Shown piece by piece: positions 1-64,000 of a stretch of 64,000 bases of DNA; the stretch's first letter is position 1, and each line of letters opens with the position of its first letter. Where the stretch lies: NCBI GenBank assembly GCA_028824015.1, contig JAPPFC010000002.1, forward strand, positions 62,001-126,000, read 5' to 3'. Source of the stretch: a bacterium (GTDB taxonomy: Bacteria; Actinomycetota; Acidimicrobiia; Spongiisociales; ZC4RG35). Both the position numbers and the translations under genes were made by a program. The notes under the pieces were generated by a model. That model was not told the origin of the DNA, made no database searches, and saw only the letters and a program-made list of their open reading frames with translations.

Positions 1-3000
1 GCCACCACCATCTACACCGTGTCCCTGTCACCGTCGGGGGTGAAACCGTCGGAGACTCTGACGGTGAGCTACAACACCGCCAACGGGACCGCCACCGCGG
101 GAGCGGATTACACCGCCACATCGGGAACGGTCACGTTCACCGAGGCAGCGCCCGGCTCCCAGAGGTTCACCGTTCAGACCACCGAGGACACCATCGATGA
201 GGGCACGGGAGAGACGTTTACCGTCTCGATCTCCAGCCCAACCGGCGGTGGCGGTGACACACCCAGCCTCGGCACGTCTTCGAAGACCACCACCATCACC
301 GACGACGACGACGCGCCGGACATCGCCCTGAGCGCCAGTCCCTCCACCCTTGGCGAGGACGACAGCGCCACCTCCGTCACCGTCACCGCCACCCTGGAGG
401 GCAGCACCCGCTCGGTGGACACCACGGTGACCATCGGGACCCTTTCGGGCACCGCCACCAAGGACACCGACTACACAGCCACGACGCTGGCCTCGATCAC
501 CATTGCGGCCAACTCGTCCACCGGCACCGGCACGCTCACCATCACCCCCACCGACGACCAGGTGGTGGAGGGCGACGAGACCATCATCATCCCGGGCACA
601 GCAACGGGATTGACCGTGAGCGAGGCGACTGTCACCCTGACCGACGACGACAAGACCACAACCACCTTGCCGGGGGACAAGGACAGCGCCGAACTTTCAA
701 TCACCGGTCCCGCTTCGGAGGTGGCCGAAGGCGGGAGCGCCTCGTTCACGGTGACGCTCTCCAAGTCGGTGGCAGCCCCGGTGACAGTGACCTGGTCGGC
801 GCCGCTGGGCACCGACGCAGCAGTTGGCGCCGACCTGTCGGACACGTCGGGCGAGGTCATGTTCGCAGCCAACTCCGCCGCCGGGGCGACCCGGACAATC
901 TCGATCGGGGCCATAGATGATGAGTGGTCGGAATCCTCGGAGGGATTCACCGTGACCCTGGGAACGATCACCTCCACGCTGTCGTCGCAGTTGTCGTTGA
1001 AGAGCGGGGCGAGTTCGGCGACTGCCACAATTTCGGAGAGCGATCCGATCATCATCTCGCTCTCGGGTCCCACCTCGGTGATCGAGGGTGACGCCACCAC
1101 CAGGTATACGGTGTCGCTGTCACCGTCGACGGTGACACCCACGTCGGACTTGGTGGTCAACTACCAGACCGCCGACGATACCGCCGTGGCTGGAACGCAT
1201 TACACGGCCGTATCGGGGACGTTGACTTTCGCCGGCGGCGCGCGGGGGTCCCAGACGTTCAGGGTGCAAACGACCAAGGACAGCATCGACGGAGGTACCG
1301 GAGAAACGTTCACCGTCTCGATCTCCGGCCCCACGGGCGGGGGCGGTCCCACGCCCAGCCTCGGCACGTCGTTGGTGACCACCACCATCACCGACCGCCC
1401 GGCGAGTCCTCCCAACGACCCGCCGACTCCACCGCGGGATGACCAGCCCGGCGGCTCGCCACCGGGTCCCGGGCCGGGAGGCGACAACGACGTTGACGTC
1501 GGAGACGGGGGCGGCACCGGTGTTGGAGGCTGGGGTCCATATCCTGATTACCGGGCGACATTCGATGCTTGCGTGGGTCCGGCTACGGAGACGTCGCCCT
1601 TTGGGGATGTTCCGATAGGGCAGGCCTACGCCGATGACGTCGACTGCATGGCCTATTACGTGATCACCAAGGGCACCTCGGCCATCACCTACTCGCCGAC
1701 GATGTCGGTCACCCGTGAGCAGATGGCTTTGTTCCTGACCCGGATGGCCCGCCGGGTGGGGATCGCGGTGAACCCGACTCCTCCTGACGCCAGCTTTACC
1801 GACATCGGTGGTTTGACTGCCGAGTCGCGGCTGGCGATCAACCAGATAGCCGATCTCGGGATCACCATCGGTACCACGCCCACCACGTATTCGCCCTTGG
1901 ATCCGGTCATCCGCGGCCATATGGCGCTGTTCATCGCCCGGCTCATGAACAAGATGGTCCCCTTGACGGATGGCGATCCGGCGTCGGACGACGCAATTTT
2001 CTACGGTTACACACCTGCGATGGTGGCCGAGAACCGATTGGTGAAGGTCATTGGCGAGGACGGCAGGGAGGTGGCCCCCGAGATCAGGTCCCCTTACACC
2101 GATCTGGTTGGCCTCGACACGGAAGAGCGCGACGCGATCACCCACTTGTACGAGTTGGGGGTGACCACCGGGATCACTCCCACCACCTACGGTCCGTTGG
2201 AGTTGATGAGTCGTGCTTCCATGTCCGAGTTCATGGCTGCGGCCGTGGATCACTCCAACCTCCGCCCGGTCGGACTGAGCATCCAGGCCGACAAGACCTT
2301 CGACTACGGTGAATACGTCGCCACCGTTCACGTCTCGGTGCGAGACGAGGAGTTCATTCCCGTCCCCAGCCGGTTGGTGGACACCTTCCAGAACAACTGC
2401 GTTGACACCTGCGGCGAGGAGGCGCACTTCCTGGCCTCCGGCGAGAACGCCGGCCAGTGCAACGGCTACCAGACGGTGGGTGACTGCATATGGGACACCG
2501 ACGACCGCCCGAGCGATGCCAGGGGCAACATCTTCATCAGCGCCGACATCGGCGCCACGCCGCAAGTCGCGGTTGACACCTCCAGGACTCACACCGTCTA
2601 CGCGTGGATAGGAGCCGAGGATGGTGATGTCTTCGACGTGGACGATGACGATTACGCATCGGTCTCCGCGTCGTGGACCCCCGCCAGGGACTCGGTCTCG
2701 GTCACCACCTCGATCAGCAGTGACGCGGCACTTGGCACCGACAGGACCACCCACAGAGCACCCGGCAACTCCGGTCCGCTGGTGCATCTGGCAGCGACAC
2801 CCTCTGTGGTGGTGACCGGCCAACTCGTCGACTCGCACGGTGATCCTGTGAGACAGGACGGCGTGGAAGTCAAGGTCAACTGGACGAGGTACGTCTTCCG
2901 GCGTGGTCCCGAGGGGCCCGGTGCCAACGACGCCTTCAACATCACCTATCCGAACCCCGGCCAGGCGACCATGACGACCGACGATGACGGCAGGGTCACG

Positions 3001-3900
3001 CTCACGGTCAACGCACCTCGGGACATTCGGGAAGACACAGACCAGGACATCGTGGACATGGTGACGTTCACGGTGGAAGCTGACGGCGAGACCAACCGCG
3101 TGGCCAACACCATGGGCAGCGCCACGTTCAACTGGGTTGAGGACACCCGCGTCTATCAGAAAGCCACTATTTCGGCCACCGAGTTTGTGCTGGTCGATGG
3201 TGACGGCGACGAGGACGACGACGCCAGCATCAGGGTCACCGCCCGGTTGCTGGATCAATACGGTGACGGTATCGCGGAGGACAGCGACGGGAATGCCTAC
3301 CGGATCACACTGACGCTCGGAGGCAACGGTTCCCAACATTTCACAGACATCGATCCTGACACACCCGGCGTGCAGATTGGTGATCTAGTCAAAACGCCGA
3401 GCATCAGTACGAGCATCGACAGCCGCGGTTTGGCCGAAGCAGTGTTCGAGGTCAACGACATCGCAACCACCACCCACAGCCTGGACATTGCCTACCAGGT
3501 CGCTCAGGCTCAAATGGTTGACGGCGACCCGGTGGACCTTGATGCGACCGCCGACGGGATTCAGCCGAGTTATCAACAGCTCACCGGACCTGGGGCCAGC
3601 GGAACCGCGGCCGTGGTCTATGTGTACGTGCCCGCCAAGGCCAGCAACGGCGACGAAACCCAGGTCACGGTCCATCGGACCTTCAGCGGCAATGGCGCCG
3701 AGCAGATCCCGGTCACTCATTTCGCAACCGAGGGCAGCGGCTCCAACCACGGAGTGCTGTACGTCGTAAAGAACAACGACACCTTCATCAAGAACGGAGG
3801 CAGGCCCCTTCCCTGCGTGGCGTTCCAACCCGAGGTGGGCGACGAGATCAGAATCATGGTCTACTCCACGGACAACGTCCAGGCAAGCATCCGCGACTGA
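1..3900 (+). CDS. Secreted Calx-beta / S-layer-homology surface protein (5' end outside window)
   Basis: The frame is open from base 1, so the N-terminus and any signal peptide lie upstream; a GTG at 19 is probably internal. Numbering from that GTG, about four Calx-beta-like repeats fill residues 1-460, each ending in a TITDDD/TLTDDD-type acidic strand. A Pro/Gly/Asp-rich linker follows (about 461-512), then three SLH-like segments (about 513-760) with the signature of a predicted alpha-helix, 'ITKGT..TYSP' turn and 'TREQMALFLTRM' helix. The rest is beta-rich, Ig-like and rich in Asp, with a cysteine cluster near 785-820. SLH domains usually tether proteins to cell-wall polymers and Calx-beta domains bind calcium, so an extracellular, wall-anchored structural or adhesive role is inferred. 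Expression control is not visible because the promoter is outside the window. Confidence 0.85.
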   Translation, partial: ATTIYTVSLSPSGVKPSETLTVSYNTANGTATAGADYTATSGTVTFTEAAPGSQRFTVQTTEDTIDEGTGETFTVSISSPTGGGGDTPSLGTSSKTTTITDDDDAPDIALSASPSTLGEDDSATSVTVTATLEGSTRSVDTTVTIGTLSGTATKDTDYTATTLASITIAANSSTGTGTLTITPTDDQVVEGDETIIIPGTATGLTVSEATVTLTDDDKTTTTLPGDKDSAELSITGPASEVAEGGSASFTVTLSKSVAAPVTVTWSAPLGTDAAVGADLSDTSGEVMFAANSAAGATRTISIGAIDDEWSESSEGFTVTLGTITSTLSSQLSLKSGASSATATISESDPIIISLSGPTSVIEGDATTRYTVSLSPSTVTPTSDLVVNYQTADDTAVAGTHYTAVSGTLTFAGGARGSQTFRVQTTKDSIDGGTGETFTVSISGPTGGGGPTPSLGTSLVTTTITDRPASPPNDPPTPPRDDQPGGSPPGPGPGGDNDVDVGDGGGTGVGGWGPYPDYRATFDACVGPATETSPFGDVPIGQAYADDVDCMAYYVITKGTSAITYSPTMSVTREQMALFLTRMARRVGIAVNPTPPDASFTDIGGLTAESRLAINQIADLGITIGTTPTTYSPLDPVIRGHMALFIARLMNKMVPLTDGDPASDDAIFYGYTPAMVAENRLVKVIGEDGREVAPEIRSPYTDLVGLDTEERDAITHLYELGVTTGITPTTYGPLELMSRASMSEFMAAAVDHSNLRPVGLSIQADKTFDYGEYVATVHVSVRDEEFIPVPSRLVDTFQNNCVDTCGEEAHFLASGENAGQCNGYQTVGDCIWDTDDRPSDARGNIFISADIGATPQVAVDTSRTHTVYAWIGAEDGDVFDVDDDDYASVSASWTPARDSVSVTTSISSDAALGTDRTTHRAPGNSGPLVHLAATPSVVVTGQLVDSHGDPVRQDGVEVKVNWTRYVFRRGPEGPGANDAFNITYPNPGQATMTTDDDGRVTLTVNAPRDIREDTDQDIVDMVTFTVEADGETNRVANTMGSATFNWVEDTRVYQKATISATEFVLVDGDGDEDDDASIRVTARLLDQYGDGIAEDSDGNAYRITLTLGGNGSQHFTDIDPDTPGVQIGDLVKTPSISTSIDSRGLAEAVFEVNDIATTTHSLDIAYQVAQAQMVDGDPVDLDATADGIQPSYQQLTGPGASGTAAVVYVYVPAKASNGDETQVTVHRTFSGNGAEQIPVTHFATEGSGSNHGVLYVVKNNDTFIKNGGRPLPCVAFQPEVGDEIRIMVYSTDNVQASIRD

Positions 3901-4057
3901 ACCGCCCGCCCCAGCTTTCACCCAGAGGGTCGCATCAGGTCGCCTAGCAATGTGAACAGGCGAGTTGGATACCGGACGGATGGGTAGAACATCATGCTGG
4001 CGGCGGATGCTCTGGGCACGGCCGCCTGCTCCATCACCCTATAGAGGGGCGGTCCTG

Positions 4058-4073
4058 TATTATGGCTATAATA
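4058..4073. promoter_or_regulatory. Palindromic operator overlapping the -10 box of the toxin-antitoxin pair
   Basis: TATTAT-GGCT-ATAATA is a perfect 6-bp inverted repeat in otherwise G+C-rich DNA. It contains a consensus TATAAT (4067-4072) about 40 bp before the antitoxin start. No good -35 is visible. Phd/YefM-type antitoxins commonly repress their own operon at such palindromes; autoregulation here is inference. Confidence 0.55.
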
Positions 4074-4112
4074 GGGTTGACCAATCTAGCCACATGATCA
4101 AGGGAAGATGAG

Positions 4113-4373
4113 ATGCCGGAAGTCGGAATCAGAGTGCTGCGGGACAATTTGAGCCGCTATATCAGCAGGGTACGGGAGGGTGAGGAGGTGATTGTGACCG
4201 ACCACGGTAAACCGGTGGCCCGAATTGCGCCCCTGGACCGACCGGGCCTGCTGGAGCGACTCATAGCCGAGGGGGTGGTTGCGCCTCCACTCATCAAAGA
4301 ACGTACCTTCCCGGGCAGTCGGGTAAAACCCGCAGCGCCCGTCTCCCCCCTGATTATCGAAGACCGGCGGTGA
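4113..4373 (+). CDS. Phd/YefM-type antitoxin
   Basis: An 86-residue protein that starts 'VGIRVLRDNLSRYISRVREG' and continues 'VIVTDHGKPVARIAPL'. This is the N-terminal DNA-binding fold of the prevent-host-death/YefM antitoxin family, with a C-terminal tail that normally wraps the partner toxin. The ATG follows an AGGGAAG-type ribosome binding site. Its stop overlaps the GTG of the downstream PIN toxin by 4 bp (GTGA), so the pair is translationally coupled. It should neutralise that nuclease and repress the operon through the palindrome over the -10 box. The N-terminus is a confident family match; the cognate pairing rests on gene order. Confidence 0.9.
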   Translation: MPEVGIRVLRDNLSRYISRVREGEEVIVTDHGKPVARIAPLDRPGLLERLIAEGVVAPPLIKERTFPGSRVKPAAPVSPLIIEDRR

Positions 4374-4804
4374 TCGCCTACTTCGATACCTCGGGAATCA
4401 TCCCGCTCCTCATTGACGAGCCTTTGTCCAAACTCGCGGAACGGATTTGGCAGCAGGCATCATGGGTGGCGAGTGCCCGCGTGTCCTACGTTGAGGCTCG
4501 TGCTGGCTTGGCGCGAGCTTGCCGGATGGAACGCATCTCGCCGACTGAGTTGAGGCAAGCTGTAGATGGTCTGGAAACCCTTCACCGTCAGATGCATCAT
4601 GTGGAGATCACTGCGGAATTGGTGGAAGAGGCGGGCCGGTTCGCCGAGGAGTTGGCGCTGAGAGCCTATGACGCGATCCAACTCGCCGCAGCGGCGTCTC
4701 TGGACATTGATGACTTGGTCGTGGTAACCGGCGATAGGCACCTTGCGGCAGCGGCGCAAACTCAGGGGCTTGCGTCCATCTCGGAATCGGGAACTTCGAC
4801 ATGA
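4370..4804 (+). CDS. PIN-domain toxin ribonuclease (VapC-like)
   Basis: A 144-residue single-domain PIN protein. The four acidic residues expected in a PIN metal site are visible: D6 in 'AYFDTS', E42 in 'YVEARA', D101 in 'AYDAIQLA' and D122 in 'VTGDRHL'. VapC toxins use this site to cleave tRNA or rRNA and stop translation. The GTG start overlaps the antitoxin stop. The residues are complete, so the toxin looks intact. The substrate cannot be predicted. The pair sits at the left edge of the island that carries the ubiquitin-like and restriction systems, a common setting for toxin-antitoxin modules that stabilise such regions. Confidence 0.9.
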   Translation: MIAYFDTSGIIPLLIDEPLSKLAERIWQQASWVASARVSYVEARAGLARACRMERISPTELRQAVDGLETLHRQMHHVEITAELVEEAGRFAEELALRAYDAIQLAAAASLDIDDLVVVTGDRHLAAAAQTQGLASISESGTST

Positions 4805-4941
4805 AACCCGGCGAATGAGTTCGTTCTTGAAGCCTACTCAGCATCTGCGGTGTCCCTTCGAGATGAGGCTCCGACGGAGTGGCACCTCTTCATACTGGAT
4901 GCTGTGGGGACGCCGGGGCTGGTTGAGGGCGGCAACGGTTG

Positions 4942-5340
4942 TTAGGCCCGTGTGTTCCTTGGGGCCGCATTGGGTTGGCGGGAGGTGGGCCTCAACCTGG
5001 ACCGGGGAATCCAAGTGACTCTTCCATTCCTGACCAAGAAATGGCAATCCCGCCCCCATCTTGTTTCATGAATACTGGGCCGTATCGAAAGTGGGCTGTA
5101 ACAAGTGATCCTCCACACAGGGTGTCGCTGGCTATCCAGGTTTAGCATGAGTCTGTGTCCTCTTCGGCAGGGGCAATCGAAGACGGCCCAAGTCTCGTTC
5201 CCTGGATCACCAACCAGGATCACCGCTCTTCGAGAGAGGTTGTCAGGGACCAAATCGCAAGCCTGGACACGTCCCGAGACACGCAATCTCCACCACGGCT
5301 TGAGTAACCGTTTCCACCACTTGATTCTCATCCCTGCCAT
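4942..5340 (-). CDS. DUF6527-type protein, fourth gene of the poly-ubiquitin-like operon
   Basis: A 132-residue basic protein with a probable metal-binding core: 'CPCRRGHRLMLNLD' (C-x-C and H), then 'WRITCYSPLSIRPSIHE' and 'RDCHFLVRNGRVTW'. I recognise this pattern as the DUF6527 family, which I know mainly as a small neighbour of ThiF/E1 and multi-ubiquitin genes. The first ATG (5340) has a GGAG five bases upstream and lies inside the end of the JAB-E1 gene; a second ATG at 5331 gives a classical ATGA overlap with the JAB-E1 stop. Either start couples it tightly to that gene. Its role is unknown; a Zn-binding adaptor or E3-like part is only a guess. Homology was judged by eye. Confidence 0.75.
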   Translation of the reverse strand: MAGMRIKWWKRLLKPWWRLRVSGRVQACDLVPDNLSRRAVILVGDPGNETWAVFDCPCRRGHRLMLNLDSQRHPVWRITCYSPLSIRPSIHETRWGRDCHFLVRNGRVTWIPRSRLRPTSRQPNAAPRNTRA

Positions 5341-6710
5341 ATCTGCTCCAAGAAAGGTGTTGTGACACCAAGACCCAGCTTGCCTGTCCTAGGATCGCAA
5401 TAGTGACCATCGCGTGGGCTTTGGTGGTTCGTAGACACTTCACGCTCGTGAACCCGCACGAGCACCTCCGAGGGAACGGGGTCCGGTCCGTATCGAATCA
5501 GACGTTCAAGTAGTTCACCAACAGCAGCGGCCGCGACCTGTGTGGTGAATGCCACTACTGCTGGTTCAACCCCAGGTAGAGCGGGGGCGTATCCTTCATC
5601 CACCAGTCTCTGGTGTTCATCTTGTGAGAGCATCTCGACATGAGCTTGTTGGAAGTCGATGCGTTCACGGCAGACTAGGCAGGCTAATCCTGGCGCAAGC
5701 ACAGTTACTCGCCCATTGATGCCGTTCAGGACGCCACCGCTGCCGCTGCTGAGTAACACGCCACAGTCAATGACAGGAGTCAGGAAGAAAGAGGCCACGC
5801 GGGATAATACGAGCCGGCCGGCATTGTCGTCCGTGCATCCGAAGATGATGTCGACATCCCCAAGGCGGCGGGCAGTAGCTTCCAGTGTGATTTTCTTGCG
5901 TTCGGTAGCCACCATGGCATCGGGGGCAATCCGACTCAGATGGGATGCAACGACGTTCACCTTCGGCTTTCCTATGTCTGCAGGAAACGAACCGTACACC
6001 CGGGTGACGTTGCTTTCCGTCAGAGTCTTAGGATCAAACAGGTGAAACCGGCGTACGCCAAGCCGCGTTAATTGCTCAGCGACTGCAGAACCCGTGCCCC
6101 CACACCCTACGATGGCAACGCTGAGATCGTTAAGGACCTCCTGAACCTCTCCCCCGAAGGCGCGTATGTTCCGATCAAATTGGCCACAGGGCTCGGTTGT
6201 AGCGTGAAGAGCGTTCTTGTATAAGGCCAACCGACCACCAGTTACCCACAAGCGGTCAATGTCGCTCCGCTTGCCACCTGCTTTGATGTGGCCTGCGAAA
6301 CGAAGTTGACCTGCTCTTTGAGCAATCACCACTGCCGCATAGAACGGGCTACCTGAGCGGATCTGAAATAGGTCAGCCAGTTCTTCATCTACGACCTTGT
6401 CGCGAACGCTGGGTTGGGGTGACGCCCTCTTACCCGGATGGGTATGCAACCAAATCGGTATAGCCTGATCTGCCTCTGCCTTTGCGAGGGCGGGCACGTA
6501 CCCGTGAGAGGCAATTCTGAGTCCCTCGGCTCCTCGAAAAAGATAAGCATCACTCGGAACCCATAGCACCTCTCGTACGAGGAGCCGGATGTCCCCACCG
6601 TGTGTCTCAACGAGTTGCGCTAGCAGGGTCCCCGCCGTCTCGACATCACTTGACGCCGCATCTAGCAACTCACCGGCAATGTGTTCTGGTATGACTAGGG
6701 TGACTCTCAT
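5328..6710 (-). CDS. JAB deubiquitinase-E1 (ThiF-like) fusion enzyme
   Basis: A 460-residue two-domain protein. The N-terminal half is a JAB/JAMM metalloprotease: E47, H89-x-H91 in 'WLHTHPG', S101 and D104 form the expected zinc site, though the spacing between 'HTHP' and 'SxxD' is eight rather than the more usual six residues. The C-terminal half (about 190-440) is a ThiF/E1 adenylating domain: nucleotide loop G202-C-G-G-T-G207, D226, N234/R237, K248/K250 and 'CTDDN' at 292-296. C344 and C347 in 'GLACLVC' are candidate thioester or zinc cysteines. Joining the processing and activating enzymes in one chain fits release of Ubl units from the poly-Ubl precursor and their adenylation. ATG overlaps the E2-like gene stop by 4 bp (ATGA). 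Confidence 0.92.
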   Translation of the reverse strand: MRVTLVIPEHIAGELLDAASSDVETAGTLLAQLVETHGGDIRLLVREVLWVPSDAYLFRGAEGLRIASHGYVPALAKAEADQAIPIWLHTHPGKRASPQPSVRDKVVDEELADLFQIRSGSPFYAAVVIAQRAGQLRFAGHIKAGGKRSDIDRLWVTGGRLALYKNALHATTEPCGQFDRNIRAFGGEVQEVLNDLSVAIVGCGGTGSAVAEQLTRLGVRRFHLFDPKTLTESNVTRVYGSFPADIGKPKVNVVASHLSRIAPDAMVATERKKITLEATARRLGDVDIIFGCTDDNAGRLVLSRVASFFLTPVIDCGVLLSSGSGGVLNGINGRVTVLAPGLACLVCRERIDFQQAHVEMLSQDEHQRLVDEGYAPALPGVEPAVVAFTTQVAAAAVGELLERLIRYGPDPVPSEVLVRVHEREVSTNHQSPRDGHYCDPRTGKLGLGVTTPFLEQIWQG

Positions 6711-7105
6711 CGCACCCCTGTGGGCAGACTTCTCTCAAGGTCTCTTCTAATCAAGGCCAAATAGCTTTCCAAACCATCGATCCCCGGCCGCCACTGACCT
6801 TGTGAGAAATGTCTAGACCACCGCTGCCACGTCCGGCCGCAATGCCACTCAACTACATCAGTAGCAGGCAGGGATCCTCCATCAACCCGATGAACCGGCG
6901 GATCAAACCACCACATATCAGGATGAACATCGGGGTATCCCGGGCTGAGCCGAACCAGGAGATCGGCCGTGTCCCGGTCGAATCCCGTTGGGAGGACCCA
7001 TCGTGATATCACGACGCAAGTCATTCCTGCCTCAAGGCTCACTTCGTAAGTGAGGTTTCTTTCAAGGAGAAAGGTCTCGTCGGCTTGGGGAAGACTCACC
7101 TGCAA
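6707..7105 (-). CDS. Prokaryotic E2-like protein (Prok-E2 family E type)
   Basis: A 132-residue protein matching the E2/UBC-like fold family linked to multi-ubiquitin genes. Signature segments are 'LLVRLSPGYPDVHPDMWWFD', 'EWHCGRTWQRWSRH' and 'QWRPGIDGLESYLALI'. In the related E2 superfamily a cysteine accepts the activated ubiquitin; here C89, in 'EWHCG', is the best candidate, C30 being the only other cysteine. The listed start is TTG, 10 bp inside the poly-Ubl gene; GTG at 7099 would give the GTGA overlap favoured in this genome and is equally likely. The gene is followed directly by the JAB-E1 fusion. The proposed role is transfer of the Ubl to an unknown target or partner. Confidence 0.85.
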   Translation of the reverse strand: MQVSLPQADETFLLERNLTYEVSLEAGMTCVVISRWVLPTGFDRDTADLLVRLSPGYPDVHPDMWWFDPPVHRVDGGSLPATDVVEWHCGRTWQRWSRHFSQGQWRPGIDGLESYLALIRRDLERSLPTGVR

Positions 7106-7626
7106 GTTGGCTTTCGGCTCACCTGTCGGACGGGATCCTTTAGCCCCGGGTTAATCGTGTTTGGCGCAGTGAAGAAGCGAAGACCGTCGTAAATCTTAAC
7201 AGTGTCGTCGTCCTTGATTTTCTTGTCAGGGTGGCCCGGGATCACCTGGAAGAGGTCGCGCTCGGGCGGAATGGGAGGCGAAGGCACCTGACGCAGCTGG
7301 GCTCCGCTCAGCTTTTCCTCGAACACCTCGTACTGCGTACGGTCAATCCGAATCTTGAAGGCTTTGGAAGGTGCAGTGAGGAATCCAAGACCGTCGTAGA
7401 TCTTAACAGTGTCGTCGTCTTTGATTTTCTTGTCAGGGTGGCCCGGGATCACCTGGAAGAGGTCGCGCTCGGGCGGAATGGGAGGCGAAGGCACCTGACG
7501 CAGCTGGGCTCCGCTCAGCTTTTCCTCGAACACCTCGTACTGCGTACGGTCAATCCGAATCTTGAAGGCCTTGGAAGGGTCGGGCTTCCTCGGATCGCCC
7601 TTGGGTTCGTGAACTCCGTTAGACAT
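7096..7626 (-). CDS. Poly-ubiquitin-like protein with two tandem beta-grasp domains (multi-ubiquitin family)
   Basis: From ATG 7626 the product is 176 residues: a 16-residue lead, two 69-residue Ubl domains, and a 22-residue tail. Each domain reads 'KAFKIRIDRTQYEV...LSGAQLRQV...FQVIPGHPDKKI...VKIYDGL', ending GLGFLTAP in the first and GLRFFTAP in the second, the usual end of multi-ubiquitin family domains. The two copies differ at only two residues. The JAB domain of the neighbouring fusion would be expected to cut after each unit. ATG 7626 is chosen because AAGGAG lies nine bases upstream and because the predicted transcript starts near 7661, which excludes the upstream GTG at 7665. First gene of a four-gene overlapping operon. 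Confidence 0.92.
   Translation of the reverse strand: MSNGVHEPKGDPRKPDPSKAFKIRIDRTQYEVFEEKLSGAQLRQVPSPPIPPERDLFQVIPGHPDKKIKDDDTVKIYDGLGFLTAPSKAFKIRIDRTQYEVFEEKLSGAQLRQVPSPPIPPERDLFQVIPGHPDKKIKDDDTVKIYDGLRFFTAPNTINPGLKDPVRQVSRKPTCR
7165..7578 (-). repeat. Tandem 207-bp duplication encoding the two Ubl domains
   Basis: Copies 7372-7578 (first domain) and 7165-7371 (second domain) are aligned at a period of exactly 207 bp, 69 codons. By eye I count about six substitutions, clustered at the end that encodes the domain C-terminus, plus scattered synonymous changes. The near identity indicates recent duplication or gene conversion. Copy number could change by unequal recombination. Confidence 0.95.
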
Positions 7627-7654
7627 GGTCGGAGACTCCTTCGTGTTGTCGGTC

Positions 7655-7686
7655 ATACCAGTCACTAATGATACCAGTATACCATG
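7655..7686. promoter_or_regulatory. ATACC repeats, candidate operator for the RHH protein
   Basis: ATACCAGT occurs at 7655-7662 and 7671-7678, and ATACCATG at 7679-7686. The starts are 16 and 8 bp apart. They cover the transcription start, the -10 box and the spacer of the poly-Ubl promoter. RHH dimers of the Arc/CopG type often bind tandem sites of this size, so repression by the divergent RHH protein is a reasonable inference. Confidence 0.45.
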
Positions 7687-7696
7687 CTAGTGTCAA
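7668..7696 (-). promoter_or_regulatory. Promoter of the poly-Ubl operon
   Basis: On the minus strand TTGACA (7696-7691) is followed after 17 bp by TATCAT (7673-7668), a near-consensus housekeeping promoter. The predicted start is near 7661, giving a leader of about 35 bases with AAGGAG before ATG 7626. The -35 box is one arm of the palindrome TGTCAAG-G-CTTGACA at 7691-7705. Confidence 0.7.
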
Positions 7697-7699
7697 GGC

Positions 7700-7729
7700 T
7701 TGACAAATCAATGGCGATTGGGGTATCGT
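7700..7729 (+). promoter_or_regulatory. Divergent promoter of the RHH gene, likely leaderless
   Basis: TTGACA at 7700-7705 is followed after 18 bp by TATCGT (7724-7729). The ATG at 7737 lies seven bases after the -10, so the transcript probably starts at or next to the start codon. The -35 is the mirror arm of the poly-Ubl -35 with one base between, so RNA polymerase cannot easily occupy both promoters at once. Confidence 0.6.
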
Positions 7730-7736
7730 TAGACCC

Positions 7737-7952
7737 ATGCAACCATCAAAGGCTATGACCATTCGCTTGTCCGCTGAGCAGGCGGAGGCTCTCCACACCG
7801 TCGCGACTGTTGACGGCATGGCTGTCACTCAGGTCATCCGGGCTGCCATTGCACAGCACATAGAGCAACGGAAGGTTGACCCGGCATTTCAAGACGGGCT
7901 CCGTGAACGGATAGAGCGGGCACAACTCCTGCTTGTAAGCGAGAAGAAGTAG
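7737..7952 (+). CDS. Ribbon-helix-helix (Arc/CopG-like) DNA-binding protein
   Basis: A 71-residue protein. 'AMTIRLSAEQAEALHTVATV' gives the beta-strand and first helix, and 'GMAVTQVIRAAIAQHIEQRK' the second helix of a ribbon-helix-helix dimer; a basic and acidic helical tail follows. Such proteins bind DNA as dimers through the paired strands. No toxin gene follows it; the next gene is convergent. It is divergent from the poly-Ubl operon and shares its control region, including a palindrome of opposed -35 boxes and three ATACC repeats, so it is the best candidate regulator of that operon. No ribosome binding site is visible, consistent with a leaderless transcript. Confidence 0.8.
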   Translation: MQPSKAMTIRLSAEQAEALHTVATVDGMAVTQVIRAAIAQHIEQRKVDPAFQDGLRERIERAQLLLVSEKK

Positions 7953-8015
7953 GCTCCTAACCTTCAAGTCCCTTAGCTTAGACGCCCACCTGAAGAGGCA
8001 ATAACGATTGGGGGG

Positions 8016-8912
8016 TTAGCTCCGACGTCCGTCAATGGGCAACGAGGCATGTTCGGACTCATACAGCTTCTGGCCATCCTTGATGGCCAAGCGCTGGAGG
8101 CAGTACAGTCGCCAGAACAGTTGCCAGTTCGCTGACCGCGGATCCAGGTACTCGACCCTCAGCCCGATACGTGGATCCTGGGCGTCCTCCCACGAAATCA
8201 TCTGTGAATGAGACTGCCACCGACTCGTATCTAGCAACTCGATCGGTGTCATAGTCCAAGGGCCACCATTCCGAAACATCCCGCGCTTCAGGAGGTTTTC
8301 AGCAGCGTGCCGAGCCCGATCTTTGACTGCTTGGCACCACTTGACAGTAGTGGGATCAAGTTTCCCAAGCATTACGCGAGATACGGCATTTGCCGGGTCA
8401 CCCTTAAGAATGGCCGAGTGCTCGTCGTAAGCATCGAGGTAGTTCTGAACGGAACGCCATACATAGTGTCCGGTGCTGTCGGGGAATAGTATCTGCGGGT
8501 CGATTGGCCCAAGCTCCGATGTATCACTCATTAGCACCCTGTCAGCACCGAGGACCATAAGTGTGCCAGCGCTCTTGGCGTAGTCCGGCACCACAATCTG
8601 TAACTCAGCGGTGCCGACCCTTCTCCTGACGATAGAAATCAGCTTTTCGGCTACGTCAACATCGCCTCCGCTGGTGTGCAGTAACAAATCTAGGTTTTCG
8701 TTATTCGGCACATGGTGAAGGATGTCCACAAACCCCACAGTGTCATCACGATCTATCCTGCATCCATCCCCAGATACATAACAAACCAGGCGCCGACCGG
8801 TCGCTTTCTGGATTCGCTTTATGAGATCCTGTCGCCCATACCGTGCAGAGTGAGTTGCCTGGAACAGCGGCGTCTTGGCAAAGTTAGGCTCAGTAACGCC
8901 AACCTCCGCCAT
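8016..8912 (-). CDS. SDH_sah-family serine protease (ClpP/crotonase fold)
   Basis: A 298-residue protein from ATG 8912, chosen because the family usually begins shortly before 'TPLFQATHSARYGRQDLI'; an upstream GTG at 9002 would add 30 atypical residues. Core motifs are 'LDLLLHTSGGDVDVAEKL', the oxyanion region, and 'VVPDYAKSAGTLMVLGADRV' with S114 as probable nucleophile, then 'SELGPIDPQ'. This matches the family named serine dehydrogenase proteinase, which shares the ClpP fold. No transmembrane segment is seen, so it is cytoplasmic. It lies between the poly-Ubl system and the type I restriction operon, on the same strand as both. A link to Ubl-tagged proteins is possible but unsupported beyond position. 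Confidence 0.85.
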   Translation of the reverse strand: MAEVGVTEPNFAKTPLFQATHSARYGRQDLIKRIQKATGRRLVCYVSGDGCRIDRDDTVGFVDILHHVPNNENLDLLLHTSGGDVDVAEKLISIVRRRVGTAELQIVVPDYAKSAGTLMVLGADRVLMSDTSELGPIDPQILFPDSTGHYVWRSVQNYLDAYDEHSAILKGDPANAVSRVMLGKLDPTTVKWCQAVKDRARHAAENLLKRGMFRNGGPWTMTPIELLDTSRWQSHSQMISWEDAQDPRIGLRVEYLDPRSANWQLFWRLYCLQRLAIKDGQKLYESEHASLPIDGRRS

Positions 8913-9091
8913 GCCTTCGGCTGGGTCAACAGACGAACCAAAGGAACTCGATCCACGCACCACTAAGCACGTCCAGTATAGAGAGGTGGCTCTGCAGATC
9001 ACTTACCAGACCCACTCAAGCCCACGTTCTGCGGTTGTCAAACGAACGGTGGTTTGAGGTGTCTACACCGGCGTTAGGACAGCATGTCCAC

Positions 9092-9838
9092 TTATTTGAC
9101 AGCGGTGCCTAGCCAGATACTTCTGCCGATAGAGGCAAGAGCAGATTTCTCTGACTGGTAGCCCGGCATCAATCGTGCGACGATGGACCAGAACTTGGGG
9201 GTGTGGTTGGCCTCGCGGAGGTGAGCGAGTTCGTGTACTAGGACGTAGTCGATGAGGCTTGGAGGAAGTTGGAGGGTGGCCCAGTGGATATTGATTCGTT
9301 GGGGACCTGTGTGCGGACGCGCTGAACCCCACCGGTAGCCGAGGTCGCGGACTTCCACGCCAACTGACTGTTCTCCCAGGCGGGCAGCCCAGGGACAGAT
9401 CCTCTTTTGGAGCCACTTCCTGCCCACATCGGTGTACCACTGACGCATTGCATTGGCACCCTGATCCGCCTCCGCGGCAGGGAGGTGGAACCGGCCCCGA
9501 TCGAGGCGCAATCCGGTCCCCTCGGGGGTGAGGGTTAATCGGTAGCTGCGGCCGAGATAAGCGAACCCTTCTCCTTCGACAAACTTCTTGACAATCGGTG
9601 GACCCGTAAGAGCATCTTTCTCGACCAGCTTGCGATAGACCCACTGGCGCTTGGCAGCAACGAATCTCATAACTCGTTCGACTGTGACGGCGGGTGGAGC
9701 CTTGATAACCAGCGATGCGTCGCGTTCTACAATGATCTCGATTGTCTTGCCTCGGCGGGGCGGGGCGACCTTGAACACAAGATCTCCTACTACCAACTCG
9801 GGGAGATCGTGGAGGGCAAGCGCTGCGGTGGGGGTCAT
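9092..9838 (-). CDS. YgjP-like (DUF45, M48-type) metallopeptidase in the restriction operon
   Basis: A 248-residue protein with the zinc-protease motif H202-E-L-A-H206 in 'VLVHELAHLREANHTPKFW', with H212 in the usual 'NHTPKFW' follow-on. 'RWGSARP' (W170) and the N-terminal 'RRGKTIEIIVERDASLVIKAP' are typical of the YgjP/DUF45 family. Members are commonly the last gene of type I restriction-modification operons. Its ATG overlaps the hsdR stop by 4 bp (ATGA), so it is translated with that gene. The substrate is not known; cleavage or control of the restriction complex is a plausible guess from position. Confidence 0.88.
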   Translation of the reverse strand: MTPTAALALHDLPELVVGDLVFKVAPPRRGKTIEIIVERDASLVIKAPPAVTVERVMRFVAAKRQWVYRKLVEKDALTGPPIVKKFVEGEGFAYLGRSYRLTLTPEGTGLRLDRGRFHLPAAEADQGANAMRQWYTDVGRKWLQKRICPWAARLGEQSVGVEVRDLGYRWGSARPHTGPQRINIHWATLQLPPSLIDYVLVHELAHLREANHTPKFWSIVARLMPGYQSEKSALASIGRSIWLGTAVK

Positions 9839-12800
9839 GACAACCGGTGCTGGTTGGCCTTGGCGAGAGCGACGAGTTCGACAGACAGCTCATCAAGGCT
9901 CGCGAATGGGAACAGGTCACTGTCGTCGAGTGTCCGTTTGATCGCTTTACGAAGGTCATCTTGCTTGGTGGCGTTGTCCCAGAAGCCCACCACACTGATG
10001 ACTCGGCGGACCTGGGCGACAAGTTCCACGGTAAGTTCGATCAGACGCTCAGTGGCTTCCGACACGGAACTCGCGACCCTCTCGACCATCTGGCCATAGA
10101 ACGGAAGTTCCGTGGAGGGATCCAGCCCCGTATCATCTTCGTCGGAGCGGCCAGTTTTGATCTCGTCGATCACTCCCTTGAATTCGAATGCGATCTGGTC
10201 CCACCTATCTTCCAGCCGATCCAGGATCTCGTCGATTCTCTCCGACAAGTTCCGGTAATAAGCGGGGTCTTCGTCAACATGGGTGCGAATGTGATGCCGT
10301 ATGGCGTGTTCCATCTCTGATGCCATAGCCCGCTCCGAATCCATCTGTTGGACGTGAAAGTTGAAGGTCGGATCGGTGATCTTCAAAGGCTGGATCTTCT
10401 GGCTGAGGTCGAGAACTGTGATGTGCTGGTCGATCAGACGCCGGACCTTTTCCTTGTACTTGTGGGGGTCAAAGTCCCCATCGGGTGTGTCGCGGTAACG
10501 GCGCCGGGTGCGGATCTGGATCTCTCCGAAGAGGTTGACATCTTCTACGAACGGAAGGGCTTCTGGCCTTGGTAAAACCGTGTCGAAGGTGGTGAAGAAG
10601 GTTCGTAGTGCAACATCGAACTCTGCCCGGAGTCGTTCGTCGGCCAGCAGTTGAACGCATTGCTCGATCGCTTCGTTGGTCGCGGCTGGCTCGACACCTC
10701 GCTGGACGAAGATCTGTTTAACACGTTGGCGCTGCGGTTCAAGCTTTTCGATTTCGGTGGTGAGCGACCGTAGCGCTCCGTCGACGTCGGGATCGACGAT
10801 GTCGCCATCAGCGTTGGCATAGGCGGCGAGAGCCTGGGTGAGTTGAGCAGACACGCCGTAGTAATCGACCACGAGTCCGTAGGACTTCTTTGGGGCGGTC
10901 CGGTTGACGCGAGCTATCGCCTGGAGCAGTTCAGCCTCTTGGATCAATCGGTCGAGATAGAGAACCTGCGCTTGCGGTGCGTCGAACCCGGTGAGCAACA
11001 TCGACTTGACGATCAACAGTGCAAGTGGGCTGTGTTTGTCGTTGGCGGACCCGAGTGGAAGTTTGAAGCCGTCGATGTGTATCTGTTGACGCTGTTTGGC
11101 CGTCCATGGCGCGTAATGCGGCGGATCGTTGTGGTCTCCGGAGATCACCGGCGCGAATTCAAGGCTCCGCAATAGTTCAATCTGGGAAGTCGTGTTCTCC
11201 GTTGACGACATGTGGCTTGGTGTGATGCCGGAACTGTCGAACGGATATGGGTCTCCTCGTTCGATCTCTTCAATGAGTTCATCACGTGCCTTGTTCAGGG
11301 CATCGAAATAACGGAGACAGGCCTTCCGACTGGTAGCAACAATCATGCCCTTGAATCCGTCGGGCATCACGGTGGTGAGGTAGTGTCGGAGGACATCCTT
11401 AGCTTTCGCCTCAATCAACTCCGGAGCCTGGAGCACCTGCATGGTTGTGGCGTACTTCCGCTGAAGAGTCTGTCTCTGGTCGTCAGTAAGCGGGGCGAAC
11501 CACCGGTAGAAAACCGTGTCCATCCTGGATGCTCCCTTGACGGCCGCATCGGTGGTGCGGCCCTCGTAGAAGATCGGCACAGTCGAACCATCCGCCTCCG
11601 AGTCAGCAAGCGTGTACCGGTCCAAATACCCACCGAAGATGTCACGCGTTCTCTTCCGCTTGCCCATGATTATCGGAGTGCCCGTAAACCCAATCCGGGC
11701 CGCATTCGGCAGGGCGGCCATCAGATTGGCGTGCAGTATCGACCCATGAGATCGGTGGGCCTCGTCGACCATCACCAGTATCGACTCCGACGGGTTCAAC
11801 GTGCCGTACATCTCCTCTCCCGCCGCACCTTCGCTGCCACCAGGTGACGTGTCCCGGTACTTCTGGATCATCACCATCACCACACCCGGACCGGGCCGAC
11901 CAACCAATCTCCGAACATCCCCACCCCTGCGGGCAACGTACACGGTCTCCCCAACCAATGCCGCCGTCTCCCGGAGTTGTCGCTCAAGAGCGGTCCGATC
12001 AGTCACCAGGACAATCTTGAACCTTCTCAGATCGGGATGGCTTCGCATCGCCCTCACCAGAAATACCATCGTCAGGCTCTTGCCGGATCCCTGAGTGTGC
12101 CAGACGATCCCTCCGCGGCGATCGGTCTCCCCGTCTTCCGCCTTGGTGGGGCCGGTAAGCAACCGTCGCATCGCTTTCTGGACACCCCGGTACTGCTGAT
12201 AACGGCTGACAATCTTGACCGTACGACCTGGGCCGATATCCATGAACACCGTGAAGTGCCTCACGATGTCCAGCAACCGCTGAGGCGCCAACATTCCAGC
12301 CGCCAACAACTCCTGCTGGGTAACCGCTTCAACCGGTTTGCCCAAGGAATCGGCTACATCCTCAACGGAATAGGGGAAGGGATCCTTCCAAGCCATGTAA
12401 TGCTCTGGCAAAGCGGTGAATGTTGCCACTTCGGCTCGCTCACCAGTGGTAGCCACCGTGAACTGATTTGTCCAGAACAACTGCTCAGCACCCTCAGGAA
12501 CCTCGGTACGCCGCTGGTTGGCATATCGGTGGATCTGATTGATCGCTTCCGCTATCCCGGAGGGGGTACCGGGAGGCTTGGCCTCGATCACCACCAACGG
12601 AATCCCGTTAACGAACAATGTCACATCAGGCCGAATGTTCGGAGCCCTACCGGCTGTTGCAATCGGGAACTGCGACACCGCAAGGAAGTCATTGGCTTTC
12701 CAGTTGTCCCAATCGATGTAATCAATGGTCCGATCCCGACCACCGTCCCACCCTTCCATTCCGGCAACCGTGACCCCGCGAAGCAAAAGATCGGTCGACA

Positions 12801-13083
12801 GCCGGTTCGCCTCCAACAACTTGGCCCCCGCTGGCATCGAAGTCAACTCCGCAACCGCCCCTTTGATCCGGATGTCGTCAAGCCACGGCAGGTCGTTAGG
12901 CCCTGGATTAATCTTCACCAACGCCCCCTTGAGCCGATCTTCAAGAAGCACATCGCGATCCGACAGCCGGGCCACGGTGTCGGTGCCCTGGCGCTCAGAC
13001 CAGACCAACGTTTCCCAGCCGAGCATTCCCAAGTGCTCTAACAACGGCCCCTCGACTTTCTCCCACTCCGGCCCCCAAGTCAT
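9835..13083 (-). CDS. hsdR: Type I restriction enzyme subunit R
   Basis: A 1082-residue motor and nuclease subunit. The N-terminal endonuclease site is seen as D153 in 'RPDVTLFVNG' and E167-A-K169 in 'LVVIEAK'. The translocase has Walker A 'TQGSGKS' (330-336), DEAH at 440-443 in 'MVDEAHRSHG', and later SF2 motifs such as 'GFTGTPI', 'KSMLLTGFDAP' and 'QAIARVNR'. It would pump DNA past the complex and cut unmodified DNA at a distance. The ATG overlaps the hsdS stop (ATGA) and its own stop overlaps the metallopeptidase start. Length and motifs look complete, so the system is probably functional. Confidence 0.96.
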   Translation of the reverse strand: MTWGPEWEKVEGPLLEHLGMLGWETLVWSERQGTDTVARLSDRDVLLEDRLKGALVKINPGPNDLPWLDDIRIKGAVAELTSMPAGAKLLEANRLSTDLLLRGVTVAGMEGWDGGRDRTIDYIDWDNWKANDFLAVSQFPIATAGRAPNIRPDVTLFVNGIPLVVIEAKPPGTPSGIAEAINQIHRYANQRRTEVPEGAEQLFWTNQFTVATTGERAEVATFTALPEHYMAWKDPFPYSVEDVADSLGKPVEAVTQQELLAAGMLAPQRLLDIVRHFTVFMDIGPGRTVKIVSRYQQYRGVQKAMRRLLTGPTKAEDGETDRRGGIVWHTQGSGKSLTMVFLVRAMRSHPDLRRFKIVLVTDRTALERQLRETAALVGETVYVARRGGDVRRLVGRPGPGVVMVMIQKYRDTSPGGSEGAAGEEMYGTLNPSESILVMVDEAHRSHGSILHANLMAALPNAARIGFTGTPIIMGKRKRTRDIFGGYLDRYTLADSEADGSTVPIFYEGRTTDAAVKGASRMDTVFYRWFAPLTDDQRQTLQRKYATTMQVLQAPELIEAKAKDVLRHYLTTVMPDGFKGMIVATSRKACLRYFDALNKARDELIEEIERGDPYPFDSSGITPSHMSSTENTTSQIELLRSLEFAPVISGDHNDPPHYAPWTAKQRQQIHIDGFKLPLGSANDKHSPLALLIVKSMLLTGFDAPQAQVLYLDRLIQEAELLQAIARVNRTAPKKSYGLVVDYYGVSAQLTQALAAYANADGDIVDPDVDGALRSLTTEIEKLEPQRQRVKQIFVQRGVEPAATNEAIEQCVQLLADERLRAEFDVALRTFFTTFDTVLPRPEALPFVEDVNLFGEIQIRTRRRYRDTPDGDFDPHKYKEKVRRLIDQHITVLDLSQKIQPLKITDPTFNFHVQQMDSERAMASEMEHAIRHHIRTHVDEDPAYYRNLSERIDEILDRLEDRWDQIAFEFKGVIDEIKTGRSDEDDTGLDPSTELPFYGQMVERVASSVSEATERLIELTVELVAQVRRVISVVGFWDNATKQDDLRKAIKRTLDDSDLFPFASLDELSVELVALAKANQHRLS

Positions 13084-14342
13084 GTTGCTGCCGTCCGAAT
13101 ACGGCCCGAGAATAGATCGGAAGCAAGCCCCGTTCGCAACCTCCGCAACTTAGCAAGTTCAACTCTATTGTGGTGTATCGAACTGTCGACTGTGTCAAGG
13201 ATCTCCGCAATCCGCCGCTGCTCCAGCAACGGTGGGAGGGGAAGCCTAAACCGTCGAATGATCGCTCCCGAAATATTCGGTTGGGTCGTCTGAGCCGCCA
13301 GTCGTTCTAGGCTAGCGCGGCGGAACGAGAGGGCATGCGCGAGGTAATCGGGGTCGCATCGGAAAGGAGGAACCAGCGCCGCAATGGCTTGATTGGTTGC
13401 CATCGGAGAGAGAAGCGTCTTGGTCACTCCGATCGTTCCGTACATAGTCACCAGAACTGTCCCAGCGGGGAAGATCCTCGCTGCACTCTCCTCAAGGGCA
13501 AGGTCCGTGATCGACAGTTCGGCCTGATCCACAAACCGACTAATAGATCTGGTGATATCGTCAATCTTGAGGAACGGCGTGCCGCAATCCGCGTAATAGC
13601 GGGGGTCCCCAGCCGTGGGGGTACCTCCGCTTGAGACTAAAGCGACCAGTTCCTCGATCGACCGAGACTCCCAGTCAGTCATAACCGAGGTCCCTGACGT
13701 GCTGGTAGAGACCGGCGACGACAAGGCCCCGTTCGGCTTCGAGTTTGTGGAGGTTACCCTAGCGCTGGATCCATTGAGAAGATCAGCCGCAAGTCCGGCA
13801 CGTATAAAGCGCCGCTTGGCAATGACACGTTTGGTGGCCTCAACGGTCTCGTTGAGCGTGTCGAGCACCTTGGCAATTCGCCGCTGCTCCTCTAACGGTG
13901 GCACAGGCACAAGCCATCTCACCAGCTTTGATCTCGGTAAGTGGCCAATGCTTGTCCTCCCTGTCATTGCCCTTAGCAATCCCGCAACGGCAGCGAACTC
14001 AATGTAGTGGCGCATGAATCCCTGGTCTATGATGCCAGTCCCACGCAACCGGTGAATGGCGTTCTGGAAGTAGCACTCTGGCAGCTCATCTGACCACAAT
14101 GCTGCCCTGCCAACCTCACCGCCTTCACAGACAAGAAGGTCACCTGCTCGCAATCGATACCGCTCTCGCTCTGCCAAATTGAAGTGCATCGTTCGGAGGT
14201 CGTCAATGACAATTTGTCCCCATTGGACATTGCGATTTGCGAGGTATTGATACTGATCGCCATGCTCAGAGCCTGCACTGAGCGTCTTACCCAGTTGAAC
14301 CTCGAAGGCCTTGCCAAGTGGCACCTTCCGCCAATTATCCAT
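13080..14342 (-). CDS. hsdS: Type I restriction-modification specificity subunit S
   Basis: From ATG 14342 the product is 420 residues. It has the two-TRD layout of HsdS: each half ends with a conserved helical region, '[20 protein letters not shown]...AADLLNG' about residues 170-210 and '[20 protein letters not shown]...ASDLFSG' near the C-terminus. The two variable domains each read one half of a split DNA site that cannot be deduced here. ATG 14342 overlaps the hsdM stop by 8 bp and gives '[10 protein letters not shown]', a normal HsdS beginning; longer readings extend only into hsdM. The halves are similar in the conserved helices but differ in the TRDs, so the recognition site is probably asymmetric. 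Confidence 0.93.
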
Positions 14343-16737
14343 ACCCCAGCTCCTTGAACTGCTGGTCGAGACGGGCTGCGGCCTTGTCCCGTTCTGCTTC
14401 AACGTCTCCGAGGGTGGTGCCGTATTTGTTGGCGAGGTTGCTGTACCAACCAAGAGTATTGCGTTCGACGGTGGCGAAGTGATCTGTTACGAGTCTCTCC
14501 ATTCGGCCCAAGAGCACACCGATTGCCTGGGTAGGGGCTTCGGCCGCCGGCATAGTGTCGAGGGTTTGCCGGGCTTTAGTGAGCAGTAAGGCATCAACGG
14601 CTTTGAGTTGCTTTTTAATCTTGGTGCGGGCCGACTTCAGGGTCTTGATCTCGGCCGGAGTGAGAGGGCCAGCGTTGTTGGAGGCTTCGGCGGCCTTAAT
14701 CTGTGCATCGAGGCGGGCGTGTTCGGCTGTGAGGGTGGTTTGTTTGGCTAGTTGGCACGCCGCAAGGAGTTTGATGGCGGGCTGGTCGGGCAGGCTGGGA
14801 GCCTTTTTGTCGTCTTTGCTGGCTTCGGCGGTGGTGAGCCAAGCTTCGATGACTGCTTTCCAGCCTCGGGTAGCGGCGGTCTGGAGTTCGTGGCGAGTCT
14901 GTTCCCACCAAGTCGCGGCCATGCCAGCAGCGGCGAAGTGGTCCATGCCAGTAGGGACCATGCGGGCCGTGAAACCCTTGACCAGTTGGTGGCGTTGGCC
15001 AACGAGAATGCCATTGCGTGGTAGGAGGCGGAGCATTGGTTCGACGGTGTCGGCCCACCAGCGCGGCCAGGGACTGTTCGTGGCCTTGTCATTGACCGCG
15101 CGGCCAATAGTGCGGTACGCATCTTCCCGCTCTGCCGAGCCATTGGCTGAGTGGCGCCACTCGGCGTAACAGTCACCCCGATCGACAAACAGGAGGTCGG
15201 CTTCGAGCCCGGCTTCTTCCAGCAGGTCTTTAGCGTCCTCAATCTCCACTATTGGTACGCCACCATGGAGATGAGCTCGGACATCCTGGGGTTCGGGTGG
15301 TGGAGCGCTATCCGCGTACCGCCGGATGTTGCAGTTGAAGTCGTTGTCGGCTAGTTCGTCGAGGGTGACGACCTTGGCGAAGCCCTCGACATCGGCGAAG
15401 TCTCGGTATGTGGCGGTGATCTTCTCTTCGTCGCGTGGGCGGAGATGGTTCTGGGCGCGACCTTCGCCGTAGTCGCGGTCGGCGTTTATAAACAGCACCT
15501 TGCCCTTCCGTTCGGGAGGTTTGGAGCCTTTGGCTCGCAGGATCAATATGGCGGCAGGGATGCCGGTGCCGTAGAAGAGGTTTGGGCCCAAACCGATCAC
15601 CGTGTCAATGAGGTCGTCTTCAATGATCGCCCGCCGGATGCTCCCTTCAGTGCCACTCCGGAACAGCACACCGTGGGGCATGACTGTGGCGAGGATCCCA
15701 TCAGACTTGAGGACGGCCAGCATGTGCTGGAGGAACATGAGGTCGGCTTTCTTGGCGCCTTCGGGTGTGTAGCCGTAGCGGAACCGTTCGGTGTGAGTAA
15801 GTGAGGCTTTGTCGTAGTTCTGGCTGAACGGGGGGTTCGTGATCACCCGGTCGAAACGAACTAACTCACCGTCACGGACATGCTCAGGGTTGGTGATAGT
15901 GTCTTCGTTGCGGAGGTCAGCGTCTTTGATGCCGTGAAGCAGCATGTTCATCTTGGAGATTGACCAGGTGGTCCCGTTGTTCTCTTGGCCGGCAAGAACT
16001 AGATTGGTGGGATCACCACCACTGTCAGAAACGTGGTTTCGGGCGTATATCAACATCCCGCCAGATCCTGAGCATGGGTCGTAGATAGCCATACCCTCCT
16101 TCGGATCGACAAGGCGCACCATCAGCTGCACGACAGGGCGGGGTGTGTAAAACTCGCCTCCCTTCTTACCCGCCGAGTCGGCAAAGTCCCGGATCAGATA
16201 CTCGTATGCTGCGCCAAGCAGGTCGGGGAACTCGAAATCCTCGTTGCGGAGCCGGTACTTGGAGAAATGATCGATGAGGTCGCGCCACTTCTTGTCCGAA
16301 ACTGTTGTTCTACCTACCCGCCGGTTGAAGTCGATGTGCTGTAGGACACTCTCCAGAGTGGGATTGCTCTCCTCAAGCTTGCCGAGAGCCCTGTTCAGTC
16401 CGTCGCCCACCTGATGGTGGAGATCGTCGCGAATGTTCGACCAGCGGGCCTCGGGTGGCACGAAAAAAGCGTCTTCATAGAAATCGGGGTCATCAGCTCG
16501 CTGATGGGCTTCTGCCAATGAACGTCCCCGAGTCAACTGATCCTCGATCACCAGCCGACGCTCCTGTTCGAACACATCGCTCGCCCTCTTCAAGAACAAT
16601 GCCCCGAAGATGTACTCCTTGAACTCCGACGCGTCCATCTTTCCGCGCAAGATGTCGGCAGCGGCGAATAGATGGCGCTCTAGTTGGGGCAGTGTGAGCA
16701 CGAGGACAACGATAGAGCATCGAAGTGACAGCCCCAT
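14335..16737 (-). CDS. hsdM: Type I restriction-modification methyltransferase subunit M, with long C-terminal extension
   Basis: An 800-residue N6-adenine methyltransferase. '[20 protein letters not shown]' and '[11 protein letters not shown]' are the HsdM N-terminal helical domain; the SAM motif '[10 protein letters not shown]' is at 220-229 and the catalytic 'NPPF' at 301-304. The catalytic core ends around residue 480, and the remaining 300 or so residues are helical, with a coiled-coil-like stretch near 660-710, making it longer than the common 500-residue form. ATG 16737 follows GGAAGA; the extra residues before '[10 protein letters not shown]' look hydrophobic and atypical, so GTG 16701 is an alternative start. 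First gene of hsdM-hsdS-hsdR-metallopeptidase, all overlapping. Confidence 0.93.
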
Positions 16738-16906
16738 CGATCTTCCTATCCCGTGCGAGAACTCCTATCGGATCCTGACTTCCTTGACAGAGATGTTGTC
16801 CAACGCGTATGGTCAGCCACCGGCAGGTGTGTTCCTAAATCTGCCTCGCCCACCGCCAAGCACAGGCGTTTCGAAGACACTGCTCACGGGGGAAGGCTCA
16901 ACACCG

Positions 16907-17578
16907 CTATGGGACAACGCCCTTTGAGAAGAAGCATCTCCACAGCACCCGGCGGGCCATGGGATCGTTTGCGTCCCGGGCTTGCACCACGGCATAAATG
17001 TTTTGGATGAGACGTTTCCATCCCTCGTCGTCTCCCCCTCCCGGCCAATAGAGGGCCAACTCAATGTCGGTTCCCTTTGCCAGGGCTTCCTGTATTCGTT
17101 CTCTCCAATGCTCGAACGAGTGGTGGTGCAGACTTGAGTGGGCATTTTGTAAGAGGTGTTTGTTCCTCAACACGGTGTCCCACAGCTGTTGCAGAAGATG
17201 CTGTCGATGATTCTCCTGTGCCACTGCTTTGGCGATCTGTTCCGTGACCGCATCAAAGGCGCGGATTCTGGCTAAGGCCTCTCGGTCTTTTCGATCTTCG
17301 GCAGCTGCCCGTTCTTTCTCTTTCGCTTTGCATTCAGCTGCCCGTTCTTCCTTTTGGGCCTTGCATTCCTTTTTGCGATGCCGCTCAAACGAGGCGAACA
17401 GCCATCCCTGATAAAGGATCAATGACACTATGCCCGCCGCTATTAGTCCCTTCTGGACGGCGTCGTCCATCCCGAGGACGTGGGTGATGAGTGCTGTACC
17501 AAAGAACACGAGGGCCGTTACCACCCCCATGCTGCTGTGGGCTTTCCATAAACCGAGAACAGAGATGAGCTTTTCCAT
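16907..17578 (-). CDS. Two-TM membrane protein with charged coiled coil, unknown function
   Basis: I do not recognise this 223-residue protein. Two hydrophobic segments near the N-terminus ('VVTALVFFGTALITHVLG' about 19-36, and 'GLIAAGIVSLILYQGWLFA' about 45-63) are followed by a strongly charged helix rich in Lys, Glu and Ala (about 66-115), then a soluble C-terminal region containing 'LYWPGGGDDEGWKRLIQNIY'. The layout is that of a membrane-anchored protein with a long cytoplasmic helix and a small end domain. ATG 17578 is chosen over the adjacent TTG. It stands between the restriction operon and the selenocysteine tRNA gene, so it may be the outermost island gene. Membrane effectors are common in defence loci, but nothing here proves such a role. 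Confidence 0.7.
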   Translation of the reverse strand: MEKLISVLGLWKAHSSMGVVTALVFFGTALITHVLGMDDAVQKGLIAAGIVSLILYQGWLFASFERHRKKECKAQKEERAAECKAKEKERAAAEDRKDREALARIRAFDAVTEQIAKAVAQENHRQHLLQQLWDTVLRNKHLLQNAHSSLHHHSFEHWRERIQEALAKGTDIELALYWPGGGDDEGWKRLIQNIYAVVQARDANDPMARRVLWRCFFSKGVVP

Positions 17579-17656
17579 CAATGCAGTATCCAGAACTGAA
17601 ACACTAAGCCCAGATTAGGAAACGCCTCTGAACTGAGTAAACGTCCGTGGTCCTAG

Positions 17657-17748
17657 CGGAGGCGGACGGGAATCGAACCCGCCGGGGGTCTTTTGACCCC
17701 CCACCGGTTTTGAAGACCGGGGAGCCCACCAGGCGCTCGCTCGCCTCC
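17657..17748 (-). tRNA. selC: Selenocysteine tRNA, anticodon UCA
   Basis: The minus strand folds as a 92-base tRNA. The acceptor stem starts GGAGGCG and pairs with CGCCTCC before a discriminator G. The anticodon loop CTTCAAA lies between CCGGT and ACCGG, giving anticodon TCA, which reads UGA. A long variable arm (GGGGTC-AAAA-GACCCC) and a T arm 'GCGGGTTCGATTCCCGT' are present. A long extra arm with UCA is diagnostic of tRNA-Sec rather than of tRNA-Ser. CCA is not encoded. No selA, selB, selD or SECIS-bearing gene is seen in this window. Its 3' end faces the defence island. Confidence 0.93.
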
Positions 17749-17768
17749 GATTGGAAGGGTACCGGAGA

Positions 17769-18212
17769 ATGGCTGTTACCGTGATGGGTATGGTGTCTGA
17801 TCTGCAGAACAAGGTCCCGGTGATCAGGGTCACCGGGCTGGTTGAGAAGCCCGGCGAGTGGGCAATGGAGGATCTGGCCGGGTTGTCGGAGCAGGTGAGT
17901 GAGGGTGAGATCCCCGGACGCGGGGTCTCGGCCGGGGCACTCTTGGAGGCATCGGGCCCCCGGGGCGGATATGTGTCGGTGGAAAGTGACGACGGGGCTT
18001 ACCGGGCATCGATTCCTCTGGGGGAACTCTCCTCCAAGGGAGTGGTGGTCTACGGGTTGGGTGACGACCGCCTGCCCCCCGAACACGGCGGCCCGTTCCG
18101 GATACTGGTCCCGGAGGGTCGCACCCTGTGCTGGAACGTTAAGGGAGTGGGGGAGATGCGGGTCACCGCCCAGCCGGAGCCAGACAGCGTGCCCGCCAAT
18201 CCCACCCATTAG
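17769..18212 (+). CDS. Small molybdopterin-binding-domain-like oxidoreductase protein
   Basis: A 147-residue protein resembling the sulfite-oxidase-type molybdopterin domain in a reduced form: 'IRVTGLVEKPGEWAMEDLAG', 'YVSVESDDGAYRASIPLGEL', 'GPFRILVPEG' and 'CWNVKGVGEMRVT'. Full enzymes of this superfamily have a cysteine ligand to molybdenum; the only cysteine here is in 'LCWNVKG', near the C-terminus, so catalysis is doubtful and a non-catalytic variant is possible. ATG 17769 follows GGAAGGG. It starts about 20 bp from the divergent tRNA-Sec gene. Formate dehydrogenases often pair molybdopterin with selenocysteine, but this small protein has no in-frame UGA and no such link is shown. Confidence 0.65.
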   Translation: MAVTVMGMVSDLQNKVPVIRVTGLVEKPGEWAMEDLAGLSEQVSEGEIPGRGVSAGALLEASGPRGGYVSVESDDGAYRASIPLGELSSKGVVVYGLGDDRLPPEHGGPFRILVPEGRTLCWNVKGVGEMRVTAQPEPDSVPANPTH

Positions 18213-18260
18213 GGGTGGTTGTTCGCTAAGAACCCCGGAGATCGTATCCTTAATTGATTG

Positions 18261-18833
18261 ATGAGTCAGCGCACTTCCCAGCGTTCGGCCGCCGGTCCTA
18301 CTTTCGGGGAGATACTCGAGAGTTTCCGCCGTCGGCGCGGCCTTAATAGGAGGCAACTCGGTCGGCAGCTTGGGGTAGCCCAGTCACAGGTGAAGGACTG
18401 GGAGCGGGGAGTGGAGATTCCCATCCATCCCGGGTTGTTGCGTTCCCTCGAGGTGGTCCTGGAGATGCCCGAGGGCCTTCTGTCCCGGGCCGCCGGGTTC
18501 GGAGTGCCCGAGCCGGAGACTCCGAGGATGACGATCCGCCAGTCGCTGGACAGTTTGTCCGAGTCCCAGGACGAGCCGGCCGAGCATCCCCTGGATATCG
18601 AACCCGAGGCGCCTGCTGCCCCTCCGCAGCGAGCGGTCTCCCAGGGACCGCCCGACGGAGGGACGGTCGCCTTCTCCTACCGGTACAACGCTCCCGAGGA
18701 GCGATGGGTCTACCGGATCCGGTTGTTGCTCACCGCCGCGGGAGTGGCGCTGATGGGGCTGTTGCTGCTGTGGACATCGCGCCGGGTCTGGGCGGAACTG
18801 GGGGTCCTGTGGGACTCGGTCTTCGGGTCATGA
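18261..18833 (+). CDS. XRE-family HTH protein with C-terminal membrane anchor
   Basis: A 190-residue protein. The N-terminal helix-turn-helix is 'FGEILESFRRRRGLNRRQLG' followed by 'LGVAQSQVKDWERG', a typical XRE fold with recognition helix 'AQSQVKDWE'. A Pro/Glu-rich middle follows (about 95-140), then one hydrophobic segment near 157-177 ('LLLTAAGVALMGLLLLWT') and a short tail. The layout recalls RodZ-like membrane-tethered HTH proteins, though the periplasmic or outer domain is almost absent. ATG 18261 is chosen over the adjacent TTG. It is followed after 13 bp by a dehydrogenase gene. Function is not known. Confidence 0.75.
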   Translation: MSQRTSQRSAAGPTFGEILESFRRRRGLNRRQLGRQLGVAQSQVKDWERGVEIPIHPGLLRSLEVVLEMPEGLLSRAAGFGVPEPETPRMTIRQSLDSLSESQDEPAEHPLDIEPEAPAAPPQRAVSQGPPDGGTVAFSYRYNAPEERWVYRIRLLLTAAGVALMGLLLLWTSRRVWAELGVLWDSVFGS

Positions 18834-18846
18834 CTCCGCCTCACCC

Positions 18847-19779
18847 ATGAGCGGGACGCACCGGGTGGTGCTCCACCCCTGCCATCCGTGGGGCGTGCGC
18901 GACAGCCTGGCCAGGGTCCCGGGAGTGGAGGTGATCTCCCCGCCGGACCTGGAGGGCCTGACCGAGAGCCTCGAGGATCCCCGCTCGGAGATCCTGGTCA
19001 GCTTCATCTGGACCGACGAGTGCCTGTCGTTAGGCCTGCGCTGGATACAGTCGATCTCCTCGGGTTGTGACAGCTATCCCTGGGAGACGCTGGCCGAGGC
19101 CGGCATCCGCCTGACCTCGGGACGGGGCGCCAACGCTCCGGCGGTGGCGGAGCACGCCTTCGCGCTGTTGCTGGCCATGACCCGGCGGGTGGGAAAGTCG
19201 GTGCGCTATGGGGACCGGGGGATCTGGAGGCAGGCCATGTGTCATGAACTGTCCGGCTCCACCCTGGGGATACTGGGAATGGGGGCCGTGGGCGAGGAGA
19301 TAGCCTGGCGGGCCAAGGCGTGGGGGATGGAGGTGATCGGCACCAAGCGCCACCCCGACTCCTACGAGGGGGTGGCCTCGGAGGTCTACGGACCGGAGGG
19401 CACCTTGGAGGTCTTCCGGAGGGCCGACGCGGTGATCAACGCCCTCCCCTTCGGACGCGGAGCGCCGCCGCAGGTGGGGGCCGCCGAACTCGAGGCCCTG
19501 GGGGACGGATGGTTCGTGAACGTGGGCCGAGGTTCCACGGTGGACACCGGGTCGCTGTTGGAGGCCCTCGACTCCGGGGAACTCCGCGGCGCGGGACTGG
19601 ACGTCACCTATCCCGAGCCTCCTCCCGAGGACTCACCCCTGTGGACCCATCACAAGGTGGTGCTGACTCCTCACCTGGGGGGCTTTTCTCCCCAGTACGC
19701 CGATCGTCTGGCCGAGATCTTCGCGGTCAATCTTCAAGCCTTCCGCGGAGAGGGCGAGTGGGTTAATGTGGTGGTGTGA
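18847..19779 (+). CDS. D-2-hydroxyacid dehydrogenase
   Basis: A 310-residue NAD-dependent enzyme of the D-isomer hydroxyacid dehydrogenase family. The Rossmann motif 'TLGILGMGAVGEEIAWRAKA' lies near residue 138-157. The catalytic Arg is in 'FVNVGRGSTVD', and the catalytic His in 'VVLTPHLGGFSP'; 'AGLDVTYPEPPPEDSPLW' is the conserved loop between them. The usual third residue, Glu, falls in the 'YPEP' region. It would interconvert a 2-keto acid and a D-2-hydroxy acid; the substrate cannot be assigned among lactate, glyoxylate, phosphoglycerate or others, but it lacks the ACT domain of biosynthetic SerA. It lies just upstream of recO in the same direction. Confidence 0.88.
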   Translation: MSGTHRVVLHPCHPWGVRDSLARVPGVEVISPPDLEGLTESLEDPRSEILVSFIWTDECLSLGLRWIQSISSGCDSYPWETLAEAGIRLTSGRGANAPAVAEHAFALLLAMTRRVGKSVRYGDRGIWRQAMCHELSGSTLGILGMGAVGEEIAWRAKAWGMEVIGTKRHPDSYEGVASEVYGPEGTLEVFRRADAVINALPFGRGAPPQVGAAELEALGDGWFVNVGRGSTVDTGSLLEALDSGELRGAGLDVTYPEPPPEDSPLWTHHKVVLTPHLGGFSPQYADRLAEIFAVNLQAFRGEGEWVNVVV

Positions 19780-19836
19780 GCCGCCTGTTCGGTGCGGCGC
19801 GGGTGAATGCTCCTACCCGCAGAGATACCCTGTCAT

Positions 19837-20556
19837 ATGAGCAAGATGAGCCATCAGGAGGGGATAGTGCTCCGCAGCTACCCCTTCGGCGAGGCGGACC
19901 GGGTGGTGGTGCTGCTCAGCCCCGAGAGGGGGCAGCTTCGCACCGTGGCGCGGGGCGTCCGCCGGGTTCGGAGCAGGCTCCGGGGCCGCCTGGAGCCCTT
20001 CTGCCGGGTGGAGTTGGTGCTGTATCGCGGCCGGGAACTGGATCTGATCACCTCGGTGACGGTGGTGGCCGCCTATCCCGAGTTGCGGACCGACCTGGAC
20101 CGCCTGCTGGCAGCCTCGACGATGGTGAACGCCGCGGACGGGGTCGCCCAGCCCGAGCAACGCTCGCAGACGCTCTTCGACCTGCTGGCCGAGAGCCTGG
20201 AGGTGCTGTCGCTGACAGAGGACGTCCCCGGTCTGACCACCGCCTTTCTCCTGCGCCTGGCAGATGTTGTGGGGGTGGCGCCGGCCCTGGAGTGGTGCGC
20301 CTCCTGCGGGGGAACCGACGACCTCGCCAGGTTCAATTTCGCGGGTGGAGGGGTAACGTGTGAGAGATGTCATACCCAGGGCTCGGTGCGGCTCGTGGGA
20401 GGAGTGACCGAACACCTCCGGGCCCTGGCCCGGGCCGACCTGGGTGATCTGCCCTTGACCACCGTGGATCTGTCGCGCCAGGCCATGAGCGTGGTCTGCC
20501 GGTTCCTGGAAGTGCATCTCGACCGGAGCTTTCGCTCCCTGACCGTGCCCTCATGA
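19837..20556 (+). CDS. recO: DNA repair protein RecO
   Basis: A 239-residue RecO, the partner of RecR and RecF in loading RecA at gaps. The N-terminal OB fold begins 'EGIVLRSYPFGEADRVVVLL', and a four-cysteine zinc site is formed by C154/C157 ('CASC') and C175/C178 ('CERC'). ATG 19837 is chosen because the family starts with a few residues before 'GIVLR'; upstream in-frame codons would add non-homologous residues. Its stop overlaps uppS by 4 bp. The recO-uppS pairing is a common actinobacterial arrangement. Confidence 0.93.
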   Translation: MSKMSHQEGIVLRSYPFGEADRVVVLLSPERGQLRTVARGVRRVRSRLRGRLEPFCRVELVLYRGRELDLITSVTVVAAYPELRTDLDRLLAASTMVNAADGVAQPEQRSQTLFDLLAESLEVLSLTEDVPGLTTAFLLRLADVVGVAPALEWCASCGGTDDLARFNFAGGGVTCERCHTQGSVRLVGGVTEHLRALARADLGDLPLTTVDLSRQAMSVVCRFLEVHLDRSFRSLTVPS

Positions 20557-21275
20557 GCGTCGCCCCTCCCCGCCACGTGGGCGTGATCCTCGACGGGAAC
20601 GGGCGCTGGGCCGCAAAGCGCGGCCTCCCCCGGGTGGCCGGGCATGCCGCCGGGGAAAAGGCGGTCCTGGACGTGCTGGAGGGCGCCCTGGAGGCGGGGA
20701 TCGAGTGGTTCACCCTGTTTCTCTTCTCCACCGAGAACTGGCAGCGTTCCCCAGAAGAGGTCGCCTTTTTGATGAAGTTCTGCGACGACCTGCTGTTGCG
20801 CCGGGGACATGAGTTGGTGGAGCGGGGAGCGCGCCTGCACGTTGCGGGGGACCTCACCGACCCCCGGATACCCGACAGTGTCCGGCGGCGGATCTCCGAG
20901 ACCCTCTCTCTCACCGCCGCAAACACCAGGTTGAACCTGGTGATCGCCTTCAACTACGGGGCTCGCCGGGAGATAGTCGACGCGGCGCGCGCCCTGGCTG
21001 CCGACGCGGCGGCGGGGCGGATCCGGCCCGGAGAGGTGGACGAGGCGGCCCTGGCGGCCCGGATGGGCGTCCCCGGGATGCCCGACGCCGACCTGATCAT
21101 CCGCACGTCCGGGGAGAGCCGGCTGTCCAACTTCCTCCTCTGGCAGGCGGCCTACGCCGAGTTGTACTTCACCGAGGTGCTGTGGCCCGATTTCAACCGC
21201 ACCCACCTGGCCGAGGCGATCGCCGACTACCAGCGGCGGGAGCGCCGTTTCGGCCGGGTGCGGGAATCCCCGTAG
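20553..21275 (+). CDS. uppS: Isoprenyl transferase (undecaprenyl diphosphate synthase family)
   Basis: A 240-residue cis-prenyltransferase making the polyprenyl diphosphate carrier for cell-wall precursors. The pyrophosphate-binding motif 'VILDGNGRWA' holds D14 and R18; H31 in 'RVAGHAAG', 'FSTENWQRSPEEV' and the late 'DLIIRTSGESRLSNFLLWQ' with the conserved arginine are all present. The length is normal. ATG overlaps the recO stop (ATGA). Confidence 0.95.
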   Translation: MSVAPPRHVGVILDGNGRWAAKRGLPRVAGHAAGEKAVLDVLEGALEAGIEWFTLFLFSTENWQRSPEEVAFLMKFCDDLLLRRGHELVERGARLHVAGDLTDPRIPDSVRRRISETLSLTAANTRLNLVIAFNYGARREIVDAARALAADAAAGRIRPGEVDEAALAARMGVPGMPDADLIIRTSGESRLSNFLLWQAAYAELYFTEVLWPDFNRTHLAEAIADYQRRERRFGRVRESP

Positions 21276-21308
21276 GGGCCGGCGGCGGGTAGCCTTGCAC
21301 ATGTCCTC

Positions 21309-22613
21309 ATGACCAGCCTGGAAACCATTGTCAACCTGTCCCGCCGACGCGGGTTCGCGTTTCCCTCATCGGAGATCTACGGGGGGCTGCGCTCGGCCTA
21401 CGACTACGGCCCGCTGGGGGTGGAACTGCTCAGGAACGTGAAGAACGAGTGGTGGCGCTCGATGGTGAGCACCCGCCGGGACGTGGTGGGCATCGACTCG
21501 GCCGTCATCCAGTCCCGCCGGGTCTGGCAGGCCTCCGGGCACGAGGCGGTGTTCACCGATCCGCTGGTGGAGTGCCGCGGCTGCCACCAGCGTTTCCGCC
21601 AGGACCGCCTTCCCCGCCCCGACCGGTGCCCGGCGTGCGGAAGGAGCGACACCTTCACCGAGCCCCGGCTCTTCAACCTGATGCTTCGCACCCACATGGG
21701 CCCGGTGGAGACCGACGACAACCTCGTCTACCTGCGACCCGAAACCGCCCAGGGCATCTTCATCAACTTCGCCAACGTGCTCAGGGTCTCCCGCCAGAAG
21801 CTCCCCTTCGGGGTGGCCCAGATCGGCAAGTCCTTCCGCAACGAGATCACCCCCGGCCAGTTCGTCTTCCGGACCCGGGAGTTCGAGCAGATGGAGATGG
21901 AGTGGTTCTGCCTTCCCTCCGAGGCGCCGGACTGGTTCGAGTACTGGGTGGACGCCCGGCGCCGCTGGTACCTGGACCTGGGCATGAACCCCGACAACCT
22001 GCGCATCCGCCCCCACGGCGACGACGAGCTTTCCCACTACTCAGCCGAGACCGTCGACGTGGAGTACCGGTTCTCGTGGGGGTGGGACGAGCTGGAGGGA
22101 ATCGCCAACCGGACCGACTTCGACCTCAAACAGCACGCCGAGCACTCCGGGGAGGACCTGAGCTACTTCGACCCGGCCACCGGCACCCGGGTGGTCCCCC
22201 ACGTGATCGAGCCGGCTGCGGGCGCCACCCGCACCACCTTCGCTTTCCTGATCGACGCCTACCGGACCGAACAGGTGCGGGGCTCCGAACGGGTGGTCCT
22301 GGGGCTCGACCCGCGCCTGGCGCCCTACAAGGCGGCGGTGCTTCCCCTCTCCCGGAAGCCGGAGTTGGTGGAGCCGGCGTCGCGGATCGCCGACGACCTG
22401 AGCCGGAGGCTCACGGTGGAGTTCGACATAACCCAGTCGATCGGGCGCCGGTACCGCCGCCAGGACGAGATCGGCACGCCGCTGTGCGTCACCTACGACT
22501 TCGACTCGGTGGAGGACCAGTCGGTGACGGTGCGCCATCGAGACACCATGCACCAGGACCGGGTGGGCGCCGACCGGCTGTACCCCTACCTGGTGGAGCA
22601 CCTGGGGACATGA
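21309..22613 (+). CDS. glyS: Glycine-tRNA ligase, alpha-2 homodimer type
   Basis: A 434-residue class II synthetase charging tRNA-Gly. It has the archaeal/eukaryal-like single-chain form common in actinobacteria: N-terminal 'RRGFAFPSSEIYGGL' and 'DYGPLGVELLRN', a zinc-binding insert 'CRGC...CPAC' near 90-112, motif 2 region 'RPETAQGIFINFANV', and motif 3 'VLGLDPRLAPYKAAVLPL', with the anticodon-binding domain at the C-terminus. The stop overlaps the YceI gene by 4 bp. Confidence 0.96.
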   Translation: MTSLETIVNLSRRRGFAFPSSEIYGGLRSAYDYGPLGVELLRNVKNEWWRSMVSTRRDVVGIDSAVIQSRRVWQASGHEAVFTDPLVECRGCHQRFRQDRLPRPDRCPACGRSDTFTEPRLFNLMLRTHMGPVETDDNLVYLRPETAQGIFINFANVLRVSRQKLPFGVAQIGKSFRNEITPGQFVFRTREFEQMEMEWFCLPSEAPDWFEYWVDARRRWYLDLGMNPDNLRIRPHGDDELSHYSAETVDVEYRFSWGWDELEGIANRTDFDLKQHAEHSGEDLSYFDPATGTRVVPHVIEPAAGATRTTFAFLIDAYRTEQVRGSERVVLGLDPRLAPYKAAVLPLSRKPELVEPASRIADDLSRRLTVEFDITQSIGRRYRRQDEIGTPLCVTYDFDSVEDQSVTVRHRDTMHQDRVGADRLYPYLVEHLGT

Positions 22614-23521
22614 CCCGCAGGGCCCTGATCGGCGCGCTGGCGGTTGTGGCGGCGGGAGCGGCGGCCGGGCTGATCTGGTTCTTCGTTGCCGGGAACGTGG
22701 GCGATCCCACCCCGGTGACCGCTCCACCCATCACCTCGGAGGCTCCGGCCGCGACCGAGACGACCGCCCAGGCGCCGGTCACGACCGCGGCGCCCTCGGC
22801 CGACGGGACGGGCGGAGAGGGCGAGGCCGAGGACCCTTCTACCGAGCCCTCCGGCACCGGGGAGGCCGACGGGACGGCCGGGAGCGAGGGGTCGTCGGAA
22901 GACGCCGGACAGACGGTCGAGGACGAAGGGCCGCAGGAGGAGACCGAGGAGACCGCCGCAGAGCCGGTCGAATCCGCGGACGTGGTGGAACTGGAGTTGT
23001 CGGAGGGCACCGAGGCGCGCTTTTCGATCTATGAGGTGCTTCGGGGGGAGCCCTTCACGGTGGTGGGGGTGACCACCGAGGTGGTGGGGAGGGTGAGGGT
23101 GGACCTGGCCGACCTGTCCCGCTCGCAGATGGGAGAGATTCTCATCAACGCCCGCACCTTCGCCACCGACGCCTCCAACCGGGACCGGGCCATCCGGGGC
23201 CCGATCCTGGGCGCCGAGCAGTACGAATTCATAACCTTCCTCCCGACCGGGATCACCGGCCTTTCGGGCCCGGCGGAGGATGGAGGCGAGTACAGCTTCT
23301 CGGTGGAGGGGGATCTGACGGTGCGGGAGATCACCCGGGCGGTCACCTTCTCGGTCGCGGCCCGATGGGACGGCGACGGGCGCCTGCAGGGGCTGGCCTC
23401 GACCACGGTGTCGCGCTCGGACTTCGGTCTGAACATTCCCTCGGTCCCGTTCGTGGCCGATGTGGGGGACGAGATCGGACTGGAACTGGCCTTCACCGCC
23501 GCGCCGGCCGGGGTAGGATGA
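22610..23521 (+). CDS. Membrane-anchored YceI-family protein
   Basis: A 303-residue protein with an N-terminal hydrophobic segment ('LIGALAVVAAGAAAGLIWFF', about 6-25), a Thr/Glu/Gly-rich low-complexity linker to about 128, and a YceI lipocalin-like beta-barrel over the last 170 residues: 'FTVVGVTTEVVGRVRVDLAD' and 'ILINARTFATDASNRDRAIR'. YceI domains bind isoprenoid or other lipids in a hydrophobic pocket. The layout places the barrel outside the cell on a flexible stalk. ATG overlaps the glyS stop (ATGA). Confidence 0.88.
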   Translation: MTRRALIGALAVVAAGAAAGLIWFFVAGNVGDPTPVTAPPITSEAPAATETTAQAPVTTAAPSADGTGGEGEAEDPSTEPSGTGEADGTAGSEGSSEDAGQTVEDEGPQEETEETAAEPVESADVVELELSEGTEARFSIYEVLRGEPFTVVGVTTEVVGRVRVDLADLSRSQMGEILINARTFATDASNRDRAIRGPILGAEQYEFITFLPTGITGLSGPAEDGGEYSFSVEGDLTVREITRAVTFSVAARWDGDGRLQGLASTTVSRSDFGLNIPSVPFVADVGDEIGLELAFTAAPAGVG

Positions 23522-23527
23522 CAGCCC

Positions 23528-25357
23528 ATGGTTAGGGGGGATGACGACCGGGAGCGGGTCCGAGCGGCGGTCAACCTGGTGGAGCAGTTCGCGGCCATCA
23601 CCAGGGTGAAGCGGTCGGGCCGCAGCTACACCGCGCTCTGCCCCTTTCACCAGGAGAAGACCCCCTCGCTCTCGATAGACCCCGCGCGGGGCTTGTTCTA
23701 TTGCTTCGGGTGCCACAAGGGCGGGGATGTCTTCACCCTCATACAGGAGACCCAGGGCCTCTCGTTTCCCGATGCCCTCCAGGCCCTGGCCCGACAGGCC
23801 GGAGTGGTCCTGACCCACCGGCCGGGTGACGGCGCGAGGGCCGCCGAGCGCGAGCGCCTGGTGGAGGTGATGCGCCGGGCGGTCGACTTCTACACCCGCA
23901 GACTCCTCTCCGGCGCCGATGCGGGTCCCGCCCGCGCCTACCTGCGGTCCCGCGGCTACGACCGGGCGCTGATCGAGAAGTTCGGCCTGGGCTTCTCGCC
24001 CCTCCACGAGCCGTCTCTCGGGACCGAACTGCGAGCGGCGGGAGTCTCCAACTCGGTGATGGAGCGCGCCGGCCTGGCGGTGCGGCGGGGATGGGACAGG
24101 GGCCCCGGCGACGGCGGCGGGTTCCGGGACCGCTTCTGGGGCCGCATCATGTTTCCCATCCACGACCTGCGGGGAGACCCGGTGGGATTCGGGGCCCGGT
24201 TGATGAGCGGTGACGGGCCGAAGTACCTCAACTCGCCGGAGACGCCGCTGTATCGCAAGTCCAGGCTGCTGTACGGCCTTCACCTGGCCCGGAGAGAGAT
24301 CAGCCGGTCCGATCGGTCGGTGGTGGTGGAGGGGTACACCGACGTGATCGCCATGCACCAGGCCGGGATGGAGTCGGCGGTCGCCACCTGCGGGACCGCC
24401 CTGGGAGAGGACCACCTGGAGGTGCTGGGCAGGCTGGGACAGCGGATCGTCCTGGCCTTCGACGCCGACCGGGCCGGTTCCGACGCGGTGCTGAGAGGCG
24501 AGCGGGTGAGCCGCCGCAGCGGGCGCCGTCTCGATCTGCGGGTGGCCGAGTTGCCCGACGGGAAGGACCCCGCCGACCTGTTGCAGGAGGACCGTTTGGA
24601 GGAGGTCCGCCGGGCGGTGGACGACTCCCGCCCCGCTCTCCAGTACCGCATGGAGAGACGGTTGTCGGGAGTGGACCTCACTGACCCCGAGTCCCGGGCC
24701 AGGGCGGTGAACGACTTGGGTCCGCTGCTGGCCGCGGTGGCCGATCAGGCCACGAGAGCCGTGTACGAGCGGACCCTGGCGCGGATGACCGGTGCGGGCC
24801 TCTCCGAGATCCGGGCCGTGGTGCGCCGCGGGGCGCAGAGAGCGGGACCGAGCCGGCCGGAGGCACCCCGTGGGCCGGCGCCCCGCCGGAGGGATCGCCA
24901 TGCTCCGAGGGGAGCGGCGGTGGAGCGCGAACTTCTCAAGGCGGTGCTGGCCAACCACCCCGCGCTGCGGGAACTGGAGGTGGACAGCACCCTGTTCGGA
25001 CAGGACCTGTACCGCCAGGCGTTCCAGCAGGTCGAATCCGACTGGAGGGTGACCCCGATCGGCCAACCCACGCCGATCGCATGGCGGGGGGAGGGATCCT
25101 CCGATGAATCGGAGCGGGAGGGCTCTCCCGGCGAAGTGGACCGGGAGTTGCTGGCGATCTCGGCCGATGACCTGGAGCCGGGCGATCCGAGGCCCCTGGT
25201 CATCCGGTGCCGGCGGGCGGCGCTGCGCCGGGAGATGGACTCGATCGGAGCGCGGATGCGTTCGCTGGCCGCCGACGACCCCCAGCGCCCCCGGCTCCTG
25301 GCGCAGGTAGTGGAACTCGAGCGCCGGCGCCAGGAGCTGACCGGAGACCTGCGATGA
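23528..25357 (+). CDS. dnaG: DNA primase
   Basis: A 609-residue primase that lays RNA primers for replication. The CHC2 zinc finger uses C38, H41, C59 and C62 ('CPFH' and 'CFGC'). The TOPRIM core is recognised by 'VVVEGYTDVIAMHQ' and 'IVLAFDADRAGSDAV'; 'LARREI' and 'GFGARL...KYLNSPET' are typical of the RNA polymerase domain. A shorter, less conserved C-terminal region should bind DnaB. The stop overlaps the sigma-factor ATG (ATGA), the ancient dnaG-rpoD pairing. Confidence 0.97.
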   Translation: MVRGDDDRERVRAAVNLVEQFAAITRVKRSGRSYTALCPFHQEKTPSLSIDPARGLFYCFGCHKGGDVFTLIQETQGLSFPDALQALARQAGVVLTHRPGDGARAAERERLVEVMRRAVDFYTRRLLSGADAGPARAYLRSRGYDRALIEKFGLGFSPLHEPSLGTELRAAGVSNSVMERAGLAVRRGWDRGPGDGGGFRDRFWGRIMFPIHDLRGDPVGFGARLMSGDGPKYLNSPETPLYRKSRLLYGLHLARREISRSDRSVVVEGYTDVIAMHQAGMESAVATCGTALGEDHLEVLGRLGQRIVLAFDADRAGSDAVLRGERVSRRSGRRLDLRVAELPDGKDPADLLQEDRLEEVRRAVDDSRPALQYRMERRLSGVDLTDPESRARAVNDLGPLLAAVADQATRAVYERTLARMTGAGLSEIRAVVRRGAQRAGPSRPEAPRGPAPRRRDRHAPRGAAVERELLKAVLANHPALRELEVDSTLFGQDLYRQAFQQVESDWRVTPIGQPTPIAWRGEGSSDESEREGSPGEVDRELLAISADDLEPGDPRPLVIRCRRAALRREMDSIGARMRSLAADDPQRPRLLAQVVELERRRQELTGDLR

Positions 25358-26514
25358 GCGGCAGGGGAGGGGGTTTCGAGGCCTGGACGGGGACGATCCT
25401 TCGCCGGGGGCGCCAGCGGGGGTTCCTGACCGTCTCGGAGTTGATGGCCGATCTCGACGAGTTCGACGAGGAACCCCGGGACGATGAGGGAAGATGGATC
25501 AACCTGATGAACCGGCTGTCGGAGGAGGGGATCCGGGTCGTGGAGGAGGTGGAGGATGTGGGGGAGAGGCGCGACCGGCCGGGGTCCTCTCCGGCCGGGG
25601 CCCCGGGCGATCCCGTCACCCAGTACCTGAGGGAGATCGGGCGCTACGGGCTCCTCACGCCGGAACAGGAGGTGGAGTTGGCCGTGCAGATCGAGAGCGG
25701 CGTGCGGGCGCGGGAGAAACTGGGAGAAAAGGGGCTCTCGGCCACCGAGCGTCGGGATCTCAACAGACGGGTGCAGCAGGGTGAGAGGGCATACAACAGC
25801 ATGGTCGAGTCCAACCTGCGCCTGGTGGTCTCCATCGCCCGCAAGACCTTCGGCTCCATGAACGGAGCGCTCCTCCTGGACCTGATCCAGGAGGGAAACC
25901 TGGGGCTGATGAAAGCCGCCGAGCGCTTCGATCACCGCAAGGGCTTTCGGTTCTCCACCTACGCCGTCTGGTGGATCAGACAGCCCATGATCAAGATGTT
26001 CTCCGAGCAGTCCCGGATGATCAGGGTCCCCGCCTACCTGTCGGCCCTGATCCCGCCGCTCAACGACGCCCGCCGGGAGTTGACCCAGAAACACGGACGG
26101 CCGCCCACCACCGCCGAGTTGGCCGCCCGCTTGGAGGTCGGGCCGGAAGTGGTGGAGCGGATGGTGAGGCTGTCGCAGCGTCCCATCTCCCTCCAGGACC
26201 CGGTGGGATCCGAGGACGACGGCACCACGGTGGGTGACCTGGTGGAGGACCTCAACGCCAAGGACCCGCTGGACGCTGCCACCCTGGCCTTCCTGCAGAG
26301 GTACCTGGCCCATGTGCTCAAGAACCTGAGGGACCGGGAACAGGAGATCCTGAGGCTCCGCTTCGGGCTGGAGGACGGCCGGGTCTGGACGCTGGGGGAA
26401 CTCTCCCGGCAGTTCCGGGTGACCAAGGAGCGGATCCGCCAGATGGAGCGCAAGGCGCTCTCCAAGATCCGCCACCATCGGTTCACCATCGGGCTCGACG
26501 AGTTCTTGGAGTAG
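25354..26514 (+). CDS. rpoD: Primary-type RNA polymerase sigma-70 factor
   Basis: A 386-residue sigma factor. Residues 10-70 ('GRQRGFLTVSELMADLDEFD', 'EEGIRVVEEVED') resemble region 1.1 of housekeeping sigma factors. Region 1.2 is 'DPVTQYLREIGRYGLLTPEQ', region 2 'NLRLVVSIARKTFG...LIQEGNLGLMKA', with the -10-reading 'FSTYAVWWIRQPM', region 3 'RVPAYLSALI', and region 4 'LRLRFGLEDGR.WTLGELSRQFRVTKERIRQME'. The region 1.1 and dnaG linkage favour the primary sigma over an alternative one. ATG 25354 overlaps the dnaG stop. Confidence 0.9.
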   Translation: MSGRGGGFEAWTGTILRRGRQRGFLTVSELMADLDEFDEEPRDDEGRWINLMNRLSEEGIRVVEEVEDVGERRDRPGSSPAGAPGDPVTQYLREIGRYGLLTPEQEVELAVQIESGVRAREKLGEKGLSATERRDLNRRVQQGERAYNSMVESNLRLVVSIARKTFGSMNGALLLDLIQEGNLGLMKAAERFDHRKGFRFSTYAVWWIRQPMIKMFSEQSRMIRVPAYLSALIPPLNDARRELTQKHGRPPTTAELAARLEVGPEVVERMVRLSQRPISLQDPVGSEDDGTTVGDLVEDLNAKDPLDAATLAFLQRYLAHVLKNLRDREQEILRLRFGLEDGRVWTLGELSRQFRVTKERIRQMERKALSKIRHHRFTIGLDEFLE

Positions 26515-26574
26515 GTCTCGCTATCAGCGGATCCGGCAGGGATCCTCACCCGGGCGGGGCGATGTTCGGGCCTA

Positions 26575-26769
26575 TTAGAAGAGTCCGCTGACCATTTCAG
26601 CCAGCACCGCCAGGCCGATGGCTCCTCCCACCCACTTCATCCACCGAATGTCAATGCGAATCGCATCCAGGTCTGTTCGAATTTCGTCCAAAACCATGGC
26701 CAGAGCATTTGTCTGGGGTCCGGTGAACCCCGCCTCCCGGAGGGCCGATCGTTGGCTAGCTCTCGTCAT
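26575..26769 (-). CDS. Small TM protein, paralogue 1 of 3
   Basis: A 64-residue protein: N-terminal 'SQRSALREAGFTGPQTNALA', a short helix 'RTDLDAIRIDIRWMKW' and one C-terminal membrane span 'VGGAIGLAVLAEMVSGLF'. It shares both ends with the two neighbouring genes but lacks most of the central coiled coil. The layout is like DUF1640-type coiled-coil/TM proteins. ATG is preceded by GGGAGG. Function unknown. Confidence 0.75.
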   Translation of the reverse strand: MTRASQRSALREAGFTGPQTNALAMVLDEIRTDLDAIRIDIRWMKWVGGAIGLAVLAEMVSGLF

Positions 26770-26894
26770 ACAACCTCCCGTTTCATATTCTCTTCTTCGA
26801 TGATAGGCGGACTGGCCCTACCAAGTGCGGCCGAAAAGGGGGACGGATATGAGAGGTCGAACAGGCGGGCTCCCAGCGATGCTGGGCCGATGAC

Positions 26895-27212
26895 CTATAA
26901 GAAGAGTCCGCTGACCAGTTCTGCCAGCACCGCCAGGCCGATGGCCCCTCCTATCCATTTCATCCACCGCACGTCAATGCTGAGCGCGGTCAGGTCACCG
27001 CGGATCGCGGTCAGGTCACCGCGGAGTCCTGCCTGGTCACCGCGGAGTTCTGCCAGGTCACCGCGGAGTTCTGCCAGGTCGCCCTTCAGTTCTTCCTTGA
27101 CTGCCAGCAAGTCTTCCTTGGTTGCCAGCGGTTCCAGAGCCATGGCCAGAGCATTTGTCTGGGGTCCGGTGAATCCCGCCTCCCGGAGGGCCGATCGTTG
27201 TGCTGCTTCCAT
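26895..27212 (-). CDS. Small coiled-coil TM protein, paralogue 2 of 3 (expanded)
   Basis: A 105-residue protein with the same N-terminal segment ('QRSALREAGFTGPQTNALAM') and C-terminal membrane span ('IGGAIGLAVLAELVSGLFL') as its neighbours. Between them are 'ATKEDLLAVKEELKGD' and about five heptad-type repeats of the form L-R-G-D-L-x-x, giving a coiled coil. 'ATKEDL' followed by heptads and a terminal TM is seen in DUF1640-like proteins. GGGAGGTGG precedes the ATG. Probably oligomeric and membrane-bound; function unknown. Confidence 0.8.
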   Translation of the reverse strand: MEAAQRSALREAGFTGPQTNALAMALEPLATKEDLLAVKEELKGDLAELRGDLAELRGDQAGLRGDLTAIRGDLTALSIDVRWMKWIGGAIGLAVLAELVSGLFL

Positions 27213-27341
27213 CTTGCCACCTCCCGTGTGCAGATTCCTTCATCTGATGATAGGCGGACCGGCCCTACCAAGTGCGGCCGAAAAGGGGGACGGATATGAG
27301 AGGTCGAACAGGCGGGCTCCCAGCGATGCTGGGCCGATGAC

Positions 27342-27596
27342 CTATAAGAAGAGTCCGCTGACCAGTTCTGCCAGCACCGCCAGGCCGATGGCCCCTCCTA
27401 TCCATTTCATCCACCGCACGTCAATGCTGAGCGCGGTCAGGTCACCGCGGATCTCTGTCAGGTCGCCCTTCAGTTCTTCCTTGACTGCCAGCAAGTCTTC
27501 CTTGGTTGCCAGCGGTTCCAGAGCCATGGCCAGAGCATTTGTCTGGGGTCCGGTGAATCCCGCCTCCCGGAGGGCCGATCGTTGTGCTGCTTCCAT
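27342..27596 (-). CDS. Small coiled-coil TM protein, paralogue 3 of 3
   Basis: An 84-residue version of the preceding paralogue, identical over the N-terminal 45 residues and the C-terminal 30, but with 21 fewer residues, exactly three heptads. ATG 27596 follows GGGAGGTGG; a longer open frame reaching into the doxX-like gene is spurious. The near identity to paralogue 2 shows recent tandem duplication. Confidence 0.8.
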   Translation of the reverse strand: MEAAQRSALREAGFTGPQTNALAMALEPLATKEDLLAVKEELKGDLTEIRGDLTALSIDVRWMKWIGGAIGLAVLAELVSGLFL

Positions 27597-27676
27597 CTTG
27601 CCACCTCCCGTGTGCAGATTCCTTGACCTGATGATAGACGGAACATCCCTGCTATCTATGGCGTAGGGGGTGGAGG

Positions 27677-28087
27677 TCAGAGGTCGAACAGGCGGGCTCC
27701 CAGTTCCCAGCCCATGTCGGCGCCGGTGGCCGACATTGCGAAGAGGACCAATCCGGCGCCGGCGATGGAGACGTTCTTCATGAACATCGACATCTCGACG
27801 GTCCTGGTCGGCTCCTCGTCGGACCAGAAGTGATGGACCATGAAGGCGGCCACCAGCACGTACACCGCCAGCCCGAGGACGGCCAGATCTATCCACACCC
27901 CGAGGATGACCCCGAGGCCGCCCACGGCGATGAGCACACCCGAGATCCGAGCCAGCAATCCGGCAGCGGGAACTCCCCGAGACGCCGCGTACCCGGCGGT
28001 GGCGTCGGGTTGGGCAAGGTGACCTATTCCCGCTCCCAGGAATATCAAGGAAAACAGAACCCTACCGATTATCAACAAAGCCTCCAT
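27677..28087 (-). CDS. DoxX-family membrane protein
   Basis: A 136-residue protein with four hydrophobic helices: 'LIIGRVLFSLIFLGAGIGHL', 'ISGVLIAVGGLGVILGVW', 'LAVLGLAVYVLVAAFMVHHF' and 'SIAGAGLVLFAMSAT'. The first helix with 'GHL' and the third with 'HHFW' are typical of DoxX/DoxD-like proteins, some of which couple to thiosulfate or disulfide redox chemistry; no substrate can be assigned here. Its 3' end has been copied twice into the downstream repeats. Confidence 0.85.
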   Translation of the reverse strand: MEALLIIGRVLFSLIFLGAGIGHLAQPDATAGYAASRGVPAAGLLARISGVLIAVGGLGVILGVWIDLAVLGLAVYVLVAAFMVHHFWSDEEPTRTVEMSMFMKNVSIAGAGLVLFAMSATGADMGWELGARLFDL

Positions 28088-28317
28088 GCCTCACCTCTCT
28101 CGGTTGTGTCGCCCGGTCTGTCGCCGGGGTTTGCCAAAGCAAGCGTAGGTCTGATCAACCCTTTCGACGGCCGTTCCCCGGTCTTCAGGCGAGACGGAGA
28201 GGCGCATCGACCTCAAATTCATGAGGCCCGGGGTTTCGGATGTCCGTTGGGCGCCCGGTGGTTTGGGCCTCCCCTCATCCGAGTTGTTCATGCCGGGTTC
28301 GGAGGGGATCTCGCCAC

Positions 28318-28905
28318 TCAGGCGAGGTTGGGTCCTCGTCCGGCGCGGCCAAGCCGGGAGCGTCTTCGGATCCACGTGAGGACTGCCAGGGCCACGACGG
28401 TCACCACGGCTGCCAGGAAGTTGAACAGAATGTCGATCGGATCGAACACCCGGCTGGGCAGGAATACCTGGAGGAATTCGTCAACGGTTCCCACCAGGGT
28501 CGTCACTGCGATGGCGAGGAGGCCGGGGGAGGGGATGCGCCGACCCCAACTCCTGCCTTCATGGAGCGCCTCGCGAACGAAGGTCGCCAACACGCTGTAT
28601 TCGATTAGGTGGGTTCGCTCTGCCAGAGTCATCCGGGCGAACATCATGAAATAGACCATGGCAATCCCCAACAGGACTCCGATCTCGACGCCGCGAGGCC
28701 GGATCTGCAGGCCGTAGGCCAGCACGGTCATCGCCAGGAAGCCCATCACGAAGAAGAACAGGAAGACGTCGAGCGGGTCGCCGCCCTCGCTGGTCCGCCG
28801 GGCCAGGGTCCCCGTCAGGCCGAGGGTCGAGTAGATAGCTACGGTCGCCGCCAGGGCCCAGAGCCACAGTCGACGTTCCCGGACTGTCACGAACAGGGCC
28901 ATCAA
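28318..28905 (-). CDS. VanZ-like membrane protein
   Basis: A 195-residue protein with about five hydrophobic segments. The VanZ-like signature is in 'RTHLIEYSVLATFVREAL' (His-Glu-Tyr near residue 100) and 'VGTVDEFLQVFLPSRVFDPI' with 'DILFN'. VanZ gives teicoplanin tolerance in enterococci; most members of the family have no known role. No vancomycin-resistance genes are nearby, so resistance is not implied. Single gene between doxX and the carbonic anhydrase, same strand. Confidence 0.85.
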   Translation of the reverse strand: MMALFVTVRERRLWLWALAATVAIYSTLGLTGTLARRTSEGGDPLDVFLFFFVMGFLAMTVLAYGLQIRPRGVEIGVLLGIAMVYFMMFARMTLAERTHLIEYSVLATFVREALHEGRSWGRRIPSPGLLAIAVTTLVGTVDEFLQVFLPSRVFDPIDILFNFLAAVVTVVALAVLTWIRRRSRLGRAGRGPNLA

Positions 28906-29012
28906 GGGTCAAAATAGCATCGGGACGCTCCTGGAACCCCTATTCCTGCTCTGCTCATGCAGGAAGGTCCCACGGTCGCAGGAGTAAATCCACCTCCTGT
29001 CAGGAGGCCGGG

Positions 29013-29504
29013 TCAGGTGACCTCGTTCAGTCTCCCGGTCGCGCAGTCGTATACGAAGCCGCGGATGTCGCCCTTGTTGGGAACGAACGGGCTTGCCTGG
29101 ATCCGCGCCATCGACTGTCGCACGTCCTCTTCGAGGTCGCCGAACGCCTCCAGCGCGAAGGCAGGCCGCAGGCCGGTGTCGGCCAAGATGGCGTCCTTCA
29201 CGTCGTCGTCGCGGAAGGTCAGCATTCCACAGTCCGTGTGGTGGATGAGCATGATCGACGTCGTGCCCAGCAGGCGTTGGGAGATCGTCAGCGACCGGAT
29301 GGCGTCGTCGGTGACCACCCCACCGGCGTTCCGGATGACGTGAGCGTCGCCTTCGGCGATCCCCAGCAGGCTGTGTGTGTCCAGGCGCGCGTCCATGCAC
29401 GCCACCACCGCCAGGCCGAGCCCGGGAGGCAACGGCACGTCGCCCTTGTCGAAGGTCTCCGCATAGCGGGTGTTGTTTGCTACCAGATCGTCGATAACGG
29501 TCAT
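29013..29504 (-). CDS. Beta-class carbonic anhydrase
   Basis: A 163-residue enzyme converting CO2 and bicarbonate. The zinc ligands and dyad are visible: Cys, Asp and Arg in 'VACMDARLD' and His and Cys in 'LIHHTDCGML'; 'VIRNAGGVVTDDAIRSL' is the other conserved block. The size and 'FVPNKGDIRGFVYDCATG' ending suit the small actinobacterial type. ATG 29504 is preferred over the adjacent TTG. It lies downstream of the ammonium transporter on the same strand with a gap of 113 bp. Confidence 0.93.
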   Translation of the reverse strand: MTVIDDLVANNTRYAETFDKGDVPLPPGLGLAVVACMDARLDTHSLLGIAEGDAHVIRNAGGVVTDDAIRSLTISQRLLGTTSIMLIHHTDCGMLTFRDDDVKDAILADTGLRPAFALEAFGDLEEDVRQSMARIQASPFVPNKGDIRGFVYDCATGRLNEVT

Positions 29505-29617
29505 CAAAGCACTCCTTGTGGCTCTCTGCCCAGGTTCGTTCCCGGACCGACGAGCGACCGCGGTGGATCCCCCGTCGTTTCAATTAACAGCATGGGGGTA
29601 GTGGTTATTTCACGTCC

Positions 29618-30808
29618 CTAGCGGATCCAGTAGGCGTCCTCGCCGTGCTGGGCGATGTCCAAGCCGATGATCTCATCCTCGCGGGCGGCGCGCAGACCGA
29701 TGGTCCTGTCCAGGATCTTGGCCAGGATCCAGGTGGCGACAAAGGTGAAGACGATCACGGCCAGCACTCCCGCCACCTGCTTTCCGAAGAAGCCGACGCC
29801 TCCGTAGATGAGGCCGTCGAATTCGCCGTACGCCACCGACGAGAACACCCCGGTGAGCACCCCGCCGATCACTCCACCCACCATGTGGATTCCCACCACG
29901 TCCAGGGAGTCGTCGTAGCCGAACTTCTCCTTGAGCCCGACCACCAGCGAGCAGATGTAGCCGCCCGCCGCACCTATGACGATCGCGGCCGACGGGCTCA
30001 CGAATCCGGCGGCCGGAGTGATGGCCACCAGTCCCGCCACCGCTCCGGAGACCAGGCCCAGCAGGGTGGGTCGACGATGGCGGGTCCAGTCGGAGACCAT
30101 CCATCCGAAGGCCCCGAGAGAAGCGCCCACCTGGGTGTTGAGCAGGGCGGTGATGGCTGCTCCGTCGGCGGCCAGGGCCGACCCGGCATTGAATCCGAAC
30201 CAGCCGAACCACAGGATCCCGGTGCCTATCAGGGTGAGGGGAAGCGAATGCGGCGGGTGCTCGACTCCGAAGTCCTGCCGGGGTCCCAGCACCCTTATCA
30301 GCGCCAGGGCGGCGACTCCGGAGTTGACATGGATGACCAGACCCCCGGCGAAGTCGCGGATGCCCCATGAATACAGCAATCCGTCGCCGGCGAATCCCCA
30401 GTGGGCCACCACGGGATAGATCAGGAGCGACCAGAGGGCGGCGAAGATCACCCAGGATGCGAACTTCATCCTCCCGGCCACGGCGCCGGCTATCAGGGCG
30501 GGAGTGATGACGGCGAACATCATCTGGAAGACCGAGAAGAGAGTCTCCTCGTCGCCAAGGCCGGCCAGTCCCACCTTGTCCAGGTTGCCGATGATGCCGA
30601 GATCGCCGACGCTGGCGCCGAAGGCCAGCGAGTACCCGACCACCACCCAGATGATGGTGGCGATGGGGATGGTGACCACGTTCATCATCAGCATGTTCAC
30701 TACGTTCTTGGAGTTCACCATGCCGCCATAGAAGAGGGCAAGCCCCGGCACCATGAACAGCACGAGGGCCGAAGCGGTGATCATCCAAGCGATGTTGCCA
30801 GCGTCCAA
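29618..30808 (-). CDS. amt: Ammonium transporter
   Basis: A 396-residue channel protein with eleven hydrophobic helices. Signature segments are 'ALFYGGMVNSKNVVNMLMMN', 'DFAGGLVIHVNSGVAALALI' (first pore His region), 'WFGWFGFNAGSALAADG' and 'DSLDVVGIHMVGGVIGGVLT' (second pore His). It imports ammonium or conducts ammonia. The start is TTG, preceded by AGAGAGG. No glnK or other PII gene follows, unlike the usual amtB-glnK pair. A strong hairpin lies just upstream of the ribosome binding site. Confidence 0.95.
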   Translation of the reverse strand: MDAGNIAWMITASALVLFMVPGLALFYGGMVNSKNVVNMLMMNVVTIPIATIIWVVVGYSLAFGASVGDLGIIGNLDKVGLAGLGDEETLFSVFQMMFAVITPALIAGAVAGRMKFASWVIFAALWSLLIYPVVAHWGFAGDGLLYSWGIRDFAGGLVIHVNSGVAALALIRVLGPRQDFGVEHPPHSLPLTLIGTGILWFGWFGFNAGSALAADGAAITALLNTQVGASLGAFGWMVSDWTRHRRPTLLGLVSGAVAGLVAITPAAGFVSPSAAIVIGAAGGYICSLVVGLKEKFGYDDSLDVVGIHMVGGVIGGVLTGVFSSVAYGEFDGLIYGGVGFFGKQVAGVLAVIVFTFVATWILAKILDRTIGLRAAREDEIIGLDIAQHGEDAYWIR

Positions 30809-31148
30809 AACAGATCCTCTCTTCCAGATGGGCCCCCCGGTGCGCCGGGGCCCATGGCGCTATAGCCGATCAATAATAAGGGGGACTTCGGATTTCACGA
30901 GGGACTGACGGTGGTGAGCGGGTCCCACTCCGGTCCTCCGGCGCATCCGGGCGCTCTGGACCGGTAGGCGACGAAGGACTGCAACCTCGAACGCGACTCG
31001 CGTCATTGTGCGATCAGGTTCGTTCAAAGCCTCGGGTGGGCCCGTCGGTCACCGCCGATGGAGCCCGGGCGATGATTCGGATGGGGTGTCCGCATCCATC
31101 GCCACACCCCCCGAAGGTGTCGGGGGCATCGACCACCGCCCGATTCCT
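30809..31148. other. 340-bp intergenic region
   Basis: It separates the giant surface-protein gene from the ammonium transporter gene on the same strand. Apart from the leader hairpin, an AT-richer patch near 30870-30890 (TTATTATTGATC, then TATAGC on the minus strand) could be the transporter promoter. No convincing ORF or RNA motif is seen. Confidence 0.5.
30828..30855 (-). promoter_or_regulatory. Leader hairpin before the ammonium transporter gene
   Basis: ATGGGCCCC and GGGGCCCAT form a perfect 9-bp stem around a 10-base loop. It lies about 20 bases before the TTG start and just before the AGAGAGG ribosome binding site on the transcribed strand. There is no U run after it, so it is not a simple terminator; an mRNA-stability or translation-control role is possible. 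Confidence 0.5.
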
Positions 31149-34100
31149 TCATGTCAGGAGACTCCTCTTCGGCCTGTCCTTCTTCTTCCTCGTCCCAGGG
31201 AGGATTAGAAACAGCAACACCATCAACCCGATCACACTGAGGGGCATCAGAGGCAGGTCCTCGAATCCAGTGATTCCAAGCAAACCGGGTGCTATGGGAA
31301 AGATGCTCAACAGGGAGTCGGATGCCGGAGCGCGTTCGGCGACGGATGAATCGGCTGCAGTTGGGCTGACGGCGGAAGCCGTTCTGGTCAACTGGCTGGA
31401 CGCAGCGTATGAGAGATGCGGGATCACCGTTACCGTGAAGGTCTCCGTCACCACGTACTCGCCGTCGTCTGCGGTTATCGTCACAACGTAACTCCCCGGA
31501 GCGGCGCTGCTGGCAACTGCTCCGCTCGTCATGCCCTCCTCGGGATCGTAACCCAAACTGGCCGGCAGGCCTGTCACGGTCACGATGGGCGAACCGTCGT
31601 CTGTCACGATGATCGCGAAGGGGCTTATCGTCTGACCCTGCGAATACCTCTTGTCATCCGGTTTGGTGATTACGGGCGGGCTGTTGGCGCTCCCACCGTT
31701 TCCATCATCGTATCCATCATCGTATCCGTCTGGGTTTTTCTCTCCGTAGGTGGTCCATGTGGGTTCCTGGCAATCATCCGAACCGGACGCCGGCGTCGAC
31801 CCACCGAAGAGAATGACATCCGGATGAATCGGGGTGGCTGAACCATCCGGGGACTTGGGGAAGTAAAAGGCCGCTAGCCCTGCCTGGAAGCAAACCACCT
31901 CGACGGGAGCGTCCCCGTCACTGATGGCCACGGGTGGGAGTCCCGAGGGCGGCGATGTCGGCAAGGGTGTCAACACCGACGGGGGTGTTGCATGAAGAGA
32001 GTTGGGGTCGGGGTCCGGGTTGGGGTTTGGACCGTCAGTGTCCGGGTCCGGGTCCGGGTCCGGCGTCGGATCCGGGTCGGGATCAGGTGTCGGAGTCGTG
32101 TCCGGCGGGGGTGGCGCCGAGGTCGTCAACTCAGCCGTGGAACCCTCTCCCGGATCCGACCACGGGCTGGCGCCGTCTTCATTATGGGCGCTTACCCGGA
32201 CTTCATAGGCGGTGTCGGCCTGTAATCCAGGGATGGTGGCGCTGGTCTGGGTTCCGCTCGGCTGTATTTCCTGCCACTGACTTTCGCCCACCGGTCTGTA
32301 GGAGAGTCCGTAGGATGTCAGATCCGGCTTGCCTGTCATGTCGGGAGCCGCCCAGGACACGTCCAGTGTTGACGAGGGCGAGACAGCCGACTGGGTTACC
32401 GCCGGGGCCTCTGGTTTCAGGGGCGGTTCGGCAACGTCGGTCACGGCAATCACCACCGTCGTCAATGCATCGATGATGTGATCGTCGTCTATGCCGACGA
32501 GGCTCAGGCCGTCGCTGGCCTCCACGATCACGGTGTGGGAGGCTTCGGTTTCGTAGTCCAGGTTGGCGCCCTCCTTCACGCTGATCTGACCGGTGGCCGA
32601 GTCCACTGCGAACAGGGTTGACGGGGTCTGCAGGGAATAGGTGAGCGGGTGGCCCTCGGGGTCTATGGCTGTCACCGCTTCACCTATTAGCGTCCCGGCC
32701 GGAGAGTTCTCCGGCACCGACCGCTCGAGGGCCTGCCTGGAGAATTGGGGGGCCCGGTTTTCCGCCTCGGTGGTCCCTTCACCCGACGATGACCAGGGCC
32801 CTGGTCCTTCGTGGCGGCTCAGTGCCCGCACCTGCGCCTGGTAGGTAGTGCCCGCCTCCAGACTCGAAAGGCTGAGGGCGGTGTCGGTGGCTGTGAGGGC
32901 GCCGGAGTAGGCGGTCCACTCGGCGGGGTCCTCCCCGGCGGCGGCCTTTTTGCGATGTCTCACCTGATAGCCGGTGATGACAGAACCGTTGGCTGCCGGG
33001 GCGGTCCAAGCCATGTCAAGGACGGTGGTGGGATCCTCCGTCGATTGCGCCAGCGTGGGTGTGTCGGGCTCTCCGGGTTCGACGTCGGTGATGTTGATGG
33101 TGAGGTTGGCGGTGGCGGTTTGTCCTTGCACCGTCCAGGTCACCCTGCCGGTGTAGGACCGCTTGGCTTCGTAGTTGGGGCTGGCGCCTCGTTTCACGCG
33201 TATCTGTCCAGTGGACGAGTTGATCACGAACGCGGCGGCGGCGTCGCCGGACAGGGCGTAGGTCAGCGCCTGGTCCTGGTAGGGCCTTCCGTTGACCGGG
33301 GTCCCCACCCTGGTGCCGGCGGGGGAGTTCTCGACGACGCGGCGGGTCAGGCTCGTGAAGCCATTCGCGTTGACGGTTTCGGAGACGATTCCGCCGTAGG
33401 GGTCCTGAGCGCTGTAGGTGACCTGTGATGCGCCGGGGTTGAGGACTCGGATCCGCAAGGTGTCGGAGGCGTCGCCTTCTATGTTGACACGGATCATGCC
33501 GGGATACTGCGAGGTGGCCGTGTAGGTCAGCGTGTCAGAGTCATCGTCGGCGAATTTGCCGCTGATTGTCCGGAGAGCGTCGTCCCCTCCCAACTGGAGA
33601 CGATAGGTTGGAGTGGCGTCGGTCGGCGCCGTTCGCCGCGGTGGGCGGTTGGCGCGTCCGGTTGCGGTGTCCGACCACGGGCCGGGTCCTTCTTCGCTGG
33701 TTTGGGCTCGGATCTGTGCTTCGTAGGTGGCGCCCGGGTCGAGGTTGGGGAGGTTGACGGTGAGGGTGGCGGCTGACAGTGTTCCGGTGTGGGTGGTCCA
33801 GTCCGCGGGGTTTTCGCCGTCGGCGGCTTTCTTGCGGTATCGGGCCTCGTAACCGGTGATGGTGAGGCCGTTGGCGTCCGGGGCGGTCCAGGTCACGTCC
33901 AGGGCGGGGTCGGATGGTTCGCTGAACTCTGTTCGGGTGACGGTTGGTGTGTCGGGTTTCCCGGCTTCGATGTCGGTGATGTTGATGGTGAGGTTGGCGG
34001 TGGCGGTTTGTTCCTGCACGGTCCAGGTCACCTCGCCGGTGTAGGAACTGGTGGTCTCGTAGTCGAGGGTGGCGCCCTGCTTGACGCTGATCTGTCCGGT

Positions 34101-37100
34101 GGACGAGTCGATCTCGAACGCGGCGGCGGCGTCGCCCGACAGGGCGTAGGTCAGCGCCTGGTCCTGGTGGGGCCTTCCGTTAACCGGATTCCCCACCTTG
34201 GCGCCGGCGGCGGAGTTCTCCTCGATGCTCCGGGTCGGGTTCTGTGTGCCGGTACGTGTGACTGTGTGGTCGACATAGCCTCCGTACCCGTCGTGAGCGC
34301 CGTAGGAGAGGGTCGATGTGGCCGGGTTCAGCATCCTGTATACGATTCGCTGTCCTCCCGGTTCTGTCTGGATCCAGGCGCTGATGATGCTGGGGTATTG
34401 AGCCGTGACCACAAAGCGCCGCCCGTCCCCGTCAGGATCCGTGAACATCCCATGCATGTAGGTGCTGACTCTGTAGTCGGGCCCAACCGCCCTGTCCGCT
34501 TTCAGCAACATCGAATCGGTGGTCACCTGCGGTGGGCGGTTGGCGCGTCCGGTTGCGGTGTCCGACCAGGGTCCGGGTCCTTCTTCGCTGGTTTGGGCTC
34601 GTACCTGTGCTTCGTAGGTTGCGCCCGGTTCGAGGTTGGGGAGGTTGAGGGTGAGTGTGGTGGCTGACAGTGTTCCGGTGTAGGTGGTCCAGTTTGCTGC
34701 TTCTTCCCCGGCGGCGGCTTTCTTGCGGTATCGGGCTTCGTAGCCGGTGATGGTGAGGCCGTTGGCGTCGGGGGTGGTCCAGGTCACGTCCAGGGCGGGG
34801 TCGGATGGTTCGCTGAACTGGGTGCGGGTGACGGTGGGGGTGTCGGGTTTCCCGGCTTCGACGTCGGTGATGTTGATGGTGAGGTTGGCAACCGCTTCCT
34901 GGCCTTGTACGGTCCATTGCACCTTGCCGGTGTAGGAGCTGGTGGTCTCGTAGTCGAGGGTGGCTCCTTGTTTGACGCTGATCTGTCCGGTGGTCGAGTT
35001 GATCTCGAACGCAGCGGCGGCGTCGCCCGACAGGGCGTAGGTGTACGTCTCTTCCTGGTAGGCGGTTCCTACTACGGCTCTGCCCACCTTGGCGCCGGCC
35101 GCGGACCTCTCGGGGATGCTCCGGGTCGTGTTCGCCACTGTTTTGAGTTTGACGGTCTTGGACGCATGTCCTCCGTAGGGATCGCGGGCGCCGTAGGTGA
35201 TGGTGGCCGAACTCGGATTGACGCCCTGCGCCTTTAGATCGGGGCCATCTGGCCAGGCCTTGACTATTCCGGGATAGTTCGAGGAAGCCGTGTACGTCAG
35301 CGTGTCATCGTCGGCGTCTGAGAAGACCCCCGAGATGTCCCAGGCGTAGGCCGTGCCCCAGTTGAGGTCCTGGTCAGGCACATACAGGGCAGTCAGACCT
35401 GGTGGGCGGTTGGCGCGGCCGGTTCCGGTGTCCGACCAGGGTCCGGGTCCTTCTTCGCTGGTTTGGGCTCGGACCTGTGCCTCGTAGGTTGCGCCCGCTT
35501 CGAGGTTGGGGAGGTTGAGGGTGAGTGTGGTGGCTGACAGTGTCCCGGTGTAGGTGGTCCAGCTTGCGGGTTCTTCGCCGGCGGCGGCCTCTTTGCGGTA
35601 TCGGGCCTCGTAACCGGTGATGGTGAGGCCATTGGCGGCCGGGGCGGTCCAGGTCACGTCCAGGGCGGGGTTGGTCGGTTCGCTGAACTGGGTGCGGGTG
35701 ACGGTTGGTGTGTCGGGTTTCCCGGCTTCGACGTCGGTGATGTTGATGGTGAGGTTGGCAACCGCTTCCTGGCCTTGTACGGTCCATTTCACCTTGCCCG
35801 TGTAGGAACTGGTGGTCTCGTAGTCGAGGGTGGCGCCTTCCTTGACGCTGATCTGTCCGGTTGTCGAGTCGATCACGAATGCGGCGGCGGCGTCGCCCGA
35901 CAGCGTGTGGGTGTACGTCTCGTCTCCGTAGGCGTTCCCTACTACCGGTCTGCCCACCGTGGCGCCGGCGGCGGACCTCTCGGCAACCTCCCGTGTCTCA
36001 TACGCCACTGTTGTGAGTTTGACCGCTTTGGACGCACGTCCTCCGTAGGCGTCGCGGACGCCGTAGGTGATGGTGGCCGAACTCGGATTGAGAGGCATCA
36101 TTTTCATGTCGGAGCCAACTGTCCAGGCGTTGATCACTCCCGGATAGTCCGAGGTGGCCGTGTACGTCAAAGTGTCGCCATCTGCGTCGGAGAAATAGGT
36201 CTCTATTTCCCAGGAATAGGGTTTTCCCCAGCCGAGGTTTTGTTGAACGTAATACTTGTTGGTGTTCTGGGGTGGGCGGTTGGCGCGGCCGGTTCCGGTG
36301 TCCGACCAGGGGCCGGGTCCTTCTTCGCTGGTCTGGGCTCGGACCTGTGCCTCGTAGGTTGCGCCCGCTTGCAGGTTGGGGAGGTTGAAGGTGAGGGTGG
36401 TGGCTGACAGTGTCCCGGTGTAGGTGGTCCAGCTTGCGGGGTTTTCGCCGCTGGCGGCTTTCTTGCGGTATCGGGCCTCATAGCCGGTGATGGTGAGACC
36501 GTTGGCGTCGGGGGCGGTCCAGGTTATGTCCAGGGCGGGGTCGGTCGGTTCGCTGAACTCTGTTCGGGCGACGGTGGGGGTGTCGGGTTTCCCGGCTTCG
36601 ATGTCGGTTGTGTTGATGGTGAGGTTGGCGGTGGCGGTTTGTTCCTGCACGGTCCAGGTCACCTTGCCCGTGTAGGAACTGGTGGTCTCGTAGTCGAGGG
36701 TGGCGCCTTCCTTGACGCTGATCTGTCCGGTGGTCGAGTTGATCACGAACGCGGCAGTGGCGTCGCCCGACAGGGCGTAGGTGTACGTCTCTTCTCCGTA
36801 AGCTGCCCCTTTTATCGCTCTGCCCACCGTGGCGCCGGCGGGGGACCTCTCGGGGATGCTCCGCTTTGGGTTCGCCACCGTTGTGAGTGTGACGGTTTTG
36901 AACACACGTCCTCCGTAGGGATCGCGGGCGCCGTAGGTGATGGTGGCCGAACTCGGATTGACGCCGGTCGCCAGTAAATCGCGCCCTGCTGCCGAGGCGC
37001 TGACTATTCCGGGATAGTTCGAGAAGGCTATGAGGGTCAACGTGTCGCCATCTGGGTCTGGGAAGAACTTTGAGATGTCCCAGGCGTAGGTCTGACCCCA

Positions 37101-38648
37101 TCTGAGGTTTGATTCCGGAACATGCAGGCCATTTATGCCCGGTGGGCGGTTGGCCCGTCCGGTTGCGGTGTCCGACCAGGGTCCGGGTCCTTCTTCGCTG
37201 GTCTTGGCTCTTACCTGTGCTTCGTAGGTTGCGCCCGCTTGGAGGCTGGGGAGGTTGAGGGTGAGTGTGGTGGCTGACAGTGTCCCGGTGTGGGTGGTCC
37301 AGTCCGCGGGTTCTTCGCCTTCGGCGGCTTTCTTGCGGTATCGGGCCTCATAGCCGGTGATGGTGAGGCCGTTGGCGGCCGGGGCGGTCCAGGTCACGTC
37401 CAGGGCGGGGTCGGTCGGTTCGCTGAACTCTGTTCGGGTAACGGTGGGGGTGTCGGGTTTCCCGGCTTCGACGTCGGTGATGTTGATGGTGAGGTTGGCA
37501 ACCGCTTCCTGGCCTTGTACGGTCCATTTCACCTTGCCCGTGTAGGAACTGGTGGTCTCGTAGTCGAGGGTGGCGCCTTCCTTGAGGCTGATCTGTCCGG
37601 TGGACGAATTGATCACGAACGCGGCGGTAGCGTCGCCCGACAGCGCGTAGGTGTATGTCTCGTCCTGGTAGGCCGTTCCCGCCACGGGGCTGCCTGCCGT
37701 GGCGCCGGCGGCGGACCTCTCGGCAATGTCCCGTGTCAGGTTGGCGAAGCCGCTCACATCGATGACTTCGGAGACACGACCGCCGTAGGAGTCCTGGGCG
37801 TAGTAGGTGACTCGCGCAGTGCCCGGGTTGACGACCCGGATCCTCAACGTGTCGGAGTCGTCGCCTTCAATGGTGGGTCTGATCAATCCGGGATAGTTCG
37901 AGGTGGCAGTGTAGGTCAACGTGTCGCTGTCGTCGTCGGCGAAGTCGCCGCTGATGGTTCGGACAGAGTCGGTCCCTCCCCACTCAAGAAGGTAGGAGGG
38001 ATTGAGAATGCCCAATGCCGTACGCTTCGGCGGGCGGTTGGCCTGTCCGCTTCCCGTCCCCGACCACGGTCCCGCTCCTCCGCTGCTCACGGCCCTCACC
38101 TGTGCCTCGTAGGTCTGGCCTGCCTCCAATCCGGCCAGTTTGAGAGTGGTGGCGGTGGCCGAAAGGGTACCGCTGTAGGACGTCCAGTCGTCGGCGTCTT
38201 GCTTGCGGTATCGGGCCTCGTAGCCGGTGATCGTCACACCATTGGCGGCGGGGGCGGTCCAGGTCACGTCCAGCCCGGGGTTCGAAGGCTGACTGAACCT
38301 TGTACGGCTCAACGAGGGCGTCCCGGGTTCCCCCGGTTGGGTGCTCTCACCACTGGCCGGGCCGGACCCAGGGGTTTCCGGGGGCGGTTCCTGGGCGAAA
38401 ACCGGGATCGAAGCGACCGAAACCGCCAGGAGAAGCAACAGAGCCATCGCTCCGGCGGAGGCGCGCAAAACCGATGGAAGGAAGGCGCGAGAGACGGTAG
38501 GTACCGGCCGGACGGGAATAGACTGTGCCTTGCGGGTTATTCCTGATGCGGAATCGAGGTCAGAGTCGGCCGCATCGGGAGCCGTGCTTGCAGGGACCCG
38601 ACCCCTTTCCGGGGCCGGGTCCCCACTATTTTCTGCTATATCTGTCAC
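31149..38648 (-). CDS. Giant fibronectin-III / cadherin-like repeat surface protein with membrane anchor
   Basis: A 2499-residue protein. A 60-residue polar N-terminal extension precedes a signal segment ('AGAMALLLLLAVSVASIPVFA', about 65-85). Eight fibronectin type III domains ('PALDVTWTAP...ITGYEARYRKKA...TYEAQVRA') alternate with tandem-repeat and cadherin-like domains ('AAAFVINSTTGQISVKEGAT'). Around residue 2200 a (DP)n-rich linker leads to an Ig-like domain ('YSQGQTISPFAIIVTDDGSP') and a final TM helix ('VIGLMVLLFLILPG') with a Lys/Arg tail, so the chain is probably fixed in the membrane. A role in adhesion or cell contact is inferred from the architecture. The start is GTG. A marR gene lies divergently upstream. 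Confidence 0.9.
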   Translation of the reverse strand: MTDIAENSGDPAPERGRVPASTAPDAADSDLDSASGITRKAQSIPVRPVPTVSRAFLPSVLRASAGAMALLLLLAVSVASIPVFAQEPPPETPGSGPASGESTQPGEPGTPSLSRTRFSQPSNPGLDVTWTAPAANGVTITGYEARYRKQDADDWTSYSGTLSATATTLKLAGLEAGQTYEAQVRAVSSGGAGPWSGTGSGQANRPPKRTALGILNPSYLLEWGGTDSVRTISGDFADDDSDTLTYTATSNYPGLIRPTIEGDDSDTLRIRVVNPGTARVTYYAQDSYGGRVSEVIDVSGFANLTRDIAERSAAGATAGSPVAGTAYQDETYTYALSGDATAAFVINSSTGQISLKEGATLDYETTSSYTGKVKWTVQGQEAVANLTINITDVEAGKPDTPTVTRTEFSEPTDPALDVTWTAPAANGLTITGYEARYRKKAAEGEEPADWTTHTGTLSATTLTLNLPSLQAGATYEAQVRAKTSEEGPGPWSDTATGRANRPPGINGLHVPESNLRWGQTYAWDISKFFPDPDGDTLTLIAFSNYPGIVSASAAGRDLLATGVNPSSATITYGARDPYGGRVFKTVTLTTVANPKRSIPERSPAGATVGRAIKGAAYGEETYTYALSGDATAAFVINSTTGQISVKEGATLDYETTSSYTGKVTWTVQEQTATANLTINTTDIEAGKPDTPTVARTEFSEPTDPALDITWTAPDANGLTITGYEARYRKKAASGENPASWTTYTGTLSATTLTFNLPNLQAGATYEAQVRAQTSEEGPGPWSDTGTGRANRPPQNTNKYYVQQNLGWGKPYSWEIETYFSDADGDTLTYTATSDYPGVINAWTVGSDMKMMPLNPSSATITYGVRDAYGGRASKAVKLTTVAYETREVAERSAAGATVGRPVVGNAYGDETYTHTLSGDAAAAFVIDSTTGQISVKEGATLDYETTSSYTGKVKWTVQGQEAVANLTINITDVEAGKPDTPTVTRTQFSEPTNPALDVTWTAPAANGLTITGYEARYRKEAAAGEEPASWTTYTGTLSATTLTLNLPNLEAGATYEAQVRAQTSEEGPGPWSDTGTGRANRPPGLTALYVPDQDLNWGTAYAWDISGVFSDADDDTLTYTASSNYPGIVKAWPDGPDLKAQGVNPSSATITYGARDPYGGHASKTVKLKTVANTTRSIPERSAAGAKVGRAVVGTAYQEETYTYALSGDAAAAFEINSTTGQISVKQGATLDYETTSSYTGKVQWTVQGQEAVANLTINITDVEAGKPDTPTVTRTQFSEPSDPALDVTWTTPDANGLTITGYEARYRKKAAAGEEAANWTTYTGTLSATTLTLNLPNLEPGATYEAQVRAQTSEEGPGPWSDTATGRANRPPQVTTDSMLLKADRAVGPDYRVSTYMHGMFTDPDGDGRRFVVTAQYPSIISAWIQTEPGGQRIVYRMLNPATSTLSYGAHDGYGGYVDHTVTRTGTQNPTRSIEENSAAGAKVGNPVNGRPHQDQALTYALSGDAAAAFEIDSSTGQISVKQGATLDYETTSSYTGEVTWTVQEQTATANLTINITDIEAGKPDTPTVTRTEFSEPSDPALDVTWTAPDANGLTITGYEARYRKKAADGENPADWTTHTGTLSAATLTVNLPNLDPGATYEAQIRAQTSEEGPGPWSDTATGRANRPPRRTAPTDATPTYRLQLGGDDALRTISGKFADDDSDTLTYTATSQYPGMIRVNIEGDASDTLRIRVLNPGASQVTYSAQDPYGGIVSETVNANGFTSLTRRVVENSPAGTRVGTPVNGRPYQDQALTYALSGDAAAAFVINSSTGQIRVKRGASPNYEAKRSYTGRVTWTVQGQTATANLTINITDVEPGEPDTPTLAQSTEDPTTVLDMAWTAPAANGSVITGYQVRHRKKAAAGEDPAEWTAYSGALTATDTALSLSSLEAGTTYQAQVRALSRHEGPGPWSSSGEGTTEAENRAPQFSRQALERSVPENSPAGTLIGEAVTAIDPEGHPLTYSLQTPSTLFAVDSATGQISVKEGANLDYETEASHTVIVEASDGLSLVGIDDDHIIDALTTVVIAVTDVAEPPLKPEAPAVTQSAVSPSSTLDVSWAAPDMTGKPDLTSYGLSYRPVGESQWQEIQPSGTQTSATIPGLQADTAYEVRVSAHNEDGASPWSDPGEGSTAELTTSAPPPPDTTPTPDPDPDPTPDPDPDPDTDGPNPNPDPDPNSLHATPPSVLTPLPTSPPSGLPPVAISDGDAPVEVVCFQAGLAAFYFPKSPDGSATPIHPDVILFGGSTPASGSDDCQEPTWTTYGEKNPDGYDDGYDDGNGGSANSPPVITKPDDKRYSQGQTISPFAIIVTDDGSPIVTVTGLPASLGYDPEEGMTSGAVASSAAPGSYVVTITADDGEYVVTETFTVTVIPHLSYAASSQLTRTASAVSPTAADSSVAERAPASDSLLSIFPIAPGLLGITGFEDLPLMPLSVIGLMVLLFLILPGTRKKKDRPKRSLLT
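33640..38330. repeat. 870-bp tandem repeat array inside the giant surface-protein gene
   Basis: The marker GTGTCGGGTTTC occurs at 33949, 34840, 35710, 36580 and 37450; the last three intervals are exactly 870 bp (290 codons), the first 891. Each unit encodes one fibronectin III plus one spacer and one cadherin-like domain. Fibronectin parts are close to identical at DNA level while spacers vary, suggesting concerted evolution. Confidence 0.92.
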
Positions 38649-39010
38649 CGTTCCATCCTTTCCGCCAGGTGCCGTAGTACGGTCTGGGCCGCGGGCAGGA
38701 CGTGTTGGGATTCCTGCCTGGGTGGGTCGTCCTCACCCGTTGCAACCGCGGCCTTGAAAGTTTCCCGTACATAACTATTGCCTATAACAAATATTGTAAA
38801 GTACAATACATGCTATCAAATACGCTTGCCAAATCCAACGATTGAGAAAGAGCAGTGTGCCCGTGAGCAGTCGGTGGGTGAGCCAGCCATGGACGTAGAG
38901 AGGCGCGCATTGCCATCTACCTGGTATGTCCGCGGTGCGGGTTCGGGTCGCCCTAGAGTCGGTGTGCCGAGCCTCTACAATGTCCTCTAGTTGACCCCGG
39001 ATTCATAGGA
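38649..39010. other. 362-bp divergent control region between the surface-protein and marR genes
   Basis: No gene is seen. The centre (38765-38830) is strikingly AT-rich, with 'cctataacaaatattgtaaa' and a perfect palindrome at 38793-38807. The surface-protein side has AAAGGATGG before its GTG. It probably holds promoters for both genes. Confidence 0.6.
38793..38807. promoter_or_regulatory. Candidate MarR operator
   Basis: ATTGTA-AAG-TACAAT is a perfect 6-bp inverted repeat. MarR-family dimers usually bind short AT-rich palindromes of about 15-20 bp of the TTGTA/TACAA kind near their own gene. Its place between the divergent marR and surface-protein genes suggests it controls one or both. Confidence 0.5.
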
Positions 39011-39493
39011 ATGACAGACAACCAGCCATCGCAACACGATCAGGAGACACCGGCGGGGCCGCCGGCGGTGGACTTGGTGGAGTGCGCTGAAAACCTGCTG
39101 AAGTCGGTCTTGGGGGGTTTGGCGGAGGAGGTGGATCCCTACGGACTCAATGCCATCGAGTACAGTCTCCTGAAGGCATGTATGAGGTGGGGGGAGTGCA
39201 CCGCAACCGACCTGGCGGAAGTGTTACCTGTCGACGCGTCCCGCATCAGCCGCCTGGTGACCGGCCTGGTCAACAAAGACCTGCTGATCCGACGCCGTCT
39301 GCCTGACGACCGTCGCATGGTGATGCTGCGGCTGTCACAGAAGGGCATCGAACTGACTGCCATGCTCAACCAACGCATCGACGCGCACAACAGCAGGCTC
39401 ATGGAGAACATCACGGGGGACGAGTTGAGCGTGCTTGAGTCCGTCACCGGCAGAATCATCGCTAACCACATAGCCCTGCGGTCATCCCGGTAA
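39011..39493 (+). CDS. MarR-family transcriptional regulator
   Basis: A 160-residue winged-helix protein. 'GLNAIEYSLLKACMRWGECT' and 'ATDLAEVLPVDASRISRLVT' form the HTH, and 'LVNKDLLIRRRLPDDRRMVMLRLSQKG' the wing, with flanking helices for dimerisation. MarR proteins generally respond to small phenolic or oxidising signals; the ligand is unknown here. It is divergent from the giant surface-protein gene and convergent with the methyltransferase gene. An AT-rich palindrome upstream is its likely operator. Confidence 0.92.
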   Translation: MTDNQPSQHDQETPAGPPAVDLVECAENLLKSVLGGLAEEVDPYGLNAIEYSLLKACMRWGECTATDLAEVLPVDASRISRLVTGLVNKDLLIRRRLPDDRRMVMLRLSQKGIELTAMLNQRIDAHNSRLMENITGDELSVLESVTGRIIANHIALRSSR

Positions 39494-39547
39494 GGGCAGG
39501 GAGTATCTGGACGCGGGTCCGACCGACCGGAGTCGCTCTTTCGGGGA

Positions 39548-40333
39548 CTACGGCTTGTTGGCTACTGCTTCTCCGTAGGCGATTCCGGCGAACGCGCCGG
39601 GATGTCCCCTCCACTTCCCGTAGGCGACCCGTATGTCGTCGCACAGTTTTTCGGTCGCCGCTCCGTATTTGATGGCCGCTTCCGTGATCTCGGGAGACAG
39701 AAACCACCGGTTGGCGACTTCGTGTATCAATTCCACTTCCTCGGGTGTGCTGTAGACGTCGAAAGATGCAGTCACCCGGATGTTCGAAAACCCGTTGTCC
39801 AAGAGGTGCACTTTGAGGTCCCTGCCCATCTGTGCATGGCCGTCGTCGGCCTCCAGCAGGTCTTCGAACATGCGCCAAGCGCTATTGATGACGCCGAAGT
39901 CGGGATGAGTGAAGCTCGATTTGCATATCATTTCACGGCAACCGATGATCCCGCCGGGTTTCAGGACTCGCTTGACCTCGGTGAGTACGGCGCGGGTGTC
40001 CGGAACGTGCATGAGAAGGTTGTGGCAATGGGCCACGTCGAAGTATCCGTCCTCGAAGGGGAGAGCCGTTACGTCGCCAACGTGGTATATCGCGTTATCC
40101 CGTCCCCCTAACTCGGCCACGGCCCTCGCCAGATCGATCTGGGACTCCTCCATGTCGACGCCGTGCAGGGTTCCGGGCGCTATCGCTCCGGCCAGTCCCA
40201 CCGAGATCGTGCCTGGTCCACAGCCGAAGTCGAGTAAGCGATGGCCGGGCCGCAGAAGTGGAAGGAGGTAAGCCGTGTGGGTCGCGGCGGTGAATCTCCT
40301 CATGGTTGCGAGGAATTCCTCGCTGAAGCCCAT
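39548..40333 (-). CDS. SAM-dependent class I methyltransferase (UbiE-like)
   Basis: A 261-residue enzyme. SAM motif I is 'LLDFGCGPGTISVGLA', motif II acid 'HGVDMEESQIDLA', motif III 'GDVTALPFEDGYFDVAHCHN', then 'VKRVLKPGGIIGCREM'. The class I fold is clear; a substrate such as a quinone or other small molecule cannot be chosen. It starts with 'MGFSEEFLATMRRFTAATHT', a common beginning for small-molecule methyltransferases. It is convergent with marR. A TTAACA palindrome lies about 95 bp upstream. Confidence 0.9.
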   Translation of the reverse strand: MGFSEEFLATMRRFTAATHTAYLLPLLRPGHRLLDFGCGPGTISVGLAGAIAPGTLHGVDMEESQIDLARAVAELGGRDNAIYHVGDVTALPFEDGYFDVAHCHNLLMHVPDTRAVLTEVKRVLKPGGIIGCREMICKSSFTHPDFGVINSAWRMFEDLLEADDGHAQMGRDLKVHLLDNGFSNIRVTASFDVYSTPEEVELIHEVANRWFLSPEITEAAIKYGAATEKLCDDIRVAYGKWRGHPGAFAGIAYGEAVANKP

Positions 40334-40425
40334 CGTGTAATCGGGGGTTGCCGATGTGTGTTCGATTTTGAGGTGACCTCCTCCCAGGCCGGTTGGGGAT
40401 GCGGTTCAAGGTCAGCCACACAAAC

Positions 40426-40440
40426 TTAACACATTGTTAA
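40426..40440. promoter_or_regulatory. TTAACA-CAT-TGTTAA palindrome upstream of the methyltransferase gene
   Basis: A perfect 6-bp inverted repeat with a 3-base centre in an AT-rich patch (40420-40490) between the end of etfA and the methyltransferase start. It differs from the palindrome near marR but has the same size and spacing, so it may be an operator for a regulator of that kind. Confidence 0.4.
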
Positions 40441-40573
40441 AGAATTGCAAAACCAATAGTCACGCAATATGCATACCATCCCAAAATAGGTGCATGACAC
40501 AGGTCTGTCCTGTTCGCGGCGGCGAACAGCGGCCAGGAAGGGAGACAGGGCCGGGAAGCGATCCCGGTCGGCG

Positions 40574-41530
40574 CTACCGGCTTTCCCGCAACTTCTCGAT
40601 CAGCTTGGGCATCACCTTGTGAACGTCCCCCACGATTCCGAGGTCCGAAATGGTGAAGATGGGAGCGTCGGGGTCCTTGTTGATGGCGATGATGGTCTTG
40701 GCGTCCTTCATCCCCACCAGGTGCTGCATGGCGCCGGAGATGCCGCAGGCGATGTAGACATCGGGCTTCACGGTCTTGCCGGTCTGTCCCACCTGTTTGG
40801 CGTATGGCACCCAACCGGCGTCGACGATGGCGCGGGTGGCGCCGGTGGCCGCGCCGAGCGGGGCGGCTACCGATTCCACCATCGAGTAATGCTCTGCCGC
40901 TCCCAACCCGCGCCCGCCGGAGACAATCACGGCCGCCTCCTCCAGGTCGGGTCCCTGCCGCTCCCGGGCGTGGCGCTCGGTCACCATCGCTCCCGCTCCT
41001 CCCACATCGGGGATCTCCATCGGTACCACCTCGGGGGGCGGCCCTCCGACCGGCTCGGCCGGGAAGGACTTGGGACGGACGATCGCCAGGTGGGGGCGGG
41101 GCGCCCGGAAGGCGGCGACCGCGATCTCGGCGCCTCCGGAGATCTCGTGACGGGTGGTGGCGGTCCCATCGGCTTCGAGTGTCACGTCCACCGCGTTGGA
41201 CAGCACCGGAAGACCCAGCCGGACCGCCAGGCGGCCGGCCACGTCCCGGTCGGTGTAGGCCTGCCCGAACAGGATCATGGCGGGGGTCTGTTCATTGGCC
41301 TGCTCGGCTATCGCCGCCGCCACCGGTGCAGCCGCCAGCCGGTCCCCGTGGTCGAAGTGGAGCACTCTCACCGCTCCGTGACTGCCGAGGGTCTCCCAGG
41401 CCCGGGCCGATCCGCCGCCCGCGTAGAGCACGGTGGGCTCTCCCAGGCTGCGCGCCTTGGCCAGGAGCTCCAGCCCCAGGGTGGAAGGCGCTCCGTCCGT
41501 CTCCTCGCAGAAGGCCCAGATCTCCGACAT
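40574..41530 (-). CDS. etfA: Electron transfer flavoprotein subunit alpha
   Basis: A 318-residue FAD-binding subunit of ETF, which passes electrons from acyl-CoA or other dehydrogenases to the quinone pool. The C-terminal FAD signature is '[20 protein letters not shown]' followed by '[21 protein letters not shown]'; '[10 protein letters not shown]' is the start of the FAD domain. ATG lies two bases past the etfB stop, so the two are cotranscribed. No dehydrogenase partner gene is adjacent. Confidence 0.95.
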
Positions 41531-41532
41531 GG

Positions 41533-42291
41533 CTAGATGACCTTCGCTTCCTGGAGCTTCTCCAGGATCAGCAGATGCCCCTCGCCCTCATCCTCCGCCA
41601 CCACTCCCGCTGTCCGTTCCGGTGCGGGGACCACCGAGATCACCTCCTGGCCGACCGAGACGTCCACTCCCAGATCGGAAACTTCCAGGGTCTCGGTGGG
41701 CTTCTGGCGGGCCTGCATGATCCCCCGGAAAGTCGGATAGCGGGGCTCCACCACCCCGGCGGTCACCGAGACCAGGGCGGGGAGGTCTGCGGTCACCACG
41801 TCGTAGCCGGCGCTGGTCTGGCGGTGGATGGTGACCCCGTCACCGGAGACCTCCACCCGGGTGGCGTAGGTGAGGGCCGCCACTCCCAGCAGTTCGGCCA
41901 TCATCTGGGGGACGACTCCCGAGTAACCGTCGGTGGACTCGGGGCCGCATATGACCAGGTCGAACCCGGTGCGCTCCACGGCCGCCGACAGGACCCGGGC
42001 GGTGGTCAGGGCGTCGGCGCCCGCCAGGGTCTCGTCCTCGATCATGACCGCCTGGTCGGCGCCCATCGCCAGCGCCTGGCGGATGCCCTGGGCGCGTCCC
42101 ACCGGACCCATGGAGACCAGGGTGACCGTTCCCTCGTGGGCCTCAGCCAGTCTCAGGCCCATCTCCACGCCGTAGCGGTCGGTGTCGTCGAGGATCTGGT
42201 CCTCGGTACGGACCAGCCGATGGGTTTCCGGGTCGAATCGGGACGGGTTGGCCGGGTCGGGAATCTGCTTGACGCACACCAGTATCCGCAT
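41533..42291 (-). CDS. etfB: Electron transfer flavoprotein subunit beta
   Basis: A 252-residue subunit with AMP-binding fold. ATG 42291 gives the standard 'MRILVCVKQIPDP'; an upstream TTG would add four residues. Recognition features include 'DRYGVEMGLRLAEAHEGTVT', 'ADQAVMIED' and the partner-contact loop 'PRYPTFRGIMQARQKPTETL'. It pairs with etfA directly downstream. The upstream neighbour is the purine nucleoside phosphorylase gene. Confidence 0.95.
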   Translation of the reverse strand: MRILVCVKQIPDPANPSRFDPETHRLVRTEDQILDDTDRYGVEMGLRLAEAHEGTVTLVSMGPVGRAQGIRQALAMGADQAVMIEDETLAGADALTTARVLSAAVERTGFDLVICGPESTDGYSGVVPQMMAELLGVAALTYATRVEVSGDGVTIHRQTSAGYDVVTADLPALVSVTAGVVEPRYPTFRGIMQARQKPTETLEVSDLGVDVSVGQEVISVVPAPERTAGVVAEDEGEGHLLILEKLQEAKVI

Positions 42292-42324
42292 GGGCGCACT
42301 CAAGGTTACTAGCCCCGGTGGTTC

Positions 42325-43155
42325 CTAAATCCGGGGGAGGAGGGCGGTGAGCAGGCGGCTGAAGTCGTCTTTCACCAGTTCCGCGGTGGCCGCCACGTCC
42401 TCGTGGGTGAGGCGGTGGTCGGCGATCCCGGCGGCGAGGTTGGTCACCACCGACAGCCCGATCACCTGCCGCTCCATGTGGCGGGCGCAGATGACCTCGG
42501 GCACCGTGGACATGCCCACCAGGTCGGCGCCCAGGCGGCGGGCCATCTCCACCTCGGCGGGCGTCTCGAAGGTCGGCCCCAGGAACCAGGCGTACACCCC
42601 CTCGGAAACGGCGATGTCCTGTTCGGCGGCGACTTCCGAGACCAGCCGCCGCAGGCGGGGGGTGTAGGTGTCGGACATGTCGGGAAACCGGGTCCCCATC
42701 CGGTCGTCGTTGGGGCCCACCAGGGGGTTGATGCCCGCCAGGTTGATGTGGTCGGAGATCGCCACTATCGATCCGGCGGTCATGCCGTCGCCGCAGCCTC
42801 CGGCGGCGTTGGTCACCACCAGGGTCCGGCAACCGGCCATCAGCGACGCCCGCATCGCGAAGGTCAGCACATCGGGGCTGTAGCCCTCGTAGGCGTGGAC
42901 CCTCCCCGAGAGCAGTATCACCCGGTTGGTCCCGAACCGGGCCGAGTAGAGGGTCCCGGCGTGGCCCATGACGGCCGGGACCGGGAACCCGGGGATGTCG
43001 GGGTAGGGGACCGCGACGGCCTTCTCCAGGTGTTCGGGGAAGTCCCCCGAAGCGGACCCGAGCACCACCACCACGTCGTGGCGGGGATGGCCCGTGGCTT
43101 CGGCTATGGCTCGGGCGGCGGCCTCGAGTCTCTCGTACAGGTCGGGTGTCGGCAT
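42325..43155 (-). CDS. Purine nucleoside phosphorylase (trimeric class)
   Basis: A 276-residue enzyme splitting purine nucleosides with phosphate to base and (deoxy)ribose 1-phosphate. 'VVVVLGSASGDFPEHLE', 'LLSGRVHAYEGYSP', 'LVVTNAAGGCGDGMTAGSIV' and 'GVYAWFLGPTFETPAEVEMA' match the low-molecular-mass trimeric family (PunA/PNP II) rather than DeoD. ATG 43155 is three bases past the deoA stop. It belongs to the nucleoside-salvage cluster with deoA and deoB. Confidence 0.94.
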   Translation of the reverse strand: MPTPDLYERLEAAARAIAEATGHPRHDVVVVLGSASGDFPEHLEKAVAVPYPDIPGFPVPAVMGHAGTLYSARFGTNRVILLSGRVHAYEGYSPDVLTFAMRASLMAGCRTLVVTNAAGGCGDGMTAGSIVAISDHINLAGINPLVGPNDDRMGTRFPDMSDTYTPRLRRLVSEVAAEQDIAVSEGVYAWFLGPTFETPAEVEMARRLGADLVGMSTVPEVICARHMERQVIGLSVVTNLAAGIADHRLTHEDVAATAELVKDDFSRLLTALLPRI

Positions 43156-43157
43156 TT

Positions 43158-44483
43158 TCAATCCATCTCGCTGCTTCGGATTCTCTCTCCTATTAAAGGC
43201 GCGGCGTCCGGGGGGTGGTCGTCTATCGACCAGGCGCCCGCCAGGTAGTCCCGCACCGCCTCCCATCGATTCTCGTCCTCGTAGGACACCTCGGCCAGGG
43301 TCTGACCCCTCTCCACCCGATCGCCCGGCTTGGCCAGGATCCTGATTCCCACCCCCGGGTCGATCGAGTCCTCCTTGCGCTCCCGACCCGCTCCCAGGCG
43401 GGTGGCGGCGATGCCCACCGTCAGGGCGTGACATACCGAGACATAGCCGGATTCGGCCGCCCGGACCCGGGCGCGCCGGGTGGCCGCCGGAAGGAGGGAC
43501 GGGTCGTCCACCACCGCGGGATCCCCTCCCTGGGCCTGGACCACCCGGCGGAATACCTCCAGGGCCTCCCCGGACTCCACCGCTCGGGTGAGCATCCGGC
43601 GAGCGGCGGTCTCATCGGAGACCCCTCCTGCCAGGAGCAGCATCTCCGACCCCAGGGCCAGGGTGACCTCCCAGAGGTCCTCGGGTCCCTCGCCGCGAAG
43701 GGTCCGGATCGACTCGGTGATCTCGCAGGCGTTGCCGACTTCTCTCCCCAGGGGGGACTCCATGCTGGTCAGGAAGGCGGTGGTCGCCACGCCGTGCGCC
43801 TTTCCCAGCCCGACCATGGTGGCGGCCAGTTCGCGGGCCCGGGCCGGGTCGGGCATGAACGCCCCGGCGCCGGTCTTGACGTCCAGGACCAGGCCGTCGA
43901 GGTCTTCGGCCAACTTCTTGGACATGATCGAGGAGGCGATCAGGGGAAGGGAGGGAACGGTGCCGGTGGCGTCCCGGAGCGCGTAGAGTTTGGCGTCGGC
44001 GGGCGCCAGGTTCTCCGACTGTCCTCCGTACACCATGCCGTGGGTCGAGAGCACTTCCATGAAGCGGTCGGAACTGAGGGAGGTGCTCAACCCGGGAATG
44101 GACTCCAGCTTGTCCCGGGTCCCGCCGGTGTGACCCAGGCCGCGCCCGGTCAGGGTGGGAGCGAGGACCCCGCAGGCCCTGACCATGGGCAGGAGCGGGA
44201 TGGTGACCTTGTCTCCCACGCCTCCGGTGGAGTGCTTGTCCACCTTGGGGCCCCGAAGTCCCGACAGGTCCAGGGTCTCGCCCGAATGCAGCATGGCGTC
44301 GGTCCATGTCGAGAGTTCCACAGCGTCGAGTCCTCGCAGATACACGGCCATGGCCATGGCCGCCATCTGGTAGTCGGTCACCTCGCCGGAGGTGAAGGCC
44401 GAGATCAGCCACTCTATCTGTTCGGGGGACAATGCCAGGCCGTCCCTCTTTCGTTCGATCAGTTCGACGGCGGTGAACCTCAC
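43158..44483 (-). CDS. deoA: Thymidine / pyrimidine-nucleoside phosphorylase
   Basis: A 441-residue enzyme releasing thymine or uracil and deoxyribose 1-phosphate. The family signature is 'LRGPKVDKHSTGGVGDKVTI', with 'GRGLGHTGGTRDKLESIPG' for substrate binding and a C-terminal PYNP domain near 'ILAKPGDRVERGQTLAEVSY'. GTG overlaps the deoB stop by 4 bp (GTGA). Broad or thymidine-only specificity cannot be decided by eye. Confidence 0.94.
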   Translation of the reverse strand: MRFTAVELIERKRDGLALSPEQIEWLISAFTSGEVTDYQMAAMAMAVYLRGLDAVELSTWTDAMLHSGETLDLSGLRGPKVDKHSTGGVGDKVTIPLLPMVRACGVLAPTLTGRGLGHTGGTRDKLESIPGLSTSLSSDRFMEVLSTHGMVYGGQSENLAPADAKLYALRDATGTVPSLPLIASSIMSKKLAEDLDGLVLDVKTGAGAFMPDPARARELAATMVGLGKAHGVATTAFLTSMESPLGREVGNACEITESIRTLRGEGPEDLWEVTLALGSEMLLLAGGVSDETAARRMLTRAVESGEALEVFRRVVQAQGGDPAVVDDPSLLPAATRRARVRAAESGYVSVCHALTVGIAATRLGAGRERKEDSIDPGVGIRILAKPGDRVERGQTLAEVSYEDENRWEAVRDYLAGAWSIDDHPPDAAPLIGERIRSSEMD

Positions 44484-45685
44484 GCGATCTCCTTCCAGAA
44501 GGAGGTCCCCGCTCCGGTCCGGGCCAGCCCGAAGCCTTCGGCGACGGTGGCCGCCACATCGGAGAACTGCGCCCGGATTCCAAGGTCGACGCCCGCCGCG
44601 TTGCGGCCTCCCACCAGCAGGGGGACGTACTCACGGGTGTGATCGGTGGAATCATCGGTGGGGTCGGTGCCGTGGTCGGCGGTGATGAAGAGGAGGTCCT
44701 TTCCCCCCAGGGCCCCGGTCAGGGAGGGGACCCAGGAGTCGATTCTCTCCAGCGCGGCCGCGTAGCCTCCGGGGTCCTGGCGGTGGCCGTAACGCATGTC
44801 CAGGTCCACCAGGTTGGTGAAGACCAGACCGGCGCATCCCTCCGACGTCATGGCGGTGAGAGCAGCCACGGTCTTTCCGAGCCCGTCGGCGTCGCCCTCG
44901 GTGTGCTGGGAGCGGGTGAGCCCCCGGCCGCAGAACAGGTCCTCGGTCTTTCCGATGCCCCACACGGTCATCCCGGCTTCTGATACCTGGTCCAGCAGGG
45001 TGGGAGCCGGCGGGAGCATCGAGAAGTCCTTTCGGTCGTAGGTGCGCCGGAAGTTACCCGGTTCTCCCACGAAGGGCCGGGCGATCACCCTTCCGATCCG
45101 GTATTCATCGCAGTGGCGCCGGGCGATCTCGCACAAGCGATACAACTCCGCCAGCGACAGCACGTCGGCGTGGCAGGCGATCTGGAACACCGAGTCGCCA
45201 GAGGTGTAGAGGATGGGCCGGCCGGTGGCCAGGTGTCTCTCCCCGAGCTCTGCGATGATGGTGGTGCCCGAGGCGGCCACGTTACCCAGGAACCTCCTTC
45301 CGAACTCGGCCTCGATCGGCCCGGTCAACTCGGCGGGGAACCCGTCCGGAAACAGGCCGAATGGTCGGGTGACCGGAAGCCCGGCGATCTCCCAGTGACC
45401 GGTGGTGGAGTCCTTTCCCTCCGACGCCGGAGCCATGCGCCCGAAGGCCATGGAGGGGTGAGTGGCGGCCGGGACGCCCTCCAGGCCGGGATGGAGGGTT
45501 CCGAGGCCCGCCGCGCCGAGATTGGGAAGCGCCAGTCCGCCGACCGCCCGGGCCACGTTGCCCAGGGTGTCCGAGCCGGCGTCGCCGTACCGTTCGGCGT
45601 CGGGGGCCTCGCCCGCTCCGCAGGAGTCCAGCACCAGCACCGCCGCCCGTTCCAGGGGATGGGGATTCGCCGCTCCGCCTCTCAC
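44480..45685 (-). CDS. deoB: Phosphopentomutase
   Basis: A 401-residue alkaline-phosphatase-fold enzyme converting (deoxy)ribose 1-phosphate to the 5-phosphate. 'VLVLDSCGAGEAPDAERYGD' and 'GSDTLGN' carry the metal and phosphorylation residues; 'GKDSTTGHWEIAG', and 'LFITADHGTDPTDDSTDHTRE' with 'VPLLV', complete the site. It processes the sugar phosphates made by the adjacent phosphorylases. GTG overlaps the alkyltransferase-like gene stop (GTGA). Confidence 0.95.
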   Translation of the reverse strand: MRGGAANPHPLERAAVLVLDSCGAGEAPDAERYGDAGSDTLGNVARAVGGLALPNLGAAGLGTLHPGLEGVPAATHPSMAFGRMAPASEGKDSTTGHWEIAGLPVTRPFGLFPDGFPAELTGPIEAEFGRRFLGNVAASGTTIIAELGERHLATGRPILYTSGDSVFQIACHADVLSLAELYRLCEIARRHCDEYRIGRVIARPFVGEPGNFRRTYDRKDFSMLPPAPTLLDQVSEAGMTVWGIGKTEDLFCGRGLTRSQHTEGDADGLGKTVAALTAMTSEGCAGLVFTNLVDLDMRYGHRQDPGGYAAALERIDSWVPSLTGALGGKDLLFITADHGTDPTDDSTDHTREYVPLLVGGRNAAGVDLGIRAQFSDVAATVAEGFGLARTGAGTSFWKEIA

Positions 45686-45960
45686 CGGAGGACCACGCGC
45701 CCGCCCTCCACCGCCACGCCCTCCTCCCTCAGCTTCTCGGCCTGCCTACCGGCGTCGGGCGCCACCAGGCGGCCGTCGGCCCTTATCACCCTCCACCACG
45801 GCGCGGGCTCGGCGGTGGCTCTCAGCAGGTTTCCCACCGCCCGGGCGGCGCCTCGATGGCCTGCCGCGGCGGCCAGTTCCCCGTAGCTGATCACCTCGCC
45901 CTCCGGAATGGCTCCGAGCACCTCCAGGACCGCATCTTCGAAGTCCGGTGCGTTCCGCAC
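45682..45960 (-). CDS. Alkyltransferase-like protein (catalytically dead MGMT homologue)
   Basis: A 92-residue protein equal to the DNA-binding domain of O6-alkylguanine transferases: 'FEDAVLEVLGAIPEGEVISY', 'RAVGNLL' (the helix and arginine finger) and 'PAPWWRVIRADGRL'. In active enzymes this last motif is PCHRV; here the cysteine is W55 and the histidine W56. ATL proteins with Trp in that place bind alkylated guanine and flag it for nucleotide excision repair rather than repair it. It is embedded, with overlaps, in a nucleoside-salvage operon. Confidence 0.88.
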   Translation of the reverse strand: MRNAPDFEDAVLEVLGAIPEGEVISYGELAAAAGHRGAARAVGNLLRATAEPAPWWRVIRADGRLVAPDAGRQAEKLREEGVAVEGGRVVLR

Positions 45961-45966
45961 GGGTCG

Positions 45967-46602
45967 TCAGTGGGGAGTGCCGAACAGCCGATCCCCCATG
46001 TCCCCCAGGCCGGGAAGGATGTACTTGCGGGGATCCAGTTCCCGGTCGTGCCCGGCGGTGTAGACCGGGGTGTCGGGATGGCGCTCGGCCATGGTCTCCG
46101 CCCCTTCCGGGCAGGTGACCACGCATACGCAGACGATGTCGTCGGCTCCCGCCGCCTTGACCAGGTCCACCGCCGCGGCCAAAGAGCCCCCGGTGGCCAG
46201 CATGGGCTCCAGCACCAGCACGCGTGCGCCGGACACGGGCGGGAGTTTGTTGTAGTAGCCGACCGGCCGGGCGGTCTCCTCGTCCCGCTGCAACCCGATG
46301 TAGCCGATGCTGGACTCGCCCAGCAGGTCCAGGGCTCCCTCCACCATCCCCAGCCCGGCCCGGAGGACGGGCACCAGCACGGTGGGTTTGGCGAGCCTCC
46401 CCCCGACGAACCCGCCCTCCATGGGAGTCTCGATCTCGGTGGGCAGCAAGGGCAGGTCCGCGGTCGCCTCCGCCACCAGCAGCCACGAAAGCCTCCGGGT
46501 CATCTCCCGGTACTCCCGGGGAGCGGTGCGCCGGTCGCGGATCACTGTCAGGTAGTGAACCACCAGGGGGTGTTGGACGACGGTGAGATTCGGGGGGGTC
46601 AC
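45967..46602 (-). CDS. upp: Uracil phosphoribosyltransferase
   Basis: A 211-residue enzyme that makes UMP from uracil and PRPP. It opens 'NLTVVQHPLVVHYLTVIRD', holds the PRPP loop region 'VLEPMLATGGSLAAAVDLVK', and ends 'KYILPGLGDMGDRLFGT' as typical for Upp. The start is GTG with GGGAG nine bases upstream. It begins the salvage cluster and recycles the uracil released by the phosphorylase. Confidence 0.96.
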   Translation of the reverse strand: MTPPNLTVVQHPLVVHYLTVIRDRRTAPREYREMTRRLSWLLVAEATADLPLLPTEIETPMEGGFVGGRLAKPTVLVPVLRAGLGMVEGALDLLGESSIGYIGLQRDEETARPVGYYNKLPPVSGARVLVLEPMLATGGSLAAAVDLVKAAGADDIVCVCVVTCPEGAETMAERHPDTPVYTAGHDRELDPRKYILPGLGDMGDRLFGTPH

Positions 46603-46677
46603 AGCGCTTCTCCCTTCATGGGGATGGAACCGTTGTCTGCCATGGCGAGGGGGATGGGTTGGGGGAGGGGAGTGGGT

Positions 46678-46911
46678 TCAGAGGTGGACGACCGGGCAGG
46701 TGAGCGTGCGGGTGATGCCCTGGATCATCTGGATTTCGGAGACCACCAACCGGCCCAGTTGGTCGACGCCCTCGGCCTCGGCCTTGACGATCACGTCGTA
46801 GGGGCCGGTGACGTTCTCAGCTTCCCGCACCCCGGCGATGGCTCTCACATTGCGCGACACCTGCTCGGCTTTTCCGACTTCGGTCTGGATCAGAATGTAA
46901 GCGACAGCCAC
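46678..46911 (-). CDS. Stand-alone Lrp/AsnC ligand-binding (RAM) domain protein
   Basis: A 77-residue protein consisting only of the Lrp-type alpha/beta ligand domain: 'AYILIQTEVGKAEQVSRNVR', 'GVREAENVTGPYDVIVKAEA' and 'IQGITRTLTCPVVHL'. There is no HTH, so it cannot bind DNA by itself; such stand-alone domains may modulate full Lrp proteins or sense amino acids. GTG start with AGGAGG upstream. Confidence 0.9.
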   Translation of the reverse strand: MAVAYILIQTEVGKAEQVSRNVRAIAGVREAENVTGPYDVIVKAEAEGVDQLGRLVVSEIQMIQGITRTLTCPVVHL

Positions 46912-46928
46912 GTTTCCTCCTTGGAGTC

Positions 46929-47141
46929 TCAGTATCCGTCCTGGCCCATCCGTATGGAGTGGGCGAAGGAGCGGTCTCCCTCTTGGTCGGTTTCGAATAC
47001 GATCCGCTGTCCCTGGCGGAGAAAGCGGAAGATGGAGCCCTCCAGGGAACCCGGTCGCAGAAGAACTGTGCTGCGGTCGTCGTCACAAACGATCACTCCG
47101 ACCCCTGTCTCGGGATCGTAGGTCTTGACGACTCCCTGCAC
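46929..47141 (-). CDS. Cold-shock-like small OB-fold protein
   Basis: A 70-residue protein: 'GVVKTYDPETGVGVIVCDDD' resembles the first strands of a cold-shock domain, followed by 'VLLRPGSLEGSIFRFLRQGQ' and 'RIVFETDQEGDRSFAHSIRM'. The RNA-binding aromatic pair (KGFGFI, VFVH) of true CspA proteins is not conserved, so nucleic-acid binding may be weak or altered. GTG starts one base after the rpmB stop, so it is likely cotranscribed with L28. Confidence 0.75.
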   Translation of the reverse strand: MQGVVKTYDPETGVGVIVCDDDRSTVLLRPGSLEGSIFRFLRQGQRIVFETDQEGDRSFAHSIRMGQDGY

Positions 47142-47142
47142 C

Positions 47143-47331
47143 TCAGACCTTTTCCACCTTTCCTGCCTTGATACAAGAAGTGCAGACCCGGGCCCGGCGC
47201 GTGTTTGACCCCCGGCGCACCCTGATCCGCTGTATGTTGGGACGCCACCGACGGTTGTTTCTTTTGTGAGAGAAGGTCACGGTCTTTCCGAAGGACGGTT
47301 TGCGCCCGCAGACCTCACATTGGTATGCCAT
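47143..47331 (-). CDS. rpmB: 50S ribosomal protein L28
   Basis: A 62-residue L28: '[20 protein letters not shown]', '[14 protein letters not shown]' and '[18 protein letters not shown]'. Two CxxC pairs suggest the zinc-binding form. ATG 47331 has GGAGGA six bases upstream; an upstream in-frame start would add six odd residues. Divergent from recG. Confidence 0.95.
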
Positions 47332-47372
47332 GGAATTCCTCCGAGCCACAAGAATAGCAAACCAGTGATGAG

Positions 47373-49676
47373 ATGGCGAACCAGAAGGTAGAGGCGGGAT
47401 CTCCCGCAGGGGCGCGAGGGTCCTCCCCTCCGGAACCCCGGTCCTCCGGGCCGGGGCGGAGCTTGGCGTACCTTCAGGATGTGAGCGTGGAACGGGTCCG
47501 CAACATCGGGCCCCGGCTGGCCGGGATGCTGGCCAAGAGCGGGGTCCGCTCGGTGGCCGACCTGCTCCAGCACTTCCCCCACCGCTATCTTGACCGTTCC
47601 CTGGTGGTCCCGATCTCCGGGCTCCCCATCGACGAGGAGGCCACCCTGATAGCCGAGGTGGTGAGGAGCTACCGGCCCCGGGTCTCGGGCCGGAGAGGAC
47701 CGAGGGAGATGCTGAAGGTCACGGTCCAGGACTCCCACCCGGGCGGATCGGGCCCGGAGGGGGGCCTGGGAGGGTTCCAGAGGATGGACATCACCTTCTT
47801 CAACCAGCCTTTTCGCGCCCGCCAACTCCAACCGGGGACCGTGGCCGCGTTTTCGGGGAAGGTGACCACCTTTCGCGGTCGTCCCCAGATGACCAATCCG
47901 GACGTGGAGTTGATCTCCTCTGACGAGGAGAGCTTCGAGGGAAAGATAGTTCCGGTCCACTCGGCGGTGGGGGAGATGACCCCGGTGCGGATCCGCTCGG
48001 CGGTTGGCAACGCCCTGCGGAGGGCCAGGCCGATTCTCGATCCGGTTCCCCGCTCGGTGCTGGAGGCGGGGGGACTCATGGACCGGGACCGGGCCTTTGC
48101 GAACATCCACTTCCCCAAGAGCATGGACCAGGCCCGGGAGGCCCGGCGGAGGCTGGTGTTCGACGAACTCTTCCGCATCCAGGTGGCCCTTGCCCTCACC
48201 CGCCACCGGTTGGTGGAGGAAGAGGAGGGAATCTCCCAGCACCTGGAGTGCCGACTGGTTTCGGACTTCCTGGACGGCCTTCCCTATGACCTGACCGGCG
48301 CCCAGAAGAGGGTGTTGGCAGAGATAGGCGAGGACCTGGAGAGCGGCCGCCCCATGCACCGGTTGCTCCAGGGAGAGGTGGGGTCCGGCAAGACGGTGGT
48401 GGCGCTCGCCACCCTTCTGGCTGCGGTGGGGGCGGGGAACCAGGGGGCGATCATGGCGCCCACCGAGGTGCTTGCCGAGCAACTGTACCTGGTGCTTCGG
48501 GAGATGCTCAGCCAGGCGGGGCTCTCCCCGCCCGTGGCCCGCCCCCAGGTGGGAGGCCAGCACATCGGGTCCCTGTTCCAGGCGGGCGGGGGCGTAACGG
48601 TGCGGGTGGCGCTCCTGACCTCCTCCCGGGCGGCCGCCAACTACCTGGACAACCCCGGCCGCGCCAGGGTGCAGGAGGATGTGGCGGCCGGCGAGGCCCA
48701 GATCGTGGTCGGCACCCACTCTCTGATCCAGGAGGGGATACGCTACCGGCGACTGGGGGTGGTGGTGGTGGACGAACAGCACCGCTTCGGGGTCTCCCAG
48801 CGAAGCACTCTCAAGCGCAAGGGCGCCGACCGCCGGCCCGACCTCCTGATCATGACCGCCACGCCCATTCCCCGCACCCTGTCGATGACGCTCTATGGAG
48901 ACCTGGTCCTCTCGACCATCGACGAGATGCCACCGGGACGGTCCCCCGTGAGGACCAGGGTGATCGACAAGACCCCCGAGGGTCTGGCCGCCGCCTACCA
49001 GGCCATCCGCGAGGAAGTGGTCAAGGGACGCCAGGCGTTCGTGATCTGTCCGCTGATCGAGGACAGCGAGAAACTGGCCGTGCAGTCGGTCACCTCCCAG
49101 TACGCCGAGATCAGCGCGGTCCTCCCCGACCTCACCATCGATCTGATGCACGGACAGCTCTCGAGCGCCGAAAAGGAGGCGGTGATGACCAGGTTCCGCT
49201 CGGGGGAGACCGACGTTTTGGTGAGCACCACCGTCATAGAGGTGGGGATCGACATCCCCAACGCCACGGTGATGGTGATAACCGACGCGCAGCGGTTCGG
49301 CCTCTCCCAGCTACACCAGTTGCGGGGTCGGGTGGGGCGGGGCCGACACCCCGGCCGGTGTCTTCTGGTGGCCGACTCCTCCACCCCCGACTCGATCCGG
49401 CGCATGAAGGCGATGGCCCGGACCACCGACGGCCTGGAACTGGCGCGAGAGGACCTCGAGATCAGGGGCCAGGGGGCGGTGTTCGGGGCTCGCCAGTCGG
49501 GAATGGGGGACCTCAAGCTGGCCGACATACTCAGGGACCTGTCGGCGATGAGGCGCGCCAAGAAGGCGGCCGACGCCCTGGTCGGAGGCGATCCCTACCT
49601 GCGACGGCACCCCCTGCTGGCCGAGGAGATCACAGAGATCCTGGGTAGTGACGTAAGGTGGCTGTTCGACTCATGA
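47373..49676 (+). CDS. recG: ATP-dependent DNA helicase RecG
   Basis: A 767-residue helicase that remodels stalled forks and branched DNA. The wedge domain ('[12 protein letters not shown]' and '[17 protein letters not shown]') precedes the motor: '[20 protein letters not shown]' (Walker A), '[14 protein letters not shown]' (DEQH box), '[16 protein letters not shown]', and '[19 protein letters not shown]' (motif VI), ending with the RecG '[19 protein letters not shown]' region. Stop overlaps rsmD (ATGA). Confidence 0.96.
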
Positions 49677-50221
49677 TGAGGGTGATCGGCGGACGGTACC
49701 GGGGGCGCCGGCTCAGCGCTCCCCGCGGCCGGGGGACGCGGCCTCCCACCGGTCGGGTCCGGGAGTCGATCTTCTCGGCGCTGGGGGAGCGGGCGAGAGG
49801 AGCCGACATCCTGGACCTCTACGCCGGTTCGGGGAGTTTCGGGATCGAGGCGCTGAGCCGGGGCGGCAGGTCGGCGGTGTTCGTCGAGAGGTGGCGTCCG
49901 GCGGTGGCGGCGCTCCGGTCGAACCTGGACGCGGTTGGCGCCGGGGACGCCGCCGAGGTGTTCTCCTCCAGCGTGGAGAGCTATCTGGCCGTCCCGAGGG
50001 AGGGGCGGCGGTTCAATATAGTCTTTGCCGACCCGCCCTGGGATATATCATCGGAGGATGTGGCCGGGGTGCTGGAGAGAGCGTCGGGCCTGATGAGCCG
50101 GGGAGCCGTCGTGTTCGTGACCCGGAGGGCCAACGACGACGTCCCGGTGGCCGAAGGGCTTGACATCGCGGACCGGCGCCGACACGGCGACACCGAAATA
50201 ATCAGATATCTCAAGGAGTAG
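49673..50221 (+). CDS. rsmD: 16S rRNA (guanine966-N2)-methyltransferase RsmD
   Basis: A 182-residue methyltransferase: '[18 protein letters not shown]', 'TRPPTGRVRESIFSAL', the SAM motif 'ILDLYAGSGSFGIEALSRG' and catalytic 'VFADPPWD' (DPPY type). It methylates G966 of 16S rRNA in the small subunit. ATG 49673 overlaps the recG stop, and a second ATG follows directly. recG-rsmD-coaD is a conserved order. Confidence 0.94.
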   Translation: MMRVIGGRYRGRRLSAPRGRGTRPPTGRVRESIFSALGERARGADILDLYAGSGSFGIEALSRGGRSAVFVERWRPAVAALRSNLDAVGAGDAAEVFSSSVESYLAVPREGRRFNIVFADPPWDISSEDVAGVLERASGLMSRGAVVFVTRRANDDVPVAEGLDIADRRRHGDTEIIRYLKE

Positions 50222-50224
50222 AGG

Positions 50225-50698
50225 TTGACAGTAGCTCTCTGTCCGGGGAGTTTCGATCCCCCCACCAGCGGGCATGTGGATGTGATACGCCGGTGCGCCC
50301 GGTTGTTCGACCGTGTGGTGGTGGGGGTGGTGGCCAATCCCTCCAAGCAGTCCTTCTTCACCTTGGAGGAACGGGTGGGTTTCCTGCAGAACGCCCTCTG
50401 TGACCTTCCGCAGGTGGTGGTCCGCCACTACCAGGGCCTCCTGGTGGACTTCGCCCGCCAGGAGGGAGCGGCGGTGCTGATCAAGGGCCTGCGGGCGGTG
50501 AGCGACTTCGACAGCGAGTTGCAGATGGCCCAGATGAACCAGACGGTGGGGGGAATCGAGACCATGTTCATGCCCACCCGTCCGGAGTGGAGCTTCCTCT
50601 CGTCCTCGCTGATCCGGGAGGTGGCCGCACTGGGAGGGTCGGTGCAGGGACTGGTCCCCGACGATGTCGCCAAAGCTATGAAGGAGCGTTTTTCATGA
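50225..50698 (+). CDS. coaD: Phosphopantetheine adenylyltransferase
   Basis: A 157-residue nucleotidyltransferase for the penultimate step of coenzyme A synthesis. 'ALCPGSFDPPTSGHVDVIRR' holds the T-x-G-H site, and 'EWSFLSSSLIREVA' is the ISSS-type ATP loop. The start is TTG with AGGAG upstream. The stop overlaps the next ATG (ATGA). Confidence 0.96.
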   Translation: MTVALCPGSFDPPTSGHVDVIRRCARLFDRVVVGVVANPSKQSFFTLEERVGFLQNALCDLPQVVVRHYQGLLVDFARQEGAAVLIKGLRAVSDFDSELQMAQMNQTVGGIETMFMPTRPEWSFLSSSLIREVAALGGSVQGLVPDDVAKAMKERFS

Positions 50699-51228
50699 CC
50701 GATGAGCAGACCCCTTTCAGCCAACCGTCGGAGGTCGTTCCGGTTCGCTCCTCGGTGGGTCACCTGCTCGGACTGGTGGAGGAAATGATCGACGAGGTCC
50801 GTCAGGCCCGTTCCCTCCCGCTCTCCCAGAACGCCCTGGTCGACCGGGAGAAGATGCTTTCCCGCCTCGAGACCCTGCTGAGAGGCCTCCCCGAAGAACT
50901 GCGGGCCGCCCGCTGGATGGTCCGTGAGAGGGAGACGTTCATGCGCCGCGCCAGCGAGCAGGCCGAGGAGATCATCAACCGGGCGCGTTCGGAGTCCAAG
51001 CGCCTGGTCAGCCAGTCCCACATCCTGGAGGAGGCGGTCGCCGAGGCCAATGCGCTGGTCCGCAGGGCCGAGGGCGAAGCGCGGAGGACCCGGCTGGAAG
51101 CAGAGGACATGGCCGACGCGGTCCTGGAGTCCCTGGAGACCCTGATCGGTGAGCTGGCGGCGAGGGTGAGCGCCACCCGCACGGTGCTCCACCGCTCCCG
51201 ACCCGCAGATCCGGCCCCGCCCATCTGA
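50695..51228 (+). CDS. Coiled-coil protein, DivIVA / F0-b-like
   Basis: A 177-residue highly helical, charged protein without membrane segment. After a 20-residue lead, heptad-rich helices run from 'SSVGHLLGLVEEMIDEVRQA' to 'SLETLIGELAARVSATRTVL', including 'ASEQAEEIINRARSESKRLV'. Genes of this type, often named DivIVA-domain or ATP-synthase-b-like, are common between coaD and yceD in actinobacteria. Probably a structural or cell-pole protein; exact role unknown. Confidence 0.75.
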   Translation: MTDEQTPFSQPSEVVPVRSSVGHLLGLVEEMIDEVRQARSLPLSQNALVDREKMLSRLETLLRGLPEELRAARWMVRERETFMRRASEQAEEIINRARSESKRLVSQSHILEEAVAEANALVRRAEGEARRTRLEAEDMADAVLESLETLIGELAARVSATRTVLHRSRPADPAPPI

Positions 51229-51713
51229 TGGGTCCTCCGGTGCGGGTTCAGGTGTCGCACCTTCTCGGGACCCCGGGACGGACCGATCGGCGTCGCTGGG
51301 ACGTCCCCCTGATGGTGGAGATGCCGGTGGTCAGAGCCGGACGGGCCCGGGCCGACCTGGTCCTGGAGGGAACTCACGACGGGATCCGGTTGAGCGGGAC
51401 GGTGGCGGTGGATGCGCAGGTGAGTTGCTACCGGTGTCTGGAGGAGTGGGAGGAGGAGCGGGTCGTGCCCCTGGACCGGACGGTGAGACGCCTTCCGGAC
51501 TCCGACGGCTATTGCATCACAGAGGACGGATGGCTCCGCCTGGATGGGATTGTCGTCGACGAGGTGGTACTCTCTTTGCCGACTGCACCTCTGTGCGAGA
51601 ATGACTGTCGCGGGATTTGCTCCGGATGCGGCGTCCATTTGAACACGGAAGCATGTAAATGTGTTGTCGAGGACCGGACGTCCCCGTTTTCGGTCCTGGC
51701 CAACTTCCTATAG
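51228..51713 (+). CDS. YceD/DUF177-family protein
   Basis: A 161-residue protein with the YceD pattern: 'DLVLEGTHDGIRLSGTVAVD', 'VSCYRCLEEWEEE' and the C-terminal cysteine block 'CENDCRGICSGCGVHLNTEAC' motifs (C-x3-C-x3-C-x2-C), which probably bind zinc. The family is linked to 23S rRNA accumulation and always lies next to rpmF, as here. ATG shares one base with the previous stop. Confidence 0.92.
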   Translation: MGPPVRVQVSHLLGTPGRTDRRRWDVPLMVEMPVVRAGRARADLVLEGTHDGIRLSGTVAVDAQVSCYRCLEEWEEERVVPLDRTVRRLPDSDGYCITEDGWLRLDGIVVDEVVLSLPTAPLCENDCRGICSGCGVHLNTEACKCVVEDRTSPFSVLANFL

Positions 51714-51735
51714 GAGAGTCCAGGAGAGTCGCCCC

Positions 51736-51912
51736 ATGGCTGTTCCCAAGAAAAAAAGTTCCAAGATGCGCACCAGGCAGAGAAAGGCGGCCTGGAAGGT
51801 CCGCCCGCCCACTCTCTCCCGCTGCCCGCAGTGTCAAGCTCCCCGGCTGCCTCATCGGGCGTGCCGGGAGTGCGGTAGCTATCGAGGACGTGAAATAGTC
51901 GAAGTCGAGTAG
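51736..51912 (+). CDS. rpmF: 50S ribosomal protein L32
   Basis: A 58-residue L32: 'AVPKKKSSKMRTRQRKAAWK', then 'CPQCQAPRLPHRACRECGSY' as zinc ribbon (two CxxC pairs). ATG 51736 gives the conserved start; longer readings enter the yceD region. Its stop shares bases with the plsX start. Confidence 0.96.
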   Translation: MAVPKKKSSKMRTRQRKAAWKVRPPTLSRCPQCQAPRLPHRACRECGSYRGREIVEVE

Positions 51913-52886
51913 TGCCCACCATCGCCCTGGATGCCGGCGGGGGTGACCTCGCTCCCCGGGAGACGGTGGCTGGAGCAGTAGCGGCGGCCGCCCAGGGCAT
52001 CGACGTCCTCCTGGTGGGCAATCGCCCGGATCTGCAAAGAGAGTTGGAGAGGCACGAGGCCGAACTGCCGATCGTGCATGCTCCGGCAGTGGTGGGAATG
52101 GGGGACTTTCCCATCAGGGCCATCCGGGAGGTGCCGGACTCCTCGGTGGTCGTGTGCGGGAACCTGGTCTCCTCGGGAGAGGCTGACGGGTTCGTGTCGG
52201 CAGGCTCCACCGGCGCTTCCCTGGCGGTGGCGGCGGTGGGTATCGGTCGGCTGCCGGGTGTGTCGAGGCCGGCGATCGCCAGCCTCCTGACCATTCCGTG
52301 GAACCCGACCGTCCTGTGCGACGCGGGCGCCAACCTGGTGGTCCGGCCCAGCCAACTGGTGGAGTTCGCGGTGATGGGATCGGTGGTGGCCGAGACCACC
52401 GCCGGCGTGGAGAATCCCCGGGTGGGACTGCTCAACAACGGCTCGGAGGACTCCAAGGGCAGGGAGATGGAGAGAGAGGGGCTGGCCCTGCTCCGCCAGT
52501 CGTCGGTTAATTTCGTGGGGAATGTCGAGGGGAGCGACTTCGCCACCGGGAAGGTGGATGTGATCGTCACCGACGGCTTCACCGGGAACGTCTTCCTGAA
52601 GACGGTGGAGGCGTCGGTGGTGATGTCCGCCAAGGCGTTCTTCTCGATGCTGGCCGAGAGCGAGCCCGAGACCGAGGAGAAGGTGCGACCGCAGTTCTCG
52701 GCACAGGGCCGGAAGCTGATGGACGACCGCCACGCCGGCGCTCACTTGGTGGGCGCCAAGGGGATCGCGGTAATAGCGCACGGGCACGCCCGCAGTGCGG
52801 CCATCACCAAGGCGCTGCAGATGGCGAACGAGGGCTCCATGTACCGGCTGCCGGAGCGGATCGGGGAGAGATTCCTCTGCCGTTGA
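51912..52886 (+). CDS. plsX: Phosphate acyltransferase PlsX
   Basis: A 324-residue enzyme making acyl phosphate from acyl-ACP for membrane lipid synthesis. Typical blocks are 'IALDAGGGDLAPRETVAGAV', 'GFVSAGSTGASLAVAAVGIG', 'LCDAGANLVVRPSQLVEFAV', 'VGLLNNGSEDSKG' and 'VIVTDGFTGNVFLKTVEA'. The common 'DAMGGD' is DAGGGD here. GTG start. The stop overlaps the rnc TTG. Confidence 0.95.
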   Translation: MPTIALDAGGGDLAPRETVAGAVAAAAQGIDVLLVGNRPDLQRELERHEAELPIVHAPAVVGMGDFPIRAIREVPDSSVVVCGNLVSSGEADGFVSAGSTGASLAVAAVGIGRLPGVSRPAIASLLTIPWNPTVLCDAGANLVVRPSQLVEFAVMGSVVAETTAGVENPRVGLLNNGSEDSKGREMEREGLALLRQSSVNFVGNVEGSDFATGKVDVIVTDGFTGNVFLKTVEASVVMSAKAFFSMLAESEPETEEKVRPQFSAQGRKLMDDRHAGAHLVGAKGIAVIAHGHARSAAITKALQMANEGSMYRLPERIGERFLCR

Positions 52887-53701
52887 ACGATCTGCAAAGG
52901 CGTCTGGGTTATCGGTTCTCCTCGCCCGAACTTCTGCTGAACGCTCTCACCCACAGTTCCTACGCCAACGAGATGAACACCCCCGACAACGAGCGGCTGG
53001 AGTTTCTGGGCGACACCGTCCTGCAGATGGCCGTCACCCGCCACATCTTCGGGGAGTATCCCTTCCTCAAGGAGGGCCAGATGACCCGCGTGCGGGCGGC
53101 GGTGGTGAGAAAGGAGTCTTTGGCTCGGGTTGCGGAGGCCCTCGATCTCGGGGAGGCCCTCCGGCTGGGCAAGGGCCAGGACCAATCGGGGGGCCGCCGG
53201 AAAGTCGGCATCCTGGCCGACGCCATGGAGGCTGTGATCGGGGCGGTCTACCAGGATGGCGGATGGAGGCCGGCCAAGCGGTTGGTGATTGCCCACTGGA
53301 GGAAGATGATCGACGCCCAGGCGGCCGTGCCCGACGCTTTGGACGCCAAGACCCACCTCCAGGAGTTGCTGGCCGCAGACGGGAAGCAGCCCGAATACCG
53401 GAGCACGGAGGAGGGCCCCAGCCATGCTCCCCGGTTCGAGGCCGAGGTGTGGGTGGAGGGGGAACGGTACGGAGTCGGGGAGGGATCCGCCCGGCGCCAG
53501 GCAGAGCAGCAGGCGGCGAGGCACGCCATCCTGGCCCACTTCTCCGATGCGGCCCCGGCCCGCTCCCAACCTGCGCCCGCCGTCACGGAGGCCCCGACCG
53601 TGGATGAGCACCCGGAGGTCGCTCAGCCCGCGGAGGCCGCTGAGCCCGCGGAGGCCGCTCACTGGTGGAGGTGGCGGAGACGGCGCCGGAAGCGCTCCTG
53701 A
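52883..53701 (+). CDS. rnc: Ribonuclease III with extended C-terminal tail
   Basis: A 272-residue double-strand RNase. The catalytic signature 'DNERLEFLGDTVLQMAVT' and 'GILADAMEAVIGAVYQDGGW' hold the acidic residues; a dsRNA-binding domain follows ('DAKTHLQELLAADGK...SARRQAEQQAARHAIL'). Unusually, about 45 extra residues follow: Pro/Ala/Glu-rich with 6-residue repeats (Q/E-P-A-E-A-A; 18-bp DNA repeat near 53628-53660) and an end of alternating Trp and Arg ('WWRWRRRRRKRS'). The basic tail may add RNA contact. TTG start overlaps the plsX stop (TTGA). Confidence 0.94.
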   Translation: MNDLQRRLGYRFSSPELLLNALTHSSYANEMNTPDNERLEFLGDTVLQMAVTRHIFGEYPFLKEGQMTRVRAAVVRKESLARVAEALDLGEALRLGKGQDQSGGRRKVGILADAMEAVIGAVYQDGGWRPAKRLVIAHWRKMIDAQAAVPDALDAKTHLQELLAADGKQPEYRSTEEGPSHAPRFEAEVWVEGERYGVGEGSARRQAEQQAARHAILAHFSDAAPARSQPAPAVTEAPTVDEHPEVAQPAEAAEPAEAAHWWRWRRRRRKRS

Positions 53702-53713
53702 TCCGAACGAAGA

Positions 53714-54550
53714 ATGCCCGAACTGCCGGAAGTTGAGACGGTGCGCAGGGCCATCCGGCCCGAACTCGAGGGCCGCAGGGTGGCCTCCGCCCGGATATGT
53801 CATCCCCGCACCGCCCGCCGCCACGCCCGCTGCACCGACGTGGAGGACCGGTTGGTGGGTCGCCGGGTCCATCGGGTGGGCCGGCTCGGAAAATTCCTCC
53901 TGATCGGGCTGGACGCAGGTCTCACCTGGGTGATGCACCTGGGGATGTCGGGGCGGATCCGCCTGTGCGAACCCGGTGCCCCGAAGGAGGTCCACACCCG
54001 CTTCTGGGCCGAGATGGAACCGGGCCCGTCGCTGCGACTGATCGACCCCAGGACCTTCGGGTTCGTGGCGGTGTTCACCCCCGAGGAGTTGGATGGCTCC
54101 ACCCTGGCCCGGCTGGGCGCCGACGCCTGGGAGGAACTCCCCTCGACCGGGCGGCTCTTCGACGCGATGAGGTCGCGGACCATCGCAATCAAGAGCCTGC
54201 TCCTGGACCAGCGCTTCGTGGCGGGCCTGGGGAACATCTACTCCGACGAGGTGCTCCACCGGGCCGGGATCCACCCCTCCCGCCGGTCGGGCGGGCTGTC
54301 GGAGGAGGAGGTGGGAAGGATCCGTTCGGAGATTCGCCCGGTTCTTTCCGAGGGGATCAGCCGGGGAGGCACCAGCCTGGATGACCTGGCCTATCTGTTG
54401 CCGGATGGCCGGGCCGGGGGGTTCCTCGGGTACCTGCGGGTGTACGGCAGGGAAGGCCGGCCCTGCCGAGCCTGTGAGTCCCCGATCGTGAGGATGGTGA
54501 TCGGCGCCCGGTCCTCTTTCTTCTGCCCCGAGTGCCAGTCAGGCCCCTGA
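53714..54550 (+). CDS. mutM: Formamidopyrimidine-DNA glycosylase
   Basis: A 278-residue base-excision repair enzyme for 8-oxoguanine and FaPy. The N-terminal 'PELPEVETVRRAI' supplies the catalytic Pro2 and Glu3; the lysine is in 'RLGKFLLIGLD'. The H2TH region is 'GLGNIYSDEVLHRAGIHP', and the C-terminal zinc finger 'CRACESPIVR...FFCPECQ'. It sits between rnc and smc. Confidence 0.96.
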   Translation: MPELPEVETVRRAIRPELEGRRVASARICHPRTARRHARCTDVEDRLVGRRVHRVGRLGKFLLIGLDAGLTWVMHLGMSGRIRLCEPGAPKEVHTRFWAEMEPGPSLRLIDPRTFGFVAVFTPEELDGSTLARLGADAWEELPSTGRLFDAMRSRTIAIKSLLLDQRFVAGLGNIYSDEVLHRAGIHPSRRSGGLSEEEVGRIRSEIRPVLSEGISRGGTSLDDLAYLLPDGRAGGFLGYLRVYGREGRPCRACESPIVRMVIGARSSFFCPECQSGP

Positions 54551-54613
54551 GAGGGGCCATCGGGGGAACAAACCACCGAAAAGGGGCGCGCTTCCATTAA
54601 TTTGGGTTTGCGG

Positions 54614-57600
54614 ATGTTCCTGAAGTCCATCACTCTCGCCGGGTTCAAATCCTTTGTCAAGCGGACCACTCTCGAGTTCGGTCCGGGGATAACTGTGATC
54701 GTCGGCCCGAACGGCTCGGGAAAGTCCAACATCGTGGATGCGGTGGCCTGGGCCACGGGCCGCCTGTCGACCCGGACGCTTCGCGCCGACCGCTCCGATG
54801 AGTTGCTCTTCTGCGGGACGGCCACCCTGCCCGCCTCCTCCCGGGCCGAGGTGACGCTGGTATTCGACAATACCTCGGGCCTCCTGCCGATCGACCGTCC
54901 CGAGGTGTCGGTCACCCGCCGTTACTACCGCTCGGGCGAGTCCGAGTTCGAGATCAACCGGGTCTCGTGCCGGCTGGTGGACATCACCGAGTTGCTGGCC
55001 GAGGCGGGCATCTGGAAGAGCCAGTATGCGCTGGTGGGCCAGGGCCAGATCGAGCGGGTGCTCAATGCTTCCCCGGCCGAGCACCGCAAGGTCCTGGAGG
55101 AGGCTGCTGGAGTGGGAAAGCACCTGTGGCGGCGCGACAAGGCGGTCCGGCGCCTGGAGTCCACCGGCGGGGACCTGGACCGCATCGGAGATTTGATCGC
55201 GGAGAAGCAGCGAAGGATGCGTCCGTTGCGCCGGCAGGCCGAGGCGCTGGGGAGGTACCAGCAGTTGTCGGGAGAGATCAGGGCGTTGCGCATCTACCTG
55301 GAGGGAGAGAGGCTCCGGGAACTCGACGAGCAACTGGCCTCCGCCATAGCGGGCCGCAGGAGTTGGGAGGAGGCGCGTTCGGGAGCGATCGCGGACCGCC
55401 AGCGGAGCCTGGCGGCTCTTTCGGAGAACGAAGCCGCCCTCGAGGACCTCCGCTCCGATCCGGCGAGCGGGGCGCTTCGGGACTGGGAGATGGCCACCGA
55501 GCGGATGCGTCGTCTGTCGGAGGTGGCGGCCCTCCGGACCGAGGCCCGCCGCCGCCGCCGCCAGGTCGAGGCCCTGGGAAGATCCCTGGTGGAGGAGCGC
55601 CTCTCGCTGGAGCAGGGGATGGAGAGATTGGACGACCGGATAGCTTCGGGCGAGCGCGCCGTCGAGCGGGCCCGGTCCGCCGAGGCCCGGCTGGCCAGGG
55701 AGGAACGGAGGCTGGCGGTCCTGAGGGGTGCGGGAGCGGAGGCGGAACTGGGAGGACTGGAGAACGAGTTGGCGGCGCTGGAGGCTGCCGGAGAACGGGA
55801 TGCGGGGGAACTGGAGGGGGTGGAGGCCCGGCTCTCGGAGTTGGCGGCCACCGCAGAGGGCCTGGACTCCCGGATGGAGGAGGCCTCGCAGGCGCTGGCC
55901 GCGGCGGAAGCCCTGTACCGCACCGGGACCGAAGAGATGGAGCTTGCGACCCGGAGGGCCCGGGAGGCCCGTTCGCGGTTGCGGGCGGCCGAGGCCCGGG
56001 CGGCCGAGGCCCGCGCGGCCATGGCCGAGGCGACCGGGAGGCTGGAGGCGGCCCGGGAGGCCCTGAAGGCCCGGGATCCCGCCCGGAGGAGGCAGGTGGA
56101 GGCTCTGAGCGGATGGACGGGATGGGTCTCCCAACTGCTCTCCGTACCCGGGGAGTTGGCCGGGGCGGTGGAGGCGGCGCTGGAGAGATGGGCCGAGGCG
56201 GCGGTGTTCGAAGGACCCGTGGGGCTGGGCAACGCAGTGGACCGGTTGGGAGAGGCGGACGGCGCCGACGGCGCTCTCGCGATGGTCAGCCTGCGCTCTC
56301 CCCGGCGATCGGAGAGCCATGCCCGGTCGGCGGCCTCGTCCGGAAGCAGGCTCGTGCCTCTCCTCGACCTGCTGGGAGAGGACCGCCCATCCGGTTTGAA
56401 TATGCGGCTTCTGGGCGACGTGGTGCTGGTGGAGGACTGGCGAACCGGGTGGGAAGCGGTGGAGAGCCATCCCCACCTGCGAGCGGTGACGCGCCGGGGA
56501 GACCTGATAACCGCCCGGGGAATCCGCCTGCGCGGCGGCGCCCGCCTGCCTGACCTGGCCGAGGCTTCCGCGGAGGCGGAGGAGGCTGTCGCAACCTGTG
56601 ACCGACTACGGGAGGAGGCGCGGCGACTGGGCGCCGAGGCGCGGCTGGGGGAGGAGAGACAGGAAGAAGCGACCGCCCGGTGGAGCGAACGCCGCGCTGA
56701 GTCGCTGGCGTGCCGGCAGAACCTGGATCGGCTGGTGTCGCGCCGGGCGGAACTGCAGGGAGAGGAGCGCCGACTGCGCGAGCGACGGCACTCCCTCAGG
56801 GAGGGAGAAGCTGCGCGACGGACCCGCCTGGGGGAGTTGGAAGGGCGGATCGCCCGGTTGCGGGTCGGACGGTTGGATGCCGCCGAGGAGGCGGAGCGAC
56901 TGGCCGAGCGACTGGAGCGGGCCTCCCGGGACCGCGCGGCTGCCGAAGAGGAGCACCGGTCCCGAATCGCCGAACTCACCCGTCTCAGGGAGGAACGACG
57001 GCTGGGACAGGCCCGTTACGAGAAGGTCGTGATGGAGTTGACGAAGGTCTCCTACCTGCCCGAGGAGTCCTCCCCCGACTACTCGGGGGAAGTGGCGGAG
57101 TTGGCCGGGGAGGCGCTCCGGCTGATGTCCGACCGGCGGGAGGCGCTGGTCGCGGCCGACCGGGCGTCGAATCAGAGGTCGCGGGAGTTGGCGGAGGAGG
57201 CGGGACGGATCCGGGAGGCGATCGGGCGAGCCGACGAAACCGAGCGCCGCGCCACCGTGGAGTTGGAGTGGCTGATCGCCGAGGTCTCCCGGTTGGAGTC
57301 CCGCCGCCTGTCGGTGACCGAGAGCCTCCGGATGGTGGACGCCGATCCCACGGAGGCGCTCTCCGCGCCGGTCCCCGACGTGGAGGACCCCGAGGCGACC
57401 CTGCAGTCCCTGGTTGCCGAGATGGAACGGGCCGGGCCGATAAACCACTACGCCGCCCTGGACCTCTCGGAACTGGAGTCGGAGGTCACGGAGTTGTCCG
57501 GCCAGTACGACGACATCGTCGAGTCCCGGGAACGACTGGGCAGGGTCATCTCGGAGTTGGAGAGGGAGGCGACCGATCGCTACTTGGCCACCTTCCGGGA

Positions 57601-58072
57601 GACGGCCTCTGCCTTCGAAAGATCCTTCGGGCAGGTCTTTCCCGGCGGGCGGGGCCGGCTTCGCCTGGTGGATTCGGCCGACCCGCTCGGTTCGGGAGTG
57701 GAGATCCGAGCTCAGCCCTCGGGAAAACGGGTGTCTCGGCTCAGCCTGCTGTCGGGAGGAGAGCGGGCCCTGGGGGCCCTGGCCTTCCTGTTCGCCATGA
57801 TGAAGACGCGTCCGTCCCCCTTCTACCTGCTGGATGAAGTGGACGCCACCCTGGACTCGGCCAACCTGCACCGGGTGCTGGGCATGGTCCGGGAACTCAG
57901 TTCGGAGGCCCAGATCCTGGTCATAACCCATCAGCCCCAGACCGCCGAGTCCGCCGATCTCCTCTACGGCGTGACCATGCCGCCCGGGGGCGCCACCCGG
58001 GTGGTCTCCATGCGCATGGACCAGGCAGGCACCGGTTTGCCGGGCTTGCAGACTCCCGCCAAGTCCGCCTGA
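54614..58072 (+). CDS. smc: Chromosome segregation protein SMC
   Basis: A 1152-residue condensin ATPase. ATG 54614 gives 'MFLKSITLAGFKSFVKRTTL'; Walker A is 'GPNGSGKS' (31-38). A long Arg/Glu/Ala-rich coiled coil surrounds a hinge at about 490-640 ('WVSQLLSVPGELAGAVEAAL'). The signature 'RLSLLSGGERALGALAFLFA' and Walker B 'FYLLDEVDATLD' close the head. scpA and scpB are not in the window. A 1.7-kb stretch with a CBS-domain gene separates it from ftsY. Confidence 0.96.
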   Translation: MFLKSITLAGFKSFVKRTTLEFGPGITVIVGPNGSGKSNIVDAVAWATGRLSTRTLRADRSDELLFCGTATLPASSRAEVTLVFDNTSGLLPIDRPEVSVTRRYYRSGESEFEINRVSCRLVDITELLAEAGIWKSQYALVGQGQIERVLNASPAEHRKVLEEAAGVGKHLWRRDKAVRRLESTGGDLDRIGDLIAEKQRRMRPLRRQAEALGRYQQLSGEIRALRIYLEGERLRELDEQLASAIAGRRSWEEARSGAIADRQRSLAALSENEAALEDLRSDPASGALRDWEMATERMRRLSEVAALRTEARRRRRQVEALGRSLVEERLSLEQGMERLDDRIASGERAVERARSAEARLAREERRLAVLRGAGAEAELGGLENELAALEAAGERDAGELEGVEARLSELAATAEGLDSRMEEASQALAAAEALYRTGTEEMELATRRAREARSRLRAAEARAAEARAAMAEATGRLEAAREALKARDPARRRQVEALSGWTGWVSQLLSVPGELAGAVEAALERWAEAAVFEGPVGLGNAVDRLGEADGADGALAMVSLRSPRRSESHARSAASSGSRLVPLLDLLGEDRPSGLNMRLLGDVVLVEDWRTGWEAVESHPHLRAVTRRGDLITARGIRLRGGARLPDLAEASAEAEEAVATCDRLREEARRLGAEARLGEERQEEATARWSERRAESLACRQNLDRLVSRRAELQGEERRLRERRHSLREGEAARRTRLGELEGRIARLRVGRLDAAEEAERLAERLERASRDRAAAEEEHRSRIAELTRLREERRLGQARYEKVVMELTKVSYLPEESSPDYSGEVAELAGEALRLMSDRREALVAADRASNQRSRELAEEAGRIREAIGRADETERRATVELEWLIAEVSRLESRRLSVTESLRMVDADPTEALSAPVPDVEDPEATLQSLVAEMERAGPINHYAALDLSELESEVTELSGQYDDIVESRERLGRVISELEREATDRYLATFRETASAFERSFGQVFPGGRGRLRLVDSADPLGSGVEIRAQPSGKRVSRLSLLSGGERALGALAFLFAMMKTRPSPFYLLDEVDATLDSANLHRVLGMVRELSSEAQILVITHQPQTAESADLLYGVTMPPGGATRVVSMRMDQAGTGLPGLQTPAKSA

Positions 58073-58426
58073 CTTATCGAGGCTTGCCGAGAGAGCCGTA
58101 TCTGAGTTCGCTCGGTGGACAGCGAGGCGGGTAGCCGACCCCTTTGAGCGCTCTTGACGCATTCCCCGAGCAGGCCGCGGGGCTGCTATCGATCGGTCAC
58201 TCGATTCATGCTTTCGATGATCCAGCGACGCTGTCCTAAGAACCTGACCAGCCTCGTCAACTACCAAAAGCCCTTCCGACAACCCGACCGAATCTCCACG
58301 ATGCGGGGGAACCCTAGGAATGGACGTCCGGGTACTGGTGATCCGAAAGTACCGAATGTGATCCTGGCGCCGGGCCGGCGCTCCGGTGAGGAGTACACAA
58401 AAGCAGGAGTGGACACGGCCCCCCGG
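58073..58426. other. 354-bp region after smc, no gene seen
   Basis: It lies between the convergent smc and CBS-domain genes. Readings on either strand are short and without domain signal. No clear hairpin with U run was found, so the position of transcription stop is unknown. Confidence 0.5.
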
Positions 58427-59281
58427 TCAGGCGCCGCAAACAACCTCGATGTAGTCGGCGATCTCCCTGAAGGTCACCACACCGAGGGCGCGCCGCGTCT
58501 CGTTGATGAGCACCAGGTAGCGATGACCCAGCTTCGCCATGATGCTGAGGGCCTCGCTGATCGGCGTATCGGGGGCTGCGGCGGCGATCTCCTCGGTCAT
58601 CCAGTCCCGTACCGGCCGGTCGGCCAGATCCTCCACCCGACAGGCGACCTTCCAGAATATGTCGTGCTCGGTCAACTCGCCGATCACCGCACCCCGGTGG
58701 TTGACGACCGACACCAGCCCGGTTTGGGCTGACACCATTGCCTCGATGGCAACGGACAGGGAGTCCTCGGGAGTGACCAGCAGCGGTTCGTGGGCGGACA
58801 GGCCGGTGAGGTCTACAAAGTGCAGATTGTGCTCCGGTGACAGGTCGGGGCCGAGGTCCCTCTGGGACTCCAGGAACCCCGCCGCCATCCGGATGAGGTC
58901 GTAGTGGTTGACGAAGCCGAGGAGGTCGCCGTCTTCGCTGGTAACCGGGAGGTTGCGGAACCGACGGGCGTTCATAAGGCGCAACGCGTCGATGGCCGAG
59001 GCGCCGTGGTCGATCACCATCGGGTCCGCCGTCATGAAGTGATCCACCGGAGCGTCCCACACATCGGGGGACCGTACCACATGGTTGGTGACGTCCCGCT
59101 CGGTAAAGATACCGGCGAGCCTGCCTCCGTCGGTGATCACCGCGCACCCCGTGCGCTGGGCGGCCATGGCGGCCACCACGTTGCGAACTCTCCTGCCGCT
59201 TCCGACTACGACGTGCGACGACAGCTTCAAGCGCGACAGAGGCATGCTTTCGAAGTGCTGCACGATGGTGCTGCTCGTCAC
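58427..59281 (-). CDS. Protein of four CBS domains (two Bateman modules)
   Basis: A 284-residue soluble protein made of two CBS pairs. First: 'VVAAMAAQRTGCAVITDGGR' with 'GIFTERDVTN', then 'IDALRLMNARRFRNLPVTSE' with 'GFVNHYDLIR'. Second: 'AIEAMVSAQTGLVSVVNHRG' with 'GELTEHDIFW', then 'SEALSIMAKLGHRYLVLINE' with 'GVVTFREIAD'. Such modules bind AMP, ATP or SAM and usually control an attached enzyme or channel; none is attached here. The gene is on the strand opposite to its neighbours, interrupting the usual smc-ftsY order. Confidence 0.9.
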   Translation of the reverse strand: MTSSTIVQHFESMPLSRLKLSSHVVVGSGRRVRNVVAAMAAQRTGCAVITDGGRLAGIFTERDVTNHVVRSPDVWDAPVDHFMTADPMVIDHGASAIDALRLMNARRFRNLPVTSEDGDLLGFVNHYDLIRMAAGFLESQRDLGPDLSPEHNLHFVDLTGLSAHEPLLVTPEDSLSVAIEAMVSAQTGLVSVVNHRGAVIGELTEHDIFWKVACRVEDLADRPVRDWMTEEIAAAAPDTPISEALSIMAKLGHRYLVLINETRRALGVVTFREIADYIEVVCGA

Positions 59282-59741
59282 GTTTCTCCTCTGGTCCGGA
59301 AACCTTCTTTGGCCTGTTTCACCGATGTGTTTGGTGGGGTTGCGGGGGTGTTGATGTGGCGAAGCGCCTTACTGACCTGGGAGAATAGCTGTTGTGACGT
59401 CTTGGCTGTCACCAGGTTAAAGGTGGCCTTGTGAAGGCTTGCCTGTCACCAGGTTAGAGGCGGCCTTGTGAAAAGGGTACCAAGTATTGGCGCCATCCGC
59501 ACCGGCACAGCCAAAGGAGGGAGCCGAGGGCGGCGATAAAGTCAGGCAACACACTGTCAGGGTTGCTGTAGAAGCCACCGGGATGGCTGAAACACCGTCC
59601 GATACAGGTTCATCCTGTCCAATGGCTCATTTTGGGGTGGGTTGCGCACGAACGACATCCGGGGTTGGGAAGGGTCGGGGTGGGGGAATGGGCGGCCTTC
59701 CGCGGGTGTCGGGGAAGTGATGAGCATTAAAATGGCCGAGA
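59282..59741. other. 460-bp region between the divergent CBS gene and ftsY
   Basis: It probably carries promoters in both directions. It contains a 37-bp-period tandem repeat at 59406-59475. Open frames in it (for example 59487-59720) are of low complexity and without family signal, so no gene is called. Confidence 0.5.
59406..59475. repeat. Two-copy 33-bp tandem repeat
   Basis: CTGTCACCAGGTTAAAGG-type copies at 59406-59438 and 59443-59475, separated by 4 bp (period 37), with about two differences. It lies upstream of ftsY. Confidence 0.8.
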
Positions 59742-60704
59742 GTGGCATGGCTGATGCGCTGGTGGAGAAGGCGTCGCTCTTCGGTCCCCGAACAGAGAGC
59801 TGTCGTGGATCCGACCGTCTCCGCTCTGGCGAAGACCCGGCGCGCCCTGATGGCGGCTCTGAGATCAGCCGGGGGGGACGAGCGGCTCAACGCCGCCTTC
59901 TGGTCCGGGTTGGAGGAGGCCCTGGTGGCGTCGGATTTGGGAGTGGAGATCTCGGCGGAACTGGTCTCGGCGGTCCGGAGCCGACAGCCTGCCGACCGCG
60001 CAGGCGCCCGGGAGCTTCTGGCCGAGGAGATGATCGGGTTGTTGGGAGACGCCGACCGGAGCCTGGCATGGTCCGGCAACGGGTCCCCGCGGGTTGTGAT
60101 GGTGGTGGGGGTGAACGGGGCGGGCAAGACCACCACCTCCGCAAAGCTCGCCCACCGGCTGGCGTCGGAGGGAAGGGACTGCCTGCTGGGCGCGGCGGAC
60201 ACCCATCGCCCGGCCGCGCAGAGCCAGTTGGCGACCTGGGCGGAGCGGATGGGGGTGGAGATCGTGGGGGGAGAGGATGGCGCCGATCCGGCCGCGGTCG
60301 CCCGCGACGCCTGGACGGCGGCGAAGAGCCGGGGCCATGAGGTGGTGGTCATAGACACCGCCGGCCGGTTGCACGCCAAGACCCACCTGATGAGCCAACT
60401 GGAGAAGATGAAACGGGTGCTCACCAAGGTTGCCGGAAGGGTGGATGAGGTGCTCCTGGTGCTTGACGCCTCCACCGGCCAGAACGGGGTGGCCCAGGCC
60501 CGGGAGTTCTGCGAGCGGGTGGGGGTGACCGGGGTGGTGCTCACCAAGCTGGACGGGACCGCCCGCGGCGGGGTGGCGGTGGCCGTCGAGCGGCTACTGG
60601 GGACGCCGGTCAAGCTGGTGGGGACCGGAGAAGGACTGTCGGATCTGGCGGCATTCGACGCCGGGACATTCGTGCGGGGGTTGCTGGAGGACGGACCCCG
60701 ATGA
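59742..60704 (+). CDS. ftsY: Signal recognition particle receptor FtsY
   Basis: A 320-residue SRP GTPase docking ribosome-nascent chains to the membrane. The P-loop 'GVNGAGKTT' is at 123-131, followed by 'DTHRPAAQSQLATWAERM', 'VVIDTAGRLHAKTHLMSQLE', 'LVLDASTGQNGVAQA' and 'TKLDGTARGG'. The N-terminal part is short: a basic Trp/Arg segment ('MRWWRRRR') but no long acidic A domain. The stop overlaps cdd (ATGA). Confidence 0.94.
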   Translation: MAWLMRWWRRRRSSVPEQRAVVDPTVSALAKTRRALMAALRSAGGDERLNAAFWSGLEEALVASDLGVEISAELVSAVRSRQPADRAGARELLAEEMIGLLGDADRSLAWSGNGSPRVVMVVGVNGAGKTTTSAKLAHRLASEGRDCLLGAADTHRPAAQSQLATWAERMGVEIVGGEDGADPAAVARDAWTAAKSRGHEVVVIDTAGRLHAKTHLMSQLEKMKRVLTKVAGRVDEVLLVLDASTGQNGVAQAREFCERVGVTGVVLTKLDGTARGGVAVAVERLLGTPVKLVGTGEGLSDLAAFDAGTFVRGLLEDGPR

Positions 60705-61129
60705 ACGACCACGACGCTCTGGTGGAGAGGGCGCGCCGGGCGGCCCGCAACTCCTACTCCCCGTACTCGGGGTTCCGGGTGGGAGCGGCGCTCCTGACCG
60801 GCGACGGGGCGGTCTTCTCCGGCGCCAACGTGGAGAACGCCGCATACCCGGTCTCCAACTGCGCGGAGGCGACCGCGGTCAACACCGCGGCGGCGGCGGG
60901 GACCAGGCGGATACGCACCGTGGCCGTGGCCTGCATCGACGCCGACTCCATCGCCAACGCCTACCCGTGCGGGCGGTGTCGACAGGTGATGAACGAGTTC
61001 GGGGTGGAGACGGTGCTGGTGGCCACCGGCGACGGCCCCTATCGGACCCATGGGCTCTCCGAACTCCTGCCCTACGGGTTCTCCGGTGACTTTCTCCGGG
61101 GGGAGGAGCAGGGCCCGGGCGGGAGTTGA
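60701..61129 (+). CDS. cdd: Cytidine deaminase
   Basis: A 142-residue zinc enzyme deaminating cytidine and deoxycytidine. The active site has C54-A-E56 in 'SNCAEATAV' and C90/C93 in 'YPCGRCRQV', the tri-cysteine form of the tetrameric class. 'ARNSYSPYSGFRVGAALLTG' is the substrate region. It adds to the pyrimidine-salvage set found elsewhere in the window. ATG overlaps the ftsY stop. Confidence 0.95.
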   Translation: MNDHDALVERARRAARNSYSPYSGFRVGAALLTGDGAVFSGANVENAAYPVSNCAEATAVNTAAAAGTRRIRTVAVACIDADSIANAYPCGRCRQVMNEFGVETVLVATGDGPYRTHGLSELLPYGFSGDFLRGEEQGPGGS

Positions 61130-61207
61130 CACCACGCCGGCGGAGTAGACTTTTGCGGGTCAGAAGCGCCCGAACAGGGGTGGGCACCCTCGCCGGAAGG
61201 ACCCCAC

Positions 61208-62488
61208 ATGATTGATATGCGTCCCCTCTCCGAGGTGGATCCCGCCACCGCCGGTTTGATCCGCCGTGACGTGGAGAGACAGAACAGCCACATTCACCTG
61301 ATCGCCTCGGAGAACTTCGCGTCGCCGGCGGTGATGGCCGCATCAGGCTCCATCTTCACCAACAAGTACGCAGAGGGCTATCCGGGCCGCCGCTACTACG
61401 AAGGCTGCGCGGTGGTCGACGAGATCGAGACCCTGGCCATAGAGCGGGCCAAGTCGCTGTTCGGGGCGGCCAGCGCCAACGTTCAGCCCCATTCGGGGGC
61501 CCAGGCCAACATGAGTGTCTACTTCTCGCTGCTGAGCCCGGGCGACACCGTGCTGGGTATGCGGCTCGACCAGGGGGGACACCTCACCCACGGGTCGCCG
61601 GTCAACTTCTCGGGCCTGTACTACGACTTCGCGGCGTACGGCGTCGATCCCGACACCGAACTGGTCGACATGGACCAGGTGAGAGCGCTGGCGCTCGAGC
61701 ACCGTCCCAAGATTCTGCTGGCGGGCTACTCGGCCTATTCCAGACGCCTCGACTACGAGGGATTCCGGGAGATCGCCGATGAGGTGGAGGCGGTTTTCAT
61801 GGTGGACGCCGCGCACTTCATCGGCCTGGTGGCCGGGAAGGCCTTCCCCAACCCGGTCCCCTACGCCGACATCGTCACCGGCACCACCCACAAGGCCCTG
61901 AGAGGGCCCCGCGGCGGCCTGGCGCTGGCCAGGGAGGAATACGCCGCCGCGATCAACAAGGCGGTGTTCCCCAACGCCCAGGGCGGGCCGATCATCAACC
62001 AGGTGGCGGCCAAGGCGGTCTGCTTCCTGGAGGCCTCGACGCCCGAGTTCCGCTCGTACGCGGCCCAGGTGGTGGCCAATGCCTCGGCGATGGCCGATGC
62101 GGTGCAGGAGTCCGGCGCCCGGGTGGTCTCGGGCGGCACCGACAATCACCTGTTCCTCATCGACCTGCGCTCGGTCTCCGAAGACCTGACCGGCCGGGCC
62201 GCGGCCCGGCTGCTGGATGAGCTGGGAATCACCCTCAATTTCAACACCATCCCCTTCGATCCCCGGCCTCCCTGGCGGGCGTCCGGACTCCGGATCGGGA
62301 CTCCCGCCATGACCTCGCAGGGCATGACCGAACCGCAGGCCAGGGAGGTGGGCTCCCTGATCGTGGAGGCGCTCCGGGGACGCGGCGACGAATCGGTCCG
62401 GGCCGGTGTCGCCGCCAGGGTGGCGGAGTTGGCCGCCTCCTTCACTCCCTACCCCGCCGGTTTTCGGGGATACGGCGCGACGGGATAA
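61208..62488 (+). CDS. glyA: Serine hydroxymethyltransferase
   Basis: A 426-residue PLP enzyme interconverting serine and glycine with tetrahydrofolate. 'NSHIHLIASENFASPAVMAA', 'NKYAEGYPGRRYYEGCAVVD' and 'VTGTTHKALRGPRGG' with the PLP lysine K229 are all conserved. The 78-bp leader contains small inverted repeats but no riboswitch I recognise. Directly upstream of the ATP synthase genes. Confidence 0.96.
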   Translation: MIDMRPLSEVDPATAGLIRRDVERQNSHIHLIASENFASPAVMAASGSIFTNKYAEGYPGRRYYEGCAVVDEIETLAIERAKSLFGAASANVQPHSGAQANMSVYFSLLSPGDTVLGMRLDQGGHLTHGSPVNFSGLYYDFAAYGVDPDTELVDMDQVRALALEHRPKILLAGYSAYSRRLDYEGFREIADEVEAVFMVDAAHFIGLVAGKAFPNPVPYADIVTGTTHKALRGPRGGLALAREEYAAAINKAVFPNAQGGPIINQVAAKAVCFLEASTPEFRSYAAQVVANASAMADAVQESGARVVSGGTDNHLFLIDLRSVSEDLTGRAAARLLDELGITLNFNTIPFDPRPPWRASGLRIGTPAMTSQGMTEPQAREVGSLIVEALRGRGDESVRAGVAARVAELAASFTPYPAGFRGYGATG

Positions 62489-62523
62489 CCTTTGGGTAGT
62501 TCATCGACACCGGAGGAGCGGGT

Positions 62524-62891
62524 TTGGACATAGAAGCCTTGATGGGCCGCCGCTTGGCGCGGCGGGCTGTTTGGTTGGCTCCCCTTACCGGAGTGGTTTC
62601 CTGGGCGCTGTGGACTCCCCTGGCAGGGTTCTGGGCGGTGATGGGAGCGCTGGCCGCCGCCGGTTCCTTCGCGGTCACCGGCTGGGCACTGTCGCGGGCG
62701 GCCCGCCGTTCCTATCTCACCCTGGGGGCGGTTGCCTTCGGGGGTTTCGTGGTGCGCCTGGCAATCATCACCCTCCTGGTCTGGGCGGCGGTGGGCATCT
62801 GGGACGCCCACCTGTACGGGATCTTCCTCGGGGTGGGCACGGCCTGGCTGGTCGCCCTGACTTCCGAGGCGCGTAGACAGGTGGCCACCGG

Positions 62892-62895
<4 letters not shown>
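62524..62895 (+). CDS. ATP synthase protein I-like membrane protein
   Basis: A 123-residue protein with four hydrophobic helices ('VWLAPLTGVVSWALWTPLAG', 'FWAVMGALAAAGSFAVTGWA', 'LTLGAVAFGGFVVRLAIITL', 'LYGIFLGVGTAWLVALTS'). The arginine in the third helix and the position before atpB fit AtpI, the assembly helper for the c-ring. TTG start with GGAGGA seven bases before it. It overlaps atpB by 4 bp. Confidence 0.8.
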
Positions 62896-63922
<1,027 letters not shown>

Positions 63923-63924
63923 GA

Positions 63925-64000
63925 ATGTCGCCGGACGTCCTGATTCTGGCTGCCGAGGAGGAGAAGTCAGGCCTGTTCCTGATTCTCCCCGACGTATCCG
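63925..64000 (+). CDS. atpF: ATP synthase F0 subunit b, N-terminal part only (cut by window end)
   Basis: ATG 63925 begins two bases after the atpE stop and reads 'MSPDVLILAAEEEKSGLFLI' to the window end. The position after atpE and the 'LAAEE' start common in actinobacterial b subunits support the call; the membrane helix and stalk lie beyond the window. Confidence 0.7.
   Translation, partial: MSPDVLILAAEEEKSGLFLILPDVS

What the first reader, a model, noticed from the sequence alone, without database searches (positions are those of the whole stretch)
4942..7626. Compact poly-ubiquitin-like conjugation operon: poly-Ubl, E2-like, JAB-E1 fusion, DUF6527
Four overlapping genes encode a Ubl precursor, an E2-like protein, a fused deubiquitinase/activating enzyme, and a small Cys/His protein. 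The families are those described computationally for prokaryotic ubiquitin-like systems, and related bacterial Ubl operons act against phages. The layout suggests a self-contained cycle: JAB releases Ubl units, E1 activates, E2 transfers. Target, trigger and the role of the DUF6527-type protein are unknown.
Basis: partly seen in the sequence, partly recalled or inferred. Interest (0 to 1): 0.88.

Follow-up and report, generated by a model that had tools for sequence, protein, structure and literature searches.

The report
Bacterial ubiquitin-like operon with ClpP-like protease
The four genes are a known bacterial ubiquitin-like tagging system ('Bub'), but here and in about fifty relatives from at least seven phyla it comes with a dedicated ClpP-fold protease gene and, nearly always, its own repressor gene and operator, which suggests that protein tagging is wired to a protease in an inducible stress or defence unit.

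Summary
In detail: four overlapping minus-strand genes (multi-Ubl, Prok-E2_E, JAB-E1 fusion, DUF6527). They are not a new system. They match operon type 6e of Iyer et al. 2006 and the Bub pathway, whose Citrobacter BubB and BubCD have solved structures. Several mechanistic details in the finding fail. E2 C89 is not conserved; the invariant motif is WQRWSRH. E1 C344/C347 look like a zinc knuckle. The two Ubl copies have no glycine junction, so JAB should cut only once, after the final INPG.

The SDH-family ClpP-fold protease gene at 8016-8912 and the RHH gene at 7737-7952 belong to the module. In 57 related loci, SDH is present in 54 (at least seven phyla) and a divergent RHH gene in 52. A tandem TGGTATCN operator lies between RHH and BubA. 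More distant Bub operons in the sample lack this protease subfamily. In two SDH-less operons the fifth slot holds an anti-phage dCTP deaminase, so that slot looks like an effector position.

Best reading: an RHH-repressed Bub module with a dedicated protease effector, a new variant of a known kind. Conjugation, targets, trigger and anti-phage activity are untested.

The parts
7096..7626 (-). BubA-like multi-Ubl (176 aa). Two 69-aa beta-grasp copies (7372-7578 and 7165-7371, 96.6% identical DNA), then PNTINPG (last Gly at 7144-7146) and a 15-aa tail
   Evidence: Pfam Multi_ubiq E=4e-20; repeat comparison; INPG in 56 of 56 core relatives
6707..7105 (-). BubB-like E2-fold protein (132 aa). Invariant WQRWSRH motif; Cys89 not conserved
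   Evidence: Pfam Prok-E2_E E=1e-38; Citrobacter BubB 9eae_C E=9e-15; alignment
5328..6710 (-). BubCD-like JAB (N-terminal)-E1/ThiF fusion (460 aa). JAMM residues E24, H89, H91, S101, D104; putative zinc knuckle C344, C347, H436, C438
   Evidence: ThiF E=2e-34; Citrobacter BubCD E=1e-25; conservation
4942..5340 (-). BubE-like DUF6527 protein (132 aa). Invariant W51, C56, P57, P74, W76, P88, S89, H100
   Evidence: Pfam E=4e-16; alignment A3; all-beta AlphaFold2 model, pLDDT 85.5, no PDB fold match
7670..7684 (-). Predicted RHH operator in the bubA promoter region: tandem TGGTATCN at 8-bp spacing (TGGTATACTGGTATC)
7737..7952 (+). Ribbon-helix-helix (CopG/DUF6290-like) regulator, divergent from bubA (71 aa)
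   Evidence: DUF6290 E=1.5e-5, just under its cut-off; divergent RHH next to BubA in 52 of 57 core loci
8016..8912 (-). SDH-family ClpP-fold serine protease (298 aa; ATG at 8912). Invariant S114 in the AKSAG motif, D138, H235
   Evidence: Pfam SDH_protease E=1.6e-14; 49-52% identical to the fifth gene of alphaproteobacterial Bub operons; present in 54 of 57 core loci; model pLDDT 94.7 matches SppA/ClpP/1510-N
9092..16737 (-). Adjacent genes, not part of the module: YgjP-like metallopeptidase (9092-9838) and type I restriction-modification genes hsdR (9835-13083), hsdS-like (13080-14453), hsdM-like (14335-16737)
   Evidence: Pfam and PADLOC for YgjP and HsdR; hsdS and hsdM judged from the translated ORFs only

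Best explanation
The locus is a Bub (operon type 6e) ubiquitin-like conjugation module of a subtype that carries its own effector protease. Proposed working order: the RHH protein sits on tandem TGGTATCN boxes at the bubA promoter and holds the unit off. When it is released, the JAB half of BubCD trims the 15-residue tail of BubA after INPG. The E1 half adenylates that glycine, and BubB, without a conserved cysteine, helps pass it to a target. JAB, and perhaps BubE, reverse or tune the modification. The SDH protease is the fifth, effector component: its activity or substrate choice is set by BubA conjugation, either to the protease itself or to proteins it then cuts, so an alarm becomes proteolysis of host or phage proteins. 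Shown here by sequence: component identity, intact motifs, co-inheritance, conserved operator, effector-slot swap. Inferred: repression by RHH, tail processing, conjugation, role of BubE, dependence of the protease on conjugation, defence role.
For: SDH is present in 54 of 57 core-clade loci, directly after BubE on the same strand in 53 of the 56 loci other than the window; RHH is present and divergent in 52 of 57. SDH-first check: the seven plasmid records with at least 45% identity are the seven core-type Bub plasmids by accession, and the next match falls to about 30%. In 396 genomes of the window's phylum the two with Bub-type SDH (337-455 bits) are the two with core BubCD; the next match is 170 bits. 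SDH and BubCD divergences correlate, r=0.78 against a permutation maximum of 0.20. Residues S114, D138 and H235 are conserved and the model has the ClpP/SppA fold. In L020 and L032 the fifth gene overlaps BubE and is an anti-phage dCTP deaminase (NF041025, 414.8 and 389 bits, cut-off 400), nested in the SDH clade with SDH-bearing L031 as sister. Operator boxes occur in 46 of 53 loci and are not found in L020, L032, L034 or L048, which lack RHH.
Against: In the window the SDH gene is not at the 3' end of the operon but upstream of the RHH gene, and no operator-like site lies before it, so co-regulation here is unproven. No experiment known to me shows conjugation, protease activity or phage protection for this clade, and PMC13373217 says Bub has not been shown to protect against phage. 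A Citrobacter Bub locus has no fifth gene, so the core does not need one everywhere. One of the two deaminases scores just under its curated cut-off. Association does not show that the protease acts on tagged proteins.
Confidence: 0.45

Rival explanations
1. Ubiquitin-proteasome-like degradation: BubA conjugation marks proteins, and the SDH ClpP-fold protease recognises BubA-tagged proteins and degrades them.
For: Dedicated, co-inherited ClpP-fold protease with conserved active-site residues. A second distant Bub lineage (Rhizobium plasmids) has a separately acquired SDH-type gene after DUF6527.
Against: No AAA+ unfoldase was seen as a regular module member. Two relatives replace SDH with a dCTP deaminase, which cannot degrade tagged proteins. 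The Rhizobium SDH genes are short (182-202 aa) and may be decaying.
Confidence: 0.25
2. SDH is a processing or deconjugating protease for BubA, acting beside JAB.
For: It is encoded with the Ubl pathway, and the BubA tail needs trimming after INPG.
Against: The JAMM motif of BubCD is intact, distant Bub operons in the sample lack this SDH, and the deaminase swap in L020 and L032 would leave such a step unfilled although their BubA still ends in INPG plus a tail.
Confidence: 0.1
3. SDH is an independent defence gene that hitch-hikes in the same mobile cassette without biochemical coupling.
For: The locus lies next to a type I restriction-modification system and relatives have Fic genes beside the RHH gene (24 of 57 loci). 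In the window SDH is detached from the operon.
Against: Bub-type SDH was not found apart from Bub in the sets searched; its fixed position after BubE in at least seven phyla argues for a functional unit.
Confidence: 0.12
4. The module is a general stress-response protein modification system rather than a defence system.
For: PMC13373217 raises this possibility for Bub, and other Bub operons are under DNA-damage regulators (CapW, CapH+CapP, CapK+CapS).
Against: Replacement of SDH by an anti-phage dCTP deaminase, patchy distribution (2 of 396 genomes in the phylum), plasmid carriage, and a restriction-modification neighbour are typical of defence genes.
Confidence: 0.2

Closest known systems
Bub (bacterial ubiquitination-like) pathway, Citrobacter BubB/BubCD structures 9ea4, 9ea5, 9eae, 9eav; Ye et al. 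2026, doi 10.1038/s41594-025-01696-1 (paper not held; cited through PMC13373217)
   Same: Same four components: multi-Ubl, E2-fold protein, JAB-E1 fusion, DUF6527 protein. BubB and BubCD are the best PDB hits (E=9e-15 and 1e-25).
   Different: A Citrobacter braakii Bub locus has two upstream genes that look like CapK/CapS, an apparent BubA-BubB fusion and no fifth gene. The window type has separate A and B, an RHH regulator with a tandem operator, and an SDH protease; its E1 keeps the CxxC pair that Citrobacter BubCD lacks.
Operon type 6e of Iyer, Burroughs and Aravind 2006 (PMC1779556)
   Same: PolyUbl, E2/RWD-like protein without the conserved Cys, JAB-E1 fusion, metal-binding protein.
   Different: The passages read mention no ClpP/SDH protease, RHH regulator or operator for this type.
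Bil (BilABCD) and type II CBASS Cap2/Cap3
   Same: Bacterial Ubl or target conjugation with E1, E2 and JAB enzymes, with anti-phage function reported in the literature.
   Different: Those use separate JAB and E1 genes (Bil) or an E1-E2 fusion with a nucleotidyltransferase (CBASS). Here JAB is fused to E1, the E2 lacks a conserved Cys, and DUF6527 and SDH are present.
SDH/SppA/1510-N (NfeD) group of ClpP-fold serine proteases
   Same: Fold and the AKSAG nucleophile motif; profile match to PH1510-N E=2.7e-6; Foldseek matches SppA, ClpP, 1510-N.
   Different: The Bub-linked subfamily is separate from solitary SDH proteins (at least 337 bits against at most 170) and was found only with Bub.
Anti-phage dCTP deaminase (NF041025)
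   Same: Occupies the same fifth position after BubE in L020 and L032.
   Different: Unrelated enzyme; replaces SDH rather than resembling it, and comes without the RHH gene.

Membership tests
Bub / type 6e operon | Multi-ubiquitin (beta-grasp) protein | tested here: met
   PF14452 E=4e-20, two copies
Bub / type 6e operon | E2-fold protein lacking the catalytic Cys of classical E2s | tested here: met
   PF14462 E=1e-38; no conserved Cys in 74 aligned sequences, WQRWSRH invariant where covered
Bub / type 6e operon | JAB domain fused to the N-terminus of an E1-like domain | tested here: met
   JAMM residues conserved; match to Citrobacter BubCD over residues 30-407
Bub / type 6e operon | DUF6527 putative metal-binding protein downstream | tested here: met
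   PF20137 E=4e-16
Bub / type 6e operon | Ubl conjugation activity | not testable with these tools
   Needs biochemistry
Bil (BilABCD) | Separate JAB (BilC) and E1 (BilD) genes and an E2 with catalytic Cys | tested here: not met
   JAB and E1 are one ORF; E2 has no conserved Cys
Type II CBASS | CD-NTase gene with a Cap2 E1-E2 fusion | tested here: not met
   The four operon genes and the SDH gene have no CD-NTase match; E2 and E1 are separate ORFs
SDH/ClpP-fold serine protease | Family profile match and ClpP/SppA fold | tested here: met
   PF01972 54.1 bits against cut-off 31.3; Foldseek to SppA/ClpP/1510-N
SDH/ClpP-fold serine protease | Conserved catalytic Ser and partner residues | tested here: met
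   S114, D138, H235 invariant in 41 sequences; assignment as a triad is inferred
SDH/ClpP-fold serine protease | Proteolytic activity | not testable with these tools
   Needs biochemistry
Anti-phage defence system | Protection against phage | not testable with these tools
   Only context: RM neighbour, deaminase swap, patchy distribution

The most novel reading that the evidence does not exclude
A bacterial ubiquitin-like system that is directly coupled to proteolysis: BubA conjugation delivers proteins to, or switches on, a dedicated ClpP-fold SDH protease, under an RHH repressor. This would be a bacterial counterpart of ubiquitin-directed proteolysis built on a Bub pathway, with the protease slot replaceable by other effectors.
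Probability: 0.35. Interest if true: 0.88.

Novelty: new variant of a known kind. Interest (0 to 1): 0.62.

Why it matters
Iyer et al. 2006 called the links between bacterial Ubl systems and protein degradation unclear. A Bub clade with a fixed, subfamily-specific ClpP-fold protease in at least seven phyla makes that link directly testable. The swap of the protease for an anti-phage dCTP deaminase in the same slot is a hint at what Bub is for, and offers a way to find further effectors by looking at the fifth slot. The conserved operator gives a handle on the inducer.

Tried and rejected
(1) BubE fold: AlphaFold2 model pLDDT 85.5, but Foldseek gave no match below E=1.9 and VIA-align no Z of 5 or more, so no function is inferred from fold; a PDB profile search also found nothing. 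(2) Phage and viral links: no full-length BubCD in phage records and no hit in viral contigs; phage SDH relatives are only 26-31% identical. (3) C89 as nucleophile: rejected by conservation. (4) Poly-Ubl cut into monomers: rejected by missing glycine junction and single INPG. (5) Second lineage: Rhizobium plasmid Bub operons have an SDH-type gene after DUF6527 that groups with solitary SDH, not with the core SDH (100/99 and 99/95 support), but the three genes are short, so this is kept as suggestive only. (6) An intermediate SDH in G066 (170 bits) is not next to Bub. (7) Papers: the Bub papers (PMC12885553, PMC12145246) and the Bil paper PMC11476048 are not held, so whether they mention an SDH gene could not be checked; literature searches brought up none that does. 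(8) PADLOC gave no convincing match for BubA, BubB or BubE.
Full report
OBSERVATION. The four ORFs exist as described and overlap head to tail on the minus strand. Pfam assigns Multi_ubiq, Prok-E2_E, ThiF and DUF6527, all above curated cut-offs. The JAB half of the fusion is not reported by Pfam, but its JAMM residues E24, H89, H91, S101 and D104 are conserved in the core clade and in the outgroups.

KNOWN FAMILY. The best PDB sequence matches are Citrobacter BubCD (E=1e-25) and BubB (E=9e-15). The layout is operon type 6e of Iyer et al. 2006 (PMC1779556). PMC13373217 describes 544 Bub operons and says they have not been shown to protect against phage. The four-gene finding on its own is therefore a new member of a known kind.

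In 74 aligned E2 proteins no cysteine is conserved. Window C89 is Leu in most relatives, and WQRWSRH is invariant where the region is covered (YQRWSRH in two distant cases, L071 and Citrobacter). Iyer et al. had noted that this E2 lacks the Cys. S96 of the motif is a candidate nucleophile only; from memory, unverified here, the Bub paper proposes chemistry other than the usual Cys thioester. C344/C347 pair with H436/C438 here and with CxxC in outgroups, so they look like a zinc knuckle, and Citrobacter BubCD lacks them. The two BubA copies are 96.6% identical over 207 nt, have no glycine at their junction, and INPG occurs once per polypeptide in all 11 two-Ubl proteins checked, so the mature tag should be a two-domain unit.

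A LARGER MODULE. The closest annotated BubCD relatives (53-57% identity) lie on alphaproteobacterial plasmids, with an RHH gene divergent from bubA and a fifth gene of about 300 codons after BubE. That fifth gene is homologous to window 8016-8912 (49-52% identity), an SDH-family ClpP-fold protease by Pfam and by its model (pLDDT 94.7; SppA, ClpP and 1510-N among the structural matches). A genome scan gave 68 loci. With plasmid loci and the window, a core clade of 57 loci was examined: BubB, BubCD and BubE in 57, BubA in 56, SDH in 54, RHH in 52. SDH follows BubE on the same strand in 53 of the 56 loci other than the window. By record title the SDH-bearing loci come from Alpha-, Beta- and Gammaproteobacteria, Actinobacteria, Chloroflexi, Spirochaetes, Acidobacteria, Gemmatimonadetes and Planctomycetes, i.e. 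at least seven phyla; many are metagenome bins, so single assignments may be wrong. The more distant Bub loci L010-L012 and L064-L080 have no SDH of this type beside the operon (L071 has only a 22-bit match about 2 kb away on the other strand).

SPECIFICITY. Searching from the SDH side, the seven plasmid records at 45% identity or more are the same accessions as the core-type Bub plasmids, and the next match is about 30%. In 396 genomes of the window's phylum, Bub-type SDH and core BubCD occur in the same two genomes; the second, L083, again reads RHH, A, B, CD, E, SDH. In 297 genomes of a Bradyrhizobium relative's family the only hit was the query genome. SDH and BubCD distances correlate at r=0.78 against a permutation maximum of 0.20.

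EFFECTOR SLOT. Three core loci lack SDH. Two of them, L020 and L032, carry an anti-phage dCTP deaminase overlapping BubE (NF041025, 414.8 and 389 bits; cut-off 400). They group together next to SDH-bearing L031 (0.96 local support for the trio, 0.72 for the pair), so the deaminase most simply replaced SDH once. L020 has a CapK/CapS-like pair upstream, L034 and L048 an HTH plus ImmA/IrrE pair, kinds of regulator known for other Bub operons (PMC13373217; PMC4963859). A distant Bub lineage on three Rhizobium plasmids has an SDH-type gene after DUF6527 that groups with solitary SDH; those genes are short and may be decaying.

OPERATOR. Between RHH and bubA lies a TTGTCA-like -35 followed by two or three TGGTATCN boxes at 8-bp spacing. 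The 15-base pattern with up to 2 mismatches occurs there in 46 of 53 loci. Only 7 hits lie elsewhere in 1.02 Mb, and 3 of those are the operators of L031 and L042 just outside the limits used. The RHH-less loci L020, L032, L034 and L048 have none. The window site is at 7670-7684. Binding by RHH is inferred.

WINDOW PECULIARITY. Here the SDH gene lies upstream of the RHH gene instead of after BubE, between the module and a YgjP-hsdR-hsdS-hsdM block. No operator-like site precedes it, so its co-regulation is open.

MECHANISM AND CONFIDENCE. The components, their conservation and their association are shown (about 0.9 that SDH and RHH belong to the module). That SDH is an effector controlled by, or acting with, BubA conjugation is inferred (0.45). 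Degradation of tagged proteins in the strict sense is a rival at 0.25. I know of no bench test of any step for this clade.

Noticed in passing
L005, L006, L007, L008 and others: 24 of 57 core loci have a Fic gene beside the RHH gene, 21 of them with a small antitoxin-like partner (VbhT/Fic-like by NCBIfam). The window has no such gene next to its RHH gene.
   Followed up: partly
L084 (G003:C7), about 5381-7499: Another genome of the window's genus has a different Ubl/E2/E1 operon (E2 reads WLQLSWH) with a long ORF resembling an ATPase upstream.
   Followed up: no
L090 and L091: DUF6527 proteins next to E1-like proteins without a recognised JAB half, with an ImmA/HTH pair in L090: possibly further Ubl-related variants.
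   Followed up: no
L010 and L095: Diverged Bub operons with a phosphotransferase-like gene (TCAD9/APH in L010) between BubCD and BubE.
   Followed up: no
L078, L079, L011: A conserved ORF (243 aa in L078) of no known family follows BubE in these diverged operons: another candidate fifth-slot protein.
   Followed up: no
L009 (Microbacterium plasmid): SDH and BubCD reading frames are broken into pieces, so this copy looks degraded.
   Followed up: no
window 4113-4804: Phd/YefM antitoxin and PIN-domain toxin pair just downstream of BubE, opposite strand.
   Followed up: no
window 26752-27896: A stretch with two near-identical copies of a small coiled-coil/membrane protein gene (read on the minus strand).
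   Followed up: no
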